Of a stretch of DNA of 64,000 bases, positions 1 to 64,000 are shown piece by piece. Position 1 is the stretch's first letter, and every line of letters starts with the position of its first letter. The notes beneath the pieces are model-generated. The model saw only the letters and a list, made by a program, of their open reading frames with translations. It searched no databases and was not told the origin of the DNA. Source of the stretch: Stigmatella erecta (GTDB taxonomy: Bacteria > Myxococcota > Myxococcia > Myxococcales > Myxococcaceae); assembly GCF_900111745.1 (NCBI RefSeq), contig NZ_FOIJ01000002.1, forward strand, positions 1-64,000, read 5' to 3'. Position numbers and translations under genes: made by a program.

Positions 1-69
1 ACCGAGGAGTCCGCCGAAGCGTTCGTCTACACGGGGATGATTCGACTGATGCTGCGCCGCCTCGCCTGA
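1..69 (+). mobile_element. 3' end of an IS5-type transposase gene (cut by window edge)
   Basis: The first 22 codons end in MIRLMLRRLA followed by TGA. A segment of the form E-x-S-E-A-F-x-Y-x-x-M-I-R-L-M-L-R-R-L-A is the usual C-terminus of IS5/IS427-group DDE transposases, where it follows the catalytic glutamate helix. Everything upstream is outside the window, so intactness cannot be judged. No clear terminal inverted repeat is recognisable just after the stop. A shorter piece with the same ending lies near 3929-3961. Confidence 0.7.
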
Positions 70-231
70 TTGCCTCGGCTCAACACCCTCTAAGCACCCT
101 CCGCGCTTTTTCGGGCTCCGGAGTGGGTTCCTCTCCAGCGAGATGCCGGGATGGGAGCGGTTCCATCTTCTCACACGCGCTTGTCAGCTTGAGCCCCGCC
201 TCGCGTGGGCGTAGCGCACGAGGTTTCCAAC

Positions 232-732
232 ATGAACGCCAATAGGGAGGCGCGGGCAGCAACGGGTGTTTCTCGACGCCAAAGGCGCCGGAAGAGCCCA
301 GGGCTTTCTCGCGAAGTACAGAGAAAGGAACAGCGGCTCGCAGTTACCCTCGGCAAGGCCGCGCGATTGGCTCGCAAGGGGGCCGGGCTCACACAGCAGG
401 ACGTAGCCGAGGGCGTTGGCATCGTTCCGGAAGTCTACGGCCGGATCGAGCGTGGGGTGTCATTGCCGAGCCTCTCGACGTTGTTCCGGCTGTGCGTCAC
501 GCTCCGCCGAGGACCGAATGAAATGTTGGGGTTCGTCCCGCTGCGCGGCCCGTCTACCCGCTCTTTGTGGGCAAGAGAGATACCCCCTGCATTGGCAGAA
601 ACGCCGGAAATGAGCCGCTTGCTGCGCTTGATCGGGCGCCTCCCACGGCTACAGCTCAAGCTGATGGCCCGCGTGGCCGTTTCCCTGCTGCGCAACGAGC
701 ACCGCCAAGGTCCCGAGGAAAAGCCGCGCTGA
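232..732 (+). CDS. XRE-family helix-turn-helix regulator
   Basis: This 166-residue protein has a basic N-terminus and one Cro/C1-type HTH at about residues 40-95 (LGKAARLARKGAGLTQQDVA, then a recognition-helix region ending YGRIERG and a S-L-P-S-L-x-T-L-F-R-L segment). It probably binds DNA as a repressor. The C-terminal 60 residues are basic and helical with no domain I recognise. The ATG at 232 was preferred to an in-frame GTG at 205; neither has a strong ribosome site. It lies next to transposase debris, so it is probably accessory cargo. Its target is unknown. Confidence 0.7.
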   Translation: MNANREARAATGVSRRQRRRKSPGLSREVQRKEQRLAVTLGKAARLARKGAGLTQQDVAEGVGIVPEVYGRIERGVSLPSLSTLFRLCVTLRRGPNEMLGFVPLRGPSTRSLWAREIPPALAETPEMSRLLRLIGRLPRLQLKLMARVAVSLLRNEHRQGPEEKPR

Positions 733-809
733 TCCAGTTCCTGCAAAGCCTAAGAAGAAAAGCCCGTGGGGACTCCTCACATCCCTGCCCAGTCGGGTAA
801 GATGGGGAG

Positions 810-1460
810 ATGCGACCCCTCCTCCTCGCACTCTGCTTGCTGGCGGGCACTGCCCACGCTGGCCCCAGCATCACCACGCTCTGGAAGGCCCGCGCTCTTG
901 AGGCAATGGACCACCTGGAGAGGGCATCGAAGGAGGATGTGGGCAAGCAGAAGTCGTACAGACGCTACGAGCTTCTCCTTGAGGCCGCTTTTGCATACCA
1001 TCTATCAATACCCGAGGTGGTGCAGAAGCCGTACGACGGCAAGGGACATGCCTTTCACCTGATGATCAACGCCGAAGGCGGAGAGGGCGAAAGTAGCCAG
1101 GTGCTGGACATCGTGTACCTATACGCCGCTGACGGCACTCCCGCAGCCTTTCGGATCGACAGGTTGCCCAAGGGATGGATGGTGATCTTTAATCCCGCCC
1201 TTGAGCCGTCGTTCGTTCAGCTAATGCAGAAGCGGAACGCCGAACGTGGCACGCCGTCGGATCTCACACCACGTCCGATCACCATCGGTACTGTGGACGC
1301 AATCCTGGTCTTCGATGCGATGGACCCGTTCTCTCCCTTCGTGCTCCAGAGCGTTCTTGACGAGTTGGCGCCAGAACCCACGCCGACGAAGCCCAAGGCC
1401 AAGCCAGCGAAGGCGCCTGCGCGCAAACCGTCCCCGTTAGACGAGGTCGATCCCCCATGA
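810..1460 (+). CDS. Secreted hypothetical protein
   Basis: The 216-residue product starts with a clear signal peptide (MRPLLLALCLLAGTAHA, probable cleavage after AHA) and should be exported. GGGGAG lies just before the ATG. The mature part is mixed alpha/beta with no recognised domain. The last 40 residues are rich in Pro, Lys and Ala (repeated KPKAKPAKAPARKPS), which looks like a flexible or envelope-associated tail. It stands alone between the XRE regulator and an apparent IS scar. The function is unknown. Confidence 0.65.
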   Translation: MRPLLLALCLLAGTAHAGPSITTLWKARALEAMDHLERASKEDVGKQKSYRRYELLLEAAFAYHLSIPEVVQKPYDGKGHAFHLMINAEGGEGESSQVLDIVYLYAADGTPAAFRIDRLPKGWMVIFNPALEPSFVQLMQKRNAERGTPSDLTPRPITIGTVDAILVFDAMDPFSPFVLQSVLDELAPEPTPTKPKAKPAKAPARKPSPLDEVDPP

Positions 1461-1839
1461 AACTGCGGCAAGATGGAGAAATGCTCTACCGTCTCGTGTT
1501 GGGCTTATCTCAGATCTTGTAGACACGGGACGAGTACTACTCGGTCACCTCCACGGGACCCAGGCGGCTTTTTCCGCTGGGAAGCGCCCTCCGGATACCG
1601 AAGGGCTTCAGGAGAGACAGCTCACTCGCACGTATCTCGCAGTGAGCCTGCCCCGGTTTTGTGGACACCCCTGTGGATCCTGGACTCATGCGGACGGCGG
1701 CACGAGCGGGGCTCACCTGCTCGCCGCTTCTGAATCACACGAAGGGCGGGAGAGCCCCAAAATCAGGGTAAGCCCACACCCTCATCGAGGAATCTATCGA
1801 CAGGGTAGGCGGCGGGTTTCCATTCAACTGCTCTCGGCG
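1461..1839. other. Intergenic region between two accessory genes
   Basis: I see no convincing gene here; short frames in all six phases lack coding character. The only notable element is the IS3-like terminus at 1643-1669. The base composition is less GC-rich than the core regions of this window, consistent with a patchwork of acquired fragments. Confidence 0.5.
1643..1669 (+). repeat. IS3-like terminal inverted-repeat remnant
   Basis: The segment begins TGAGCCTGCCCCGGT and continues TTTGTGGACACC. IS3-family ends commonly read TGA-x-C-T-G-C-C-C-C followed by a GTGGACAC motif. No transposase frame follows, so at best it is a solo end. A related but diverged segment is at 21054-21084, and a 15-base identical piece at 5416-5430. 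A 15-base match alone can occur by chance in GC-rich DNA of this length, so the call rests mainly on resemblance to IS3 ends. Confidence 0.35.
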
Positions 1840-2226
1840 TTACTCGGGGGTAGGTGAATCTACTTCCTGCGGCGTGAAGGAGGGCACGAGTGTCAGCTTC
1901 ATCTCCGCCCGCTTCCCGACGGCTAACGTCTTCCCAGCCACCTTCACGAGAGTTCCCCAGGAAGACAGCTGTTGGTTCCGCAGCCACTCCTCAGCACGTG
2001 CCATATCTGGGAAGACATGTGCAGGATCGACTCCGGAGGGAGCGGCTCTGTCAGTGTCGCGGAGGTACTCACGAAAAGCCGTGAGCTGGCCGGTCACATA
2101 AAGATAGTGGAGCGCGTTCGCTGCGGTACTGAGCGCATCGCGCGCAGTGTCAGGAACATGTTCTACCGCGCCCTCAAGGGCATGGCACAGGGATTCAAAT
2201 TCGAAGTCTTCGGGTCGTGTCGTCAA
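1840..2226 (-). CDS. Small acidic cytosolic protein, partner of the upstream lipoprotein gene
   Basis: This 128-residue protein has no signal peptide or membrane segment. It is largely helical, with a stretch reading HVFPDMARAEEWLRNQ followed by a likely beta-rich tail (GTLVKVAGKTLAVG). It starts 11 bases after the stop of the lipoprotein gene at 2238-2774 on the same strand, so the two are probably co-transcribed. From memory, such a lipoprotein plus small soluble partner recurs in myxobacterial genomes and resembles toxin/immunity or adaptor arrangements. That role is inference; no catalytic motif is visible. Confidence 0.6.
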   Translation of the reverse strand: MTTRPEDFEFESLCHALEGAVEHVPDTARDALSTAANALHYLYVTGQLTAFREYLRDTDRAAPSGVDPAHVFPDMARAEEWLRNQQLSSWGTLVKVAGKTLAVGKRAEMKLTLVPSFTPQEVDSPTPE

Positions 2227-2237
2227 GAGCCTGCTCC

Positions 2238-2774
2238 TCAGAGTGATGCGAGAGGAATCAGCACCAGCACGCCCGCCCCTGCCGTGCCAATGACAAAGGC
2301 AGCCCCAGCCACTAGGACAATGCTACCCACCAGCACCTCCGCCTTGTTCCGGTTGAGCCAGTCCTGGGCGGTTTTCATATCCGAGAACGTCAAAGGCTGA
2401 GCCTCCGTCTCCTTTATACATTGCATGTACTCTTCCCGGCATTTCTCCGTGCAGTAGTTGTGGTGTTGCGCGCCACCACGCTTGCGTGGCCAGGGAGGTT
2501 TCGCGTTCCAGCACCGTTCGAAACAAGCGATCTGCTCTGCCGCACAGTTGCGTGAGCCAGTGCCCACGAACACGGCCTCGAAGGTGCGCGATTCGCGAGG
2601 GGCTTGCCTCGACTCATGCGGCAGCGCTCCCCCCTTAAGCCGTACCGCCTCAGAGTTGCCACGCAACATGGGCTGGGCGTTTTGGCATGCCGCGAGCACG
2701 AGAAGCAGTGCGGTTGAGGAGCGTCTGAATTGAATACTGCATACATGGGTAACTGATGATGAAGAGGTTCTCAA
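2238..2774 (-). CDS. Cysteine-rich lipoprotein with C-terminal hydrophobic segment
   Basis: The predicted 178-residue product carries a lipobox (LLLVLAAC, Cys at about residue 30) after a basic stretch, so it should be lipidated. A Cys-rich module follows at about 75-120 (NCAAEQIACFERCW, then YCTEKCREEYMQC), then a DWLNRNKAEVLVG linker and a glycine-rich hydrophobic segment over the last 30 residues. The in-frame start would be TTG at 2774 with poor ribosome-site support; an ATG nearby lies in another frame, so the 5' end is uncertain. This layout resembles the N-terminal carrier part of myxobacterial polymorphic-toxin lipoproteins, but no toxin domain follows. Confidence 0.6.
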   Translation of the reverse strand: MRTSSSSVTHVCSIQFRRSSTALLLVLAACQNAQPMLRGNSEAVRLKGGALPHESRQAPRESRTFEAVFVGTGSRNCAAEQIACFERCWNAKPPWPRKRGGAQHHNYCTEKCREEYMQCIKETEAQPLTFSDMKTAQDWLNRNKAEVLVGSIVLVAGAAFVIGTAGAGVLVLIPLASL

Positions 2775-3024
2775 GCGGCCCCATACTGCCAGTTAGAGCC
2801 GAGGCTCGGTACTCAATACTTGGTGGAACGGAGTTCGAACCTTCTCACGCGGGCGCGGACCGGAAGCTGGAGGACGCGAGCCCTGCGCCTGAGAGGATGT
2901 TGATCAGGGGCAAGCAGGCAGGCTGCTTTCGGGCAGCATTCCTCAGCGTCTTGCGCGTACCGGGCCGCTGGTCAAGCCCTGGTAGACGGTGGAGGGCCCA
3001 GTGCGCCAAGGAGCAGTCTTGAGC
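2775..3024. other. Gene-free spacer upstream of the lipoprotein gene
   Basis: About 250 bases with no supported gene. On the minus strand a short frame contains a basic stretch (GTRKTLRNAARKQPA), possibly a decayed gene end, but I cannot assign it. Confidence 0.35.
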
Positions 3025-3063
3025 GGTTCCCGGTTCCCGCCGTAGGGGCGGGAACTGGGAACC
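3025..3063 (-). terminator. Long hairpin after the excisionase-like gene
   Basis: Two 17-base arms (3025-3041 and 3047-3063) pair with one mismatch around a 5-base loop. The left arm reads GGTTCCCGGTTCCCGCC. It lies 14 bases beyond the stop of the minus-strand gene at 3077 and is the likely terminator for it, although no U-run is present. Confidence 0.6.
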
Positions 3064-3076
3064 ACCGGCCCGAGCA

Positions 3077-3328
3077 TCAGCGCCGCCCCCGGGCGAGAAG
3101 CGCCTCAAGCGACGCCACTGGAATGCGGATGGAGCCTCCCACCCACACCCGCTCCAATTCTCCGCGCTCCAAGGGCGCATAGACCGTGGCCCGGCAGACG
3201 GCCAGTTCCGCCGCCACCTCGCGCACCGTGAGCAGCGGCGGGGCCGCTGGCCGCACCAAGGTCCGCACCACCGGCGCACCACGGCCAGTCGAAAGGGTGG
3301 AAACCGTGCTAAGCGGCACCGCCGCCAT
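3077..3328 (-). CDS. Excisionase-like MerR/HTH_17 DNA-binding protein
   Basis: The 83-residue protein ends in a winged-helix excisionase domain: LLTVREVAAELAVCRATVYA is the HTH (about residues 31-50), GGSIRIPVASLEALL the wing and last helix, then ARGRR. Proteins of this type direct site-specific recombinases during excision of prophages and integrative elements. The ATG at 3328 gives the standard family length; longer upstream extension frames run into tRNA-derived sequence. The gene lies 82 bases inside a 3' tRNA fragment (3411-3452), exactly where xis sits in tRNA-integrated elements. No integrase gene is visible. A shortened copy is at 20976-21052. Confidence 0.75.
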   Translation of the reverse strand: MAAVPLSTVSTLSTGRGAPVVRTLVRPAAPPLLTVREVAAELAVCRATVYAPLERGELERVWVGGSIRIPVASLEALLARGRR

Positions 3329-3410
3329 AGGCTGCGAATCTCTTGTACTTTCCGCAGGTTGCGAAGCCCTGCCAAGGCTTACCACCCCTTGCCAACCGCC
3401 CCCACCCCGG

Positions 3411-3452
3411 CTCATAACCGATTGGTCCCCGGTTCGAATCCGGGAGGGCCCA
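3411..3452 (+). pseudogene. 3' half of a tRNA gene with CAT anticodon (probable att site)
   Basis: The segment starts in the anticodon loop (CTCATAA), continues through CCGAT and variable TGGTC, has a full T-arm (CCCGG TTCGAAT CCGGG) and ends AGGGCCC plus discriminator A. This is the 3' half of a tRNA-Met or tRNA-Ile2 type gene. The D-arm and 5' acceptor strand are absent: the bases before the loop match the expected anticodon stem only for about three positions. Such fragments arise when an element integrates at the 3' end of a tRNA gene, leaving the displaced host end at the far junction. The excisionase gene on the left and a hairpin on the right fit that reading. Confidence 0.8.
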
Positions 3453-3463
3453 CTCGCCGTAAC

Positions 3464-3507
3464 CCCTCCCCATGCCTCGGGATTTTCCTCCGGGGCGTGG
3501 GGGAGGG
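3464..3507 (+). terminator. Hairpin downstream of the tRNA fragment
   Basis: CCCTCCCC (3464-3471) pairs with GGGGAGGG (3500-3507), with further pairing in the CGG/CCG inner part around a GATTTTCCT loop. It is probably the original transcription terminator of the tRNA gene, now left attached only to the 3' fragment. This supports the view that sequence to the right is old chromosome. Confidence 0.55.
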
Positions 3508-3544
3508 AAGCTCCCCTCGCCGAGCTCCGCACCACCGATGCACC

Positions 3545-3745
3545 ATGCCTCCGACTGACGTGGCCCCCTGCTCCTTGCCTTTGATGCCGTTGGTGGCTCG
3601 ATTCGGAAAGGATGGCAGGGTCAACAAAGCGGTCCGCCAGGACACGTTGGAACTCGTCCGCAAACACTGCACGCAGGACAAGTTCAACAGGTACTGCCGT
3701 CATGGCAGAGAAAACACTCCAGAATGCATCGAGGAGTGCAAGTGA
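3545..3745 (+). CDS. Small Cys-containing protein, possibly a remnant
   Basis: The ATG at 3545 opens a 66-residue frame with no signal peptide. The C-terminal half is charged and Cys-bearing (KHCTQDKFNRYCRHG, then PECIEECK), suggesting two disulfides or a metal site. It has no recognised family and could be the shortened end of a larger exported protein. It overlaps by four bases (GTGA) the start of a tiny membrane peptide gene, which argues that the pair is translated together. Confidence 0.4.
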   Translation: MPPTDVAPCSLPLMPLVARFGKDGRVNKAVRQDTLELVRKHCTQDKFNRYCRHGRENTPECIEECK

Positions 3746-3837
3746 ATGGGCGTACAGCACTGGCCATCCTCGTGGGCCTGTTGCTGCCGCTGCCACTCGT
3801 CTTCTTGCTGAGCGGTGGGCTGCTGCCCGCAGAGTAA
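3742..3837 (+). CDS. 31-residue single-pass membrane peptide
   Basis: A GTG at 3742 overlaps the TGA of the preceding frame. The product is almost entirely one transmembrane helix (ALAILVGLLLPLPLVFLLSG) ending LLPAE. An upstream in-frame GTG at 3736 is also possible. Coupled stop/start and a clean hydrophobic helix favour a real gene, but such short frames can arise by chance and no homologue is recognised. Confidence 0.35.
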   Translation: MNGRTALAILVGLLLPLPLVFLLSGGLLPAE

Positions 3838-3921
3838 CAGCTCGCCGTGCCCCGTGGAGACGAGGCGCGGATGCACGAGCTGGAACCGAGGTGCGGCGGT
3901 GTCAATCGTGGCTGGAAGGAA

Positions 3922-3949
3922 GCGGAGCATGATGCGCCTCATGCTCCGC
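3922..3949. repeat. Perfect 11-bp inverted repeat overlapping a transposase-end remnant
   Basis: GCGGAGCATGA (3922-3932) and TCATGCTCCGC (3939-3949) flank a 6-base spacer. In the forward frame the same DNA encodes MMRLMLRRLA followed by TGA (3929-3961), the same ending as the transposase tail at the left edge. It may therefore be the worn end of a second copy of that IS5-type element. As a hairpin it could also act as a terminator between the small genes and the minus-strand gene at 3982. Confidence 0.4.
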
Positions 3950-3981
3950 CGCCTCGCCTGATGGCTTCTTGACTCTGCCCG

Positions 3982-5061
3982 CTAGAAATTAATGAAGGCG
4001 TACAACGCGCGGTGGTTCGACTTCGTACCACTCACCGTGTAGTCGATCGGCGACGGTTGCACGGCCCCTTTGACGAACAGGTAGTCGATCTTGGATGCCC
4101 CGTTCGTGGCGGCCGTACCGTAACCGGTCATGCCATGCTCGCTGAGCGTGGTCGAGGGGATGCTCTTGCGATTCGCGTCGATGCCCACGATGCGGATCGT
4201 CGATGCGTTCATCAAGCGGGTCGCGTCCGCCCCGAGGTGGATACCGGTCCCCTGGATGCCGGTGTCCTTGTCACCCGCGCACGCGTTCGCCGAGTTCTCC
4301 TGCGGAAGGTGCATGGTCGCCGCGAACACCGTGGTCCCGGTCGCCTTGATGGTGAAGCGCGCCGCGATGGCGCTGGTGCGCTTCCACTTGTACTGATCCG
4401 TGGTGTCGGGATCGCTGTCCGGCGGCTTGTACAGGGTGCATCCAGCCCCCCCGTTGTACGCCGTTCCCGGCTTGAGCCACCCGGCACTCCAGTAGGCCGA
4501 GACGTCGCCTGCGGCCAGACTCAACCGCCCAGAGTTGTAGATGATGCCGTTGGTCTGCTTCTTCTTCAAGTCGCCCAACGACTGATCACTGCACTTGTGG
4601 GTACTTCCCCAGGACTCGGGATCGGACCAGACAACGATCGCCTTGTACGTCCCCGCCGGCAGCCCGAACATGGCGGAGAGCTGGTCGGCGTAGGCCTCTG
4701 CCTGCCCGGTACCGCGTATCTGCTGCACAATGAGCAGATCGGGAGCGACCACTCCGGAGGTACCGGTCTTCCCAGCGTCGTCGACGAGTATCGACTTCAG
4801 GTGGTCCGTACCCGAGACGCGGGTACAGGTCCCGTCGGAGTTGTTCATGACCAGGTTCTCGATGTTGTTGTTGTACACCCGCAGCACCCGATCCGTCGCC
4901 TGTCCCAACACCCTGGCGTCCGTGTCCGCGTCCGCGGGCCGGAGCGCGGCCAATGTGTTCGGCGTCGGCGCGTCCGTCGGCGCGGTGTCCGCCTCCATCC
5001 CGCCGCACGCCATTAGCAGGGAACCAAAAGACAGGCTGGTGATGAACGTCTTCATCTTCAT
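3982..5061 (-). CDS. Endonuclease/exonuclease/phosphatase-family lipoprotein
   Basis: The 359-residue protein begins MKMKTFITSLSFGSLLMACGG, a signal peptide with lipobox (LMAC), so it is a secreted or outer-membrane lipoprotein. The mature part has the EEP (DNase I-like) pattern: YNNNIENL near the N-terminus, an acidic/His core (TMHLPQ), a GIDAN segment equivalent to GDFN, KIDYLFV, and C-terminal SNHRAL for the catalytic SDH. It is probably a metal-dependent nuclease or phosphodiesterase acting outside the cytoplasm. AGAGGA precedes the chosen ATG; a longer frame begins at 5091. It is monocistronic, with no immunity partner visible. Confidence 0.75.
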   Translation of the reverse strand: MKMKTFITSLSFGSLLMACGGMEADTAPTDAPTPNTLAALRPADADTDARVLGQATDRVLRVYNNNIENLVMNNSDGTCTRVSGTDHLKSILVDDAGKTGTSGVVAPDLLIVQQIRGTGQAEAYADQLSAMFGLPAGTYKAIVVWSDPESWGSTHKCSDQSLGDLKKKQTNGIIYNSGRLSLAAGDVSAYWSAGWLKPGTAYNGGAGCTLYKPPDSDPDTTDQYKWKRTSAIAARFTIKATGTTVFAATMHLPQENSANACAGDKDTGIQGTGIHLGADATRLMNASTIRIVGIDANRKSIPSTTLSEHGMTGYGTAATNGASKIDYLFVKGAVQPSPIDYTVSGTKSNHRALYAFINF

Positions 5062-5415
5062 GAGATGAATCCTCTGGGAAGGTGCCAGCACGGAATGGGT
5101 GGCCCAAGCCCATTAAAACACGATTACAACATTTTTCCAGATAAACCTGCACTGGCACTTTTATCGGCCCAATCCTGATTCGCCGTCATGCGTCATCCCT
5201 GTTCCACCGGCCCCGGGCCACGGAGCGCAGGAAGGACAGACAGCAGACACACGCCTGCCCTGCCCTGCCGCCTGCCCAGGCTGCCCTCGCTCAGGGGCTT
5301 GGTGCGCACTCGCCGTGGGCAACCCCAGGGGCTCCAGAATCGCGCTCTCCCCTCCTGCTCCCTTCACGGACGCCAAGACCCGCCACCTGCCTCCACACCT
5401 CAAACACGCGAACAC
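5062..5415. other. Gene-free spacer right of the EEP lipoprotein gene
   Basis: The stretch just upstream of the minus-strand EEP gene (to about 5160) is AT-richer, with runs such as ATTAAAACACGATTACAAC and ATTTTTCC, and probably holds its promoter. From about 5160 to 5415 no coding frame is convincing; the minus-strand frames are read-through of the broken gene that follows. Confidence 0.4.
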
Positions 5416-6130
5416 TGAGCCTGCCCCGGTCAACATTCGCCGCTCTGTGTCCGCCAGCATGGCGAAGGCGTTTTTGAGCTTGCTCTGGAAAGTTAGGCAA
5501 TGACTGCACGTAGATGCAGGCGATGTGATGCTGGCTCCAGGGATCAGGAAACCCGAGCCGCTTGAGTTGCCGCAACCAGGGGCCAACGTCCTGCCATGAA
5601 CGCCCCTTGGAGAATGCCTCGTTGAGCACACCGAGCGCAGTTAAACGTTTGAGGTGAGTACGTTCGGCGGGGGTACGCGCTTCGCGTAGAAACTGCTTCT
5701 CAAGATCCTTGAGTGCGGCCACCTGCGCCTCGAAAGGAACCTCACCAAAGCTCATTCCCAGGATCAGCCATTCGCGCTCTTGGGCCACCTGTTGCCACCC
5801 ACCACGACGGGCGCGCGTCATTGCGATTTGGCGTCCCCGAGCGGACTGACCACCATTGTTACTGCCCATTTTGCTCCGCAGCGGTGTAACACGCCCAGCC
5901 TCGACTGCCGTCTGGCTCATCCGAGCCAGGAGTTCGGCCGCAGATTCGAAGTATCGCCCCTCGATACGCGCCACCTCCGCTTCGGTGGACACGATCGCTG
6001 GGCTGAACTCCGCCGAGGAGCTGCCTCGTGTGACGCGCGTCACAGAAAGTCCGTGAGCTGCTTCACGGAAGCGCGAGGCCAGGGCGCGCAGTCTTGCAAC
6101 CAGAGAACGGGCATCCCGCTCTCTCTTCTG
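5416..6130 (-). pseudogene. Broken gene of a myxobacterial hypothetical family
   Basis: On the minus strand a frame from about 6130 encodes a charged helical protein with a segment reading MSFGEVPFEAQVAALKDLEK, then WLRQLKRLGFPDPWSQHH and IYVQSLPNFPEQAQ. At a run of five T (5471-5475, five A in the sense strand) the frame slips: the continuation FAMLADTERRM lies in the next frame. Four A would join the two parts. The frame then runs into the 15-base IS3-like sequence at 5416-5430. No start with a ribosome site is visible before the divergent kelch gene, so the 5' end also looks lost. The function is unknown. Confidence 0.5.
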
Positions 6131-6142
6131 CAAGGAACCTGT

Positions 6143-8395
6143 ATGTCCCCCGTCCGTCTCCTCGGCCTCCCTCTCCTGCTGCTGGTGTGGCTCACCGGCT
6201 GTCACTCAGCACAGCCCTCCGGGACCTCCGCTACCGGCTCGGTGCGTCTGGCCGCCTCCACGCGCCAAGCCCTCTCCGCCAACGCTATCTCCCGCGTCGC
6301 CGTCACCTCTTCTGCGGCGGACATGCCCTCGATCACCGTCGAACTCGCACAGATCGATGGGGTCTGGGGCGGTGTCATCGGCAACATCCCCGCGGGCCCC
6401 GAGCGCCTCTTCCTGGCCCAGGCCTTCGACGCCGGAGGCGCTTTGCTGTACGAGGGACAGGCCGGGCACGTCACGGTGGTGGCCGGCGAGGTGACGCTCG
6501 TCACGCTCACCTTGCAGGACGTCTCCGCCCCCGAGCCCTACGAGAATGAGGCGCCCCTCATCGACTCGGTGGTGGCCGCGCCGCTGGTGGTGGCGCCGGG
6601 CGGCAGTGTGACGCTGGCGTCGGCTGCCCACGATCCGAACCCGGGAGACACGCTGGCCTACGCGTGGACGGCCAGCGCGGGCAGCTTCGCGGCTCCCTCG
6701 GATGCCAGCACCACGTGGAGCGCTCCGGCAGACAACGGTCCGGTGATGCTCACGCTCACGGTGAGCGACGCGCGGGGCGCGGCCTCCTCGGTGTCGCTCG
6801 TGGTGAACGTCACGGCGGGAGAAGGTGGGGCGGTGCTGGACGTGCGCTTCAACAGCCGTCCGGCGGTGGGGGGCTTCACCTCCTCGGAGTCCCAGCTCGA
6901 GGTGGGCGAGAGCACCCTGCTCACGGTGTCGGCGGCGGACCTGGACGGGGACGCGCTGAGCTACCAGTGGAGCGCCTCGTGCGAGGGCAGCCTGCAGGAC
7001 CTGGGCGCGGGCCTCGCGCGCTTCACGCCCAGCGCTCTGCCCGCCGCGGCGTGCAACAACTGCCAGCTGAGCGTCAGTGTCTTCGACGGACGCGGGGGCC
7101 AGACGAGCGCGACGCTCGCGCTCTGCGTGACCGAGCCCACGGTCCACGCCCTGCCTCCCCGGGTGATCCGCTCCTACCAGTCGAGCCTCACGGCCCGGGC
7201 GAACCAGCAGCTCGTCTTCGAGGTCGTGGCCAGCGACCCGCAGGGAAGTGCGGTGAGCTTCCAGTGGGGCGCCACGAGTGGCGTGTTCGGCGCTTCCGCG
7301 GACTCGGCCACCAGCAGCCGGGTGGTCTGGACCGCGCCGGCCTGCATCAACGGCAGCACCCAGGGCTCGCTGAGCGTCACCCTCACCAACGCCGCGAACC
7401 TGACGGCCGTCCAGACCTTCTCCGTGACGGGGCTGCCGGACTGCACCTCTTCCAGCCATTGGGTGTCCGTGGGCGCCATGCTGGAGCCCCGGATTCGCCA
7501 CCAGGCGGCGCTGCTGCCCTCGGGGAAGGTGCTCGTCGTGGGAGGAAATGGGCCGGGCGGAAACAAGGCCTCTGCCGAGGTGTATGACCCGGAGACTCGG
7601 ACCTGGACGGCCACGACCGCCATGCGCCAGACCCGGACCTACTTCAGCGCGGTGTCGCTGCCCTCGGGGCAGGTGCTGGTCTCGGGAGGCGAGCAGGGCT
7701 GGGACAGCTACGCCACGGCGGAGCTGTACGATCCGGCGGCCGGCACCTGGTCGATGGCCGCTCCGATGAACGTGTCCCGCAAGGGCCATACCCTGACGGT
7801 GCTGCCCTCGGGCAAGGTGCTCGCTGCCGGAGGCACCACCGCGACGGCGGAGCTGTACGATCCGGAGACCGGAACCTGGACCCGCACTGGCTCCATGAGC
7901 ATGTCCCGCTACGGGCATACGGCCGTGCGGCTGCTCTCGGGGAAGGTGCTCGTCATCGGAGGTTGGAACGCGACGGCGGAGCTGTACGATCCGGAGACCG
8001 GCTCCTGGACGGCCACGGGTTCTCTGAGCGTCTCCCGGAACCCGGGGCACACCGCCACGCTGCTCCCTTCGGGCAAGGTGCTCGTCGCGGGCGGCAACGT
8101 CGATGGTGGCACGGTGGCGGAGCTGTACGATCCGGAGAACGGCTCCTGGACGGCCGCGGGCTCTGCGCTGAATGCGCATGACGGGGCCACGGCCACGCTG
8201 CTGCCCACGAACAAGGTGCTCATCGTGGGTGGCAACATCGATAACAGCGCGGCGGCGGCGCTGTACGATGTGGCCTCTGGGACCTGGGCTCCTGTCGCTT
8301 CGATGGGACCGGCGCAGTACGGGCACACCGCGACGCTGCTGCCGCACGGCAAGGTGCTCTTCACCAGCCGCGCTACGGTGCTCTACCAGCCCTGA
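6143..8395 (+). CDS. Kelch-repeat lipoprotein with Ig/PKD-like domains
   Basis: The 750-residue protein starts MSPVRLLGLPLLLLVWLTGC, a lipoprotein signal with lipobox LTGC; AAGGA lies upstream. Residues about 25-130 form a carbohydrate-binding-like beta domain, and about 140-440 hold three PKD/Ig-like domains (patterns D-x-L-x-Y-x-W and L-x-V-S-D). From about 445 to the end there are six kelch-like blades with the recurring motif AELYDPxTGTW and LLPSGKVLVVGG, forming a beta-propeller. It probably sits on the outer membrane and binds proteins or glycans. The blades are nearly identical in DNA, suggesting recent internal duplication. An alternative frame start at 5780 is rejected because the signal peptide lies at 6143. 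Confidence 0.85.
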   Translation: MSPVRLLGLPLLLLVWLTGCHSAQPSGTSATGSVRLAASTRQALSANAISRVAVTSSAADMPSITVELAQIDGVWGGVIGNIPAGPERLFLAQAFDAGGALLYEGQAGHVTVVAGEVTLVTLTLQDVSAPEPYENEAPLIDSVVAAPLVVAPGGSVTLASAAHDPNPGDTLAYAWTASAGSFAAPSDASTTWSAPADNGPVMLTLTVSDARGAASSVSLVVNVTAGEGGAVLDVRFNSRPAVGGFTSSESQLEVGESTLLTVSAADLDGDALSYQWSASCEGSLQDLGAGLARFTPSALPAAACNNCQLSVSVFDGRGGQTSATLALCVTEPTVHALPPRVIRSYQSSLTARANQQLVFEVVASDPQGSAVSFQWGATSGVFGASADSATSSRVVWTAPACINGSTQGSLSVTLTNAANLTAVQTFSVTGLPDCTSSSHWVSVGAMLEPRIRHQAALLPSGKVLVVGGNGPGGNKASAEVYDPETRTWTATTAMRQTRTYFSAVSLPSGQVLVSGGEQGWDSYATAELYDPAAGTWSMAAPMNVSRKGHTLTVLPSGKVLAAGGTTATAELYDPETGTWTRTGSMSMSRYGHTAVRLLSGKVLVIGGWNATAELYDPETGSWTATGSLSVSRNPGHTATLLPSGKVLVAGGNVDGGTVAELYDPENGSWTAAGSALNAHDGATATLLPTNKVLIVGGNIDNSAAAALYDVASGTWAPVASMGPAQYGHTATLLPHGKVLFTSRATVLYQP

Positions 8396-8452
8396 GCATT
8401 CGGCTGACTCGTGGGGCCTGAGCGGAACCTTCCTCGGCTCCTGAAGACGCGA

Positions 8453-8486
8453 AGCGCCTGGAAGCCTGCCGGGGCTTCCAGGCGCT
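8453..8486 (+). terminator. Strong hairpin after the kelch gene
   Basis: Perfect 14-base arms (AGCGCCTGGAAGCC at 8453-8466, its complement at 8473-8486) around a 6-base loop, 57 bases after the kelch stop codon. It probably works in both directions, since the fragment that follows is on the minus strand. Confidence 0.75.
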
Positions 8487-8499
8487 CACTCACGATAGC

Positions 8500-8591
8500 T
8501 CAGCCGTAGGCGAGCGCGTCCTCGACGTAGCGGATGCCCTTGGCGGTGATGGCGCGGCCCTTCTGGGTCTCCGAGGCGCAGCGGGTATTGA

Positions 8592-8600
<9 letters not shown>
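8500..8600 (-). pseudogene. 3' fragment of an unidentified gene
   Basis: Reading leftward from about 8600, an in-frame stretch gives WGFFNTRCASETQKGRA, then ITAKGIRYVEDALAYG and stop. Its composition is clearly coding and the ending resembles winged-helix proteins that finish with a TxKG-x-x-Y-x-E-x-A pattern, but I cannot name a family. It stops making sense where the plus-strand toxin fragment begins, so this is a recombination junction joining two truncated genes tail to head. Confidence 0.45.
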
Positions 8601-9450
<850 letters not shown>

Positions 9451-9575
9451 ACTTTCCGCACCGAGAGGCATTCCGCCCCCACCCTGGCTCATGAGGCCGG
9501 TGAGAAGGTGCCGGCGAGGGACACGTTGTGCTCATTGTCCCCAGGACACGCCCCTCACCCCGGGCGGTTTGACGC

Positions 9576-11251
9576 ATGATGCACCCCATGTCGCGACCGC
9601 CTCCCCTGCCGGGCACCTCCCTGTCCTCCGCCCTCGGAGAGCTGGCGCGCGCCCAACAGCGTGCCGGACGCTCCGCCATGGCGGGACTGGCGCTGCTCGG
9701 CGTGGTGGCCCTGGCCAGCCCCCTGCTCGCCTACCGGGAGGATCTCCAGAACGCCCGCGAGGAGATGCTCGGCAACCTCTCCAGCCAGGCCCAGGTGCAG
9801 GCCGAGGCGCTGGGCGTGCACCTGGGGCTGCTGGAGGCGGAGCTGCGCCGGCTGGCCGAGCACCCCCAGCTCATCCCCGAGGATGGCTCCTCGGGCCCGG
9901 AAGTGGCCATGCTGGACAGCGCCTTCCACCACTCGCCCCTCTTCTCCGAGGGCGTGGCCCTGCTCACTCCCGATGGGCGCTGCGTGTGGAGCGACCCGGC
10001 CCAGATATCGCTGGGGGATTCTCCCCTGGACAGCCGCCCCTGGTTCCGCCGGGTGCTGGCCGAGGGCGTCTCGGACATCAACCTGCTGGAGGGGACGGGG
10101 GGGCCGCTGGTGGTGGCGGTCCCCATCACGCACGACGGCAAGGTAGCGGGCCTGCTGGTGGGCGAGCTGCGCGCGGGGGCACGTCCCCTTCCGGGCGTCC
10201 GCTCGGGGGGCGCGGACCTGTCGCTGCTGCTGGATGGGGAAGGCCAGCTCCTGCTGCCCGTGCCCGCGCCGAACTTCGCATGGAGCGCGGAGCGCGCCTC
10301 GCGGCTGCGCGCCCTGGCCGAGGCCCCCGGGCCCCTCGTGTGGGACGGCAAGCGCATGCTGGGCGCGGCGGCCCATGTCTCCGTCCCGGGCATCAACGGC
10401 ATGCTGCTGGCCGTGCTGGAGGACGAGGAGCGGGACATCGCGCGGCTGCAGCGCCGCTTCCTCGGACAGCTGCTCTTCCACATCGCCCTGCTGGGCAGCA
10501 CCCTGCTGCTGTTCACCTTCCTGCTGCGCCGCTCGTACCTCTCGCTGCTGGCGGCCGAGGAGCGGCTGCGGCACCAGGAGACGATGGCCGCGCTGGGCGC
10601 CGCCAGCCAGCTCATCGCCCACGAGGTGAAGAACGCCCTCAACGGCATCCAGGCGGCCCTGTCGCTGCTGCGGCCCGCCGCCACCGCGGGGGAGGTGGCC
10701 CTGCCCGCGCTGCGTGCCCAGGTGCAGCGGCTGGGGCACCTGGCCCGCTCGCTGCTGTCCTTCGGCGCCCCGAGGGCCGCCGCCCTGCGCCGCCCCTGCG
10801 AGCTGCACCTGCTGGTGGAGGAGGCCCTGCAGTCGGTGCGCCTGGTGCCGGAGTCCGAGGACGTGCCCGTGCAGGTGACGCTGCAGGAGGGCCTCACCGC
10901 GCAGGCGGACCCGGCGCTGCTGGTGTCCGCCATCGACAACCTGGTGCGCAACGCGGTGGAGGCGGGCGCGGTGGCGCGCGACACGGGCCTGCGTCCCTCG
11001 CCCTGGGTGCGGGTGACCCTCACGCGCGAGGCCAACGAGGCCATCCTGCGGGTGGAGGACAACGCCGGCGGGGTGGACACGGACCTGGAGCCACGCCTGT
11101 GGGAGCCCTTCGCCACCGCGCGCGCCAAGGGCGTGGGCCTGGGCCTGCCCATGGCCCGGGCCGCCGTGGAGTCCCATGGGGGCCAGCTCACCTATCACCG
11201 CCTGCCCGATGGCAGCCTCTTCACCCTGCGGCTGCCCCTGGAGAGCACCCC

Positions 11252-11255
<4 letters not shown>
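9576..11255 (+). CDS. Membrane sensor histidine kinase (Cache-type sensor)
   Basis: 559 residues: TM1 at about 33-53, an extracytoplasmic Cache/PAS-like sensor (about 55-295), TM2 at about 297-318, then the kinase core. The H-box is SQLIAHEVKNALNGI with His349; the N-box is DNLVRNAVEAG near 454; the ATP lid reads DNAGGV and GVGLGLPMA. The HEVKN form of the H-box is typical of NtrB-like (HPK4) kinases that pair with sigma54 activators. The stop overlaps the next ATG (ATGA), so kinase and regulator are co-translated. The ligand is unknown; the downstream SulP and carbonic anhydrase genes suggest bicarbonate, sulfate or another small anion. Confidence 0.85.
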
Positions 11256-12595
<1,340 letters not shown>

Positions 12596-12637
12596 GCGGG
12601 CAGCACTTCAAGATTCTTATTCAAGGTTCTTTCATTG

Positions 12638-12680
12638 CCCCCGGGCCTACTTCACATTTTTTAAAGTCCCCGGGGCCTTC
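12638..12680 (+). promoter_or_regulatory. Candidate activator-binding repeats
   Basis: Two similar GC-palindromic units, CCCCCGGGCCTAC (12638-12650) and CCCCGGGGCCTTC (12668-12680), are spaced 30 bases apart, about three helical turns. They lie 40-80 bases upstream of the sigma54 -24 element. That is the usual place for enhancer sites of NtrC-type proteins, though somewhat close. CCCCGGG words are common in this genome, so the assignment is tentative. Confidence 0.35.
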
Positions 12681-12718
12681 CCTCCCCGCCCGTCAGAGGG
12701 AGGCCCCCTTCGCACACG

Positions 12719-12734
12719 TGGCACGGCTCTTGCC
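12719..12734 (+). promoter_or_regulatory. Sigma54 (-24/-12) promoter
   Basis: TGGCACG, four bases, then TTGCC matches the sigma54 consensus TGGCACG-N4-TTGCW except for the last base. The GG and GC doublets have the obligatory spacing. It lies 76 bases upstream of the SulP start and just downstream of a sigma54-activator gene, so it is strongly placed to control the transporter/carbonic anhydrase operon. Confidence 0.85.
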
Positions 12735-12809
12735 CATCTGAGCCGGACACGCGCCCCATCTCCCGCGAGGAGACGCGGCGCCTTCCTTTGTGTGTGGAGG
12801 CTGAGAGAA

Positions 12810-14351
12810 ATGAAGTCCAACGAGCAGAAGGCTGGCTCCGCCAGCTCGCTCCGGACGGTGCTGGCCAGTGACTTGCCCGCCTCCCTGGTGGTCTTCCTGG
12901 TGGCCCTGCCGCTGTGCATGGGCATCGCCCTGGCCTCGGGCGCTCCCATCATGTCCGGGCTCATCGCCGGGGTGGTGGGCGGCCTGGTGGTGGGCTTGTT
13001 CGGCGGGGTGCCGCTGCTGGTGAGCGGCCCGGCCGCGGGCCTGGCGGTGATGGTGTTCGGCTTCATCAATGAGCTGGGCTTCGCCGCCACGTGCGCCGCG
13101 GTGGCCGCCGCGGGCGTCATCCAGATGGTGCTCGGCGGCGTGAAGGTGGCGCGCGCCGCGCTGGGCATCTCCCCGGCCGTCATCCACGGCATGCTCGCGG
13201 GCATCGGCATCCTCATCGTGCTGGGCCAGCTGCACATCGTGCTGGGCGGCGCGCCGCAGTCCAACGCCTGGGCCAACCTGCGCGAGCTGCCGGGGCAGAT
13301 CATGGACCTGCATGGCCCCGCGACGATCCTGGGCCTGGTCACCATTGGCATCCTGGTGCTGTGGCAGGTGATGCCCAACAGCCGCCTCAAGAAGGTGCCC
13401 GGACCGCTGGTGGCGGTGGTGGTGGGCTCGGTGGCCGCGGCGGTGTGGGGCGCGGACGTGAAGCGGGTGGATCTGGCCGGGAGCCTCTTCGAGAGCATCC
13501 AGCTGCCCCAGCTGCCCGAGAACTGGGGCGCCTTCGCGGCCGCGGTGTTCTCCCTGGCCCTGGTGGCCAGCGCCGAGTCGCTGCTGAGCGCGGTGGCCAC
13601 GGACAAGCTGCACACCGGCCCGCGCGCCAACCTGGACAAGGAGCTGTTCGCGCAGGGCATGGCCAACACCCTGTCCGGGCTGATGGGCGGCCTGCCCATC
13701 ACCGGCGTCATCGTGCGCAGCGCGGCCAACATCGCCGCGGGCGCCAAGACGCGCGCGTCCGCCTTCATGCACGGCGTGTGGATGCTGCTCTTCGTGTCGC
13801 TGCTGGGCTCCTACCTCGGCCTGGTGCCCCTCACCGTGCTGGCCGGTCTGCTCGTCCACGTGGGCGCCAAGCTGGTCAACATGCACCACATCCAGGAGCT
13901 GCGCCGGCGCGGCGAGCTCGCCGTGTACGTGGTGACGGTGGCTGGCGTGGTGGGCATCAACCTGCTGGCCGGCATCGCGCTGGGCTTCGCGGTGGCGGTG
14001 GCGCGGCTGCTGTGGCGGCTGGGCCGGGTGCAGGTGCAGGTGAAGCAGGTGGGTGAGGTGCACCAGGTGCGCGTGGGCGGCGCCCTCACCTTCGTGGGCG
14101 TGCCGCAGCTGTCGGCCGCGCTCGCCCAGGTGCCCAATGGGGCCCAGGTGGAGCTGGACCTCGCGGTGGAGACACTGGACCACTCCGGCTACGAGGCCCT
14201 GGAGAGCTGGTGCCAGAACCACCGCAAGACAGGCGGCAAGGTGTGGATGGAGCCGCTCGAGGAGGTGTGGGCGCGCAAGGGCTCCGCCTCCTCCCCCAAG
14301 TCCGTAGTGCCCGTTTCCGCAACCCCGACTCTCTCCTCGGAAAGTGCCTAA
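12810..14351 (+). CDS. SulP-family anion transporter (likely bicarbonate or sulfate)
   Basis: 513 residues with about 11-12 membrane helices, beginning LASDLPASLVVFLVALPLCMGIA, the conserved first SulP helix. Further SulP signatures are SGPAAGLAV, the AESLLSAVATD segment, and NTLSGLMGGLPITGVIVRS. The C-terminal ~90 residues form a short STAS-like domain (VRVGGALTFVGVPQLSAAL). It belongs to the inner membrane and probably imports HCO3- or another anion, possibly with Na+ as in BicA. GGAGG lies before the ATG. Its stop is two bases before the carbonic anhydrase start, a coupling that favours a bicarbonate role. A longer frame from 12492 overlaps the promoter and is rejected. Confidence 0.85.
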   Translation: MKSNEQKAGSASSLRTVLASDLPASLVVFLVALPLCMGIALASGAPIMSGLIAGVVGGLVVGLFGGVPLLVSGPAAGLAVMVFGFINELGFAATCAAVAAAGVIQMVLGGVKVARAALGISPAVIHGMLAGIGILIVLGQLHIVLGGAPQSNAWANLRELPGQIMDLHGPATILGLVTIGILVLWQVMPNSRLKKVPGPLVAVVVGSVAAAVWGADVKRVDLAGSLFESIQLPQLPENWGAFAAAVFSLALVASAESLLSAVATDKLHTGPRANLDKELFAQGMANTLSGLMGGLPITGVIVRSAANIAAGAKTRASAFMHGVWMLLFVSLLGSYLGLVPLTVLAGLLVHVGAKLVNMHHIQELRRRGELAVYVVTVAGVVGINLLAGIALGFAVAVARLLWRLGRVQVQVKQVGEVHQVRVGGALTFVGVPQLSAALAQVPNGAQVELDLAVETLDHSGYEALESWCQNHRKTGGKVWMEPLEEVWARKGSASSPKSVVPVSATPTLSSESA

Positions 14352-14353
14352 TC

Positions 14354-15058
14354 ATGAAAAAGCTCGTTCAGGGTATCCTCGACTTCCAGCGTCACAGCCT
14401 TCCCGCCTACCGCTCCACCTTCGCGCGGCTGGCCCATGGACAGACTCCCGATTGCCTGTTCATCGGCTGCGCCGACAGCCGCGTGGTGCCCAACCTCTTC
14501 GCGTCCACCAACCCCGGTGACCTCTTCGTCATGCGCAACGTGGGCAACATGGTGCCGCCCTCGGATGCCAAGGGCCTGTCCCTGAGCGATCGCTCCGAGG
14601 CGGCGGCCCTGGAGTTCTCCCTGCTCACCCTGCCGGTGAAGGACATCGTGGTGTGCGGCCACTCCGGCTGCGGCGCCATGAAGGCCATTCTGTCGGGGTA
14701 CAACGACCAGAAGACGCCCAACCTCAGCAGCTGGCTGGACGTGGGCCGTCCCGCCCTGGCCGCCCTCGAGCGCGGTGGGAAGGTCGGCGAGGGGCTGGCC
14801 CCGTATGACCGGCTCAGCCAGTACAGCGTGCTGCAGCAGATGGAGAACCTGAAGACCTACCCCCTGGTGCGCGATCGTCTGGCGGCAGGCACCGTGCGGC
14901 TGCACGGCTGGTGGTTCGACATCGGCCAGGCACGGGTGCACTCCTACCGTCCGGAGCTGGAGCGCTTCGTCCCCATCGATGAGCTCGAGGGAGAGCGCAT
15001 GCTCAAGGAGATGGAGCGGCCGAGCGGCTTGGGAGAGGCGTCCACCTCGGCCGCCTGA
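14354..15058 (+). CDS. Beta-class carbonic anhydrase
   Basis: 234 residues with all zinc and catalytic positions: Cys39, Asp41 and Arg43 in CADSR, His103 and Cys106 in HSGCG. It interconverts CO2 and bicarbonate in the cytoplasm. It starts two bases after the SulP stop, so transporter and enzyme are made together. SulP plus beta-carbonic anhydrase pairs, and even fusions, are known in several bacteria and are thought to manage inorganic carbon or pH. Expression is expected from the sigma54 promoter at 12719. Confidence 0.93.
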   Translation: MKKLVQGILDFQRHSLPAYRSTFARLAHGQTPDCLFIGCADSRVVPNLFASTNPGDLFVMRNVGNMVPPSDAKGLSLSDRSEAAALEFSLLTLPVKDIVVCGHSGCGAMKAILSGYNDQKTPNLSSWLDVGRPALAALERGGKVGEGLAPYDRLSQYSVLQQMENLKTYPLVRDRLAAGTVRLHGWWFDIGQARVHSYRPELERFVPIDELEGERMLKEMERPSGLGEASTSAA

Positions 15059-15081
15059 GCCTCCAGCGCTTGGAATCACCG

Positions 15082-15103
15082 CCGCCCATCCCTGGATGGG
15101 CGG
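15082..15103 (+). terminator. Hairpin ending the SulP/carbonic anhydrase operon
   Basis: CCGCCCATCC (15082-15091) pairs perfectly with GGATGGGCGG (15094-15103) across a two-base gap, 24 bases after the carbonic anhydrase stop. Confidence 0.65.
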
Positions 15104-15479
15104 CATGTCTGGGAGGCCCCCGCGCAAGGGGCCACCGGGCAGACCGGGAGGGCAATGCCCGGGGCTCCATACTGGCCCTCCCCCGCCCCATCCTTGCGGG
15201 CGCCCCTTCATCGACTCCACCGTCGCAGCCAGCACTGGGCTCTTCTCCTCCAGCCCAGGCGTAAGCCCCCGCTTGAGGGAACCTCCTTCGCCAGAAGGGG
15301 GTGGACCGCTGGGGCACCTGAAAGGACGCGAGCACTCGCGCTTCCTGAAGAGAGGACACCTGCGCCCTCGTCTTCTCCCCTCCCAGGGCATGGCCTTCCA
15401 TCACCGCCGCCATCGCCCACTCGCGAGGCTGGCTCGACGCCGCCCCGCCCATCGCCTTCTATTGACTGACCCGGGTTCG
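15104..15479. other. Non-coding stretch between operon end and a pseudogene
   Basis: No supported gene. Frames here are long only because of high GC. GGGAGGGC and GCCCTCCC near 15150-15185 can pair. The 3' part probably belongs to the same decaying serine-hydrolase gene that becomes recognisable at 15480, but I cannot align it. Confidence 0.4.
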
Positions 15480-16000
15480 CCCAGGCCGGCAAGTCCCGCC
15501 TCACCGTGCGTCAGCTCCTGGCGCGCCAGGCCTGCCTGCCCGCGATCGCTGAGTGGATGGATGCACCCGGCCAGTGGGCTCGCCCGGCAGGCTCCATTGA
15601 GCTTCCAGCCAAGGGCGGCATCGGCCAGGCTCGCGCCATCGACCGGGCCTCTGGCTCGCTCGCCACGGGCGGACAGGAGCCGGACCTCACGCCCTCACGC
15701 TCGCGGCCCTCACCGCCCCGCCCGCCCTCGCCCCCGGGGAACCCTCGACGCGGTGCTCAAGGCCCACACCCGGTTCGCGCCCGGCGACCCCCGCGCCTGC
15801 CCCACGCTGGCTTCGGCCCCAACCCGCGCGCCTTCGGCACCTTGGGCGCAGCGCGGGAGGGATCCCTGGGCTTCGCCGGCCCGGACGCCCAGCGCGGCTT
15901 CGACTGCATGCTGAACCGCGCGGGCCTGCCCCTCATGAGCGGCCCGCGCGCCCTGCGCTCCTGTCCGGCTCCACCTCACGCGCGGCGTGAGCCGGACCTC
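15480..16000 (+). pseudogene. Decayed beta-lactamase-family serine hydrolase
   Basis: Pieces of a class C beta-lactamase/EstB-like hydrolase can be read in order on the plus strand: LTVRQLLARQACLPAI, then GGIGQARAIDRASGSLATGG, then LDAVLKAHTRFA in a different frame, then FGPNPRAFGTLG, GSLGFAGPDAQRGFDCMLNR and GLPLMSGPRALR. The frame changes at least twice in the middle (about 15700-15790), and residues expected between blocks are missing. The N-terminal part with the S-x-x-K nucleophile is not visible. The remnant separates the two SulP modules and has no start or ribosome site. Confidence 0.65.
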
Positions 16001-16013
16001 GGCCTGGGGCCGG

Positions 16014-17744
16014 CTACGACTCCATGACCGGCACCCGGGTACGAACGGGCCGGGCCTCCTCCTGAACGCCCGCGACGGCGGCGGCCTTGTGACTCCGGGC
16101 GATGTGCTCGAGCGCATCGTCATACGAAGACACCAGGCTGGCGGACGGAGACTCCTGCGGGAAGCCACCCTGCTCGAGCATCCGCGCCACCTCGCCCCAC
16201 GCGACGACGACCACCACGCCGTTGCGCATGACGAGGCAGTCCCGGAGGTTCAGCACCTCCTGGAGTCCCGCGGCGTCCAGGTAGGGCACCGCGGTCAGAT
16301 CGAGCACGGCGTACCTCGGCAGGGGGTGGCTGGCGAGCGCCGTATTGAGGATGCCAGGCGAGAGGAAGTCGAGCGGCCCGCGGACACGGATGCGCTGGAG
16401 AGGCGGCCGCTCGTCCTGCCCGGTGGAGGCCACGCCCAGGGCGCGGAAGTGGGGGCGGCCGTCCAGCCGGAGGACCCGCGTCTGGAGTTCCGTCCGGGGC
16501 CGGGCCCTCAAGAGCAGTCCGATGGAGAGCAGCACGCCCGCGCCCAATCCGAGCAGGAGATCCACCGAGGCGATGACGATGGCGGTCACCGCCACCACCG
16601 CCACCTGGGGACGCTCCTGATCCCACAGCTTGCGCAGGCCCCGGAGATCCAGCAGCCGCACGCCCACCACCACGAGAATGCCCGCGAGCGCGGCGATGGG
16701 CACGCGAGCGACGAGCGCTCCAGCCAGGAGGCACACGGCCAGCAGCAGCATCGCATGGAGCACGGACGCCGCGCGGGTACGGGCTCCCGCCTGGATCGAC
16801 ACCGAGGAGCGGACGATGGCCCCCATCACCGGCATGCCGCCGAAGAGCGAGGAGGCGAGGTTGGCCATGCCTTGGGCCATCAGCTCCTGATCATGATCGC
16901 TCTTCTGCTTTTCGAAGCCCGGGAATTGATCAATGGCGCTGGCCGACATCAACGAGCCCAGCGACGCGAGCACGGTGAGCGAGAGGACATCGGGCAGCAG
17001 CGCGCTCCAGTCCACGCCCGCCAGCGAGGGCAGCTGGGGCGAAGGCAATCCCGCGGGCAGGCTCCCCACGCGGGCGAGCTCCGGCCCCAACAGTCCGCCG
17101 AGCAGCGTGGCCACCACGAGCCCCACCAGCACCGAAGGCACCCGGCGCTGTACGCGAGGCAGGCCCACCATGCAGGCGATCGCCACCACGCCGATGACAA
17201 AGCCTCCCCCGTGCACCATCCATTCCCCCGCCTGCGCGGGCAGCGAGGACAGCGAGCCGGCCGTCTTCGGCAAGCCCAGCAACCGGGGCAGCTGGCTGTT
17301 GAGGAGGATCAGGCCGATGCCCGCCATGAATCCGCGCACCACCGGCGCCGGCAGCAACTTCGCCAACCGGCCCACCCGCAGCATGCCGAGCGCGATCTGC
17401 AAGAGCCCGCAGAGGAAGGTGGCCACGACCATGCCCTTGATGCCATGGCGCTGGACCAGCAGGAGCACGATGGGCACCAGCGCGGCCTCGGGCCCCGTCA
17501 CCTGCAGCCGACAACCGCCCAGCAACCCGGCCACGACGCCGGCGATCGCACCACTGATGAGGCCCACGCTGGCTGGCAGTCCCGACGCCACCGCGAGCGC
17601 GATATTGAGCGGCAGCGCCACGCACGCCACCGTGAGGGCTCCAGACAGGTCCTGCCCGAATGTCTTGGGAGAGACCATTTGCTTCCAGTCCTGCCACAGC
17701 AGGCGTGCACGGGCCGCGGCTCCAAACGAGTGATGTTCGAGCAT
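16014..17744 (-). CDS. SulP-family transporter with C-terminal STAS domain
   Basis: 576 residues. The first SulP helix is FGQDLSGALTVACVALPLNIALA; later signatures include VTGPEAALVPI, ASLGSLMSASAIDQ and NLASSLFGGMPVMGAIVRS. After about 11 helices a full STAS domain follows (about 440-545: RVRGPLDFLSPG, AVLDLTAVPYLDAAG). It is an inner-membrane anion transporter, substrate unknown (sulfate, bicarbonate or another oxyanion). The ATG at 17744 was chosen; a longer frame to 17915 runs through the divergent control region. It is transcribed away from the kinase gene at 17960, sharing a 215-base region with CCGACAC repeats. Confidence 0.85.
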   Translation of the reverse strand: MLEHHSFGAAARARLLWQDWKQMVSPKTFGQDLSGALTVACVALPLNIALAVASGLPASVGLISGAIAGVVAGLLGGCRLQVTGPEAALVPIVLLLVQRHGIKGMVVATFLCGLLQIALGMLRVGRLAKLLPAPVVRGFMAGIGLILLNSQLPRLLGLPKTAGSLSSLPAQAGEWMVHGGGFVIGVVAIACMVGLPRVQRRVPSVLVGLVVATLLGGLLGPELARVGSLPAGLPSPQLPSLAGVDWSALLPDVLSLTVLASLGSLMSASAIDQFPGFEKQKSDHDQELMAQGMANLASSLFGGMPVMGAIVRSSVSIQAGARTRAASVLHAMLLLAVCLLAGALVARVPIAALAGILVVVGVRLLDLRGLRKLWDQERPQVAVVAVTAIVIASVDLLLGLGAGVLLSIGLLLRARPRTELQTRVLRLDGRPHFRALGVASTGQDERPPLQRIRVRGPLDFLSPGILNTALASHPLPRYAVLDLTAVPYLDAAGLQEVLNLRDCLVMRNGVVVVVAWGEVARMLEQGGFPQESPSASLVSSYDDALEHIARSHKAAAVAGVQEEARPVRTRVPVMES

Positions 17745-17818
17745 GATGCCGGCACGTCTCTTCACATCGCATGCCGCGCCGTGTTCCCTCCGAGGACGCA
17801 CGCCCCTGTCTGCATCAC

Positions 17819-17871
17819 CCGACACTTCAGTTGAGGGATTGAACCGACACCTGTCCGTTCCAGCCGACACC
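17819..17871. promoter_or_regulatory. Three CCGACAC direct repeats between divergent SulP and kinase genes
   Basis: CCGACAC occurs at 17819, 17844 and 17864 in the same orientation; the last two extend to CCGACACC and are spaced exactly 20 bases, two helical turns. The position between the divergent starts suggests binding sites for the regulator at 19489. I found no consensus sigma54 promoter for either gene. Confidence 0.45.
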
Positions 17872-17959
17872 GGCTCGAAGAGTGAACAACCGGCCACACT
17901 CCGCCGTGCACGCAAGCGGGGAGCGCGTTAGGACGCGCACCCCGGAGCCTGCCCACCCC

Positions 17960-19492
17960 ATGCGTCTCGTTCAGCGTCTGCTCATCTCTCACTCCTTGCT
18001 CACCGTCATCCTGCTCGGTGCCGCCGGCTTCGCCGTGGTGGCCCTGGTTCGCATGACGAGCCTCCTCACGGAGATCCGCGAGGATCATCTGGGCAAGGTG
18101 CAGGAGGAGGAGGCCGTGCACCAGGCGGCCTGGAGCGTGGAGGTCGCCGCCCGGCACGCCATCCTGGCCTGTGAACGCGATCCGAACGTCGGGCCCCAGG
18201 TGGCGCTCTCCCTGAAGAAGTCCCTGAGCCAGCTGGAGGTGCTGCTTTCCCACCACGGAGACTCCATCGAGCCGAGCATCCGGAACTCGGCGGAGGCGTT
18301 TCGCGCCTATGCACGGTACGTGAGCGAGGAGAACACCTGCACCCGCCTCTTCGAGCCCGCGCTGCGGCAGAAGCGGCTCATCTGGGACGAGACCCTCACG
18401 GATGCCTGGATCGCCATCGTGCGCTCCCTGCACCAGGTGGTCCTCAAGCGCGAGGCCGAGGCCTATGCCATTGGTGCCACGGCGATCGGCGTGGGGTCCA
18501 TCTTCGGAGTCCTCGCGATGTTCGCCGCCTGGGGCGTGGCGCGCTGGATGGCGCGGGGGGTGACGCAGCCCCTGGAGCTGCTCGCCACACAGGCCCAGCA
18601 GGTGGGCCAGGGGAACTTCGACCCCATCCAGCCGGTGGGCGGTCCGCTCGAGGTGCAGGAGCTGGCCTCCGAGCTGGAGCGGACGCGCGCGCGTCTGGCG
18701 GAGATCGATCACCTCAAGGACGCCTTCGTGGCCTCCGTGTCGCATGATCTCCGGACGCCGCTCACGCGGCTGCGGGCCGCGCTCGGGCTGATGGCGGACG
18801 GCACCACCGGTCCGCTCAATGCGCAGCAGCGGCGGGTGATCGATCTGGCGCGAAGTGCCTGCGAGCGGGAGATCCGCCTGGTGTCCGCGCTGCTCGACAT
18901 GTCCCGCGTGAAGTCCGGCAAGGCGCTGCGGCGCGAGGCGGGCTGCCTGCTGGATGACGTGCTCCTCCGGGCCATGGAGGACATGCAGGGCGAGGCCGAG
19001 GAGGCCGGGGTCCAGCTGGAGCTGGAGAAGGAGGGGCCGCTGTCCCCCGCCTCGCTCGACGCGGCCCTCATCGAGCGCGCGGTGGCCAATCTCCTGGGCA
19101 ACGCCATCCGCGTCTCCTCCCAGGGGCAGAAGGTCCGGATGCTCCGCACCGTCACTCAGGAGGGGCCTCCAGGGCACACCGCGTCCGGCACCTGGGCCCG
19201 GGTGGTGGTGCGCGACGAGGGCCCGGGAGTCCGGCCCGAGGTGCGAAACCGTCTCTTCGAGCACTTCTTCACCTCTCCGGTGGGCAATACCGCCCACCCC
19301 CCCGGCATCGGCCTGGGCCTGCCGCTGGCGCGCGAGATGATGCGCGCGCATGGCGGCGACGTGGCGTTCCTCGACGAGCCGGGCCCGGGCGCGGCCTTCG
19401 CCATCTGGATACCCCTCGAAGGCCCGGCCTCGCTCCGCTACGCTCCCGAGGCGACTCCTTCCGCGTTGCCTGCCGCCCGGAGCCCTGAATGA
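17960..19492 (+). CDS. Membrane sensor histidine kinase with HAMP linker
   Basis: 510 residues: TM1 at about 10-32, a helical periplasmic sensor (about 35-170), TM2 near 172-194, then HAMP, and HisKA/HATPase. The H-box is FVASVSHDLRTPLTRL with His262; the N-box NLLGNAI and the G boxes DEGPGV and GIGLGLPLA are intact. The layout matches GlrK/QseE-type kinases, which partner sigma54 activators. Its TGA overlaps the next ATG. The frame extends upstream to 17882, but MRLVQRLLISHSLL at 17960 begins the first membrane helix and is the likely start. Confidence 0.85.
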   Translation: MRLVQRLLISHSLLTVILLGAAGFAVVALVRMTSLLTEIREDHLGKVQEEEAVHQAAWSVEVAARHAILACERDPNVGPQVALSLKKSLSQLEVLLSHHGDSIEPSIRNSAEAFRAYARYVSEENTCTRLFEPALRQKRLIWDETLTDAWIAIVRSLHQVVLKREAEAYAIGATAIGVGSIFGVLAMFAAWGVARWMARGVTQPLELLATQAQQVGQGNFDPIQPVGGPLEVQELASELERTRARLAEIDHLKDAFVASVSHDLRTPLTRLRAALGLMADGTTGPLNAQQRRVIDLARSACEREIRLVSALLDMSRVKSGKALRREAGCLLDDVLLRAMEDMQGEAEEAGVQLELEKEGPLSPASLDAALIERAVANLLGNAIRVSSQGQKVRMLRTVTQEGPPGHTASGTWARVVVRDEGPGVRPEVRNRLFEHFFTSPVGNTAHPPGIGLGLPLAREMMRAHGGDVAFLDEPGPGAAFAIWIPLEGPASLRYAPEATPSALPAARSPE

Positions 19493-20961
19493 GCCAGTCC
19501 CCCCAGCCTCTGTCCTCTCCCGCCAACCGTGTGCTGGTGGTGGATGACGACCTCGAGCTGTGCGAGCTCATCTGCTTGCGCCTGGAGGCCCAGGGGATGC
19601 AGGTGGCGAGCGTCCCCACCGGCCAGCAGGCGCTCGAGCGGGTGGAGGCGGGCAAGGTGGATGCGATGGTGCTCGATCTCCGGCTGGGAGACGTGGATGG
19701 CCTGGAGGTGCTCGCCCAGGCCCGCGAGCGCATTCCGGAGCTACCGGTGGTCATCCTCACCGCGCACGGCACCATCGAGACCGCGGTGGAGGCCATGCGC
19801 CGGGGCGCCTATGGCTTTCTCACCAAGCCCTTCCAGGACCACGAGCTGGTGCAGAAGCTGGTGCACGCGCTCGAGCGCACGACGCTGCAACGCGAGGTGG
19901 ATGACCTGCGCCGCATCGTGGCCGGCGTTCCGCGCGAGCGGTTGCTCGGCCGGAGCCCGGCCATCACCCAGGCGCGTGCGAACATCGCCCGCGTGGCGCC
20001 CTCGGATGCCACGGTGCTGGTGCTCGGCGAGTCGGGCACGGGCAAGGAGCTGGCCGCGCGATTGCTGCACGGGCTCTCCCGCCGCGCGCATGGGCCCTTC
20101 GTGGCGGTGAACTGCGGGGCGCTGCCGCCGGAGCTGCTGGAGAGCGAGCTGTTCGGCCACGTGAAGGGGGCCTTCACCGGCGCCACCCAGTCGCGCGAGG
20201 GGCTCTTCGGGGCCGCGCGGGGTGGAACGCTCTTCCTCGACGAGGTGGGCGAGGCGCCCCCCAGCGTGCAGGTGAAGCTGCTGCGGGTGCTGCAGGAGCG
20301 GCGCTATACCCGGGTGGGTTCGAGCACCGAGGAGGAAGCGGACGTGCGGGTGGTGGCGGCCACCAACCGGGATCTCCGCGAGGAGGTGGAGCTCCGGCGC
20401 TTCCGCGAGGATCTCTACTACCGGCTCTACGTGGTGCCGATCACCATGCCGCCGTTGCGCGAGCGGCATGAGGACATTCCGCTCCTGGCACAGCTCTTCC
20501 TGGAGCGGGCCGCGGCGCACAATGGCATTCGGGTGCCGCGGCTGAGCCCGGAGGCCCTCCAGCTGCTGCGGGACTACACGTGGCCAGGCAACGTGCGCGA
20601 GCTGCTCAACGTGATGGAGGCCGCCGTCCTGCTGGCCGCCTCCGAGGAGCTGCGGGCGGAGCACCTGAGGCACCTCGTGCAGCCCTCCCCCCGCGCCACG
20701 CCGCCCGGGATGGAGGAGGCCTCACCCGGCGCCGTTTCTCCCCGGGCGTCCGAGACCGAGGCCCCGCTGCCCACCCTTCGCGAGGCGCGTGACGCGTTCG
20801 AGCGCGACTACCTGATGGAGGCCCTGCGGCGCAGCGGAGGCAACGTGAGCGCCGCGGCGCGCATGGCCGGACGCAACCGCACCGACTTCTACGAGCTGCT
20901 GCGCCGGCACGGGCTGTCGGCCTCGGACTTCAAGGACACGGGCCACGGGCGCGGAGCCTGA
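19489..20961 (+). CDS. NtrC/GlrR-type sigma54 activator response regulator
   Basis: 490 residues: receiver with Asp63 (MVLDLRLGD), AAA+ domain with GESGTGKE, a canonical GAFTGA loop at 227-232, LFLDEVGEA as Walker B, and a C-terminal Fis HTH (GGNVSAAARMAGRNRTDFYELL). It should respond to the adjacent kinase and activate sigma54 promoters; the divergent SulP gene is the obvious candidate target. It differs from the regulator at 11252 in receiver sequence and HTH, so the two modules are not simple recent duplicates. Confidence 0.9.
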   Translation: MSQSPQPLSSPANRVLVVDDDLELCELICLRLEAQGMQVASVPTGQQALERVEAGKVDAMVLDLRLGDVDGLEVLAQARERIPELPVVILTAHGTIETAVEAMRRGAYGFLTKPFQDHELVQKLVHALERTTLQREVDDLRRIVAGVPRERLLGRSPAITQARANIARVAPSDATVLVLGESGTGKELAARLLHGLSRRAHGPFVAVNCGALPPELLESELFGHVKGAFTGATQSREGLFGAARGGTLFLDEVGEAPPSVQVKLLRVLQERRYTRVGSSTEEEADVRVVAATNRDLREEVELRRFREDLYYRLYVVPITMPPLRERHEDIPLLAQLFLERAAAHNGIRVPRLSPEALQLLRDYTWPGNVRELLNVMEAAVLLAASEELRAEHLRHLVQPSPRATPPGMEEASPGAVSPRASETEAPLPTLREARDAFERDYLMEALRRSGGNVSAAARMAGRNRTDFYELLRRHGLSASDFKDTGHGRGA

Positions 20962-20975
20962 CGGCCGGCCACGCG

Positions 20976-21052
20976 TCAGCGACGCCCCCGGGCGAGAAGC
21001 GCCTCCTCCCCGCGTTCCAGGAACGCGGAGACGGTGGCCCGGCAGACGGCCA
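20976..21052 (-). pseudogene. Truncated, internally deleted copy of the excisionase-like gene
   Basis: On the minus strand the DNA reads LAVCRATVSAFLERGE, then EALLARGRR and stop. It matches the gene at 3077-3328 (LAVCRATVYAPLERGE ... LEALLARGRR) except that 17 codons covering the wing (residues LERVWVGG through ASL) are missing in frame. The last 30 bases differ from the 3077 copy at one position. Upstream the copy stops abruptly at an IS3-like sequence (21054). It lacks a start codon and cannot make a functional protein. Confidence 0.7.
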
Positions 21053-21053
21053 G

Positions 21054-21084
21054 TGGGCTTGCCCCGGTTTGGTTTGGCACTCCC
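21054..21084 (+). repeat. IS3-like terminal sequence
   Basis: TGGGCTTGCCCCGGTTTGG followed by TTTGGCACTCCC resembles IS3-family ends and the segment at 1643-1669. It directly abuts the broken excisionase copy, so an insertion or IS-mediated deletion probably caused the truncation. No transposase remains. Confidence 0.35.
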
Positions 21085-21126
21085 GCGGTTGAACCCCATC
21101 AAATGCTGGGGCACATCCGGGCTGAC

Positions 21127-21945
21127 TCATGGCTCGTCAGGCCCCCCCTCCGTTCTGGGCGTCACCCAGATGGCGCTGTGGGCCTCGGGTGCCTCCGAGG
21201 ATGCCTCCGCCGTATAGAAGTAGGCCGCGACCGCGGCTCGCCCCCGTCCCTCGGGACACGCCAGCGGGGCTGGGTGCCCATGCCAGTGGTCATCGCCATG
21301 GGCCATCACGACCAACCGATCGAGGAGCGGCGCGATTCTCGTCTCGCACCTGGAGAGATCGGCATTCCACAACTCAAGGTCGCCGCCCCAGGCGGGCTCC
21401 CAGCCGGGGTTCAGGTAGTACAGGACGGTGAGCCGCCGTAAGAGCGCGCGAAAGCGGTCGCGGTTGAAGTCCGCGTGAAGCGCCAGATGGCCCCCCCGCA
21501 GCGTGAGGTGCAGCCCGGCGCCCCGGAAATGCGGATCCGCGATGAGTCCCTGCACACCGGTGAGCGTCTCCAGAAAGTCGAGGAACGGCATGCTCGAAAA
21601 TTCCGAGAGCAGGTGCCGGAGCGCTCCGTGCACATCTTCGAAGGCCTTGCGCTGGAGCTGTCCCAGGCGCGCCGCCTGTTCCGGGTGATCACGCCGCTTC
21701 CAGTTGGCCTCGGCCGCGTCCGGGAAGACCCCTGCCAGTCCGGAGGCCAGCCGCTCTCCCAGGAAGCCATCGATGACGGCGTGGGGATAGGGCCGTGCGG
21801 CGCCGTAGGTGTCGCGATGGGCCAGAGCGAGCGCGCGGAGCGCCGTACGGGAGAGGAAGAAGCTCGGACCCAGCAACGGGCCCTCTTGGATGATCGCGAC
21901 GCTCACGGAAGCTCCCTCTGGGTGGCCAGCCTTCGATGATGCCAT
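21127..21945 (-). CDS. 2-oxoglutarate/Fe(II)-dependent oxygenase (prolyl-hydroxylase-like)
   Basis: 272 residues with the double-stranded beta-helix iron triad: LHADFN supplies the His-x-Asp, and the distal His lies in GDDHWHGHP. It is followed by GRAAVAAYFY, whose Arg should bind 2-oxoglutarate. The N-terminal PYPHAVIDGFL segment is usual for the 2OG-FeII_Oxy_3 group, which includes prolyl hydroxylases and sporulation-type Tpa1 relatives. It probably hydroxylates a protein or small molecule in the cytoplasm. The ATG at 21945 is used; a GTG two codons earlier is possible. It is likely monocistronic. Confidence 0.8.
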   Translation of the reverse strand: MASSKAGHPEGASVSVAIIQEGPLLGPSFFLSRTALRALALAHRDTYGAARPYPHAVIDGFLGERLASGLAGVFPDAAEANWKRRDHPEQAARLGQLQRKAFEDVHGALRHLLSEFSSMPFLDFLETLTGVQGLIADPHFRGAGLHLTLRGGHLALHADFNRDRFRALLRRLTVLYYLNPGWEPAWGGDLELWNADLSRCETRIAPLLDRLVVMAHGDDHWHGHPAPLACPEGRGRAAVAAYFYTAEASSEAPEAHSAIWVTPRTEGGPDEP

Positions 21946-21999
21946 GAGCACCTGGCTCGTGGCGCTGCACCTGGAGCTTCGCCCTCGTGGGTTGAGCCC

Positions 22000-24309
22000 T
22001 CACGGGGCAGCGCTTGTCCGGGACAGCCGGACGAGCTGGTAGCCCTTGCCTCCGGGCCCGAAGCCCTGGGCATTCTCGAGCTGGAGGACCAGCAGCCCCG
22101 AAGGCAGCTCGAAGTAGACGTCGGCACGGACATTCTCGTTGGGGTCCAGGCGGGTGTAGCTGCGCAGCTCCTGCCAGTCGATTCCATCGAGACTGCCCCA
22201 GACATGCGCGCTCACCTCGCTGGGAGGATAGATGTCTCCTCCCGGCTCACGGGAGATCCCGGCCACGAAGCCTCCCTCCTTCAGGGCGTAGGTGGAATAG
22301 GCGGGACCGCTGAGCTGGGCCAGCTCGGCATAGGTTCCATCGGGCGAGAGCTGGGCCATGTGCGGCCGCTGCGGCAAATAGGAAATGTCCTGCCCGAAGA
22401 GCAGCCTGCCATCGTCGAGCACCACCGCGTCGACCACGCATCCCTCCTGTCCCCCGAGGAGGAGCACCCACGAGCGGCCTGCGTCCGCGGAGCGGTAGAT
22501 CCCTGACTGACGGGTGGTATCGCCGAAGAAGGCCCATAAGGCATGACGGACCGGGTCCGCCGTCAGCCCGTGGCCATGGCGGTGGCCGGTGAAGGTTTGC
22601 CGCACCTGCCAGGTGAGGCCCCCATCCTCGCTGGCATACAACCGGATGGGAGTGTCCTGGCCAGTGAAGGACTGGTACTCGAGGAAGTACACGGTGCCAT
22701 CGAGCTCCGCGATGCTGTGGGGCGTGAGCATGCGGTAGTTGCCGAGGGAGAGCACCTCGCTCCAGGAGGTGCCACCATCCGCGGAACGGGAGAGGAACTG
22801 GAGGCCGTCGCGGCTGGTGTTGGCCAGCAGTGTGCCGTCTGCCAGCGCGGACATGACTCGAAAGGAACCCCCGAGCGGGTGCTTCGCCTTGAAGCTCCAC
22901 GTCAGGGCGCCATCCGTGCTCGCATAGAGACGGCTGGACGCGTCATCCAACCTCAGTGCATACGCCGTCCCCGATGGTGCGACCGCCAGCAGGCGATGCG
23001 AGGTGTTGGTGTGCACCACCTCCAGCCCGGGCTGGGGTGGGCTCTCCTGCCGGGTGAAGAAGGTGATGGCGGCCGAGCCTCCCGTGGCCGCGTCGGGCGC
23101 CTCGCCGTAGATGCACGGCACGCGCGCGGACGAGGCGGGCAGGCGCTCGGGAGCCGCAGGATAGCCGCGGAAGCGGGGGGTGCTCTCCAACATCTGGACG
23201 GGGCCAAAGCGTCCCTCCGAAAGCACACGCGCAGTGAGCGTGTAATCCGTGTTCGGAGCGACGACGGTGTTGCTGAAGACCACCAACTCCTTGCCTACCA
23301 GCGTGACGGCTGGCTGCAAGGCCCAGTTGCTTTGGCCATCCAGGAGGGTGGGAGGACCGAACGCCTGGCCGTCAAAAGCCCGGTAGAACAGCCGTTCGGA
23401 GACGTCCTTGTAGACGAGGTGCATCTGTCCCTCGCCAGGCGATACCGCGCTGAGCGCCGCCCCATGGTAGATGCCCTCGGGAAAGGCCTGTTGCTCCGGT
23501 TGCCAGGAGTCCACCGGCGCCGAGTCCAGGCGGACCCGGAACCACGCCGGGGACACGCCATGGTGTCCATAGACGAAGAGCAGCCGGTCTCCCAGGTGCA
23601 GAAGCCGGCCGCCGCCTCGCATGGGGAGCTGGGCCAGCGAAGGTTGAGGCTGGAAGGTGAGGCCCTCGTCCTCGCTCACCGAGGTGACGGCGGTGTGGGT
23701 GCCGTCCGGCTCGAGGAGAAAAGCCTGCACCCACAGCCGGCCTTGTGAGTCCCGGGCAATCTCCGCTCGTGTATAGCCGGTGGAGTCCAAGGCCGAGTCA
23801 AAGACGCGGACGGCGGGAGACGGGAGCCAGTTCCGGGTGCTCGCCTCATAACGCCACCACTGAAAGAAGACATCATGGCGGGGGGAGCCCCTGAGGGAAG
23901 GGCCCTCGTAGGAGTAGACCAGCGCCACGTCCATGCCCACGGGGAGCAGGTCCGCCGTGTCGCGGTGGGCCGGATCATCCTGGATGGGGACGGTGTAGCG
24001 CCACGTCTGGCCCTCGTCCTCGCTGCGGAAGAGCCCCAGCCCATGTCCCTGCTGCCCATCCTGTTGGATCGCCATCAGCCAGATGGGAGCCCCTTCAGGA
24101 GGGGCAAGCCGCACCACGTGCCGTTGGGCTGGAAGCGTCAGGGCATTGCCACCCCCGATGGGCGCGATGGGCTGCGAGGCGTGGAGGCTCGCCGTGAAGA
24201 GCAGGCACCAAAGCAGTGTGGCGCGTTGAAGTGTTGCCCGGCCTCCCGATGCTCTATCTTCTGGATGCCAAAACACAGCAGGAACTGGGAAATGCGCAGT
24301 CAAAGGCAT
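22000..24309 (-). CDS. Exported Asp-box (sialidase-like) beta-propeller protein
   Basis: 769 residues. A hydrophobic N-terminal segment (ATLLWCLLFTASLHAS) follows about 35 residues, suggesting a signal peptide with a long n-region or a downstream true start. At least six Asp-box motifs are visible: SEDEGQTW, SEDEGLTF, STDGALTW, SADGGTSW, SEDGGLTW and SADAGRSW, spread over two propellers. Asp-boxes are shared by sialidases and non-enzymatic propellers; no sialidase arginine triad (FRIP motif) is seen, so an enzyme role is not supported. AAGGAA precedes the ATG at 24309. Confidence 0.75.
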   Translation of the reverse strand: MPLTAHFPVPAVFWHPEDRASGGRATLQRATLLWCLLFTASLHASQPIAPIGGGNALTLPAQRHVVRLAPPEGAPIWLMAIQQDGQQGHGLGLFRSEDEGQTWRYTVPIQDDPAHRDTADLLPVGMDVALVYSYEGPSLRGSPRHDVFFQWWRYEASTRNWLPSPAVRVFDSALDSTGYTRAEIARDSQGRLWVQAFLLEPDGTHTAVTSVSEDEGLTFQPQPSLAQLPMRGGGRLLHLGDRLLFVYGHHGVSPAWFRVRLDSAPVDSWQPEQQAFPEGIYHGAALSAVSPGEGQMHLVYKDVSERLFYRAFDGQAFGPPTLLDGQSNWALQPAVTLVGKELVVFSNTVVAPNTDYTLTARVLSEGRFGPVQMLESTPRFRGYPAAPERLPASSARVPCIYGEAPDAATGGSAAITFFTRQESPPQPGLEVVHTNTSHRLLAVAPSGTAYALRLDDASSRLYASTDGALTWSFKAKHPLGGSFRVMSALADGTLLANTSRDGLQFLSRSADGGTSWSEVLSLGNYRMLTPHSIAELDGTVYFLEYQSFTGQDTPIRLYASEDGGLTWQVRQTFTGHRHGHGLTADPVRHALWAFFGDTTRQSGIYRSADAGRSWVLLLGGQEGCVVDAVVLDDGRLLFGQDISYLPQRPHMAQLSPDGTYAELAQLSGPAYSTYALKEGGFVAGISREPGGDIYPPSEVSAHVWGSLDGIDWQELRSYTRLDPNENVRADVYFELPSGLLVLQLENAQGFGPGGKGYQLVRLSRTSAAP

Positions 24310-24575
24310 CGTGAGGTTCCTTGCACTGGGGAGGGGGCAAATGGCTCCCATCAGATAGGGCTTCTGCGCACTATGCGAAACCCTACCCTTTGGTATGGCT
24401 TTCCAGCCGCCGGGGAAGCCTGGACCTGAGGTCTACCCCACTGTCACCTCCCGAGCAGCGTTCCCCAGGCTGCGATACCGGCCGCCAGCGGGTCCATTTT
24501 GTCCACTACGGCCCGGGGCTCCCTCCCTAGAGTTCCGGGCATGACGCCCCCCCGCGTCCTCACGAGGCCATCGCC

Positions 24576-24977
24576 ATGACGCAGCCCACCGCCAGCTCCG
24601 CCCCGACCTTCTACCCCATGCTGCGCTACAAGGACGCGCCCGCCGCCATCCGCTGGCTCGCGGCCGCCTTCGGCTTCCAGGAGCACCTGGTGGTCCCCGG
24701 CCCCAACGGCACCGTGGCCCACGCCGAGCTGCGCTTCGGCACGGGCATCTTCATGATGGGAAGCCAGAAGGATGACATCTACGGCAACGCGGGCATGGCC
24801 CCCTATGTCTACGTGAGCGACATCGATGCCCACTGCGCCCGGGCCCGGGCCGCGGGGGCCGGCATCGTGAAGGAGCCCTTCAACACCGACTATGGCTCGC
24901 GGGATTACGCGGCGCGCGATTGCGAGGGCCACGTCTGGAGCTTCGGCACCTACCGCCCCGCGCCGGACTCCCGCTGA
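24576..24977 (+). CDS. VOC (glyoxalase/bleomycin-resistance) family protein
   Basis: 133 residues with two beta-alpha-beta-beta-beta units: FYPMLRYKDAPAAIRWLAAAFGF opens the first, and VYVSDIDAHCARARAAGAGIV the second, ending in DCEGHVWSFGTY. The E/H metal positions are plausible (AHAELRFG; EGHVW). Members bind antibiotics or act as small isomerases or dioxygenases; the substrate cannot be told here. It is cytoplasmic and alone; the next gene begins about 100 bases later with a signal peptide. Confidence 0.8.
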   Translation: MTQPTASSAPTFYPMLRYKDAPAAIRWLAAAFGFQEHLVVPGPNGTVAHAELRFGTGIFMMGSQKDDIYGNAGMAPYVYVSDIDAHCARARAAGAGIVKEPFNTDYGSRDYAARDCEGHVWSFGTYRPAPDSR

Positions 24978-25075
24978 CCTATACTCTGTGTGAAACAACG
25001 CGCGTCGAGCCCCCTGTGGGCACGGACCGCGCCTCTCGCCCCCCACCCTGCTGCCTTCCCCGGAGTCACCCCGCC

Positions 25076-27133
25076 ATGCTGGGAACCTGCCGCCTCACCT
25101 TGCTGGGACTGGTCCTGTGGACTGCCACCCCGGCGTTCGCCGCCCCCTCCTGGGGCACCTTCAAGAAAGAGCGCTGCACGGACTCGGGACGGCGCCAGTA
25201 CGCGGCCCAGCTCCTGAACATCCCGTCCGGCACCTCGTGGGAGAGCGCCTGCCAGACCACCCCCGCCTTCGTGGGCAACTACGCCTTCCGGCAGCCCACC
25301 CGCTGCGTGAACAAGGGCGTCTCGGGCATGTGGGGCGAGTTCGAGGTGGATGACACCACGTGCAACCCGGTGACGGAGTGCACCTCCGCCCCGCCCTCCG
25401 GCACCTTCACCAAGACGGGCAACACCGGCGCGGTGAGCTGCGAGGCCTACTGCGCCAACCGGGATGCCGCCTGGGGCACGCGCGGCGCGTGTGTGAAGGG
25501 AGTGGTGACGAGCGGCCCCCACGCGGGCGCGTGCCTGGCCTGCAATGACGTGGCCGCCGACCAGGGCGACACCGGCGTCACCTGCTACTGCAAGGCCCCC
25601 GCGAAAGGCTTCGCGGACCTGCACGCGCACCCGTTCGCCCACCTGGCCTTCGGAGGCCAGGCCTTCTTCGGCAAGTCCTTCGGCACGCTGGCCACCGCCC
25701 TGCCCTGGTGCGACAGCGTCCACGGCCCCGGGGGCACCCGGGACTCCTTCGGCACCCTCATGGCCACCCTGGGCTATGGCACCGGCGGCGTGGGCCACAA
25801 GGTGGGCGGCAACCCCCAGTTCGACGGCTGGCCGCGCTGGAACAGCTTCACCCACCAGTCCATGTATGAGGACTGGCTCTACCGCGCCGTGCAGGGCGGC
25901 CTGCGGCTGGTGGTGGCGCTGGCCGTCAACAACCAGGACATCTTCGCCTTCCCCATCTATGCCGCGAAGGCCCCGGGCCGCACCGGCGAGGACATGGAGG
26001 CGGTGGACCTGCAGCTCGACGAGGCCTACCGCATGCAGAGCCACATCGACGCGAAGGCGGGCGGCGCGGGCCTCGGCTGGTTCCGCATCGTGAAGACGCC
26101 CGCCGAGGCGCGCACCGTCATCGCCCAGGGCAAGCTCGCCGTGGTGCTGGGCGCCGAGGTGGACTACCTCTTCGACTGCCGCCGCAACGGCACGTGCACG
26201 GCCGCCCACGTCGAGGCGCGGCTGGAGCACTACCACTCCCGCGGCCTGCGCCACCTGTTCCCCGTCCACTTCAAGCAGAACGCGTTCGCCGGCCCCGCGC
26301 TCACCAACCTCGTCACCGAGGGGGACTCGCGAGGCTGTGCCCAGGAGGGCTACGAGTACCAGCGGGACATCGCCCAGCCGCCCATCTGCGGCGCCCAGGG
26401 GCTCACGGACCTGGGCCGCACGCTGGTGCGCGGGATGATGCGCCGGAAGATGCTCATCGACATCGACCACATGTCCAAGCGGGCCTTCGATGACACGCTG
26501 GCCATGGTGGAGCCCTACGGCTACCCGGTGGTGAGTGGCCACACCACGCTGTTCGAGACGGCCCACGGCGGCAAGCGCCACGAGGGCAGCCTCAAGGCCG
26601 AGCAGCTCCAGCGCATCCGCAACGTGGGCGGCATGGTGTCGCTCATCCTCGACCAGGGCAGCCGCGACGAGGTGCCCACCTGGCGCGGCGCGGGCCAGCC
26701 CGTGGTGGAGCACCAGTGCGGCGGCACCTCCCAGAGCTGGGCCCAGGCCTACCTCTACCTGACGAAGGAGCTGGGCGGCCGGCCTGTGGGCCTCGGCTCG
26801 GACTTCAACGGGCTCGCGGGCCTGCCGGGCCCCCGCTTTGGCGCCGAGGCCTGCCATGGCGGCAGCTCCGCCGCGCAGGTGGCCCGCACGCGCTACCCGC
26901 TGAGCATCGCCGTGGAGAACAGCCCCGCGAAGCTGGAGCGCAGCGTGGTGGGCGCCAAGACGTTCGACATCAACGAGGACGGCCTGGCCCACACGGGCAT
27001 GCTGCCGGACTTCGTCGCGGACCTGCGCCGCCAGGGCTTGCGCCACCAGGACCTGGAGCCCCTGCTGAACTCCGCCGAGGGCTACCTCCAGGTGTGGGAG
27101 CGCGCCGAGACCGTGGGCGCCCGGGTGCCCTGA
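25076..27133 (+). CDS. Exported M19 (renal-type) dipeptidase with Cys-rich N-domain
   Basis: 685 residues. The signal peptide is LTLLGLVLWTATPAFA. Residues about 20-175 form a Cys-rich module with paired repeats (CTDSGRRQYAAQLL, CNPVTECTSAPPSGTF) unlike standard M19 enzymes. The amidohydrolase domain then shows FADLHAH (His183/His185, where M19 usually has His-x-Asp), VLGAEVDYL for the bridging Glu, LIDIDHMS, VSGHTT and GLGSDFNG. It should hydrolyse dipeptides or similar amides outside the cell or in the periplasm. At 685 residues it is much longer than typical M19 enzymes (about 330-400), because of the N-domain and insertions. Confidence 0.82.
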   Translation: MLGTCRLTLLGLVLWTATPAFAAPSWGTFKKERCTDSGRRQYAAQLLNIPSGTSWESACQTTPAFVGNYAFRQPTRCVNKGVSGMWGEFEVDDTTCNPVTECTSAPPSGTFTKTGNTGAVSCEAYCANRDAAWGTRGACVKGVVTSGPHAGACLACNDVAADQGDTGVTCYCKAPAKGFADLHAHPFAHLAFGGQAFFGKSFGTLATALPWCDSVHGPGGTRDSFGTLMATLGYGTGGVGHKVGGNPQFDGWPRWNSFTHQSMYEDWLYRAVQGGLRLVVALAVNNQDIFAFPIYAAKAPGRTGEDMEAVDLQLDEAYRMQSHIDAKAGGAGLGWFRIVKTPAEARTVIAQGKLAVVLGAEVDYLFDCRRNGTCTAAHVEARLEHYHSRGLRHLFPVHFKQNAFAGPALTNLVTEGDSRGCAQEGYEYQRDIAQPPICGAQGLTDLGRTLVRGMMRRKMLIDIDHMSKRAFDDTLAMVEPYGYPVVSGHTTLFETAHGGKRHEGSLKAEQLQRIRNVGGMVSLILDQGSRDEVPTWRGAGQPVVEHQCGGTSQSWAQAYLYLTKELGGRPVGLGSDFNGLAGLPGPRFGAEACHGGSSAAQVARTRYPLSIAVENSPAKLERSVVGAKTFDINEDGLAHTGMLPDFVADLRRQGLRHQDLEPLLNSAEGYLQVWERAETVGARVP

Positions 27134-27167
27134 GGCCTCCGGGCCCGCTTCTTCCGGACCGGCGCGC

Positions 27168-27860
27168 TCAGGCACTGCGCCGGGCGTAGCCCGCCGTCAG
27201 GCGCCGGATGGCGGCGCACTCGGCCTGCAGGTCCACCGGCCCCTCCTTCTGGGCGAAGGTCATGGCCTCCGCCGGGGCGGTCTCGGGGCGTCCCGCGTTG
27301 AACGGGGGCGACGGCGCATACTCCAGCAAGAGCTGGATCGCCTGCGCGACGACGGGTCCCGCCAGCTCCGCGGCGAGCGTCAGCCCGAAGTCGATCCCCG
27401 CCGTGACGCCTCCGCCGGTCAGCACATGGCCATCCCGGACCACGCGGCCCGCGTCAGGGATGGCGCCGAGATCCGACAGGATCTCGCGCATGCCCCAATG
27501 GCACGCCGCGCGCCGGCCTTCGAGCAGCCCCGCCATCCCCAGCAGCAGCGAGCCCGTGCACACGGACGTCACATACCGCGCCGTGGTGCCCAACCGGCGG
27601 ATCGCCGCCATGAAGACGGCATCCTGCATCACGTCCACGGAGGGGCCGCCCGGCACGCAGAGCACGTCACACCGCGCCACCGACTCCAGCGGGGTCAGGT
27701 CCGTGAGGGTCAACGCCCCCTCGCGGATGGGCTGCCCGCCCACGGAGGCGAACACCAGCTTCGCGCCGGGCACAGCCTGGAGCACCGCCTGCGGACCCAT
27801 GAAGTCGAGGAACGACACCTGCGGGTAGAGCGGGAAAACAATGACGAGGGGTTCAGCCAT
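27168..27860 (-). CDS. DJ-1/PfpI-family protein, isonitrile-hydratase-like
   Basis: 230 residues with the class I glutamine-amidotransferase-like fold: PLYPQVSFLDFMGP carries the Asp used by isonitrile hydratase, and TSVCTGSLLLG the nucleophilic Cys and following Thr. GRRAACHWG completes the site. It may hydrate isonitriles to N-substituted formamides, or act on a related metabolite. It is divergent from a GlxA-type regulator at 27969 that carries the same fold, an arrangement typical of regulator and target. AGGAGT lies before its ATG. Confidence 0.8.
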   Translation of the reverse strand: MAEPLVIVFPLYPQVSFLDFMGPQAVLQAVPGAKLVFASVGGQPIREGALTLTDLTPLESVARCDVLCVPGGPSVDVMQDAVFMAAIRRLGTTARYVTSVCTGSLLLGMAGLLEGRRAACHWGMREILSDLGAIPDAGRVVRDGHVLTGGGVTAGIDFGLTLAAELAGPVVAQAIQLLLEYAPSPPFNAGRPETAPAEAMTFAQKEGPVDLQAECAAIRRLTAGYARRSA

Positions 27861-27879
27861 GTCAGGACTCCTGGGGTCG

Positions 27880-27898
27880 GGTTCCACCGCGTGGAACC
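27880..27898. promoter_or_regulatory. Palindromic operator between divergent DJ-1 and GlxA genes
   Basis: GGTTCCAC and GTGGAACC are perfect 8-base arms around CGC, 20-38 bases upstream of the DJ-1 start. It is a good binding-site candidate for the neighbouring AraC-type regulator. A TTGACA hexamer at 27903-27908 faces the regulator gene and may be its -35 box; the -10 is weak. Confidence 0.55.
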
Positions 27899-27932
27899 GG
27901 GTTTGACATGGACCCTTATGAGGCTTCATCGT

Positions 27933-27971
27933 CATGGCGGAAAGGACGTAGATCCCTTAAATCCCGCCATG
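27933..27971. promoter_or_regulatory. Second inverted repeat overlapping the GlxA start codon
   Basis: CATGGCGG (27933-27940) and CCGCCATG (27964-27971) are perfect arms 23 bases apart; the right arm contains the ATG of the regulator. In mRNA it could hide the start codon, or on DNA act as an operator for autorepression. Confidence 0.35.
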
Positions 27972-28919
27972 GTCCGAGACATTGGGTTGTTGGCCTTCCC
28001 CGGCTTTCAAATCATCGATCTCACCGGTCCCGCCTCCGTGTTCGAGGGGCCCGCCGAGCCCACGGTGCCGCGCGCCTACCGGCTGCACCCGCTGTCCGAG
28101 CGGGGGGGCCTGGTTCGAAGCTCCTCGGGCCTGGAGATCCTGACGCAGCCGCTGGACCGGACCGCGTTCGACACGCTCCTGGCCGTGGGCGGGCCGGGAA
28201 CCCTGGCGGCCATGGAGTCGCCCGCCCTCCTGGAGTTCCTGAAGGCCGCGGCCGCGGACTCCCGGCGCATCGCGAGCGTGTGCACCGGCGCCTTCCTCCT
28301 GGCCGCCGCGGGCCTGCTCGACGGCCGCCGCGCCACCACCCACTGGAAGCAGGCAGCGCTGCTGCAGCGCCTCTTCCCGAAGGTGCGCGTCGACGAGGAG
28401 CGGATCTTCATCCAGGACGGCGCGGTCTGGACCTCCGCGGGCGCCAGCGCCGGCATCGACCTGTCGCTCGCGCTGCTCGAGGAGGACCTCGGCCGAGACG
28501 CCTCTCGCGCCGCGGCCCGGGAGCTGGTCGTCTACCACCGCCGTCCGGGCGGCCAGTCCCAGTTCTCCACGCTGCTCGAGCTGGAGCCGCCCTCGGACCG
28601 CATCCGCCTGGCGCTGACGTTCGCACGCGAGCACCTGCACGAGCCGCTGCCCGTGGAGCGGCTGGCCCAGGCCGCCTGTCTCAGCCCCCGGCAGTTCGGC
28701 CGGGAGTTTCTCGCGGAGACGGGGCAGACCCCCGCCAAGGCCGTGGAGCGGCTGCGGGCCGAGGCCGCCCGGCTGCGCATCGAAACCACCACCGAGTCCA
28801 TCGAGGTGATTGCCCGCGAGACCGGCTTCTCGGATCCCGAGCGCATGCGCCGGGCCTGCCTCCGGGTGTTTGGCCATCCGCCGCAGGCGCTCCGGCGGAC
28901 GGCGCGGGCCACCGGCTGA
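27969..28919 (+). CDS. GlxA-family transcriptional regulator (DJ-1 domain plus AraC HTH)
   Basis: 316 residues. The first 180 form a DJ-1/PfpI-like sensor (AFPGFQIIDLTGPASVF, ASVCTGAFLLAAAG), and the last 100 an AraC-type double HTH (ERLAQAACLSPRQFGREF and ETGFSDPERMRRACLRVFG). Such proteins activate genes for small-molecule catabolism. The gene is divergent from the DJ-1/isonitrile-hydratase-like gene with palindromes between, so it probably controls that gene and itself. The ligand may be the substrate of that enzyme, since both share the fold. Confidence 0.88.
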   Translation: MVRDIGLLAFPGFQIIDLTGPASVFEGPAEPTVPRAYRLHPLSERGGLVRSSSGLEILTQPLDRTAFDTLLAVGGPGTLAAMESPALLEFLKAAAADSRRIASVCTGAFLLAAAGLLDGRRATTHWKQAALLQRLFPKVRVDEERIFIQDGAVWTSAGASAGIDLSLALLEEDLGRDASRAAARELVVYHRRPGGQSQFSTLLELEPPSDRIRLALTFAREHLHEPLPVERLAQAACLSPRQFGREFLAETGQTPAKAVERLRAEAARLRIETTTESIEVIARETGFSDPERMRRACLRVFGHPPQALRRTARATG

Positions 28920-28951
28920 GCGCGTGCGCCCGGCAACGGGCACCCGTCCAC

Positions 28952-28967
28952 GTCGAAACGTTTCGAC
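28952..28967. promoter_or_regulatory. LacI-type operator palindrome
   Basis: GTCGAAACGTTTCGAC is a perfect 16-base palindrome with the central AAACGTTT core typical of LacI-family operators. It lies about 200 bases upstream of the lacI-type gene at 29166 and probably mediates autoregulation. Confidence 0.65.
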
Positions 28968-29165
28968 CCTGTCTCCGCCTCCCTTGACGCACCGGGCCCA
29001 TCGCGGCGTCCCTTCGCCCGGGGGGATTCCCCCGGGGCGCCTGGTTGACGGGCCGGACCGCCATCGCCTATGACCGCAAGGACTTGTTGGGCAGCAGCGC
29101 GCAATTTCAGAAGAGATGGATGTCCGCGGCGCCTTGCGCAGCCGTTGGATTCCGGGCTGGAAGAC

Positions 29166-30278
29166 GTGAGCACCCAAAAACGCCAACGGCCGGTAAGCGG
29201 TAAGACAGGCAAACCCACTGCGGTCCGTGCAAACCTCAGAACGCTGGCGGACCATCTGGGGCTGTCGATCAGCACCGTGTCCCGTGCGCTGAAGGACGGA
29301 CAAGAGGTCCGGCCGGAAACCATCGCGCGGGTAAAGGAGGCGGCCGCTCAGTTCGGCTACGTGCCGAACATCGGGGGCATCCACCTGAGGACCGGCCGGA
29401 CCCTCAAGGTCTGCTCGATCCTCTACGCGCCCGAGGTGGGCGACCACGGCGAGCCGGGCTTCCTCGCCCAGGTCGAAGGCATGTCGAATGGCCTGGAGAC
29501 CTCGGGCTACAACCTGCTCGTCCTGGTGCAGACGGGCCAGCAAGCGCCCCTGGAATCGGTCCGCAAGGTCTATGACCAGCGGCTCGCCGACGCCATCGTG
29601 TTCTCCCGCATCATGCCCATGGACGAGCGGGCCCGGTTCTGCCTGGAGAAGGACTTCCCGTTCGTGAGCTTCGGACGGACCGAGTTGCAGACCCCGCACG
29701 CCTTCGTCGACCACGATGACGAGCACGCCGTCTTCGATGCCACCGTGCGGCTGGCCCGCGAGGGGCACAAGAAGATCGTGATGCTCAACCCGCCCGGCGG
29801 GCTCACCTACATCAGCATGCGGATGCGGGGCTACCAGCGGGCACTGGCCGAGGCGGGCCTGCCCTGGAACGAGTCCCTGGTGCACCAGGGAGATCTCTCC
29901 GTCCGGGCCACCCGCGAGGCCATCGTGCAACTGCTGCAGCGCGAGCCTGCGGCCACGGCGTTCGTCTGCGGCAACCAGATGTCCATGGTGGGCACGCTGG
30001 AGGGACTGTCCGAGAGCGGCCGGGACACGAACCGGGACGGGTTGAGCGTCGTGGGGTTCGGCGGCATGCCGTTCCTCACGCTGTCCGAGGAGCGCGTCAT
30101 CTACTACTACCTGCCCCAGGTACGCGTCGGCACCGTCCTGTCCAACCACCTGCTCGCCCTGCTGAACGGCGAGTCTCCGGAGCAGTTGCAGACGGTTCTG
30201 CCCTACACACGCATGGAGGACTTGCGCGTGTTCCGCACGCACGGCCGCTTCGATCCGTCCAAGCTTCCCCCCCCGTAA
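29166..30278 (+). CDS. LacI-family transcriptional regulator
   Basis: 370 residues from the GTG at 29166, which has GGAAG upstream. Residues about 20-75 hold the LacI HTH and hinge (NLRTLADHLGLSISTVSRAL, then AAAQFGYVPN); the rest is a periplasmic-binding-protein-like sugar-sensing domain (ILYAPEVGDHG, GFGGMPFLTL). An ATG at 29070 extends the frame by 32 residues with no family match, so it is not preferred. No sugar transporter or hydrolase is adjacent; neighbours are an AraC gene and DUF1993. Its target may be elsewhere, with autoregulation through 28952-28967. Confidence 0.85.
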   Translation: MSTQKRQRPVSGKTGKPTAVRANLRTLADHLGLSISTVSRALKDGQEVRPETIARVKEAAAQFGYVPNIGGIHLRTGRTLKVCSILYAPEVGDHGEPGFLAQVEGMSNGLETSGYNLLVLVQTGQQAPLESVRKVYDQRLADAIVFSRIMPMDERARFCLEKDFPFVSFGRTELQTPHAFVDHDDEHAVFDATVRLAREGHKKIVMLNPPGGLTYISMRMRGYQRALAEAGLPWNESLVHQGDLSVRATREAIVQLLQREPAATAFVCGNQMSMVGTLEGLSESGRDTNRDGLSVVGFGGMPFLTLSEERVIYYYLPQVRVGTVLSNHLLALLNGESPEQLQTVLPYTRMEDLRVFRTHGRFDPSKLPPP

Positions 30279-30288
30279 CCCCCTCGGA

Positions 30289-30308
30289 GGCGGCGGCTCA
30301 CCGCCGCC
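30289..30308. terminator. Bidirectional hairpin between convergent genes
   Basis: GGCGGCGG and CCGCCGCC flank CTCA, between the stops of the LacI-type gene and the DUF1993 gene. Confidence 0.65.
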
Positions 30309-30329
30309 CCGAAGTGCCGGCCGGGGCCG

Positions 30330-30836
30330 TCAGAGCTGGCCGATGAAGTCCTGCTTGCCGATGTCCACGCCGTTGTGGCGCAGGATGGCGTAGGCCGTGG
30401 TGAGGTGAAAATAGAAGTTGGGCAGCGAGAACTCGAGCAGCAGGGCCTGGCCCACGAACTGGAACTCGCGGCCGCCCAGCTTGAGGGTGATCTTCCGGTC
30501 CTCGCTGCCGTCCACCTGCGCCGCGTTCACGCTCTTCAGGAACGCGAGCGTCTTCTCGATGCGGGCCTTCAGCTCGGGGAAGGAGCTCTCGGTGTCCGGG
30601 TGGCTGGGCACCTCGATGCCCGCCAGCCGCGCCGCACAGCCCTTCGCGGAGTCACAGGCCATCTGCACCTGGAACGTGAGCGGCAACATGTCGGGCGCCA
30701 GCCGGGCGTTCATGAAGACCGTGGGGTTGATCTTCTTCGCCTCGGCGTGGGCGGCCGCCTTGTCGAGAATCCCAGACAGGTGGCCCAGCATGCGGATGAA
30801 GACGGGGACGGACGCTTGGTACATGGAAAGGGACAT
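30330..30836 (-). CDS. DUF1993 family protein
   Basis: 168 residues, a single DUF1993 domain from start to end: SLSMYQASVPVFIRMLGHLS at the N-terminus, then a helical bundle ending FYFHLTTAYAILRHNGVDIGKQ. The family is related to DinB-like four-helix bundles and is abundant in bacteria and fungi; its activity is unknown. It is cytoplasmic and apparently monocistronic, convergent with the LacI-type gene. Confidence 0.85.
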   Translation of the reverse strand: MSLSMYQASVPVFIRMLGHLSGILDKAAAHAEAKKINPTVFMNARLAPDMLPLTFQVQMACDSAKGCAARLAGIEVPSHPDTESSFPELKARIEKTLAFLKSVNAAQVDGSEDRKITLKLGGREFQFVGQALLLEFSLPNFYFHLTTAYAILRHNGVDIGKQDFIGQL

Positions 30837-30966
30837 GCGCGCGCTTATACGGGCTTCGCCCCGTCAGGGAAAGCAGACGCGCATCCGCCACCGGCGGGCC
30901 CGCACGCGGCGGAGGACGGCGCCCGGGCACCTGGAGCGCCCGGGTGTCTTCCTCCCACGGCCGGGC

Positions 30967-31329
30967 TCAGGCCCGCGCGGGCTTCGAGGCCTCCTCGTCA
31001 CGGCCGTGGACGGCCGCCGGGGGGCTGGTGGCCTCCACCGCGGAGAAGGTCTCCAGAATCTTGTAGGTGTGACTGGCGCCGCGGGGCACCAGCCAGGAGT
31101 CGCCGGGGTTGAGCAGGATGACTTGCCCCTCGAGGTGCAGCTCGGCCCGGCCCTTCAGCACGTAGCCCACCGTCTCGTAGTCCCGGGCCACCGCGGGGGC
31201 AGGCTCTCCAGGACGCTCGTCTTCCCACAGCCGCATGGACACGCGGGTCCCCGAGACGAGGTACTTCTGTCCCATCTCCCCGCGGGGAGAGTGGCGCGCT
31301 TCGACCTTCTTCACGCTGGTGTCACCCAT
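30967..31329 (-). CDS. Cupin-domain protein
   Basis: 120 residues from the ATG at 31329 (MGDTSVKKVEARHSPRG). A small single cupin barrel: the ETVGYVLKGRAELHLEG strand pair and the second motif GDSWLVPRGASHTYKI give metal ligands around Glu and His. Such stand-alone cupins bind metals or small molecules. The frame extends upstream to 31407 without a better start. An imperfect CCCGGGC/GCCCGGG hairpin follows at about 30921-30945. Confidence 0.78.
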   Translation of the reverse strand: MGDTSVKKVEARHSPRGEMGQKYLVSGTRVSMRLWEDERPGEPAPAVARDYETVGYVLKGRAELHLEGQVILLNPGDSWLVPRGASHTYKILETFSAVEATSPPAAVHGRDEEASKPARA

Positions 31330-31461
31330 GCTGCATCTCCTTCCGGTCCGCGGTGGTGTCCGCTGGAGGCCTTCAACGGAAGGTAAGGAAGGCATGGGAT
31401 TCATCACGCCGGGCCGTGCCCGTCTGCCCCCTCTCCAAGGAAGGGGGGCAGGGGCCCGGCC

Positions 31462-31650
31462 TTAGAAGCCCTCGGGCAGAGGCTGAGGGCCGGGGATGAT
31501 ACCGGCGATGTCCGGGTCAACCCCTTCCTCGCCCGGCTGGCGGTCCGCCTTTTCCTTCTTGCGCTGCTCCCGCCGCGCGTCCTTCTCCTTGTTCTTCTCC
31601 TTGCGAGCCAGTTCCTTCTGGCGCTTGGACATTCCTGGGTGTTGCGGCAC
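31462..31650 (-). CDS. Small highly charged protein
   Basis: 62 residues. The GTG at 31650 has a strong GGAGGG ribosome site seven bases upstream, whereas the ATG at 31632 has an AGGA too close to it; hence the GTG start. The N-terminal half is a Lys/Arg/Glu helix (KRQKELARKEKNKEKDARR), probably binding nucleic acid or ribosomes. The C-terminal half is Pro-rich (DPDIAGIIPGPQPLPEGF). I recall similar short proteins in other myxobacteria, but no function is known. Confidence 0.65.
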   Translation of the reverse strand: MPQHPGMSKRQKELARKEKNKEKDARREQRKKEKADRQPGEEGVDPDIAGIIPGPQPLPEGF

Positions 31651-31751
31651 GGTGCCCTCCTTGGCCGTTGCTGCCTATACGTGGGGGAAAACAAAAGGCC
31701 CAGCCCTCATGAAGGGCCAGGCCTTGCGCTGGCAAGTTGAATGACGCTGGG

Positions 31752-31952
31752 TTAAGCGGCGCGTACGTTCTGCGCCTGAAGCCCCTTGGGGCCCCGCGTC
31801 ACTTCGAACTCGACCTTCTGTCCCTCGGCCAGCGTCCGGAACCCATCCATGTTGATCGCGGAGTGATGGCAGAACACATCCTCCCCGCCATCCTGGGCGA
31901 TGAACCCGAACCCCTTGGCATCATTGAACCACTTCACGGTACCAGTAGCCAT
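31752..31952 (-). CDS. Cold-shock protein (CspA family)
   Basis: 66 residues, the exact family length. [19 protein letters not shown] contains RNP1 (KGFGFI) and VFCHHSAI corresponds to RNP2 (VFVHFSAI), with Cys and His at the usual Val/Phe positions. It binds single-stranded RNA or DNA as a chaperone. A long untranslated leader separates it from the divergent Spy-like gene, as is common for cold-shock genes. Longer frames to 32087 are leader read-through. Confidence 0.92.
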
Positions 31953-32186
31953 TGCTCTTCTTCTTTCCACTGCCCGAGCGGACATCGCTCCGGCACCTCC
32001 CCGTACCACAGCCGGGGAGCCACAGGTGTAACGTCCGTCGTACGCTCTGTCATTCCCAATGCACTCCGGGCCTTCACACTTCTTCACAGGGCCTGGGCAC
32101 GCCGTTCACACGCGCTTTCTACGTTCGGCTCCACACACAACGGGCTCGAGGCGCCACCGCGCCAGGCCCCTTCCGGGAGCACGCGC

Positions 32187-32672
32187 ATGTGGGGATTTCT
32201 CTTCGGTACCGCCTGTCTGGCAGGCCTCTTTCACACCCTGCGGGGTGATGGACACTCCAGGCGCTGGGGGTGGCGCGGCCAGCTGCGGCGCGTCTTCCAG
32301 CGGCTGGACACCTCCCCTGGCCAGGAGAAGGTGTTCGTCCAGGCCGCGGACGACGTGGCCGCCTCCTTCGGCAAGCTGCGTGGCGAGCTGGAGGCCACCC
32401 GGGCCGCCGTGGCCCGCGCCCTGCGCGGCGAGCAGTTCGATGCGGGCGCGCTGCGCGAGCTGACGGAGCGTCAGGACGCCCTGCTCGCGGACCTGCGCGA
32501 GACGGTCCGCACCTCGCTGGCCCGCATCCACGAGGCGTTGGATCCCCGCCAGCGCGAGGACCTGGCGGACCTCATCGAGCACGGCCGCGGCATGGGGTAC
32601 CCCCCCCCTCACCCCTTCCACCGGCATGGGCGCGGCCACGGGTGGCGCGGCGCTCCCCCGCCCTGCGCCTGA
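32187..32672 (+). CDS. Spy-like periplasmic heavy-metal/envelope-stress protein
   Basis: 161 residues: an N-terminal hydrophobic segment (MWGFLFGTACLAGLFHTLRG), a long helical bundle of charged heptads (about 45-135: FGKLRGELEATRAAVARALR, ELTERQDALLADLR), then a His/Gly-rich end (HPFHRHGRGHGW). The pattern DPRQREDLADLIEHG recalls the LTxxQ motif of Spy/CpxP/ZraP proteins, which chaperone envelope proteins or bind Zn. It leads an operon with a CpxR/CpxA-like pair, matching the CpxP-CpxRA arrangement. GGGAG precedes the ATG. Confidence 0.7.
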   Translation: MWGFLFGTACLAGLFHTLRGDGHSRRWGWRGQLRRVFQRLDTSPGQEKVFVQAADDVAASFGKLRGELEATRAAVARALRGEQFDAGALRELTERQDALLADLRETVRTSLARIHEALDPRQREDLADLIEHGRGMGYPPPHPFHRHGRGHGWRGAPPPCA

Positions 32673-32703
32673 GCCCTGTCTCCGCACGCACCTGGAGCCT
32701 TCC

Positions 32704-32889
32704 ATGCGCCGCCGCGTTCTCATCGTCCTGCTCGCCCTGGGCACGGTGGGGGGCTATGCCTCGGGCATCGCCCACCTCGTCCAACGCCGCCCCTGCCCCC
32801 GTTCCGGGGAGGCCCCCTCCTGGCCTCCCCCGGAGTGCCCCACGGCCCTCGCGGCCCCCGGGGGCCCTGCCCCCGCCCACCCGCGTTAG
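32704..32889 (+). CDS. Small single-pass membrane protein
   Basis: 61 residues: basic start (MRRR), one helix (VLIVLLALGTVGGYASGIAHLV) and a Pro/Cys tail. It lies between the Spy-like gene and the response-regulator gene in the same direction with short gaps, so it is probably part of the operon. The function is unknown; the tail would face the periplasm. Confidence 0.55.
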   Translation: MRRRVLIVLLALGTVGGYASGIAHLVQRRPCPRSGEAPSWPPPECPTALAAPGGPAPAHPR

Positions 32890-32903
32890 AGTCCCCGCCC
32901 GCC

Positions 32904-33584
32904 ATGCCCACCCGCGTCCTGCTCATCGACGACGACACCCGGATGTACGAGCTGCTCTCGCAGTACCTGGGGCAGAACGGCATCTCGGTGGCCCATGCCG
33001 CCGATGGGGGGCGCGGCCTGGCGGCCCTGGAGGCCAGCGCCTACGACGCGGTGCTGCTGGACGTGATGATGCCGGGCATGGATGGCCTGGAGGTGTGCAA
33101 GCGCATCCGCGCGAAGCAGCAGGTGCCCATCCTCATGCTCACCGCGCGGGGTGACGAGACCGACCGCGTGGTGGGCCTGGAGCTGGGCGCGGATGACTAC
33201 CTGCCCAAGCCCTTCAGCCCCCGGGAGCTGCTGGCCCGGCTGCGCGCGGTGCTCCGGCGCGCCCAGCCCACGTCCGTGGCGGACCGGATGGAGGCCCACG
33301 GCGTCTCCATCGACGTGGCGGGGCGGGAGGTGAAGGTGGCGGGCCGGACCGTGGAGCTCACCGGCCTCGAGTTCGATCTGCTCGTGGCGCTCGTGCGCCG
33401 CGCGGGCCGCGTCATTCCCCGCGATGCGCTGCTCGGCGAGGCGGGCCGCAGTGACACGGTGGTGGGCGAGCGCACCGTGGATGTTCACATCTCCCACCTG
33501 CGGCAGAAGCTCGGCGACGAGGGCGGCCGGCTCATCAAGACCGTGCGCGGGGTGGGCTACGTGTTCGCCAAGGAGGGCGGGTGA
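32904..33584 (+). CDS. OmpR-family response regulator (CpxR-like)
   Basis: 226 residues. Receiver with the acidic pair IDDD, phosphoacceptor in VLLDVMMPGMDG (about Asp53), Thr in LMLTARGD and Lys in YLPKPF. The C-terminal winged helix ends ERTVDVHISHLRQKLGDEGG and IKTVRGVGYVF. The closest named type is CpxR/RstA. Its stop overlaps the kinase start (TGATG). It probably regulates the Spy-like gene at the head of this operon. Confidence 0.9.
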   Translation: MPTRVLLIDDDTRMYELLSQYLGQNGISVAHAADGGRGLAALEASAYDAVLLDVMMPGMDGLEVCKRIRAKQQVPILMLTARGDETDRVVGLELGADDYLPKPFSPRELLARLRAVLRRAQPTSVADRMEAHGVSIDVAGREVKVAGRTVELTGLEFDLLVALVRRAGRVIPRDALLGEAGRSDTVVGERTVDVHISHLRQKLGDEGGRLIKTVRGVGYVFAKEGG

Positions 33585-34999
33585 TGCGTGGGCCTCCCCC
33601 ACCAGGCCAGCGGGCTCCCCGGGGCCCCGGACGGGGCGGCCAGCGGGACTTCCGGGCGCTGGAGCAGGGCAGGCCCTGGGGCCGCCAGGGCCGGCCGGGC
33701 CCCTGGCGGATGACGCGCCTGGGCCACTACATCCGCGCCCGCCTGCACCGGCGCATCTTCATCTGGTTCGGCCTGTCCATCCTCATCACCGGCGTGATGG
33801 TGGCCACGGTGATGAACCTCATGGGCGGCTCGAACTGGGCCCAGGAGCTGGAGCGCGTCCGGCATTTCGTCAGCAACCGCTTCGCCGAGGTCTGGGACGT
33901 GCCCGGGCGGCGCGAGGCCCTCGTCCGGGACATCTCCCAAGACCTGGGGGTGGACCTGGAGCTGCGAGGCCCCACAGGAGCGCTGCTGAACCCGGAGGGG
34001 CCCCGGTGCGCCAAGCCGGACTTCTCCGTGGACGTGGTGCGCGAGGGCAGCCCGTTGGGTTCGCTGCACGCCTGTTACTGGAACTCGCGGCGGAAGAGCC
34101 CCTGGCGCGTCCTGCCCTTCGTGCTGTCCGGGGCCATGTTGTGGCTGCTGTCAGGCATGATTGCCCGGCGGCTGACGCGCCCCATGGACGAGCTGGTCCG
34201 GGCCGCGCGCGCCCTGGGGGCCGGACAGCTGGAGACCCGGGCCCAGCTGGGCCGCGATGCCACGAGCGAGGTGGGCGTGCTCGCGGATGCCTTCAACGAC
34301 ATGGCCGCCCGCATCGAGCGGCAGATGGCGGACCAGCGCGAGCTGCTCGCCACGGTGTCCCATGAGCTGCGCACACCGCTCGCCCACCTGCGGGTGCTCA
34401 CCGAGCTGCTCCGGGAAGGGGCCAGCACCCCGGCGACGTTGGATCAGGTGGACCGCGAAGTCGTCGAGCTGGACGTGCTGGTGGGCGAGCTGCTCGCCAG
34501 CTCCCGGCTGGACTTTGGCCAGGTGACCTCCCGCCCCCTGGAGGGCCCGGAGCTCGCGGCGCGCGCCCTGGAGCGGACCGGCATGCCCCCGGAGCTGCTG
34601 TCCGTGGAGACCCCGGACACGGCCCTCTCCGGGGATGCGACGCTGCTCGGCCGGGCGCTCGCGAACCTCCTGGACAATGCGCGCAAGCACGCCGGGGGCG
34701 CGGTGGCGCTGCGGCTCCTGGAGCGGGAGGGGGCGCTGGCCTTCTGCGTGGAGGACCGGGGCCCCGGGCTTCTTCCTGGAGAGGAGACGCGCATCTTCGC
34801 CCCCTTCTACCGGCAGGACCGGGGCGCCGAGGCGCGCGAGGGAGGATCGCTCGGACTGGGGCTGGCCCTGGTGCAGCGCATCGCCCGGGCCCACGGCGGT
34901 GACGCCTTCGCGGAGAACCTCCCGGAAGGAGGCGCCCGCGTGGGGTTCACGCTGCTGAGGACAGGCCCCCGGGGGCCCACGCCCCTGCCCCCCGCCTGA
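33584..34999 (+). CDS. CpxA-like sensor histidine kinase
   Basis: 471 residues. A basic Gly/Pro-rich cytoplasmic tail of about 40 residues precedes TM1 (IFIWFGLSILITGVMVATVM), then a short periplasmic domain, TM2 (VLPFVLSGAMLWLLSGMIA), HAMP, and the kinase core with ELLATVSHELRTPLAHL, NLLDNARKHA and DRGPGL. The sensor is small, as in CpxA. The ATG at 33584 overlaps the regulator stop; a GTG three bases earlier is equivalent. The unusually long basic N-terminus might be a false extension, with the true start at MTRLGHYIRARLHRR (about 33710). Confidence 0.85.
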   Translation: MRGPPPPGQRAPRGPGRGGQRDFRALEQGRPWGRQGRPGPWRMTRLGHYIRARLHRRIFIWFGLSILITGVMVATVMNLMGGSNWAQELERVRHFVSNRFAEVWDVPGRREALVRDISQDLGVDLELRGPTGALLNPEGPRCAKPDFSVDVVREGSPLGSLHACYWNSRRKSPWRVLPFVLSGAMLWLLSGMIARRLTRPMDELVRAARALGAGQLETRAQLGRDATSEVGVLADAFNDMAARIERQMADQRELLATVSHELRTPLAHLRVLTELLREGASTPATLDQVDREVVELDVLVGELLASSRLDFGQVTSRPLEGPELAARALERTGMPPELLSVETPDTALSGDATLLGRALANLLDNARKHAGGAVALRLLEREGALAFCVEDRGPGLLPGEETRIFAPFYRQDRGAEAREGGSLGLGLALVQRIARAHGGDAFAENLPEGGARVGFTLLRTGPRGPTPLPPA

Positions 35000-35023
35000 G
35001 CCTCGGGCGAAACGCCCGGAGGA

Positions 35024-35821
35024 CTACCCCTTGCCGGCCGCGGCGAAGGCGAAGGACACCTCGGCGGGCGTGCCCTCCTGCACCGTGACTTCGGCCGTCT
35101 GGGTGCCCAGCGTCTCGTGCCACGCCTCCAGGCTGTACGTGCCGGCCGGGACGCCCTCCAGGGTGAAGGCGCCATCGTCGCTGGTAACGCCGAAATAGGG
35201 GTGAGGGCTCACCGCCACGTAGGCGCGCATCCACGGGTGCACGTCACACTTGAGCTGGAGCAGCTCGATGTCCGCGGGCAAGGGCTTCGTCACCGGCGGG
35301 GCCGAGGGCGGCTGGGCCACGTTGAAGAGGGCCTTGCTGCCCAGCATGCCCCGCACGTTGTGCATCGTGCCGTCGCTGTTCTTGATCTGCAGGGGCTGCC
35401 CGGCCACGGCGCCCTGCACGCGGGGCTGGTAGCTGCACTTCTGCTGATCCACCACGGCGGGCGTGTCCACCGCCGGGATAGCTCCCGGCACCGGGCCGCG
35501 CACGCGCACCAGCACGTTCCGCAGCTTGCCGTCCTTCACCAGGAGCGCCGGGTCCTTCAGGGACATGCCCTCGCAGGCCGGGTCCGCGCTGGGGGCCAGC
35601 TCCGCCGGGGCGGGCGGCTCGCCCTTGAAGGTCACCACCCCGCGAATGGTCCCGCGCGAGGTGACGGGCGCGGGCGCGGGCGCCGCAGGAGCCCCCGGCG
35701 CCTTGGCCACTTCCGGGGCCGCGGGGGCGGCAGGAGGCACCGGCGCCTCGTTCTTGCAGGCCGGAGCCCACACCAGTCCCGAGACACCCACCACCGCGAG
35801 GCCGAGCGTGCGCAGCGTCAT
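35024..35821 (-). CDS. Lipoprotein-like blue-copper (type 1) protein
   Basis: 265 residues: signal (LGLAVVGVSGLVWAPAC), a Pro/Ala linker, then a cupredoxin/carboxypeptidase-regulatory-like beta domain. Copper ligands of the type 1 pattern are visible: His154 in TMHNV, then Cys192, His195 and Met198 in CDVHPWM. It is thus probably an electron-transfer protein anchored by the Cys at the signal junction. It lies downstream of and co-directional with haem O synthase, suggesting a link to respiratory oxidase biogenesis or electron supply. No oxidase subunits lie within the window. Confidence 0.75.
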   Translation of the reverse strand: MTLRTLGLAVVGVSGLVWAPACKNEAPVPPAAPAAPEVAKAPGAPAAPAPAPVTSRGTIRGVVTFKGEPPAPAELAPSADPACEGMSLKDPALLVKDGKLRNVLVRVRGPVPGAIPAVDTPAVVDQQKCSYQPRVQGAVAGQPLQIKNSDGTMHNVRGMLGSKALFNVAQPPSAPPVTKPLPADIELLQLKCDVHPWMRAYVAVSPHPYFGVTSDDGAFTLEGVPAGTYSLEAWHETLGTQTAEVTVQEGTPAEVSFAFAAAGKG

Positions 35822-35855
35822 GTGCGAACTCCTCACCCCGGAGCGGGGAGGTGCG

Positions 35856-36746
35856 TTACTGCCAACCACCGATGCCGGTGTCGAGCGCCATCACGGCGAA
35901 CAGGCCCGTGAGGTAGAGCAGCGAGAAGAAGAACGTCTGGCGGGCCCAGGGCTTGCCCAGCTGCCGGAAGAAGCCCCACGCGCCGAGCGCCAGGAAGGCC
36001 AGGCCGAGCACCACCGCCGAGGCCAGGTACCACCCGCCGGCGATGTGCAGCTGGTAGGGCAGGAGCGTCATCGGCACCAGCGCCACCAGGTAGAGGACGA
36101 TCTGCGCCCGGCTGGACTCATCCCCGCGCTCCAGCGGCACGGACTTGAGGCCCGCGGCGGCGTACTCCTCCTTGCGGAAGAGCGCGATGGCCAGGAAGTG
36201 GGGGATCTGCCAGAGAAAGAGGATGGAGAAGAGGACGAAGCCCCCGGCGTCCACCACGCCCGTGACGGCCGTCCAGCCCATCAGCGGCGGCAGCGCGCCC
36301 GGCACCGCGCCCACCAGCATGGCCGCGGAGGTGCGCGCCTTGAGCGGGGTGTAGAGCAGCACGTAGCTCAGCAGCGCGCTCAACCCGAGCAGGGCCGTGA
36401 GCACGTTGGCGCCCAGCGCCAGGGCCGGCAGGGACACGGCGGCCAGCGACAGGCCGAACCACAGCGCCACCCCTGGCTCCATGCGCCCAGAGGGCAGCGG
36501 ACGGCCGCTGGTGCGCGCCATGAAGCGGTCGCTGTGGCGCTCCAGGTAGCAGTTGAGGGCGTTGGCGGCGGCCACGGTGCCCGCGGTGGCCAGCATCGTC
36601 ACCAGGACACGCGAGAAGTGCAGGTGGCCAGGGGCCAGCCACACGCCCCCCGCGGTGGTGGCGAGCACGAGGCTCGACAGCCGGGGCTTGGTGAGGGACA
36701 GCAGATCCGACGCGGTGGTCGGCTGGCTCTCGGCTCGCGCGTTCAC
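35856..36746 (-). CDS. ctaB: Protohaem IX farnesyltransferase (haem O synthase)
   Basis: 296 residues with the UbiA prenyltransferase pattern: NALNCYLERHSDRFMART matches N-x-x-x-D-x-x-x-D (here with variation N-C-Y-L-E-R-H-S-D), and the second Asp-rich loop follows in the later helices (YLLYTPLKAR, GALPPLMGW). About nine membrane helices. It attaches farnesyl to haem b to make haem O for cytochrome oxidases. The GTG at 36746 has GGAG six bases upstream; a longer frame to 36845 lacks support. The type 1 copper gene follows 34 bases on. Confidence 0.88.
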   Translation of the reverse strand: MNARAESQPTTASDLLSLTKPRLSSLVLATTAGGVWLAPGHLHFSRVLVTMLATAGTVAAANALNCYLERHSDRFMARTSGRPLPSGRMEPGVALWFGLSLAAVSLPALALGANVLTALLGLSALLSYVLLYTPLKARTSAAMLVGAVPGALPPLMGWTAVTGVVDAGGFVLFSILFLWQIPHFLAIALFRKEEYAAAGLKSVPLERGDESSRAQIVLYLVALVPMTLLPYQLHIAGGWYLASAVVLGLAFLALGAWGFFRQLGKPWARQTFFFSLLYLTGLFAVMALDTGIGGWQ

Positions 36747-36853
36747 GCGGACTCCAGGATGGGGGGGCTCGATCGGCCCCCCTCCCATACCGCCATCGGA
36801 GAAGGCCCGCAAGCGGAGCGCATCAGCCCCGCTTGTGGGGTGCAACGAAAGTG

Positions 36854-39196
36854 CTACCCGCCCGAGGCGAGCTTCTGCGCGTCGGTGGCGTACTCGCCCT
36901 TGGGGTCGCGCTTCAGGTACTCCTGCGCGAGCGCCCGGGTCTTGTCTCCCTGCTTGCGGTCCTTGCTGAGCGCCGAAGCATAGAAGTAGTAGGCCGGCGA
37001 GTAGTTCTCGTCCGCGTTGAGCGCCTTCTGGAAGGCATCCTCCGCCTTGGTCGCGTCGCCCTTGCCCTGGAAGACGCGGCCCAGCTCCGTGAGCGCCAGC
37101 GCGGCCCGGTCACCCTGGCCGATGAACTCCTGGCTGGCCTTCTCGAGCTGCTCCTGGGCCTTGTCCCACTCGGAGCGCTCCCGGTAGATGGCGCCCATGG
37201 CCAGGCGCGCCTCGGGGTTCTTGGCCTTCGGATCCTTCACCGCGCGCTGGTACTGGGTGAGCGCGTCGTCGAGCTTGCCCTGGCGGCGGTAGGCGTTGCC
37301 GAGCATCACCACCAGCTTGGGGCTGTCGCCCATGGTCCGCAGCGCGGTGGTGAGCGCCTCGGCGGCCTCCTTCTCGCCGCCCTGCTTGCCCATGAGCGCC
37401 TTGGCCAGCTCCACGTGGAACTGGGCGCGCGAGCTGTCCATCTTGATGGCCTTGCGCATCTCCTCGGCCGCAGCGTCCGGCTGGCCCTCGGTGAGCAGGC
37501 GGCGGCCCTTGATGAGCAGCAGCTCGGGGTTGGCCTTGTCGAGCGCGAAGCCGTCCTGCTCGGCCTTGAGCATGTCCGTGCGCGCCTTGTCCTTGTCCAC
37601 CGGCACGCCCGTGGCCTCGGAGAGCTTCGTCTGCACGTCGGGCTTCAGGGTGGCCATGGCGGTGGACACGCGGCTCACCAGCAGCGAGCGCGCCAGCTGC
37701 GCGGCGGCGAGCTGCCGCGGCGACGGCGGCGGATCGGCCACCAGCAGCTTCTTGAGCATCGCAGCCGCCATCTCGAAGTTGGGCTCGTCCTGCTCCAGCA
37801 CGAGCAGCGCCTTGCCGAGCAGCGACTCGGGGTGGTCCTTCTCGTAGCGCAGGGCGAAGTCGTACTTCTGCCACGCCACGGCATCCTGGCCGAGCCGGCG
37901 GTACGCCGCGCCCAGGCTCGCGTAGATGCGCGGGTCATCCGGAGACAGGCCCTGGGCCTTCTCCAGGTTGTCGCGCGCGTGCTCCAGGTCGCCCGCGTTC
38001 ATCTGCACCAGGCCCAGGGTGAGGTACAGCAGGGAGCTGGCCTTGCCCTCCGCGTCGAAGGCCTTCACGCGGGTCTCCAGCTCGCCCAGACCTTCCTTGC
38101 CCTTGCCCCCGTACGTCTTGATGAGGGCCTCGGCCGCATAGAGGTGCGAGCTGACCTCGGTGCCCTTCTTCGCGGCGGCCAGATGCTCCTCGGCGCGGCG
38201 GCGCGCGTCGTCGCCACCGCCGTGCTCGCCCCAGCGGATGGCGTACGCGTAGGCCAGGTAGCCATGCGCGGCGGTGCCGTCCGGGTACACCTCGAGCGCC
38301 TTGTCGGCCGCCTCGCACGCCTTCTTGTACGAATCGAAGGAGTCGTGCTTGAGCTGCTCGGTGGCCACGTCCAGGCTCTTCTTGTAGGCGATGTTGTTCG
38401 CCTTCGTCCGGCTGGAGATCACCGAGTAGCCGACGACGGACGCCACGATGACGACAAAGAGCCCCAGCGAGATGTACTTGCTGGTGCCGCCCTGCTTCGC
38501 GCGGCGGCGCGGGGCGTCGTCGTCATCATCGACGTCGTCGTCCTCCTCCACCACCACCGGGCGCCGGGGAGCGGGCGCCGCCGGGCGGGCCACGTTCTCG
38601 GCGCGGGCAGGCGTGCCGTTGGGGCGGGCCGCGGGCAACCCCGTGGCCGCGGGCTGCGGCTGGAGGGGCGCGGCGGCCACCGGAGCAGCCGCCACGGGCG
38701 CGGCGGCCACCGGAGCAGCCGCCACGGGCACGGGCGCCACCGGCGCGGGGGCCGGGGCGGCGGGCTTGGGCAGCTCCACCTTATATTGCTGAATGAGCGA
38801 CAGCGTGTCCGAGTCGTTCGGATCCGCCTGCCACGCCTTCAGCAAGTTGGCCTTGCCGGGCTCCGGCTCGCCGGTCTTGAGCTGCAGCGACCCGGCCATG
38901 CGCAGGGCGGCCTTGTCCGCGGGCTGAACCTGAAGGGCGCTGAGAGCTTCCTCCAGCGCCTTCTTGTCCTTGCCCTGCTCGGCATAGACGCGGGCAAGCA
39001 GCAGGCGAGGATCGGATGCATTGGGATGGGCCTTGACGCCCTTCTTGCATACGACCATCGCCTCCATGAAGCGGCCCATGCCCAGGTACGCCTCGGCGAG
39101 CGGCTTGTAAGCGTCGGACGACGGATCGGCAGCGAACGCGTGCTCTAGCTTGGCAAGCTCGGCCGGGCTCAACGTCTTCGTAAGAGAGGTAGACAT
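36854..39196 (-). CDS. Large TPR-repeat protein with central membrane helix
   Basis: 780 residues. Tetratricopeptide repeats cover about 10-145 (ELAKLEHAFAADPSSDAYKP) and about 270-770 (DDPRIYASLGAAYRRLGQDA, AKNPEARLAMGAIYRERSEW). Between them lie a Pro/Ala linker with repeats of PVAAAPVAA, an acidic DDVDDDDD stretch and one helix (YISLGLFVVIVASVVGYSVI, near 240-260). The topology is cytoplasmic TPRs plus membrane anchor plus periplasmic TPRs, or the reverse. Such proteins scaffold envelope or motility complexes. No enzyme domain is present. The ATG at 39196 has AGGA nearby. Confidence 0.82.
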   Translation of the reverse strand: MSTSLTKTLSPAELAKLEHAFAADPSSDAYKPLAEAYLGMGRFMEAMVVCKKGVKAHPNASDPRLLLARVYAEQGKDKKALEEALSALQVQPADKAALRMAGSLQLKTGEPEPGKANLLKAWQADPNDSDTLSLIQQYKVELPKPAAPAPAPVAPVPVAAAPVAAAPVAAAPVAAAPLQPQPAATGLPAARPNGTPARAENVARPAAPAPRRPVVVEEDDDVDDDDDAPRRRAKQGGTSKYISLGLFVVIVASVVGYSVISSRTKANNIAYKKSLDVATEQLKHDSFDSYKKACEAADKALEVYPDGTAAHGYLAYAYAIRWGEHGGGDDARRRAEEHLAAAKKGTEVSSHLYAAEALIKTYGGKGKEGLGELETRVKAFDAEGKASSLLYLTLGLVQMNAGDLEHARDNLEKAQGLSPDDPRIYASLGAAYRRLGQDAVAWQKYDFALRYEKDHPESLLGKALLVLEQDEPNFEMAAAMLKKLLVADPPPSPRQLAAAQLARSLLVSRVSTAMATLKPDVQTKLSEATGVPVDKDKARTDMLKAEQDGFALDKANPELLLIKGRRLLTEGQPDAAAEEMRKAIKMDSSRAQFHVELAKALMGKQGGEKEAAEALTTALRTMGDSPKLVVMLGNAYRRQGKLDDALTQYQRAVKDPKAKNPEARLAMGAIYRERSEWDKAQEQLEKASQEFIGQGDRAALALTELGRVFQGKGDATKAEDAFQKALNADENYSPAYYFYASALSKDRKQGDKTRALAQEYLKRDPKGEYATDAQKLASGG

Positions 39197-39283
39197 TCCT
39201 GGAAATGCGCCTGAGAAGGAGAGTTTTTATGACACCCGCCTCGCTGCGCGTCAAATGCAGATGCGGGGGGGGACACCTGCTGC

Positions 39284-39312
39284 TTGACAGCACCCCGGGG
39301 GTCCGGTATCTC
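39284..39312 (+). promoter_or_regulatory. Sigma70 promoter of the tRNA-Ala gene
   Basis: TTGACA (39284-39289), a 17-base spacer and TATCTC (39307-39312) form a near-consensus housekeeping promoter. The first transcribed base should be near 39319, giving a leader of about 60 bases before the tRNA. Confidence 0.75.
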
Positions 39313-39378
39313 GCCCCTCGTCTTCGACGGCCCTTCCCCGGGCGCGCCGAAGCGTAGCCAACAGTCCAGCCGTACTCC

Positions 39379-39451
<73 letters not shown>

Positions 39452-39463
39452 CTCGGTAGACGA

Positions 39464-39493
39464 AGGGCCTCACTGGAGACAGTGAGGCCCTTT
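39464..39493 (+). terminator. Intrinsic terminator of tRNA-Ala
   Basis: AGGGCCTCACT (39464-39474) and AGTGAGGCCCT (39481-39491) form a perfect 11-bp stem with a GGAGAC loop, followed by TTTGCATTT. Confidence 0.9.
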
Positions 39494-39547
39494 GCATTTG
39501 GGCCACAACCGAATTGCAAAGGCCCCCCGCTTTGTTATCCGGGGCCG

Positions 39548-40147
39548 ATGACCGAACAGCCCTCGCTCCCGCTCCTTGCCCGGCTCTGGCTGGCGTTCCT
39601 GTGCTTCTGGCGCATTCTCGCGTCCCGGCCCTTCGCCCAGGCCGTGCTGCCCCTCAGTGAGTCCTACGACGCGGGCAAGCTCGTCTCGGGGGCGCCTCCC
39701 CCGGTGGCCCTTCCGCCCTCCCCTCCCCCGAAGGCCGCCCCGGCCCCCGTGCTGCCGCCCGAGCGCGAGCACGCCTCCGCCCTGGCGCTGCTGTCCATGC
39801 TCCAGCGCGAGGGGCGCCTGGTGGACTTCCTCCAGGAGAACGTGGCCGCCTTCTCGGACGCCGAGGTGGGGGCCGCGGCCCGCATCGTCCACGAGGGTTG
39901 CCGCAAGGTGGTGAAGCAGTATCTGACCTTGGAGCCCGTGCTGCCCCAGTCCGAGGGCGCGAGCGTCACCGTGCCCCCGGGCTTCGACGCGCACCGCATC
40001 CGCCTCACCGGCAACGTCGCCGGGCAGCCCCCCCACGCCGGGGCGCTCAAGCACCACGGCTGGGTCACCACGGAGGTGAAGTTCCCCTCGGTCAGCCCCG
40101 CGCTGGATGCGCGCGTGCTGGCCCCCGCTGAAGTCGAACTCGCCTGA
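39548..40147 (+). CDS. DUF2760 protein, first gene of an Hsp70 operon
   Basis: 199 residues. The N-terminal part holds a hydrophobic helix (LLARLWLAFLCFWRILAS) and a Pro-rich linker. The DUF2760 domain begins ALALLSMLQREGRLVDFLQE and includes AARIVHEGCRKVVKQYL and HGWVTTEVKFP. The family is nearly always next to a pair of Hsp70-like genes, as here (27 bases to the next start). It may be an adaptor or membrane-tethered cochaperone for them; this is inferred from gene order only. Confidence 0.85.
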   Translation: MTEQPSLPLLARLWLAFLCFWRILASRPFAQAVLPLSESYDAGKLVSGAPPPVALPPSPPPKAAPAPVLPPEREHASALALLSMLQREGRLVDFLQENVAAFSDAEVGAAARIVHEGCRKVVKQYLTLEPVLPQSEGASVTVPPGFDAHRIRLTGNVAGQPPHAGALKHHGWVTTEVKFPSVSPALDARVLAPAEVELA

Positions 40148-40173
40148 CCCTCGCCAAGGAGCCCCATCCTTAT

Positions 40174-42027
<1,854 letters not shown>

Positions 42028-42048
42028 GAAGCACCGCACGGGAGGCTT

Positions 42049-44829
42049 ATGCGCATCATCGGCATCGATCTGGGCACCACTCACTGCGCGGTCGCATCGG
42101 TGGACCCCGCGCTCGGAACGGGCGCCCCCCTCGAGGACTTCCCCATCCCCCAGCTCGTGCGGCAGGGGGAGGTGGCCCCCCGCGCCCTGCTCCCCTCGTG
42201 CATCTATGTCCCCGCGGGGCATGAGCTCGCCAGCGAGTCCCTCCAGCTCCCCTGGGGCGACCCGGGCCCCTATGTGGTGGGCGAGTTCGCCCGGTGGCAG
42301 GGCGCGCGCGTGCCAGGCAGGCTCGTGGCCTCGGCGAAGAGCTGGCTGTGCCACCCCGGCGTGGACCGGTCCGCGCCCATCCTCCCGTGGGGGGCTCCCG
42401 CGGACGTGGCCAAGCTCTCGCCGGTCGAGGCCAGCGCCCTGCTGCTCTCCCACATGGCCCGGGCCTGGAACGCCGCGCACCCGGACGTGCCCCTGGCGCA
42501 GCAGGAGGTCGTCATCACCGTGCCCGCCTCCTTCGACGAGGCGGCGCGTGCCCTCACCGTGAGCGCGGCGCGCAAGGCGGGCCTGGAGAAGTTCACCCTC
42601 CTGGAGGAGCCCCAGGCGGCCTTCTACGACTACACCGCCCGGCACCGCTCGGACCTGGGGCGCGTGCTGGAGAACGTGCGGCTCGTGCTGGTGGTGGACG
42701 TGGGCGGCGGCACCACGGACTTCACCCTCGTCCACGCGGGCGTCTCCCCCGAGGGCCCCATGCTCCGGCGGCTCGCCGTGGGCGAGCACCTGATGCTGGG
42801 CGGCGACAACATGGACGCCGCCCTCGCCCGCCGGGTGGAGGAGAAGCTCTTCCCGGAGGGCCGCCGCCTGTCGGCCACCCAGTGGACCCAGGCCATCCAG
42901 GCCTCGCGCACCGCCAAGGAGGCCCTGCTGGGCCGCGAGCCTCCGGAGCGCTACGGCGTCTCGCTGGTGGCCGAGGGCAGCCGGCTCCTGGGCGGCGCGC
43001 TGTCCACGGACCTCTCGCGCGCGGAGGCCGAGGCGCTCGTGCTCGATGGCTTCTTCCCCCTGTCCGGCCCCGGGGACCGGCCGCGCCGCGCCGCGCGCAT
43101 GGCCCTGCAGGAGCTGGGGCTGCCCTACGCGCAGGACGCGGCGGTGACGCGCCACCTGGCCGCGTTCCTGCACCAGCACGCGGCCGCCGGCTTCGCGGCC
43201 CTGGGCGAGACGCCGGCCTCGGCGGACGCCCTGCCCCGCCCCGATGCCATCCTCCTCAACGGCGGCGTCTTCAACTCCCCCCAGCTCTCCGAGCGGCTGG
43301 TGGAGGCGCTCTCGGCGTGGTGGCCCAGCGCCCCGCGCATCCCCCTGCTGCGCCACGACTCGCTGGAGAAGGCGGTGGCGCGCGGGGCGGCCTACTACGG
43401 GCTGGTGCGGCGCGGCCACGGCCTGCGCATTGGCGGCGGCGCGGCGCGCGCCTACTACGTGGGCCTGGAGCGCCCCGAAGGCAGCAGCGGCGAGCCGCCC
43501 ATGCTCTGCCTTATCCCCCGCGGCTTCGAGGAGGGCCAGGTGGTGGACCTGGGCGAGCGCCCCTTCACCCTGTCCCTCGGAAGGCCGGTGCAGTTCGCGC
43601 TCTACTCCACGACGAGCGACCGCATCGACAAGCCGGGCGACATCGTCCCCCTGGCGGAGGACCTCAAGCCGCTGCCGCCCATCCACACGCTGCTCAAGGG
43701 CGCCTCGGGCAAGCTGGCGGAGGTGCCCGTGCACCTGCGCGCCGCGCTCACGGAGATCGGCACGCTGGAGCTGTACTGCGTCTCCAACGTGGCGGACGAG
43801 CGCTGGCGGCTGGAGTTCGAGCTGCGCGGCTCGGGGGCCGGCAAGGACATCACCGTCACCGAGTCCATGCCCGCGCGCTTCGCCGAGGCGAAGGAGAACG
43901 TGGAGCGCGTCTACGGCAACAAGCCGCTGCCGCTGGGCTCCAAGGACGTGAAGCAGCTGTCCAAGATCCTGGAGAAGGGCCTGGGCCCCCGGGACACGTG
44001 GCGCGTGCCCGTGCTGCGCGAGCTGTGGAGCACGCTCTTCGCGGGGGCCAGCAAGCGCCGCCGCTCGGCGGACCACGAGCGCGTCTTCTACAGCCTCGCC
44101 GGCTTCACGCTGCGGCCCGGCTTCGGCTACCCGCTGGACCACTGGCGCGCGGAGCAGACCTTCGGGCTCTTCGAGCAGCTCGTGCAGTTCCACACCGAGA
44201 AGGCGGTGTGGATCGAATACTGGGTCATGTGGCGGCGCATCGCCGGCGGCCTCACCGAGGCGCAGCAGGCCAAGCTCTGGGCCTACCTGGAGCCGCACCT
44301 GGCCCGCCGGGTGCCTCCGGAGCCCGCCCTCCCCGGCAAGCTCAAGGGCATCCAGCCCGAGGGCCTGGAGGAGATGGTGCGCGCCGCGGCCTCGCTGGAG
44401 CACCTGGAGGCCACGCAGAAGGCCACGCTCGGCGGCTGGGTGGCCGCACGGCTGAAGGCCGAGGCGAAGTCAGGCGGCCCCTGGGCCTGGGCCCTGGGCC
44501 GGTTGGGGGCCCGGGTGCCGCTCTATGGCAGTGGCCACAAGGTTGCCAGCGTGGACACCGCCGAGGCCTGGCTCACGCTCCTCCTGGACCTGGATCTTCG
44601 CCGCATCGACGGGGCCCCGTTCGCGGCGGCCCAGCTCGCGCGGCTCACGGGCGACCGGACGCGCGACATCGATCCCGCGCTGAGGGCCCGCACCGCCCAG
44701 GCGCTCGCCTCGGCCAGCGCCGCCGCCACGTGGATTCGCATGGTGAACGAGGTGGTCGCCCTGGAGGCGGCCGACGAGGCCCGGGCCCTGGGAGACACCC
44801 TGCCCGCGGGTCTCAGCCTGTCGCCGTGA
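42049..44829 (+). CDS. Hsp70-family ATPase with C-terminal DUF3731
   Basis: 926 residues. The ATPase half (1-470) mirrors its neighbour: IIGIDLGTTHCAVASVD, EVVITVPASFDEAARALTV, VVDVGGGTTDFTLVHAG, LGGDNMDAALA. A beta-sandwich follows (480-610), then a 310-residue helical region (about 620-926, starting SMPARFAEAKENVERVYGN) that fits DUF3731, rich in LW-x-x-LF and WRAEQTF motifs. This extra half makes it much longer than DnaK. Together with DUF2760 it forms an operon conserved in several proteobacterial groups; the client proteins are unknown. Confidence 0.88.
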   Translation: MRIIGIDLGTTHCAVASVDPALGTGAPLEDFPIPQLVRQGEVAPRALLPSCIYVPAGHELASESLQLPWGDPGPYVVGEFARWQGARVPGRLVASAKSWLCHPGVDRSAPILPWGAPADVAKLSPVEASALLLSHMARAWNAAHPDVPLAQQEVVITVPASFDEAARALTVSAARKAGLEKFTLLEEPQAAFYDYTARHRSDLGRVLENVRLVLVVDVGGGTTDFTLVHAGVSPEGPMLRRLAVGEHLMLGGDNMDAALARRVEEKLFPEGRRLSATQWTQAIQASRTAKEALLGREPPERYGVSLVAEGSRLLGGALSTDLSRAEAEALVLDGFFPLSGPGDRPRRAARMALQELGLPYAQDAAVTRHLAAFLHQHAAAGFAALGETPASADALPRPDAILLNGGVFNSPQLSERLVEALSAWWPSAPRIPLLRHDSLEKAVARGAAYYGLVRRGHGLRIGGGAARAYYVGLERPEGSSGEPPMLCLIPRGFEEGQVVDLGERPFTLSLGRPVQFALYSTTSDRIDKPGDIVPLAEDLKPLPPIHTLLKGASGKLAEVPVHLRAALTEIGTLELYCVSNVADERWRLEFELRGSGAGKDITVTESMPARFAEAKENVERVYGNKPLPLGSKDVKQLSKILEKGLGPRDTWRVPVLRELWSTLFAGASKRRRSADHERVFYSLAGFTLRPGFGYPLDHWRAEQTFGLFEQLVQFHTEKAVWIEYWVMWRRIAGGLTEAQQAKLWAYLEPHLARRVPPEPALPGKLKGIQPEGLEEMVRAAASLEHLEATQKATLGGWVAARLKAEAKSGGPWAWALGRLGARVPLYGSGHKVASVDTAEAWLTLLLDLDLRRIDGAPFAAAQLARLTGDRTRDIDPALRARTAQALASASAAATWIRMVNEVVALEAADEARALGDTLPAGLSLSP

Positions 44830-44879
44830 ACCGGCCGGGAGGGCCTCGGCCGCGGCTCCAGGGCGGATCCTTCCTCACA

Positions 44880-44900
44880 GGCTGAAGCAGGGCTTCAGCC
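44880..44900. terminator. Hairpin between convergent genes
   Basis: GGCTGAAGC (44880-44888) pairs perfectly with GCTTCAGCC (44892-44900) around AGG, between the stop of the second Hsp70 gene and the convergent zinc-ribbon gene. Confidence 0.75.
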
Positions 44901-44930
44901 TCCAGGTCCGAACACGGAGAGAAAAGCCCG

Positions 44931-45383
44931 TCAGGCGTGCGCGGGCTGCTCTGCGTCCATCGGGGACGTGAGCACAGGCTCGGCCGGGGCCGCCTCTTCC
45001 GCCACCGGCGGCTCGATCAGCGTGGGCTCGGGCGCCTCGGCGAGGACGGCCCGAGGGGCCACGACCTGAAGCGCGGGAGAAGACACCGGGCCCTGCGCGG
45101 GCGCCGCGGCGGCCTCGTCCTTGGGCTTCTTCGTCCCGGCCCCGGAGCGGCACGTGCGGCACCACGGCTGATTGCGGATGGCGCCATCGGCCATCTTGCG
45201 CAGCCCGAACTGCGCCAGCGGCTTGAGCGTCCGGCACTTGATGCACATCAGCGAGATGAGCACCTCGTTGCCGTCCGCGTCGTAGACCGCGGACTTGCGC
45301 CGCTTGCGCGGCTGCCCCGGCTCGCGCGGCTGAGCTTTTTCAGGCGCGGGCGGCGCCATCATCGGGGTCACTTTGTAAAGCAT
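44931..45383 (-). CDS. Small zinc-ribbon protein
   Basis: 150 residues. A four-Cys ribbon is visible: CIKCRTLKPLAQFGLRKM, then NQPWCRTCRSG (C-x2-C ... C-x2-C), preceded by a basic Lys/Arg stretch (QPRKRRKS) and a YDADGNEVLIS strand. The last 70 residues are acidic and Ala/Pro-rich, probably unstructured. Such ribbons occur in phage-type endonuclease VII and in small RNA/DNA binders, but no catalytic residues are seen. It is likely cytoplasmic and monocistronic. Confidence 0.65.
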   Translation of the reverse strand: MLYKVTPMMAPPAPEKAQPREPGQPRKRRKSAVYDADGNEVLISLMCIKCRTLKPLAQFGLRKMADGAIRNQPWCRTCRSGAGTKKPKDEAAAAPAQGPVSSPALQVVAPRAVLAEAPEPTLIEPPVAEEAAPAEPVLTSPMDAEQPAHA

Positions 45384-45495
45384 GTCTTCCCTCCCAGACT
45401 TCCACTCGCGTCTGTCTCACGGGTCCTGGGAAGAACCCTCCAACAGCTCGCGGCATGCCCTAGAGTAAGGAGGAATCCGAGAGTTGGAAACTGAT

Positions 45496-45519
45496 CGGAG
45501 GCCGAAAAATCGGCCTCCG
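45496..45519. terminator. Stable hairpin in the 45.4-45.65 kb spacer
   Basis: CGGAGGCCGA (45496-45505) and TCGGCCTCCG (45510-45519) close an AAAA loop. It lies between the divergent zinc-ribbon start and the 3' end of the exported propeller gene; it most likely terminates the latter. The rest of the spacer shows a GTGATC/GATCAC repeat near 45560 and no gene. Confidence 0.6.
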
Positions 45520-45665
45520 GCGTGATTCTCGTGAGATCTCGCAGGCTTGCGTGTGATCCAAGAGATCACCCCGCCCCACTCGCTCCGGGGCCCGGGGATG
45601 ACTTTTTCAGTGCGCTTGAACGGGCACCCCGCGCTTCAGCTCCGGGGCACCCTGTAGCACCTGCT

Positions 45666-46919
45666 TCAGCCCTCGCGGCGGCGGCGGCCCCAGCCGAGCC
45701 CCACCAGCGCCAGGAGCGCCATGCCGGGCAGCGAGGCCGAGGAGCAGCCGCACCCGTCCTCCACGGGGTTCGTCGGACCGCCGTCGACGATTCCGGTCGA
45801 GCCATCCGGCTTTCCCGCATCCTCCGTGCCGCCCCCGTCCGGGACGCCCGCGTCCACCACGCCCCCGTCGGGATCCAACACCAGGCCCCGGCTCTGGAGC
45901 GGCGGCGTGAAGGCCTTGGCGAGCTCCACCCAGGAGATGAACTTGTAGTTCTGGCTGGGCGCGTTGACGGAGTCGTGCAAGGCGATCATCCCGTTGGGAA
46001 AGCTCTTGCCCAGCGGCAAGGACGTCACCTCCACGAAGCGCGGCTGATCCACCTGATCCACGCTGCCCGCCTGGGGAACGGTGAAGCTGCCCACCTGGGG
46101 GTGCGGCGAGCGGCGATCATAGATGACGACTTCATTGCTCTGCTCGGTGGCGGCCAGCAGGTAGCCGTCCTGCTCGTTCACCGTGTAGAGCCCCAGCCCC
46201 CGGGGGACGCTCGTGCCCACCGGCACCGCGACCGAGCCCGGGTTGGTGTCCGTGGGCTCCGCGGGGAAGCGCCAGATGCCCGTGCTGGGCACGGAGACGA
46301 ACAGGGCGCGCTGGTCCGGATCCACCACCACCCCGGCGACGCCGCCTCCCGCCTCGAAGCTGCGCACCGTCGTGCCGCTGATGCCCCCGTCCTCGATGGA
46401 ATTCAGCTCCAGCTGCTGCACGGTGCCGCCCGGGTTGGCCGTGAAGGCATAGACCTTTCCGGTCACGCTGCTGCGGTACAGGTTGACCGTGCGCGGATCG
46501 AAGCTCGGCACGTCCAGGAGGGTGCCGCCAATCTGGATCAGGGTGAGCTGGGCCGGATCCACCGTATAGGCATTGAGGGTCCGGCTCGTCCCGTTGGCGA
46601 CGACGACCAGCGGGACGGTGCGCCCGGCCAGCGGGAACCCGTCGATGACATCCACCGCGTACGCCACGCCCGTGCTGTTGATCACCTGCCGTTCCGTGCC
46701 ATCCATCAGGTAGGTGGCGATGCCCAGCGCGGAGTCCGCCGTGAGGAACAGGCTGCGCTCGGGAAAGGTGGCATCGCGCAGCAGCGCGGCCTCGGACTCG
46801 CCGCCGCTCACGCCATTGACGGGCTGCGTTTCGAGGACGGGGAAAACGGACACCGGCTGGCCCGCGGCAGGCAAGCCTCCCAGGGCCGCGCACAGCGTGA
46901 GGAGTCTTGGAATACGCAT
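45666..46919 (-). CDS. Exported phytase-like beta-propeller with MYXO-CTERM-type tail
   Basis: 417 residues from the ATG at 46919, with GGAGG upstream and signal peptide (RLLTLCAALGGLPAAGQ). The body resembles bacterial 3-phytase propellers (FLTADSALGIATYLMDGTER, GTVQQLELNSIEDGGI, VNEQDGYLLAATEQSNEVVIY), although phytase calcium-site residues cannot be confirmed. The C-terminus is a MYXO-CTERM-like sorting signal: GCGCSSA, a hydrophobic helix, then GRRRREG. It is expected to be exported and processed to the cell surface by the myxobacterial sorting route. Confidence 0.78.
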   Translation of the reverse strand: MRIPRLLTLCAALGGLPAAGQPVSVFPVLETQPVNGVSGGESEAALLRDATFPERSLFLTADSALGIATYLMDGTERQVINSTGVAYAVDVIDGFPLAGRTVPLVVVANGTSRTLNAYTVDPAQLTLIQIGGTLLDVPSFDPRTVNLYRSSVTGKVYAFTANPGGTVQQLELNSIEDGGISGTTVRSFEAGGGVAGVVVDPDQRALFVSVPSTGIWRFPAEPTDTNPGSVAVPVGTSVPRGLGLYTVNEQDGYLLAATEQSNEVVIYDRRSPHPQVGSFTVPQAGSVDQVDQPRFVEVTSLPLGKSFPNGMIALHDSVNAPSQNYKFISWVELAKAFTPPLQSRGLVLDPDGGVVDAGVPDGGGTEDAGKPDGSTGIVDGGPTNPVEDGCGCSSASLPGMALLALVGLGWGRRRREG

Positions 46920-47014
46920 GGGTGCCTCCAAAGAAATGCGGTCTCGATCGGCGCGCAGTACCCCCCAGCCGGCCCACCCGTGCAAGCAGTCTTGCTCGCG
47001 AGGGTTGGCGATAG

Positions 47015-48037
<1,023 letters not shown>

Positions 48038-48038
48038 G

Positions 48039-48986
48039 ATGCGGGTGCTGGTGACGGGAGCCGATGGCTTCGCCGGGCGCCACCTGTGCGCCCTGCTGCG
48101 CGCCTCGGGCGACGAGGTGGTGGAGGCGCACGGGCCCCGCGCGGAGGGCATGAACAACAACGCCCTGAACTTCGACATCGCGGACGAGGCGGCGGTGCGC
48201 ACCGCCGTGGAGAAGGCCCGCCCCGAGGGCGTCATCCACCTGGCCGGCTTCGCCTCCGTGGCGCGCAGCCATGGCAACCCGGTCCGCGTCTTCGCGGTCA
48301 ACACCCAGGGCACCGTCAACCTGCTGACCGCCCTGCGAGAGACTTCGCCCAAGACGCGCGTGCTGCTCGTCAGCTCTGGCGAGGTGTACGGGCCCGTCGC
48401 CGAGGGCACCCAGGCGGTGGAGACGCTGCCGCTGGTGCCGCTGAGCCCCTATGCCGCCTCGAAGATCGCCGGGGAGCTGGCGGGCGAGCAGTTCTTCCGT
48501 AGCTACGGGCTGCCCGTGATGGTGGCGCGGCCCTTCAACCACCTGGGCGAGGGGCAGGACCCCACCTTCGTGGTGCCCTCGTTCGCCACCCAGCTCCACG
48601 CCATCGCCCAGGGCAAGGCGAGCCCGGTGCTGCGCACGGGCAACCTGGATGCCATCCGCGACTTCTCGCACGTGAAGGACGTGGTGGCCGCCTACCGGCT
48701 GCTGCTGACCTCCGGCATCCCGGGGCAGACCTACAACGTCTGCAGCGGCACGCCCCGCTCCATCCGCGCCGTCCTGGAGGAGATGCTGGCCGTGTCGGGC
48801 GTGCAGGCCCGCATCGAGCTGGATCCCGCGCGGCTGCGCCCCTCGGAGATTCCCAGCCTGGTGGGAGACCCCTCCAAGCTGCGCGCCCTGGGCTGGGAGC
48901 CGAAGGCCACCGTCACCCAGGCGCTGCAAGAGGTGCTCGGGCCCGCGCTCCGCGCTACGCCCGGAGCGCCGCCTCGTACACCCTGA
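48039..48986 (+). CDS. rmd: GDP-4-keto-6-deoxy-mannose reductase (GDP-D-rhamnose synthesis)
   Basis: 315 residues: VLVTGADGFAGRHLC as dinucleotide site, LLVSSGEVYGP and SPYAASKIAGE for Ser and Tyr-x3-Lys. NAD(P)-dependent epimerase family; paired with gmd, the usual reaction is C4 reduction giving GDP-D-rhamnose (GDP-6-deoxy-talose is an alternative stereochemical outcome). The ATG at 48039 directly follows the gmd stop. The last 32 bases overlap the end of the convergent glycosyltransferase gene. Confidence 0.85.
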   Translation: MRVLVTGADGFAGRHLCALLRASGDEVVEAHGPRAEGMNNNALNFDIADEAAVRTAVEKARPEGVIHLAGFASVARSHGNPVRVFAVNTQGTVNLLTALRETSPKTRVLLVSSGEVYGPVAEGTQAVETLPLVPLSPYAASKIAGELAGEQFFRSYGLPVMVARPFNHLGEGQDPTFVVPSFATQLHAIAQGKASPVLRTGNLDAIRDFSHVKDVVAAYRLLLTSGIPGQTYNVCSGTPRSIRAVLEEMLAVSGVQARIELDPARLRPSEIPSLVGDPSKLRALGWEPKATVTQALQEVLGPALRATPGAPPRTP

Positions 48987-50058
48987 GCGTCCGCTCCGCG
49001 GCGCGCTTCCAGGTGAACTCCGCGGCCCGGCGCTGGCCCTTCTGGGCCCAGTGCCGCCGCTCCTCGGGGGCCTCCAGCAGCCGTGCCAGGAGCGCCGCCA
49101 GCCCCGCGGCATCCTCCGGCCCCACCGAGGGCGCCGCGTCCGCGCAGACCTCGGGCAGCGAGCCCGCAGTGGAGACGATGGCCGGGGTGCCCAGGTGCAT
49201 GGCCTCCAGCGGCGGCAACCCGAAGCCCTCCCCCCGCGAGGGGAAGACGAAGAGGGCGGCCCGGCGCATCAGCTCGTAGAAGACGGGCGCGGATTGGTAC
49301 CCCAGCGGGCGGATGTCGAAGCCCTCGGCGCGCATACGCCCCACCCGCTGCTCCACGGGCCCCGAGCCAAACCAGCTCTGCCCCGCGAGCACCAGCGGCA
49401 CCTGCCGCCCCTGGGCCCGGAGCCGCTCCAGCGCGTCGAGCACCAGCCCCACGTTCTTGCGCACATCCAGCGAGCCCGCGTACAGCACGAAGTCCTTGGG
49501 CAGGGCCAGGGAGCGCACGAACGCCTGGCCCGTCGCGTCCAGGGGCTCGGCCACCACGTGGTCCACGCCGTTATGAATGACTTCCGTGCGGCCCACGGTC
49601 TCTGGGAAGCGGGCCTCCAGCGCCTGCTGGGTATGCGCGCTCACGCACACCACCCGGTCCGCGAGCATCAGGCTGCGCGAGAGCCACAGGCGGAACTGCC
49701 ACCGGAAGGCCGTAGACACAGTCTCCGGCATCGTCAGCGGCAGCAGGTCATGCACCGTGAGCACATAGGCCTTGCCGGGCACGCGCGTGAGCGGAAGGTT
49801 GAAGTTGCCCAGCGCGTGGTAGAGCCGCGCCGGCGAGCCCCTCAGGTCCCCGGGCAGCCGCGCCAGCACGTAGCCCGAGCGCCCCAGCGTGCCCCGGGGA
49901 AACTCTCCCGAGCTCCGCGCCCCGAAGCGCTCCAGCGAGGCACCTTCCGCCTCCAGGGCCGAGGCCAGGCAGCGGGTGTAGAGGCCGATCCCGGTGGTCG
50001 GCTCATCCCAGAGGCTCGCGTCGAAAGCTATGGGGCCGGTGGACACGGGGCGCCTCAT
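48955..50058 (-). CDS. Family 4 glycosyltransferase
   Basis: 367 residues with a GT-B fold: IAFDASLWDEPTTGIGLYTR at the acceptor side, YVLTVHDLLPL, VCVSAHTQQAL, then VLYAGSLDVRKNVGLVLDAL. The donor-binding signature SRGEGFGLPPLEAMHLGTPAIV has the conserved E-x7-E. This is close to WbaZ/WbpY-type mannosyl- and rhamnosyltransferases. It is divergent from the double glycosyltransferase gene (30-base gap) and likely uses GDP-mannose or GDP-D-rhamnose made by gmd/rmd. Confidence 0.88.
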   Translation of the reverse strand: MRRPVSTGPIAFDASLWDEPTTGIGLYTRCLASALEAEGASLERFGARSSGEFPRGTLGRSGYVLARLPGDLRGSPARLYHALGNFNLPLTRVPGKAYVLTVHDLLPLTMPETVSTAFRWQFRLWLSRSLMLADRVVCVSAHTQQALEARFPETVGRTEVIHNGVDHVVAEPLDATGQAFVRSLALPKDFVLYAGSLDVRKNVGLVLDALERLRAQGRQVPLVLAGQSWFGSGPVEQRVGRMRAEGFDIRPLGYQSAPVFYELMRRAALFVFPSRGEGFGLPPLEAMHLGTPAIVSTAGSLPEVCADAAPSVGPEDAAGLAALLARLLEAPEERRHWAQKGQRRAAEFTWKRAAERTLRVYEAALRA

Positions 50059-50088
50059 ACCATGGGCGTGTGATAGGCAAGGCAGCCC

Positions 50089-52332
50089 ATGGCGGTCCAT
50101 CAGTTGATTCCCAGCTTCGTCGCGGGTGACGCCACCGGCCAGGCCGCGCTGCACCTGCAGTGGCTGCTGCGCCGGATGGGCCACTTCGGGGACATCCACG
50201 CCGCCGAGGTGGGCCCCGGGCTGGAATCCCTGGCCCAGCCCCTGAAGGCGCTCCGCCCCGGCCCGGAGGACCTGGTCCTCTATCACCACGGCATCGCCTC
50301 GCCGCTGAGCGGCCGGCTGATGCACCTGCCCTGCCGCCGGGGCCTCGTCTTCCACAACATCAGCCCCGCGCGGTTCTACGCGGGCACCCCACTGGCCGAG
50401 GCGCTCACCGCCGGCCGGGCCCAGCTCGCCGCCCTGGCGCCCTTCGTGGACCTGGCCCTGGGCGTCTCGGACTTCAACACGGCGGAGCTGCACGCCGCGG
50501 GCTACCGGAACCTCCACACTGTTCCCCTCTTCATCGAGCCCGGACGCTTCGCGGCCTCCTGGGCGGATCCCGCCCGGCGCCAGGCCCTGGAGGGCCCCTC
50601 CCCCACCGTGCTGAGCGTGAGCCGGGTGGCCCCGCACAAGCGCTTCGAGGACCTGATCGCCCTGCACGCGGAGCTGCTGCGGCTGCGGCCCCAAGCCCGC
50701 TTGCTGCTCGTGGGGGGCTATGAGCCGGGCAGCCGCTACTTCAAGTCCCTCCAGCGCGCCGCGAAGGGGCTCTCCGGGGTGCACTTCCTGGGCCGGCTGA
50801 ACCACGCGGAGCTGGTGGCGGCCTACCGCGCTGCCCAAGTCTTCGTCTCCATGAGCGAGCACGAGGGCTTCGGCGTTCCGCTCATCGAGGCCATGGCGGC
50901 CGAGGTGCCCGTGCTGGCGTTCGGCGCCGCCGCCGTCCCGGAGACGCTGGGCGGCGCGGGCATCGTCTTCGATCAGAAGCGCTTCGCCTTCCTCGCCGAG
51001 CTGGTGGTGGAGCTGAGCGAGGATGCGGCCCTGCGGGAGCGGATCCTCCAGGGCCAGGCCCAGCGCCTCGGGTTCTTCTCGGCGGAGCACAGCCAGCAGG
51101 CCCTGGAGAAGGCCCTCGCCACGGTGGCCCCCGCCCCTGCCGCCCCCCGCCGCCGGACGGCGAAGCCCAAGCGCCCGCGCGTGGCCATCGTCGTCCAGCG
51201 CTACGGGGAGGTGACCGGCGGCGCCGAGCGCCACGCCCAGCAGGTGGCCGAGCACCTGGCCCCGCACTGGAACCTCACCCTGCTCACCACGTGCGCCAAG
51301 AACCACCTCACCTGGGAGAACGTCTTCCCCGCCGGGGAGGACCGGGTGGAGGGGCTGCCCGTGCTGCGCTTTCCGGTGACGCGCACGCGCAACATCCGCC
51401 CCTTCAACGGCCTGTCGCGCCAGGTGTTCGACCGCCCCAACGAGCGGCTGCGCGAGGAGCACTGGGTGGCCGAGCAGGGCCCGCTCTGCCCGGGGCTGCT
51501 CTCGCACCTGGCCTCCACGGCGGACGCCTACGACGGCTACCTCTTCTTCACGTACCTGTATGCCCCCACCGTCTGGGGCCTGCCGCTGGTGGCCCGCCGC
51601 GCGATGCTGGTGCCCACCGCGCACGATGAGCCCCCGTTGCGCTTCGGCGTCTACGCGGATGTGTTCGAGCGGCCCCGGGTGCTCATGTGCAACACCCCGG
51701 AGGAGGTGGCCCTCATCGGCCGCTTCTACCCGGACCATGCGCGGGCCCGGGTGGTGGGGGTGGGCGTGGACCGCCCCGCCGCGCAAGGCGAGCGCTTCCG
51801 CCAGAAGCACGGGCTGAAGCGTGACTACCTGCTCTACGTGGGCCGGCTGGAGCCGGGCAAGGGCATCCCCGAGCTGCTCTCCCACCACCGGGCGCTCCAG
51901 GAGCGCTACGCGGACGCGCCGGACCTGGTGCTCGCGGGCGATGCGAACATGGCGCTGGGCGGCCCGGGCGTGCACTACGTGGGCCGGGTGAGCGAGCAGG
52001 ACAAGCATGACGCGCTGGCCGGCGCGCTCGCGGTGGTGGTGCCCTCGCGCTTCGAGAGCCTCTCGCTGCTGACGCTGGAGGCCTTTGCCCAGGGCACGCC
52101 CGTGCTCGTCAACGGGCACTCGGAAGTCCTCGCCGGCCAGGTGGACCGGAGCCAGGCGGGGCGGACCTATACGGACCTGGAGTCCTTCATCACCGGACTG
52201 CGGGAAGTGGGCGAGCAGCGCCAGGCCCTGGGCAGCCGGGGGCTGACCTACGCGAAGCGCCACGGATGGCCTCAGGTGGTGGAGGCCTACCGCGAAGAGA
52301 TGGACCTCATCCTCCAGGAGAAGCGCCGATGA
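50089..52332 (+). CDS. Tandem two-domain glycosyltransferase (GT4-GT4 fusion)
   Basis: 747 residues with two complete GT-B modules. Module 1 (about 1-345) has VLSVSRVAPHKRFEDLI and SEHEGFGVPLIEAMAAEVPVL. A linker of basic residues (PRRRTAKPKRPR) leads to module 2 (about 362-740), which restarts VAIVVQRYGEVTGGAERHAQ and has LYVGRLEPGKGI and PSRFESLSLLTLEAFAQGTPVL. Each module has the E-x7-E donor site, so the protein may add two sugars in turn, as polymerising transferases of O-antigen synthesis do. Its TGA overlaps the next ATG. Confidence 0.88.
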   Translation: MAVHQLIPSFVAGDATGQAALHLQWLLRRMGHFGDIHAAEVGPGLESLAQPLKALRPGPEDLVLYHHGIASPLSGRLMHLPCRRGLVFHNISPARFYAGTPLAEALTAGRAQLAALAPFVDLALGVSDFNTAELHAAGYRNLHTVPLFIEPGRFAASWADPARRQALEGPSPTVLSVSRVAPHKRFEDLIALHAELLRLRPQARLLLVGGYEPGSRYFKSLQRAAKGLSGVHFLGRLNHAELVAAYRAAQVFVSMSEHEGFGVPLIEAMAAEVPVLAFGAAAVPETLGGAGIVFDQKRFAFLAELVVELSEDAALRERILQGQAQRLGFFSAEHSQQALEKALATVAPAPAAPRRRTAKPKRPRVAIVVQRYGEVTGGAERHAQQVAEHLAPHWNLTLLTTCAKNHLTWENVFPAGEDRVEGLPVLRFPVTRTRNIRPFNGLSRQVFDRPNERLREEHWVAEQGPLCPGLLSHLASTADAYDGYLFFTYLYAPTVWGLPLVARRAMLVPTAHDEPPLRFGVYADVFERPRVLMCNTPEEVALIGRFYPDHARARVVGVGVDRPAAQGERFRQKHGLKRDYLLYVGRLEPGKGIPELLSHHRALQERYADAPDLVLAGDANMALGGPGVHYVGRVSEQDKHDALAGALAVVVPSRFESLSLLTLEAFAQGTPVLVNGHSEVLAGQVDRSQAGRTYTDLESFITGLREVGEQRQALGSRGLTYAKRHGWPQVVEAYREEMDLILQEKRR

Positions 52333-52778
52333 AGCTGTTGGGACGGGACATTCCCGCGCGCGAGCTGATCCACCGTATCGAGGAGCGCCTGCGCCTCCGG
52401 GGCCTCCCCACGTCGGACCCCGCGGACGTGCCCGAGGAGGGCGTGGCGCCCCGGGTGGATCCGCTGTCCTTCAACCTCCAGGCCCTGGAGCAGCACGCGG
52501 ACCCCACCGCGCCGCTGCCCTTGCACACGCACCGGGGCGGCGCGGGCCAGCTCGTCCTCGTGGCGAAGTGGGCCTTCCGCAAGAGCTGCCAGGTGCTCAT
52601 CAACGAGACGCTCGGCCGCCAGCGCGTCTTCAACGGCCACGTGCGTGACTCCTACGCGCAGCTGTCCGCCGAGGTGCTCCGGCTGCGGCGAGAGGTGGAG
52701 GCGCTGAAGGCCGCCCAGCCCCCCGCCGCCCCGGCCCGCCCGAGCCGCCCCAAGGCGCCGCCTCAGGGGAAGCGGTAG
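52329..52778 (+). CDS. Small coiled-coil protein of the polysaccharide cluster
   Basis: 149 residues. The N-terminus is helical (IPARELIHRIEERLRLRGL); the middle part LPLHTHRGGAGQLVLVAKWAFRK and the following NGHVRDSYAQLSAEVLRLRREVEAL coiled coil resemble the N-terminal segment found before methyltransferase domains in LPS clusters. Here the methyltransferase domain is absent and a Pro/Ala/Lys tail ends the protein. It may attach the neighbouring glycosyltransferase to the membrane; it is translationally coupled to it (ATGA overlap). Confidence 0.7.
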   Translation: MKLLGRDIPARELIHRIEERLRLRGLPTSDPADVPEEGVAPRVDPLSFNLQALEQHADPTAPLPLHTHRGGAGQLVLVAKWAFRKSCQVLINETLGRQRVFNGHVRDSYAQLSAEVLRLRREVEALKAAQPPAAPARPSRPKAPPQGKR

Positions 52779-54655
52779 ACGGTGTAGAGCCCGTCCCGGT
52801 GGACGCGCTCACCGCCCAGCACCTCGGTCACGAACGTGTCCCGGGGGGGATAGAAGTAGTGGGAGACGTACCAGCGGAAGTGGTGCTCCTTCAGGTACAC
52901 CTTCATCTGCTGCGCCTCCTCGGGGGAGACGGGGCCCGCGAGCCCATTGAACCCCTCCAGGGCCCGGAACAGCCGCAGCTCCAGCATCTCCGCCTCGCGG
53001 ACCGGCGTTCTCGAGAGCCGCGCGAAGGAGACGGGCTTGCCGTGCACGGTCTGCTCCCACTGCCCCAGGACGTTGTCCGTGAAGACCGCCGCCGGGGCGG
53101 GCGCGTTGCGAATCTCCTCGAACACGGGGGGCGGCTTCGGCAAGGCCACCATGCTCATGGGCTTGTTGCGGTACTCCAGGTTGGGCACCAGCGCGGTGAG
53201 CAGCGCCACCCCCACCCCGAGCCGCACGTCCCTGCGGGCGGCGAGCGCTCCCAGGTGCGCCGCGGCGAACGCCACCAGCACCGCCAGCGCCAGCGTGGTG
53301 AGCAGCTCGAAGCGGACGGGCATTCCCCCCTGCTTGAAGAGCGGCACCACGTGCTTGAAGACCACGTAGGGCATCGGCACCTGGACCCTCAGCTCGCGGC
53401 CGAACGAGGTGAAGGGCTCGGAGAAGGCCATGACGGTGAGGTAGACGAGCAGCACCAGGACATCCCTGCGCCAGACCCGCGCGCGCCAGCCCGGCACCAG
53501 CGCCACGAGCCACAGCAGGAGGACGAGCAGCAAGGACACGGGGTGCAGGGTGACGCCGCCGATGGCCAGCACCGTTCCCATGGACAGCACCGCGAACCCC
53601 ACGCCGATGCCCACCCAGCGCCGCCCATCCGGCACGCCCCGCCAGAGCGCGAACACGGCGAGCCCCAGGGTCAGGAGGCCCAGGAACGTGCCGGCCTCCT
53701 CGGCGTTGCTCGCCATCTTGTCGCGCACCAGTCCGCCGATGAGCGACCGGGCCCAGACCGGCGCTTTGTCGAACCACGCCGAGGACGGATCCGGCAGGAA
53801 CAGGGCATACACATCGGTGTAGTAGTCCGAGTCCCCGTGGTGGCCGCCAATGGGCGCCGGATGCAGGTGCGCGAGCAGCGGCAGGATGGGCGGCGTACAG
53901 GCAATCCCCGCGGCCAGGGCGGCCCACCCCGCCCGGCGCAGCAGGGGATCCTTCAGCGAGCCCAGGGACAGCACGGGGCCGTGGCGCCAGCGCTCCGCGA
54001 CGACCCACACGAAGGACAGCAGCGCGATGTAGAGCAGGTAGTAGTAGTCACACAGCAGCACGTAGAGCGCGCCGAGCGCCACGCCCCCAAGCCACCGGCG
54101 CTTGCCCCCGTCCAGCCACCGGAAGAAGCACAGCAGGTAGAACGGAATCCCCTCCAGCGCCGAGAGGTTGAGGTGCGCGTTGGCGTGGCTCAGGTGGTAC
54201 CGCGAGAAGTCGAAGGCACACGCCCCGGCGATCGCCGCCGCCGCCGCCAGCCCCGGGCTGAACCCGGCCCGCAGCAGCAAGTCCCGCAGCAGCAGCCAGG
54301 CCGTGTAGCCCGTCAGCACGAAGGTGCCGAAGATGACGAGGTTGTAGGCCACCTCCAGCCGCAGGAAGGGCAACAGCACCACGCCCCACCCCGTCTTCGC
54401 GGGGGACAGGGTGTGCCAGTACAGCTCCGCGCCCAGGGGCCAGTGCAGCACCGGGGAGAAGAACGGATTCTGAGGGGCTTCCCACAGCGCCCGCCGCATC
54501 CACCAGAGGTGCCACATGTTCATGTAGCCATCCTCGCGGCCCCCCAGGACAAAGCCCTGGAGGCGGCCCAGCAGGGGCCACGTGTGGAAGGCGGACAGCA
54601 CCGTGAAGCACAGCAGGATCAGCGGGTGGAGGACCCACCGCGAGAGTAGAGACAT
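52763..54655 (-). CDS. Polytopic membrane protein, GT-C-like glycosyltransferase
   Basis: 630 residues with about 11-13 membrane helices. The first loop after helix 1 carries acidic residues (GGREDGYMNMWHLWW) where GT-C transferases hold their catalytic Asp/Glu, and a soluble periplasmic domain ends the protein (about 500-630). Layout and length recall YfhO/ArnT-like enzymes that use polyprenyl-phosphate sugars to modify surface glycans. The ATG at 54655 was chosen; a GTG at 54670 is possible. It ends 16 bases inside the convergent coiled-coil gene. Confidence 0.72.
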   Translation of the reverse strand: MSLLSRWVLHPLILLCFTVLSAFHTWPLLGRLQGFVLGGREDGYMNMWHLWWMRRALWEAPQNPFFSPVLHWPLGAELYWHTLSPAKTGWGVVLLPFLRLEVAYNLVIFGTFVLTGYTAWLLLRDLLLRAGFSPGLAAAAAIAGACAFDFSRYHLSHANAHLNLSALEGIPFYLLCFFRWLDGGKRRWLGGVALGALYVLLCDYYYLLYIALLSFVWVVAERWRHGPVLSLGSLKDPLLRRAGWAALAAGIACTPPILPLLAHLHPAPIGGHHGDSDYYTDVYALFLPDPSSAWFDKAPVWARSLIGGLVRDKMASNAEEAGTFLGLLTLGLAVFALWRGVPDGRRWVGIGVGFAVLSMGTVLAIGGVTLHPVSLLLVLLLWLVALVPGWRARVWRRDVLVLLVYLTVMAFSEPFTSFGRELRVQVPMPYVVFKHVVPLFKQGGMPVRFELLTTLALAVLVAFAAAHLGALAARRDVRLGVGVALLTALVPNLEYRNKPMSMVALPKPPPVFEEIRNAPAPAAVFTDNVLGQWEQTVHGKPVSFARLSRTPVREAEMLELRLFRALEGFNGLAGPVSPEEAQQMKVYLKEHHFRWYVSHYFYPPRDTFVTEVLGGERVHRDGLYTVYRFP

Positions 54656-54674
54656 ACGGGGAAGGGCCACCGGA

Positions 54675-55610
54675 TCAAGGCCGCTCGGCGGCCATCAACA
54701 TGTTGTCGCCCAGGTTGAAGGGCACCGACCAGCGCGAGGGCACCAGCCGCCGCAGCCCCCCCATCACGGGCGCCAGGGGCTGGAAGCTCGCGCCCAGCTT
54801 TCGCAGGAGGTAATCGGCGGAGATGATGTGGGTGTAGGTCCGCGCCTCGACGACTTGGAACCCCACCTCCTCCAGCAGCATCGCGAGCGTGGAGCGGCCG
54901 AAGTAGAACAGGTGCATGTCCATCAGCCAGGGCCACTGGCCGCCCAGCACGCGGGCCACCAGGCTGCTCGCATCGATGGTGGACAGGTAGAGGCGGCCCC
55001 CGGGGCGCACGAGCTGGAACGCCGCGGCGAGCTCCTCGCGCGGGTCGGCGAAGTGCTCCACCACGTCCCAGAGCGTCACCACGTCATAGGTGCGGCCCTC
55101 CGCGGCCAGCTCCCTCAGCGGACGGCCGTGCACGGTGAACCCCAGGGACCGGGCATGCCCCGCGGCCCAGCGCGACAATTCCAACCCCTCGGGGCGGAAG
55201 CCCCCCTCGCGGGCCACATCCAGGAAGTAGCCACAGTAGGCCCCCACATCGAGCAAGGTCCGGCCCTGCGCGGGCCCCAGCGCCTGGAGGACGCGCCGGA
55301 AGGTCCGGTAGCGGTTGTCCTTTTCCGCCACGTACAGCGGATCCTCCACGTCCTGATAGGCCCGAAGCAGCTCCGCGGCGGACGGCAGGGGCCACTGGAA
55401 GAGCATCTGGCACTCCTCGCACTCCCAGATGGGCGGATGGGTGCGGTGGCCAAAGGAGGTGCACCGGTAGGCCGCGGCATCCCCCGCGCCTCTCGGCCCC
55501 CGGGCGGGGTAGCGCAACCGCAGCCGCCGTCCCTTGCACAGGTAGCAGGCGCCGGGAACCGGGGACAGGAAGGGCTCGGACGGCGCGCGGGCGGTTACAT
55601 CTAGGGGCAT
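54675..55610 (-). CDS. Class I SAM methyltransferase with N-terminal zinc ribbon
   Basis: 311 residues. An N-terminal zinc-binding region (CYLCKG and CEECQM, about 60 residues) precedes a Rossmann methyltransferase: LLDVGAYCGYFLDVA is motif I (G-x-x-x-G), VVTLWDVVEHFADPRE motifs II/III, and LVRPGGRLYLST the post-motif. The type (Methyltransf_23 with zinc ribbon) often methylates sugars in polysaccharide clusters. It lies directly upstream of and co-directional with the GT-C-like gene, so a role in terminal sugar methylation is likely. The ATG at 55610 was chosen over a start at 55622. Confidence 0.85.
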   Translation of the reverse strand: MPLDVTARAPSEPFLSPVPGACYLCKGRRLRLRYPARGPRGAGDAAAYRCTSFGHRTHPPIWECEECQMLFQWPLPSAAELLRAYQDVEDPLYVAEKDNRYRTFRRVLQALGPAQGRTLLDVGAYCGYFLDVAREGGFRPEGLELSRWAAGHARSLGFTVHGRPLRELAAEGRTYDVVTLWDVVEHFADPREELAAAFQLVRPGGRLYLSTIDASSLVARVLGGQWPWLMDMHLFYFGRSTLAMLLEEVGFQVVEARTYTHIISADYLLRKLGASFQPLAPVMGGLRRLVPSRWSVPFNLGDNMLMAAERP

Positions 55611-55788
55611 GAGGGCTTGCACCGTAGTCCCAACGAAGAAGGGACCTCAATCCCCGAGAATAAACCCTATTGACGCAGCGGCCTTCCTGGGCATCGGCCC
55701 TGCCCGTGCTCCAGACGATGGACCGCGAGCCTGAAAACAGTGTAGCGAAGAGCCTGTTCTCCCCGGTTCCCCGTCTATCCAAAGTCAC

Positions 55789-58700
55789 ATGCCTTCCTTG
55801 AACGCCTCCACTGCCTCCTCCAGCCCCACGCTGACGCTGGGCCTGCCTGGGTTCACCTTCGAAGACCTCTACCGTCCCCAGGGCCTGCGCCGGCTCGCGG
55901 ACCGCTTCGACGCGTGGATGTCCGAGCACGAGCCCGAGCTGCTCCAGGCCTTCGACGCCTACCGGAAGTCGGGGGGGACGAGCGTGTCGGGCCCCGCGGA
56001 GTCCGAGCTGCTCATCCGCGTCTCGCGCCACGTGGGCACCTTCCTGGCCCGCCTGTTCAACATCGGCGAGGAGACCGAGGGCCTGGCGCGCCGGCTGACC
56101 GGGGAGCTGCCGCTGTTCGACTTCAAGCGCGACTTCATCACCCGCCGCGTCTTCAAGAAGGGCGCCCCGGACCGCCCGTCGCTCGCCGAGTACCCCTCGC
56201 TGGATGCCCGGATGCGCCTGCTCTTGCAGCTGGGCTTCCCGGAGTCCCTGGCCCTGGACCCGGAGCGGGGCCTGGCCGAGTCCGTCCTCACGCTGATGGA
56301 CCTGGAGCGCGTCTTCTCGGGCGCCCTGGCCCCGGCGAACAAGGCCCGGGAGCCGGCGCTGCGCGAGCGGTGGACCGCACTGCGCACCGCGCTCGTGTCC
56401 ACGCCCGAGGGCAAGGAAGCCTTCGGCTCCAGCCTCGTCCCCCAAGGGGAGGACGCGGCGGAGCTCCAGGCCGTGCGCGCCCTGCTCTCGCTGGCCGACC
56501 GCTGGACGTACGCCCGCGCGCTGCACCCGGAAATCAAGGAGCTGTTCCACACCTGGTCCACGCACCGCATCCCCAAGCCCCTGGTCTTCGACCAGCTCGT
56601 CTCGCTGCACCGGCCGGACCCGCAGCTGCCCGAGATTTCCGAGAGCCCCGGGCACCACCTGCGCCACCGGGATGGGTTCAAGCTCACCGACCGCCGCGGC
56701 ACCCCGCGCGACGTGATGAACGAGGTGGACTACTGCGTCATCTGCCACGAGCGCGAGAAGGACTCCTGCTCCAAGGGCTTCAAGGCGAAGGACCCGGTGG
56801 CCGAGGGGCACACCTACAAGAAGAACCCGCTGGGAATCCCCCTGACGGGCTGCCCCCTGGATGAGCGCATCTCCGAGGCCCACGCGCTCAAGCGCGAGGG
56901 GCTCTCCGTCGGCGCGCTGGCCATGGTGATGCTGGACAACCCCATGTGCCCGGGCACCGGCCACCGCATCTGCAACGACTGCATGAAGGCCTGCATCTTC
57001 CAGAAGCAGGAGCCGGTGAACATCCCCCTGGCGGAGACCTCCACGCTCACGGACGTGCTGGAGCTGCCCTGGGGCTTCGAGCTCTACGGGCTGCTGTCCC
57101 GGTGGAACCCGCTCAACGTGCGCCGCCCGTACGCGCTGCCGTACATCGGCCGCAACGCGCTGGTGGTGGGCCTGGGCCCGGCCGGCTACACGCTGGCGCA
57201 CTACCTGCTCAACGAGGGCTTCGGCGTCACCGGCGTGGACGGGCTGAAGATTGAGCCCTTCCCCGACGAGCTGGTGGGCCGCAACGGCCAGGCACTCCAG
57301 CCCATCCGGGACTGGCGGGCGCTCACCCGCGAGCTGGACGAGCGGGTGCTGGAGGGCTTCGGCGGCGTGTCCGAGTACGGCATCACCGTGCGCTGGGACA
57401 AGAACTTCCTCACCCTCATCCACCTGACGCTGGCGCGCCGGGCGAACCTGCACATCTACGGCGGCGTGCGCTTCGGTGGCACCCTCACCATCGACGATGC
57501 GTGGGCGCTGGGGTTCGACCACATCGCCATCGCCGCGGGCGCGGGCCGGCCCACCATCATCGGGATGAAGAACAACCTCATCCGGGGCATCCGCAAGGCG
57601 AGCGACTTCCTCATGGCGCTGCAGCTCTCGGGCGCCTTCAAGCGCGACTCCCTGGCGAACCTCCAGGTGCAGCTGCCCGCCATCGTCATCGGCGGCGGCC
57701 TGACGGGCATCGACACGGCCACGGAGCTGATGGCGTACTACCCGGTGCAGGTGCAGCGCATCCTGGAGCGCCACGAGCAGCTCACCGCGGAGCTGAGCGA
57801 GGAGACCGTCCTGGCGCGGCTGGACGCCGAGGAGCGCGCCACCTACCAGATGTTCCTGGAGCACGGCCGCGCGGTGCGCGCCGAGCGCGAGAAGGCGCTC
57901 GCCGAGGGCCGCAGCCCGGACTTCATCCAGCTGGTGCGCGGCTGGGGCGGCGTGAGCCTCGTCTACCGCCGCAGCCTCACCGAGTCCCCCGCCTACCGCC
58001 TCAACCACGAGGAGGTGGTGAAGGCGCTGGAGGAGGGCATCCGCTTCATCGAGCGCATGAGCCCCACGGAGGCGCTGCAGGACGCGAGCGGCGCGGTGCG
58101 GGCCATCCGCTTCGAGCGCATGGTGACCCAGGACGGCAAGCTCAAGGGCAGCGGCGAGTTCTTCGAGATGCCGGCGAAGACGGTGTGCGTGGCCGCGGGC
58201 ACCTCGCCCAACGTCACCTACGAGAAGGAGTACCCGGGCACCTTCCGGCTCGACGAGAACAAGGAGTACTTCCAGGGCTTCGAGCTGGACGAGGCCGGTG
58301 AGGCCTACACGCTCAAGCCCGTGGAGGCGGTGGAGGACCTGGATGCGAAGGTGGGCTTCTTCACCTCGTACCAGAAGGAGGGCCGCTTCATCTCCTTCTA
58401 CGGGGACAACCACCCCACCTACGCGGGCAACGTGGTGAAGGCCATGGCGAGCGCCAAGGATGGCTACCCGCAGGTGGCGCGCCTGTTCGCCCGGGAAGTG
58501 GCGGCGATGGACTTCTCGGACGAGGCGGCCCAGGCCGCGCGCGAGGCGCGGCTCGCCGCCCACTTCGCGAAGCTGGACGAGGCGCTCAACGCCACCATCG
58601 TGGCCGTCAACCGCCTGACGCCCACCATCGTGGAGGTGGTGGTGAAGGCGCCGTTCGCCGCCAGCCACTTCGAGCCGGGCCAGTTCTACCGGCTGCAGAA

Positions 58701-59565
58701 CTTCGAGCGGCTGGCGCCCGTCGTGGACGGCACGCGGCTGACGATGGAGGGCCTGGCGCTCACCGGGGCGTGGGTGGACAAGGAGAAGGGGCTGATGGGC
58801 ACCATCGTGCTGGAGATGGGCTCCTCCTCGCGCCTGTGCGCCGCGCTGCGGCCCGGTGAGGCCGTGGTGCTCATGGGCCCCACGGGCGCGCCCACGGAGA
58901 TCGCCCACAACGAGACGGTGGTGCTGGTGGGCGGCGGCCTGGGCAACGCGGTGCTCTTCTCCATCGCCCGCTCGCTCAAGGCGGCCGGCTGCCGCGTCGT
59001 CTACTTCGCCGGCTACCGGCAGAAGGTGGACAGCTTCAAGCAGGCCGAGATCGAAGCCGGGACGGATCAGATCATCTGGTCGGTGGACAGCGGCGAGACC
59101 ATCCAGCCCCGGCGGCCCCAGGACGCCGCCTTCCGGGGCAACGTCGTCCAGGCGATGCTCGCCTACGCCCAGGGCCAGCTCGGCCCCGCGCCCGTCATCT
59201 CCCTGAACGAGGTGGACCGCATCATCGCCATCGGCTCGGACCGGATGATGCGCGCGGTGCAGGAGGCCCGCCACGGCGTGCTGCAGCCCTTCCTCAAGCC
59301 GGGACACGAGGCCATCGGCTCCATCAACTCGCCGATGCAGTGCATGATGAAGGAGATCTGCGCCCAGTGCCTTCAGAAGCACGTGGATCCGCGCACGGGC
59401 AAGGAGACGTGGGTGTTCTCCTGCTACAACCAGGACCAGAACCTGGACCAGGTGGACTTCGTCAACCTGAACCAGCGCCTGCGCGGCAACACCGTCATGG
59501 AGAAGGTGTCGGACGTCTTCCTGGCGCGCCTGCTCCAGAAGGCCCCCCAGCTCAAGCGCGTCTGA
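55789..59565 (+). CDS. Giant FAD/NAD(P)-[Fe-S] oxidoreductase fusion (GltD-like plus PyrK-like)
   Basis: 1258 residues in three parts. The N-terminal ~300 are helical and unassigned. A Cys-rich region follows (YCVICHEREKDSC, then CPGTGHRICNDCMKAC, about 320-405), able to hold [4Fe-4S] clusters, as in the GltD N-domain. The FAD/NAD(P) oxidoreductase core starts VVGLGPAGYTLAHYLL (about 460), with GGGLTGIDTATEL for the second nucleotide. From about 930 a ferredoxin-reductase-like domain (FEPGQFYRLQNF, VGGGLGNAV) ends in a PyrK-type [2Fe-2S] motif (CMMKEICAQC ... C). It probably moves electrons between NAD(P)H and an unknown acceptor. It is transcribed alone. Confidence 0.8.
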   Translation: MPSLNASTASSSPTLTLGLPGFTFEDLYRPQGLRRLADRFDAWMSEHEPELLQAFDAYRKSGGTSVSGPAESELLIRVSRHVGTFLARLFNIGEETEGLARRLTGELPLFDFKRDFITRRVFKKGAPDRPSLAEYPSLDARMRLLLQLGFPESLALDPERGLAESVLTLMDLERVFSGALAPANKAREPALRERWTALRTALVSTPEGKEAFGSSLVPQGEDAAELQAVRALLSLADRWTYARALHPEIKELFHTWSTHRIPKPLVFDQLVSLHRPDPQLPEISESPGHHLRHRDGFKLTDRRGTPRDVMNEVDYCVICHEREKDSCSKGFKAKDPVAEGHTYKKNPLGIPLTGCPLDERISEAHALKREGLSVGALAMVMLDNPMCPGTGHRICNDCMKACIFQKQEPVNIPLAETSTLTDVLELPWGFELYGLLSRWNPLNVRRPYALPYIGRNALVVGLGPAGYTLAHYLLNEGFGVTGVDGLKIEPFPDELVGRNGQALQPIRDWRALTRELDERVLEGFGGVSEYGITVRWDKNFLTLIHLTLARRANLHIYGGVRFGGTLTIDDAWALGFDHIAIAAGAGRPTIIGMKNNLIRGIRKASDFLMALQLSGAFKRDSLANLQVQLPAIVIGGGLTGIDTATELMAYYPVQVQRILERHEQLTAELSEETVLARLDAEERATYQMFLEHGRAVRAEREKALAEGRSPDFIQLVRGWGGVSLVYRRSLTESPAYRLNHEEVVKALEEGIRFIERMSPTEALQDASGAVRAIRFERMVTQDGKLKGSGEFFEMPAKTVCVAAGTSPNVTYEKEYPGTFRLDENKEYFQGFELDEAGEAYTLKPVEAVEDLDAKVGFFTSYQKEGRFISFYGDNHPTYAGNVVKAMASAKDGYPQVARLFAREVAAMDFSDEAAQAAREARLAAHFAKLDEALNATIVAVNRLTPTIVEVVVKAPFAASHFEPGQFYRLQNFERLAPVVDGTRLTMEGLALTGAWVDKEKGLMGTIVLEMGSSSRLCAALRPGEAVVLMGPTGAPTEIAHNETVVLVGGGLGNAVLFSIARSLKAAGCRVVYFAGYRQKVDSFKQAEIEAGTDQIIWSVDSGETIQPRRPQDAAFRGNVVQAMLAYAQGQLGPAPVISLNEVDRIIAIGSDRMMRAVQEARHGVLQPFLKPGHEAIGSINSPMQCMMKEICAQCLQKHVDPRTGKETWVFSCYNQDQNLDQVDFVNLNQRLRGNTVMEKVSDVFLARLLQKAPQLKRV

Positions 59566-59575
59566 GGCAGGCGGC

Positions 59576-60268
59576 TCAGCGCTTGCCGAAGGTGCTCATC
59601 ATGTCCTGGTAGTTCTTCGCCAGGTCCGCCTCACGCGTCAGGACGGTGTCGACGTTGGCATCGCCGTACGTGCGGCGGACCTCGGTGAGCTGGCGCAGGG
59701 ACTCCACGCGCTCGCGCATGGCGTCAATCTGCGGGGCCAGCTCCTTCTGCTGCTCCTGGCTGAGCTTCGCCTGCATGGCCTCCAGCTTCTTCAGCTCCTC
59801 GTCGAACTGGAGCGTCTGCAGCATCTGGCGCTGGGCGATGACCGCCGTCACCACGTCGGCCAGGCCGTTGACGTCCTCCTCGGAGAGCCCCGCCTCCTTG
59901 CGCGCGTTCTCCTCCGCCACCGCCTTGCCCTCGATGTACTTCATCGTGGCGTTCACCTCGGCCAGGGTGCCCACCGTCTCCGGCTTGCTCTTCGCCGTGG
60001 CCAGCTCCTTCGTGAGCGCCGCGTAGGCCTCCAGCAGCTGGCGCTGGTAGGCCACGTACGCCCCGAGCTTCTCCGGCGTCACCCGGTAGGTGCTGGGCGC
60101 CTCCCCTGCCTGCCCTCCGGCCGGCCCAGGGTCATGCCCCCCCGGGGGGGAGGCCTCCCCGGGCGCGGCCGGGACCGCCGGAGCGGGCGCGGGCGCGGGG
60201 CCCGCTTGTTCTTTATTGCACGCCGAGCAGGCCAGCACTGCCCAGAGCACCCACAACAGCCGACGCAT
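59576..60268 (-). CDS. Coiled-coil lipoprotein
   Basis: 230 residues: lipoprotein signal (LLWVLWAVLACSAC, Cys at about 17) from the ATG at 60268, a Pro/Ala/Gly linker to about 60, then a helical bundle with heptad repeats (EELKKLEAMQAKLSQEQQKE, APQIDAMRERVESLRQL). No enzyme motif. It is likely outer-membrane or periplasmic and structural. The stop lies 10 bases after the convergent oxidoreductase gene, with no room for a separate terminator. Confidence 0.75.
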   Translation of the reverse strand: MRRLLWVLWAVLACSACNKEQAGPAPAPAPAVPAAPGEASPPGGHDPGPAGGQAGEAPSTYRVTPEKLGAYVAYQRQLLEAYAALTKELATAKSKPETVGTLAEVNATMKYIEGKAVAEENARKEAGLSEEDVNGLADVVTAVIAQRQMLQTLQFDEELKKLEAMQAKLSQEQQKELAPQIDAMRERVESLRQLTEVRRTYGDANVDTVLTREADLAKNYQDMMSTFGKR

Positions 60269-60452
60269 GCCCACTCCCCTTGAAATCACAAGGAGAGACT
60301 ATAGGCCCGGGGCCCGTCCGATGGGATTCGATGCCTCCCCGACAACCTACCGGGGGGGACGGCGCCATTGAACAATCGCCGCATTACCTTTGACCAACCT
60401 GCCCACGGTCGTGTACGAACCGCGATTCGTTGTCGAGAGCGGTGGAGGGACT

Positions 60453-60947
60453 TTGAGGCTTTTCCTGGTAAGGCACGCCGATGCGGACGCAGAGATCCCC
60501 GATGGACTCGGCGACGAGGCTCGCCCGCTGACCGCGAAAGCCCGCGCCACCTCTGCCGTGCACTTCGCGTCGCTGGCGGAGCGCATGGGGCCCATCTCGC
60601 TCATCCTGACGAGCCCGCTGGTCCGCACGGTCCAGACCTCGCAGATCCTCTCCGACTCCACCAAGCACGAGGGCCTGCTCCGGGTGCACCGCTGCCTGCT
60701 GCCGGAGATGCCCGTGGGCTCGCTGGAGCCGGTCATCGCCGATCACGCGGACCAGAACATGGTGCTCGTGGGGCACCAGCCCTCCATGGGCGCCCTGGCG
60801 GCGCACCTGCTGGGCATGCAGTCGTTCCCCAAGCCGGTCAACCCCGGCACGGTCATCGCCCTGGAGCGCTCCGAGGAAGCCGGCGCCCCGTTCAAGTTCC
60901 TGTTCTACGCGGCGCCCGGACAGCCGGTCCTCGACGTCATCCAGTGA
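60453..60947 (+). CDS. sixA: SixA-type phosphohistidine phosphatase
   Basis: 164 residues from a TTG at 60453, with GGAGG five bases upstream. This gives MRLFLVRHADADAE, the standard SixA beginning with the catalytic RHG-type motif (RHA). Further sites are TSPLVRTVQTS and MVLVGHQPSMG with the second His. Members remove phosphate from histidines of phosphorelay proteins. Frames opening at 60390 add 21 residues not seen in the family. It lies 25 bases before cyaY. Confidence 0.82.
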   Translation: MRLFLVRHADADAEIPDGLGDEARPLTAKARATSAVHFASLAERMGPISLILTSPLVRTVQTSQILSDSTKHEGLLRVHRCLLPEMPVGSLEPVIADHADQNMVLVGHQPSMGALAAHLLGMQSFPKPVNPGTVIALERSEEAGAPFKFLFYAAPGQPVLDVIQ

Positions 60948-60972
60948 GCGGCCCCCCGGCCGGAGCCCCGCG

Positions 60973-61305
60973 ATGATGGACGAAGCGCGCTACAACCAGC
61001 TCGTCGCCGCGGTCTTCAAGCGCATGGTCGCCGCGGCCGATGGCATCGATCCGGACGTCCTCGAGGCAGACACCACCGGGGACATGCTCACCCTCACCGC
61101 CCCCTCGCGCGAGAAGTGCATCGTCAATACCCAGCGCGCCGTGCGGCAGATCTGGGTGGCGGGCAAGAGCCAGGGCATCCACTTCTCGTATGACGAGGCC
61201 ACCGGCACCTGGAAGGACGACAAGGGCCGGGGGCTGGAGCTGTTCTCCTTCGTGGCCCAGGTGGTGCGGGAGATCAGCGGCGCGGACCTCGCCTACCCCT
61301 CCTGA
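60973..61305 (+). CDS. cyaY: Iron donor / frataxin-like protein CyaY
   Basis: 110 residues, the frataxin fold throughout: an acidic first helix (DEARYNQLVAAVFKRMVAA, then DGIDPDVLEAD) for iron binding, then strands DMLTLTAPSREKCIVNTQ, RQIWVAGKSQGIHFSYD and GTWKDDKGRGLELFSFV. It binds iron and tunes Fe-S cluster assembly in the cytoplasm. Two adjacent ATGs (60973 and 60976) are equivalent starts. The stop overlaps the convergent REC-GGDEF gene by 13 bases. Confidence 0.88.
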   Translation: MMDEARYNQLVAAVFKRMVAAADGIDPDVLEADTTGDMLTLTAPSREKCIVNTQRAVRQIWVAGKSQGIHFSYDEATGTWKDDKGRGLELFSFVAQVVREISGADLAYPS

Positions 61306-62234
61306 GGCGCCTCGCCCGGAGGCTGCGGCCCCCGCTCGCTGAACACCACCCGGTCCCCGCCCGCGGCCTGCGCCTTGCGCAGCGCCTCGCTGGCATCCCT
61401 CATGAGGTTGCCGAAGCTGACCTGGGTCTGCCCCCGCGCCGAGGCGGGCTCGAACACCGCCAGCCCCAGGGACAGGGTCAGCTCCGGCAGCGGGGCCAGC
61501 GTCTTCACCCGCTGGCGCAGCCGCTCGGCCACCATCATCGCCCCATCCTTGGCCGTGTGGGGCATGAAGGAGACGAAGCGCCCCTCGGACAGGGGGACGG
61601 TGACGTCGATGTCGCGCATGGCCTCGGTGAGCAGCGCCAGCACCTCGGCCAGCACCGCGGTGCGCCGCGGGGGGCCCAGCGGGGCCAGGTGCTCGGCCAG
61701 GCGGTCCAGCTCCAGCAGCACCAGGGCGATGGGGTAGCGGTAGCGCCGGCTGCGCTTCACCTCCATGAGGAGCAGCCGCTTGAGGAACTCGAAGTCCGGG
61801 GAGCCCGCCGCGTCCGTGCGCCGGTTGGGGGCCTCCGCCCCCGCGGAGGGCACCGCCTGGGCGGCGGCACGCGCCTCGAAGAGCTGAATCAGCAGCCCTA
61901 CGCACGTCACCACGGTGGTGCGCTTGAGGGGGCCCACCAGGAAGGCATCCCCCCCGGCGCCCGCGCAGCGCTGCTCGGGCTGGTCCTCCTCCGGCAGGTA
62001 GAGCAGGAGCACCGGCAGCTCCGGCAGCTCCGCCTTCACCTGGCGGCAGAGCGCCTCGCCGTCGAGCGAGGCACTCTGGGAGGCCAGCAGCACCGAGGGC
62101 GCGCGCGCGTGGGCTTCCCGCAGCGCCTCGTCCAGGGTGCCGACAATGCTCACTTCATAATCCGCGCTCTCCAGGAACTTGCGGAGTGCCGTGCAGACCG
62201 GGAGGGACGGCTCGGCAATGAGTGCGGAGCGCAT
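61293..62234 (-). CDS. Degenerate receiver-GGDEF protein
   Basis: 313 residues. Residues 1-125 have the receiver fold but not its chemistry: the acidic pocket is AEPS and the phosphoacceptor position reads VLLASQSA, with Ser for Asp. Residues about 150-305 are GGDEF-like (KRLLLMEVKRSRRYRYPIALV, then TVPLSEGRFVSFMP), where the GGDEF signature has become SEGRF. It should not make cyclic di-GMP; it may bind a partner or nucleotide instead. It is next to frr on the same strand (21 bases from its start to the frr stop) but is unrelated to translation. Confidence 0.8.
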   Translation of the reverse strand: MRSALIAEPSLPVCTALRKFLESADYEVSIVGTLDEALREAHARAPSVLLASQSASLDGEALCRQVKAELPELPVLLLYLPEEDQPEQRCAGAGGDAFLVGPLKRTTVVTCVGLLIQLFEARAAAQAVPSAGAEAPNRRTDAAGSPDFEFLKRLLLMEVKRSRRYRYPIALVLLELDRLAEHLAPLGPPRRTAVLAEVLALLTEAMRDIDVTVPLSEGRFVSFMPHTAKDGAMMVAERLRQRVKTLAPLPELTLSLGLAVFEPASARGQTQVSFGNLMRDASEALRKAQAAGGDRVVFSERGPQPPGEAPQEG

Positions 62235-62255
62235 GGGGCCATTAAACCCCCAATC

Positions 62256-62816
62256 TCAGACGGACATAACCTCCTTTTCCTTGGCCGCGATGATTTCGTC
62301 GACCTTGGTCACGCCCGCGTCGGTCTCCTTCTGCACCTTCTCCGAGGTCCGCTTGTTGTCGTCCTCGGTGATGGTCTTCGCCTTCAGCTTCTCCTTGAGG
62401 GCCTCGTTGGCGTCCCGGCGGATGTTGCGGATGGCGACCTTGTGCTCCTCGCCCTTGGACTTCACCTGCTTGGCGATGTCCTTGCGGCGCTCCTCGGTCA
62501 GCGGCGGGAACGGCAGGCGGATCATCTCGCCGTCGTTCATCGGGTTGATGCCGAGGTTGGCCTCGCGCAGCGCCTTTTCGATTTCCTTGAGGACGCTCTT
62601 GTCAAAGGGCTTGATGGTGATGAGGCGAGGCTCGGGGGCGTTCACGTTGGCCACGCCCGACAGCGGCGTCGGCGTGCCATAGTAGTCCACCCGGACGCCA
62701 TCCAGGATGGCGGTGCTGGCCCGGCCGGTGCGGACCTTGGCCAGCTCACGCTTGAGATCATCGATCGTCTTGTCGATGCGGCCCTTCAACTCCTTCAGCA
62801 CGTCTTCATTCGCCAT
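62256..62816 (-). CDS. frr: Ribosome recycling factor
   Basis: 186 residues, the usual length. KVRTGRASTAILDGVRVDYYG and LSGVANVNAPEPRLITIKPFD are RRF signatures, and RLPFPPLTEERRKDIAKQVK belongs to the last helices. It splits post-termination ribosomes with EF-G. It follows pyrH by 24 bases in the classical rpsB-tsf-pyrH-frr order. Confidence 0.97.
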   Translation of the reverse strand: MANEDVLKELKGRIDKTIDDLKRELAKVRTGRASTAILDGVRVDYYGTPTPLSGVANVNAPEPRLITIKPFDKSVLKEIEKALREANLGINPMNDGEMIRLPFPPLTEERRKDIAKQVKSKGEEHKVAIRNIRRDANEALKEKLKAKTITEDDNKRTSEKVQKETDAGVTKVDEIIAAKEKEVMSV

Positions 62817-62840
62817 TGTGAGCTCCCAGGTTAGAAGAGG

Positions 62841-63590
62841 TCAGGCCCAGACCGTCTCGGCGGTCCCCACCACGGTCCCGATGTCGCCGCTGCCCAGCAC
62901 CGCGCGGCCGATGTTGCCCCGCACCGTCAAGTCGAACACCACGATGGGCAGCTTGTTGTCGCGGCACAGCGAGATGGCCGTGGAATCCATCACGTTCAGG
63001 TCCTGCTTGATCACATCCAGGTAGGTGAGGCTGCGGTAGCGCCGCGCCTCGGGGTCCTTCTTCGGGTCCGCGTTGTACACCCCGTCCACCTTGGTCGCCT
63101 TGAGGATGACCTCGGCGTTGATTTCCATGGCGCGCAGGGACGCGGCCGTGTCGGTGGTGAAGTACGGGTTGCCCGTGCCCGCGGCGAAGATGACGACGCG
63201 CCCCTTCTCCAGGTGGCGCACGGCGCGGCGGCGGATGTAGGGCTCGGCGATCTGCTCCATCTTGATGGCCGACAGCACGCGCGTGTGGACGCCCTGCTTC
63301 TCCAGCGCGTCCTGCATCGCCATGGAGTTGATGCAGGTGGCGAGCATGCCCATGTAGTCGGCGCTCGCCCGGTCCATGCCCTCGGTGGCCCCGGCCACGC
63401 CCCGGAAGATGTTGCCGCCGCCGATGACGAGGGCCACCTCCACGCCCGCCTCGATCAGCTCCTTCACCTCGGAGGCGATGCGCGAGAGCGTGGGCGGGTG
63501 GATGCCATACTTCCCATCGCCCATCAGGGCCTCGCCCGAGAGCTTGAGAAGAATGCGCTTGTAACGGCCAGAACGGGTCGGGTCGGACAT
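62841..63590 (-). CDS. pyrH: UMP kinase
   Basis: 249 residues: [14 protein letters not shown] (ATP site), [31 protein letters not shown], and the C-terminal part with SGDIGTVVG. It phosphorylates UMP to UDP as a hexamer, with GTP/UTP control. Its position between tsf and frr is standard. Start ATG at 63590, with the hairpin at 63697 between it and tsf. Confidence 0.97.
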
Positions 63591-63696
63591 GTGGCCCCGC
63601 TTCTATCCCCCACCCTGGCCACGATCAACGTTCGCGTCGCAAGGACCGTCGCCTGCGAACCCTTCGGCCGCCCAGGCCCCCAGGTCCCGAAAAACA

Positions 63697-63752
63697 GAAG
63701 GGGCCACCCTCCGGAAGCCCCCGGGGGGACTTGCCAGAGCCGCGGCCCCTTC
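63697..63752 (-). terminator. Hairpin between tsf and pyrH
   Basis: GAAGGGGCC (63697-63705) pairs with GGCCCCTTC (63744-63752) with further internal GC pairing (CCCGG/CCGGG type), and a run of five A (sense T) lies on the pyrH side. It would end or attenuate the rpsB-tsf transcript before pyrH. Confidence 0.65.
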
Positions 63753-63770
63753 CTGGCACGGCAGGAGGCC

Positions 63771-64000
63771 TTACGCCTGGGCGGTGCCCAGCGTCTTGGC
63801 GACCTCGGCGGCCAGGTCATCCTTCTTCTTCTCGATGCCCTCGCCCACCACGAACCGCGCGAAGCGGCGCACGGACACCTTCTCGCCAATCTTCGCGGCG
63901 CGCTCGGTGATCATCTCGTGCATGCGCTTCTTGTCGTCCTTCACCCAGAACTGGTCCACCAGGCAGACCGTCTCGTAGTACTTCTCGATCTTGCCCACGA
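63771..64000 (-). CDS. tsf: Elongation factor Ts, C-terminal part (cut by window edge)
   Basis: The last 75-76 residues are present: KIEKYYETVCLVDQFWVKDD, MITERAAKIGEKVSVRRFAR and FVVGEGIEKKKDDLAAEV. These are the C-terminal coiled-coil and subdomain of EF-Ts, the nucleotide exchange factor of EF-Tu. The N-terminal part lies beyond position 64000. Confidence 0.95.
   Translation of the reverse strand, partial: VGKIEKYYETVCLVDQFWVKDDKKRMHEMITERAAKIGEKVSVRRFARFVVGEGIEKKKDDLAAEVAKTLGTAQA

Follow-up and report, generated by a model that had tools for sequence, protein, structure and literature searches.

The window (the whole 64,000-nt stretch of Stigmatella erecta DNA analyzed in this study) comprises the first 64 kb of contig C2. 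Its positions 3077–3452 very probably represent attR, one end of a small integrative element that has inserted into a tRNA-Ile2(CAU) gene; the further features of this element are presented below according to the explanation that best accounts for them. Judging from sequence comparisons, the "excisionase" gene at this end is best interpreted as a C-terminal domain severed from an integrase of the Mx9 type.

tRNA fragment and attachment site

The attR core is a 3' fragment of the tRNA gene (3408–3452, + strand), identical along its 45 nt (rather than the 42 bases of the original prediction) to positions 29–73 of an intact tRNA (G000:C3:789460–789532). The complete gene was found upstream, on the adjoining contig C3, 5.4 kb before the contig end, where the original prediction had proposed to search for it. 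Exact identity between the two loci spans 65 nt (3408–3472); its left boundary is sharp and falls at the 5' arm of the anticodon stem (CGG|CTCATAA|CCG). In the 9.2-Mb, 47-contig genome the intact tRNA is the sole other copy of this 3' part of a CAT-anticodon tRNA; since no further copies were detected genome-wide at up to 3 mismatches, a chance origin of the fragment can be excluded. Neither ARAGORN nor Rfam identified a complete tRNA at the fragment site. The nearest E. coli matches of the tRNA are annotated as tRNA-Ile, which supports its assignment to Ile2(CAU) rather than Met. The terminator hairpin predicted beside the fragment was also confirmed (3464–3509, +; −35.6 kcal/mol, z −3.9), and it is present after the intact tRNA as well.

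On its left side the core is preceded by a conserved element end (3366–3407, +), the P arm (..CCTTGCCAACC..CCCACCC), which abuts the core in most relatives. An arm-type repeat, GCACCAC-N3-GCACCA, is located within the P arm region, 143 bp from the core (3265–3281, +). The overall arrangement corresponds to that of tRNA-targeting elements: the intact tRNA marks one end and the 3' fragment, which has the same orientation, marks the other, and synteny with the related genome G003 connects these ends across a contig gap.

Second copies of the tRNA 3' part, starting at position 29 and preceded by CC (in one case CCT), were identified in about 20 of 96 genomes of the family, and two additional genomes (G007 and G010) also carry such a copy. 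These second copies follow a conserved arm (..CCTGCCAACC..CCCACCC). The same geometry was observed in some relatives, while in others the element is absent, and the recurrence of the break at position 29 upholds the prediction of an attachment site left by an element lying to the left. Multiple HTH_17 copies occur in several relatives, and two tRNA fragments in G086, as serial insertions would leave.

It is very improbable that the fragment arose by tandem duplication of a host block (the tRNA plus its flank) through homologous or IS-mediated recombination. This explanation draws on the homology extending beyond the tRNA (94% over 142 bp and 96% over 99 bp), on the IS copies present nearby and on the doubling of the flank block in G005 at 97–99.5% identity. 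However, base-by-base alignment of 10 genomes puts the break at one and the same nucleotide, tRNA position 29 (the G010 copy starts at position 30), and it is accompanied by the conserved arm and HTH_17. Moreover, integrases are encoded at the other end, arm sites lie on either side of the core, and the cargo has a low GC3, all of which argue for site-specific insertion.

Extent, cargo and right flank of the element

Contig C3 ends inside the left end of an insertion sequence, and the right end of the same IS opens C2. The latter (1–90, +) is IS5-like and contains the transposase C-terminus (...IRLMLRRLA*) and the terminal repeat CGGCTCAACACCCTC; a full-length copy of approximately 1.0 kb is present in locus L094. 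In G003 the two sides are located on one contig: the C3 side comes first, followed by a copy of window 1643–3483 (98.5% identical) that ends in the same attR, and then by chromosomal DNA matching window 8723–14810. Since C3 and C2 meet inside an IS, and both sides are united in G003, we infer that the contigs are joined through the IS and that an element of about 9 kb lies to the left of the fragment. In G005, a complete genome, this right end occurs 28.8 kb after the tRNA, and in G004 the equivalent of window 8.7–15 kb is found within about 13 kb of the tRNA. The right end is 98% identical in G003 and G005, compared with 92–95% for the chromosomal flanks.

The ends of contigs C13 and C21 carry the same IS ends as C3 and C2. 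The target site duplication of the IS was rejected as proof of the join, because all four contig edges carry TAA and offer no discrimination. A search of relatives for the flank of C13, performed to settle the pairing, gave no match, and that for the C21 flank gave only short repeats.

Without the IS, the element is about 8.7 kb long. From the tRNA onwards it comprises a gene for a Cys-rich protein, a DUF2381 gene, two Ser/Thr kinase genes, the IS, an XRE/HTH_3 regulator gene (205–732, +; HTH_3 1.4e-10, GC3 0.73), genes for a 216-aa protein of no known family (810–1460, +), a 128-aa protein (1840–2226, −) and a 178-aa lipoprotein-like protein (2238–2774, −), the HTH_17 frame and attR. The last two of these proteins have no family match and are common to the elements of G003 and G005. 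The XRE regulator and the lipoprotein pair, predicted to be cargo, are indeed both situated inside the element. The element genes differ in base composition (GC3 0.62–0.77) from the chromosomal genes preceding or flanking the tRNA site in relatives (0.92–0.98), and their GC content is 0.62–0.65 vs 0.70–0.71.

The DUF2381 gene (a member of the M. xanthus paralogous family TIGR02268) followed by two Ser/Thr kinase genes forms a conserved block at the tRNA-Ile2 locus of the window genome (G000), G004 and G005 (L033:12621–16846). PADLOC matches of the kinases were limited to generic kinase domains, so no defence function is claimed for them. In G004 (L090:1818–7562), a 5.6-kb stretch matching window 9515–15082 is placed, inverted, between the tRNA and the Cys-rich/DUF2381/kinase block. 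The 28.8-kb tRNA-attR interval of G005 encodes TIR, Nmad2, two MazG-like, HMUDK kinase domain, UDG-like and IrrE-like proteins (L082:12168–17581, L083:412–3205), i.e. genes typical of defence or DNA modification.

The 3' side of the fragment, where the original prediction saw a host-type terminator, does not consist purely of host DNA. This side carries a relic of a P' arm site (3529–3545, +), separated from the core by 121 bp, as at attL (L033:11610), and a truncated copy, comprising the first 31 or so codons, of the Cys-rich gene located after the intact tRNA (3742–3837, +), presumably left behind by a second insertion or a duplication. Further to the right are a remnant of the same IS, containing the transposase C-terminus (3929–3968, +), and a gene encoding a 369-aa protein with no family match (3982–5091, −). 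In G005 the latter gene is duplicated together with the Cys-rich/DUF2381/kinase block, which occurs on both sides of the element (97.4–99.5% identity). The arm repeat was absent from sites lacking a second tRNA copy (G004, G001, G071 and G102). The simplest reading of this flank would be that related elements inserted more than once, or that a circle re-inserted next to an older copy, and that a deletion then occurred in the window genome. A large secreted repeat protein with seven repeats of approximately 45 codons is encoded between the attR remnant and the chromosome (5780–8395, +).

Integrase and the HTH_17 frame

In relatives G085, G086, G061 (Archangium violaceum Cb vi76), G033 and G010, a tyrosine integrase of approximately 450 aa is encoded at attL, antisense to the tRNA. 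The last codons of its gene are the antisense tRNA 3' half and the stop codon comes from the tRNA 5' half; in G033 the N-terminal part contains an apparent frame-shift. At most loci examined for this family, the integrase gene has its 3' end antisense on a tRNA (Ile2, Pro, Arg, Asp or Gly). A second integrase of the family in G028 (L189, G028:C1:484863–486206) has a frame running antisense through tRNA-Arg and then tRNA-Asp. The family also occurs at tRNA-Pro in Myxococcus xanthus AM003 and Pyxidicoccus caerfyrddinensis (L163, L164), which constitute further hotspots.

An integrase had been expected upstream of the window, but only the Cys-rich protein, the DUF2381 protein and the two kinases are encoded between the intact tRNA and the C3 end. 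PF00589 was matched neither on C3 beyond the tRNA nor within the initial 115 kb of C2, and a genome-wide search of G000 at E<=1e-40 revealed no integrase of the relatives' family. Beside the intact tRNA, the integrase tail alone is left (GAPVVRN...SGPSRIRTGDQSVMSRQL, antisense). At the same threshold the family was absent from five of the six same-genus relatives searched; the sixth (G006) has one such integrase, on another contig. Because the integrase body is missing both locally and genome-wide, the element is very probably a non-autonomous relic, in which att sites flank a region with no recombinase. A search for its free form in viral contigs yielded integrases of only 24–30% identity.

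We consider it improbable that the C3-C2 gap of the assembly hides an integrase that would make the element autonomous, since in relatives the integrase gene directly abuts the tRNA, whereas here the Cys-rich gene stands behind the relic of the integrase tail. In addition, both contig edges fall within the same IS of approximately 1 kb, and G003 and G005 also lack an integrase of this family.

The excisionase-like frame (3077–3328, −; domain at 3080–3235) matched HTH_17 (PF12728, 1.6e-11) and TIGR01764 "excise" (34.1 bits, cut-off 28.8). The resemblance to excisionases that had been predicted is therefore genuine, while the status of an independent gene is not favoured: the frame is better read as the 3' end of the integrase gene of the element itself, detached from the rest upon integration. 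Among phage proteins, the window HTH_17 best matches the C-terminus of the Mx9 Int, and, as in the Mx9 control, HTH_17 adjoins the core opposite the integrase side. We reconstructed the circle by a script joining the two element ends. In G085, G086 and G061 this produced one open frame through the integrase, the core and HTH_17, with the HTH 112–117 aa past the core Met, while in G033 a stop codon appeared 7 codons on, in the linker. On the Anaeromyxobacter MAG contig L169, the integrase, a tRNA-Gly core and HTH_17 are contained in a single 549-aa frame (no terminal overlap indicating circularity of this contig was found). In L170 a frame change breaks the continuity of integrase and HTH_17.

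Comparison of the HTH_17 sequences between elements gave 42/16/125 differences at codon positions 1/2/3, and for the linker between the core and HTH_17 the counts were 88/119/121, by which the linker was rejected as a coding sequence. About 25% of shuffles would leave the linker open by chance. Ka/Ks of the window HTH_17 copy within the Ile2 group was about 0.08–0.16 (only in-frame comparisons with the window copy were used, and out-of-frame pairs were left out). These patterns indicate that the HTH_17 domain is kept as a protein under purifying selection, and that any conservation of the linker is at the DNA level. The linker repeat GCACCAC-N3-GCACCA recurs 121 bp beyond the core at attL. The window copy contains an ALLERG to APLERG change, which is possibly damaging.

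Alternatively, HTH_17 may be an independent excisionase gene at attR, similar to uoi of Mx8, expressed alone to promote excision. We regard this as the less probable reading, although a serious one: besides TIGR01764, the frame matches PHROG 66 ("excisionase and transcriptional regulator"), the linker lacks protein constraint, the frame is broken in G033 and L170, and the separate HTH_17 gene of Mx8, uoi, is annotated as an excisionase. On the other hand, the distance between the core and HTH is fixed at 172–184 bp in most Ile2 elements, the integrase-HTH frame is open in G085, G086, G061 and L169, and the Mx9 annotation places HTH_17 within Int. The sequence favours a link between HTH_17 and Int, and the domain may act inside a putative fusion protein, as a separate excisionase, or as each of these in succession. 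The G033 stop and the L170 frame change suggest that some members may encode HTH_17 in a cistron of its own.

Proposed mechanism and related systems

In the severed-domain reading, the integrase gene of these elements would extend across the attachment site, like those of Mx8 and Mx9. In the putative free circle it would run antisense through the tRNA 3' half (the core) and, by presumed read-through, into the C-terminal HTH_17. The integrase would recombine the circle core with the anticodon region of tRNA-Ile2, so that the tRNA is rebuilt and the integrase gene is cut at the core. Its catalytic part would remain by the rebuilt tRNA (attL), where the 5' half of the host tRNA would supply its final codons and stop, and the HTH_17 part would stay at attR, resembling a separate excisionase gene. 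By analogy with Mx8, the shortened integrase would be less active, favouring the integrated state. In the window genome the integrase body has been lost, its P'-arm tail alone being left next to the tRNA, and the Cys-rich/DUF2381/kinase block, followed by the IS, lies between the tRNA and attR; such a relic would be mobile only with an integrase supplied in trans. A more specific proposal, which we find rather doubtful, is that the cutting of the gene sets the direction of recombination: the circle-encoded Int-HTH_17 fusion would integrate, insertion would yield a short Int plus a separate excisionase-like HTH_17, and orphan elements would keep the HTH_17 end under selection for using integrases in trans.

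The integrase and attP of Mx9 were reportedly described by Julien in 2003. In the Mx9 record (AY247757.2), as in the severed-domain reading of the present family, a PF00589 tyrosine recombinase carries an antisense tRNA core inside its gene and a C-terminal HTH_17, which is located at aa 489–537, after 42 nt of antisense tRNA-Gly. However, the Mx9 core corresponds to tRNA-Gly positions 1–42 (5' half), whereas that of the window family corresponds to tRNA-Ile2 positions 29–73 (3' half), and at the recombinase level the identity is only 33%. Furthermore, unlike in Mx9, no phage structural genes were recognised in the 5–11 kb relatives examined, and the window element is devoid of an integrase gene.

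Mx8 Int/IntX (AF396866) is attributed to Tojo 1996 and Magrini 1999 in PMC6070905 and PMC4701971; according to the latter source, integration swaps a 112-residue Int C-terminus for 13 host-encoded residues. Mx8 also has attP inside the integrase gene at a tRNA (the tRNA-Asp core was found in this analysis), but its Int tail lacks HTH_17, and its HTH_17 protein, Uoi, is encoded separately upstream.

Islander sites of type A (anticodon-centred; PMC4383910) likewise combine an intact tRNA, an island and a 3' fragment, with crossover in the anticodon region, although Islander demands an integrase on the island and would reject the window element. Cis-mobilizable elements (CIMEs; PMC7563491, PMC5704250) have similarly kept their att sites, lost the recombinase and formed tandem arrays with related elements; the window genome differs in lacking a cognate integrase, and trans-mobilisation there is hypothetical. 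The complete relatives (5–11 kb, with integrase, XRE regulators and HTH_17) are similar to PICI/P4 phage satellites, as are the helicase-like ATPase of G061 and the weak primase zinc-ribbon match of G085, this placement being by resemblance only.

Splitting of the integrase gene is known from Mx8 and Mx9, and the present data are best read as the same phenomenon in small elements sharing one tRNA target across many myxobacteria. The analysis defines a tRNA-Ile2 integration hotspot in several genera of Myxococcaceae, with intact, decayed, tandem and empty versions. Genes annotated as "excisionase" that border myxobacterial tRNA islands may be cut-off tails of integrases, and the idea of integrase control by gene splitting, derived from Mx8 and Mx9, becomes testable outside phages.
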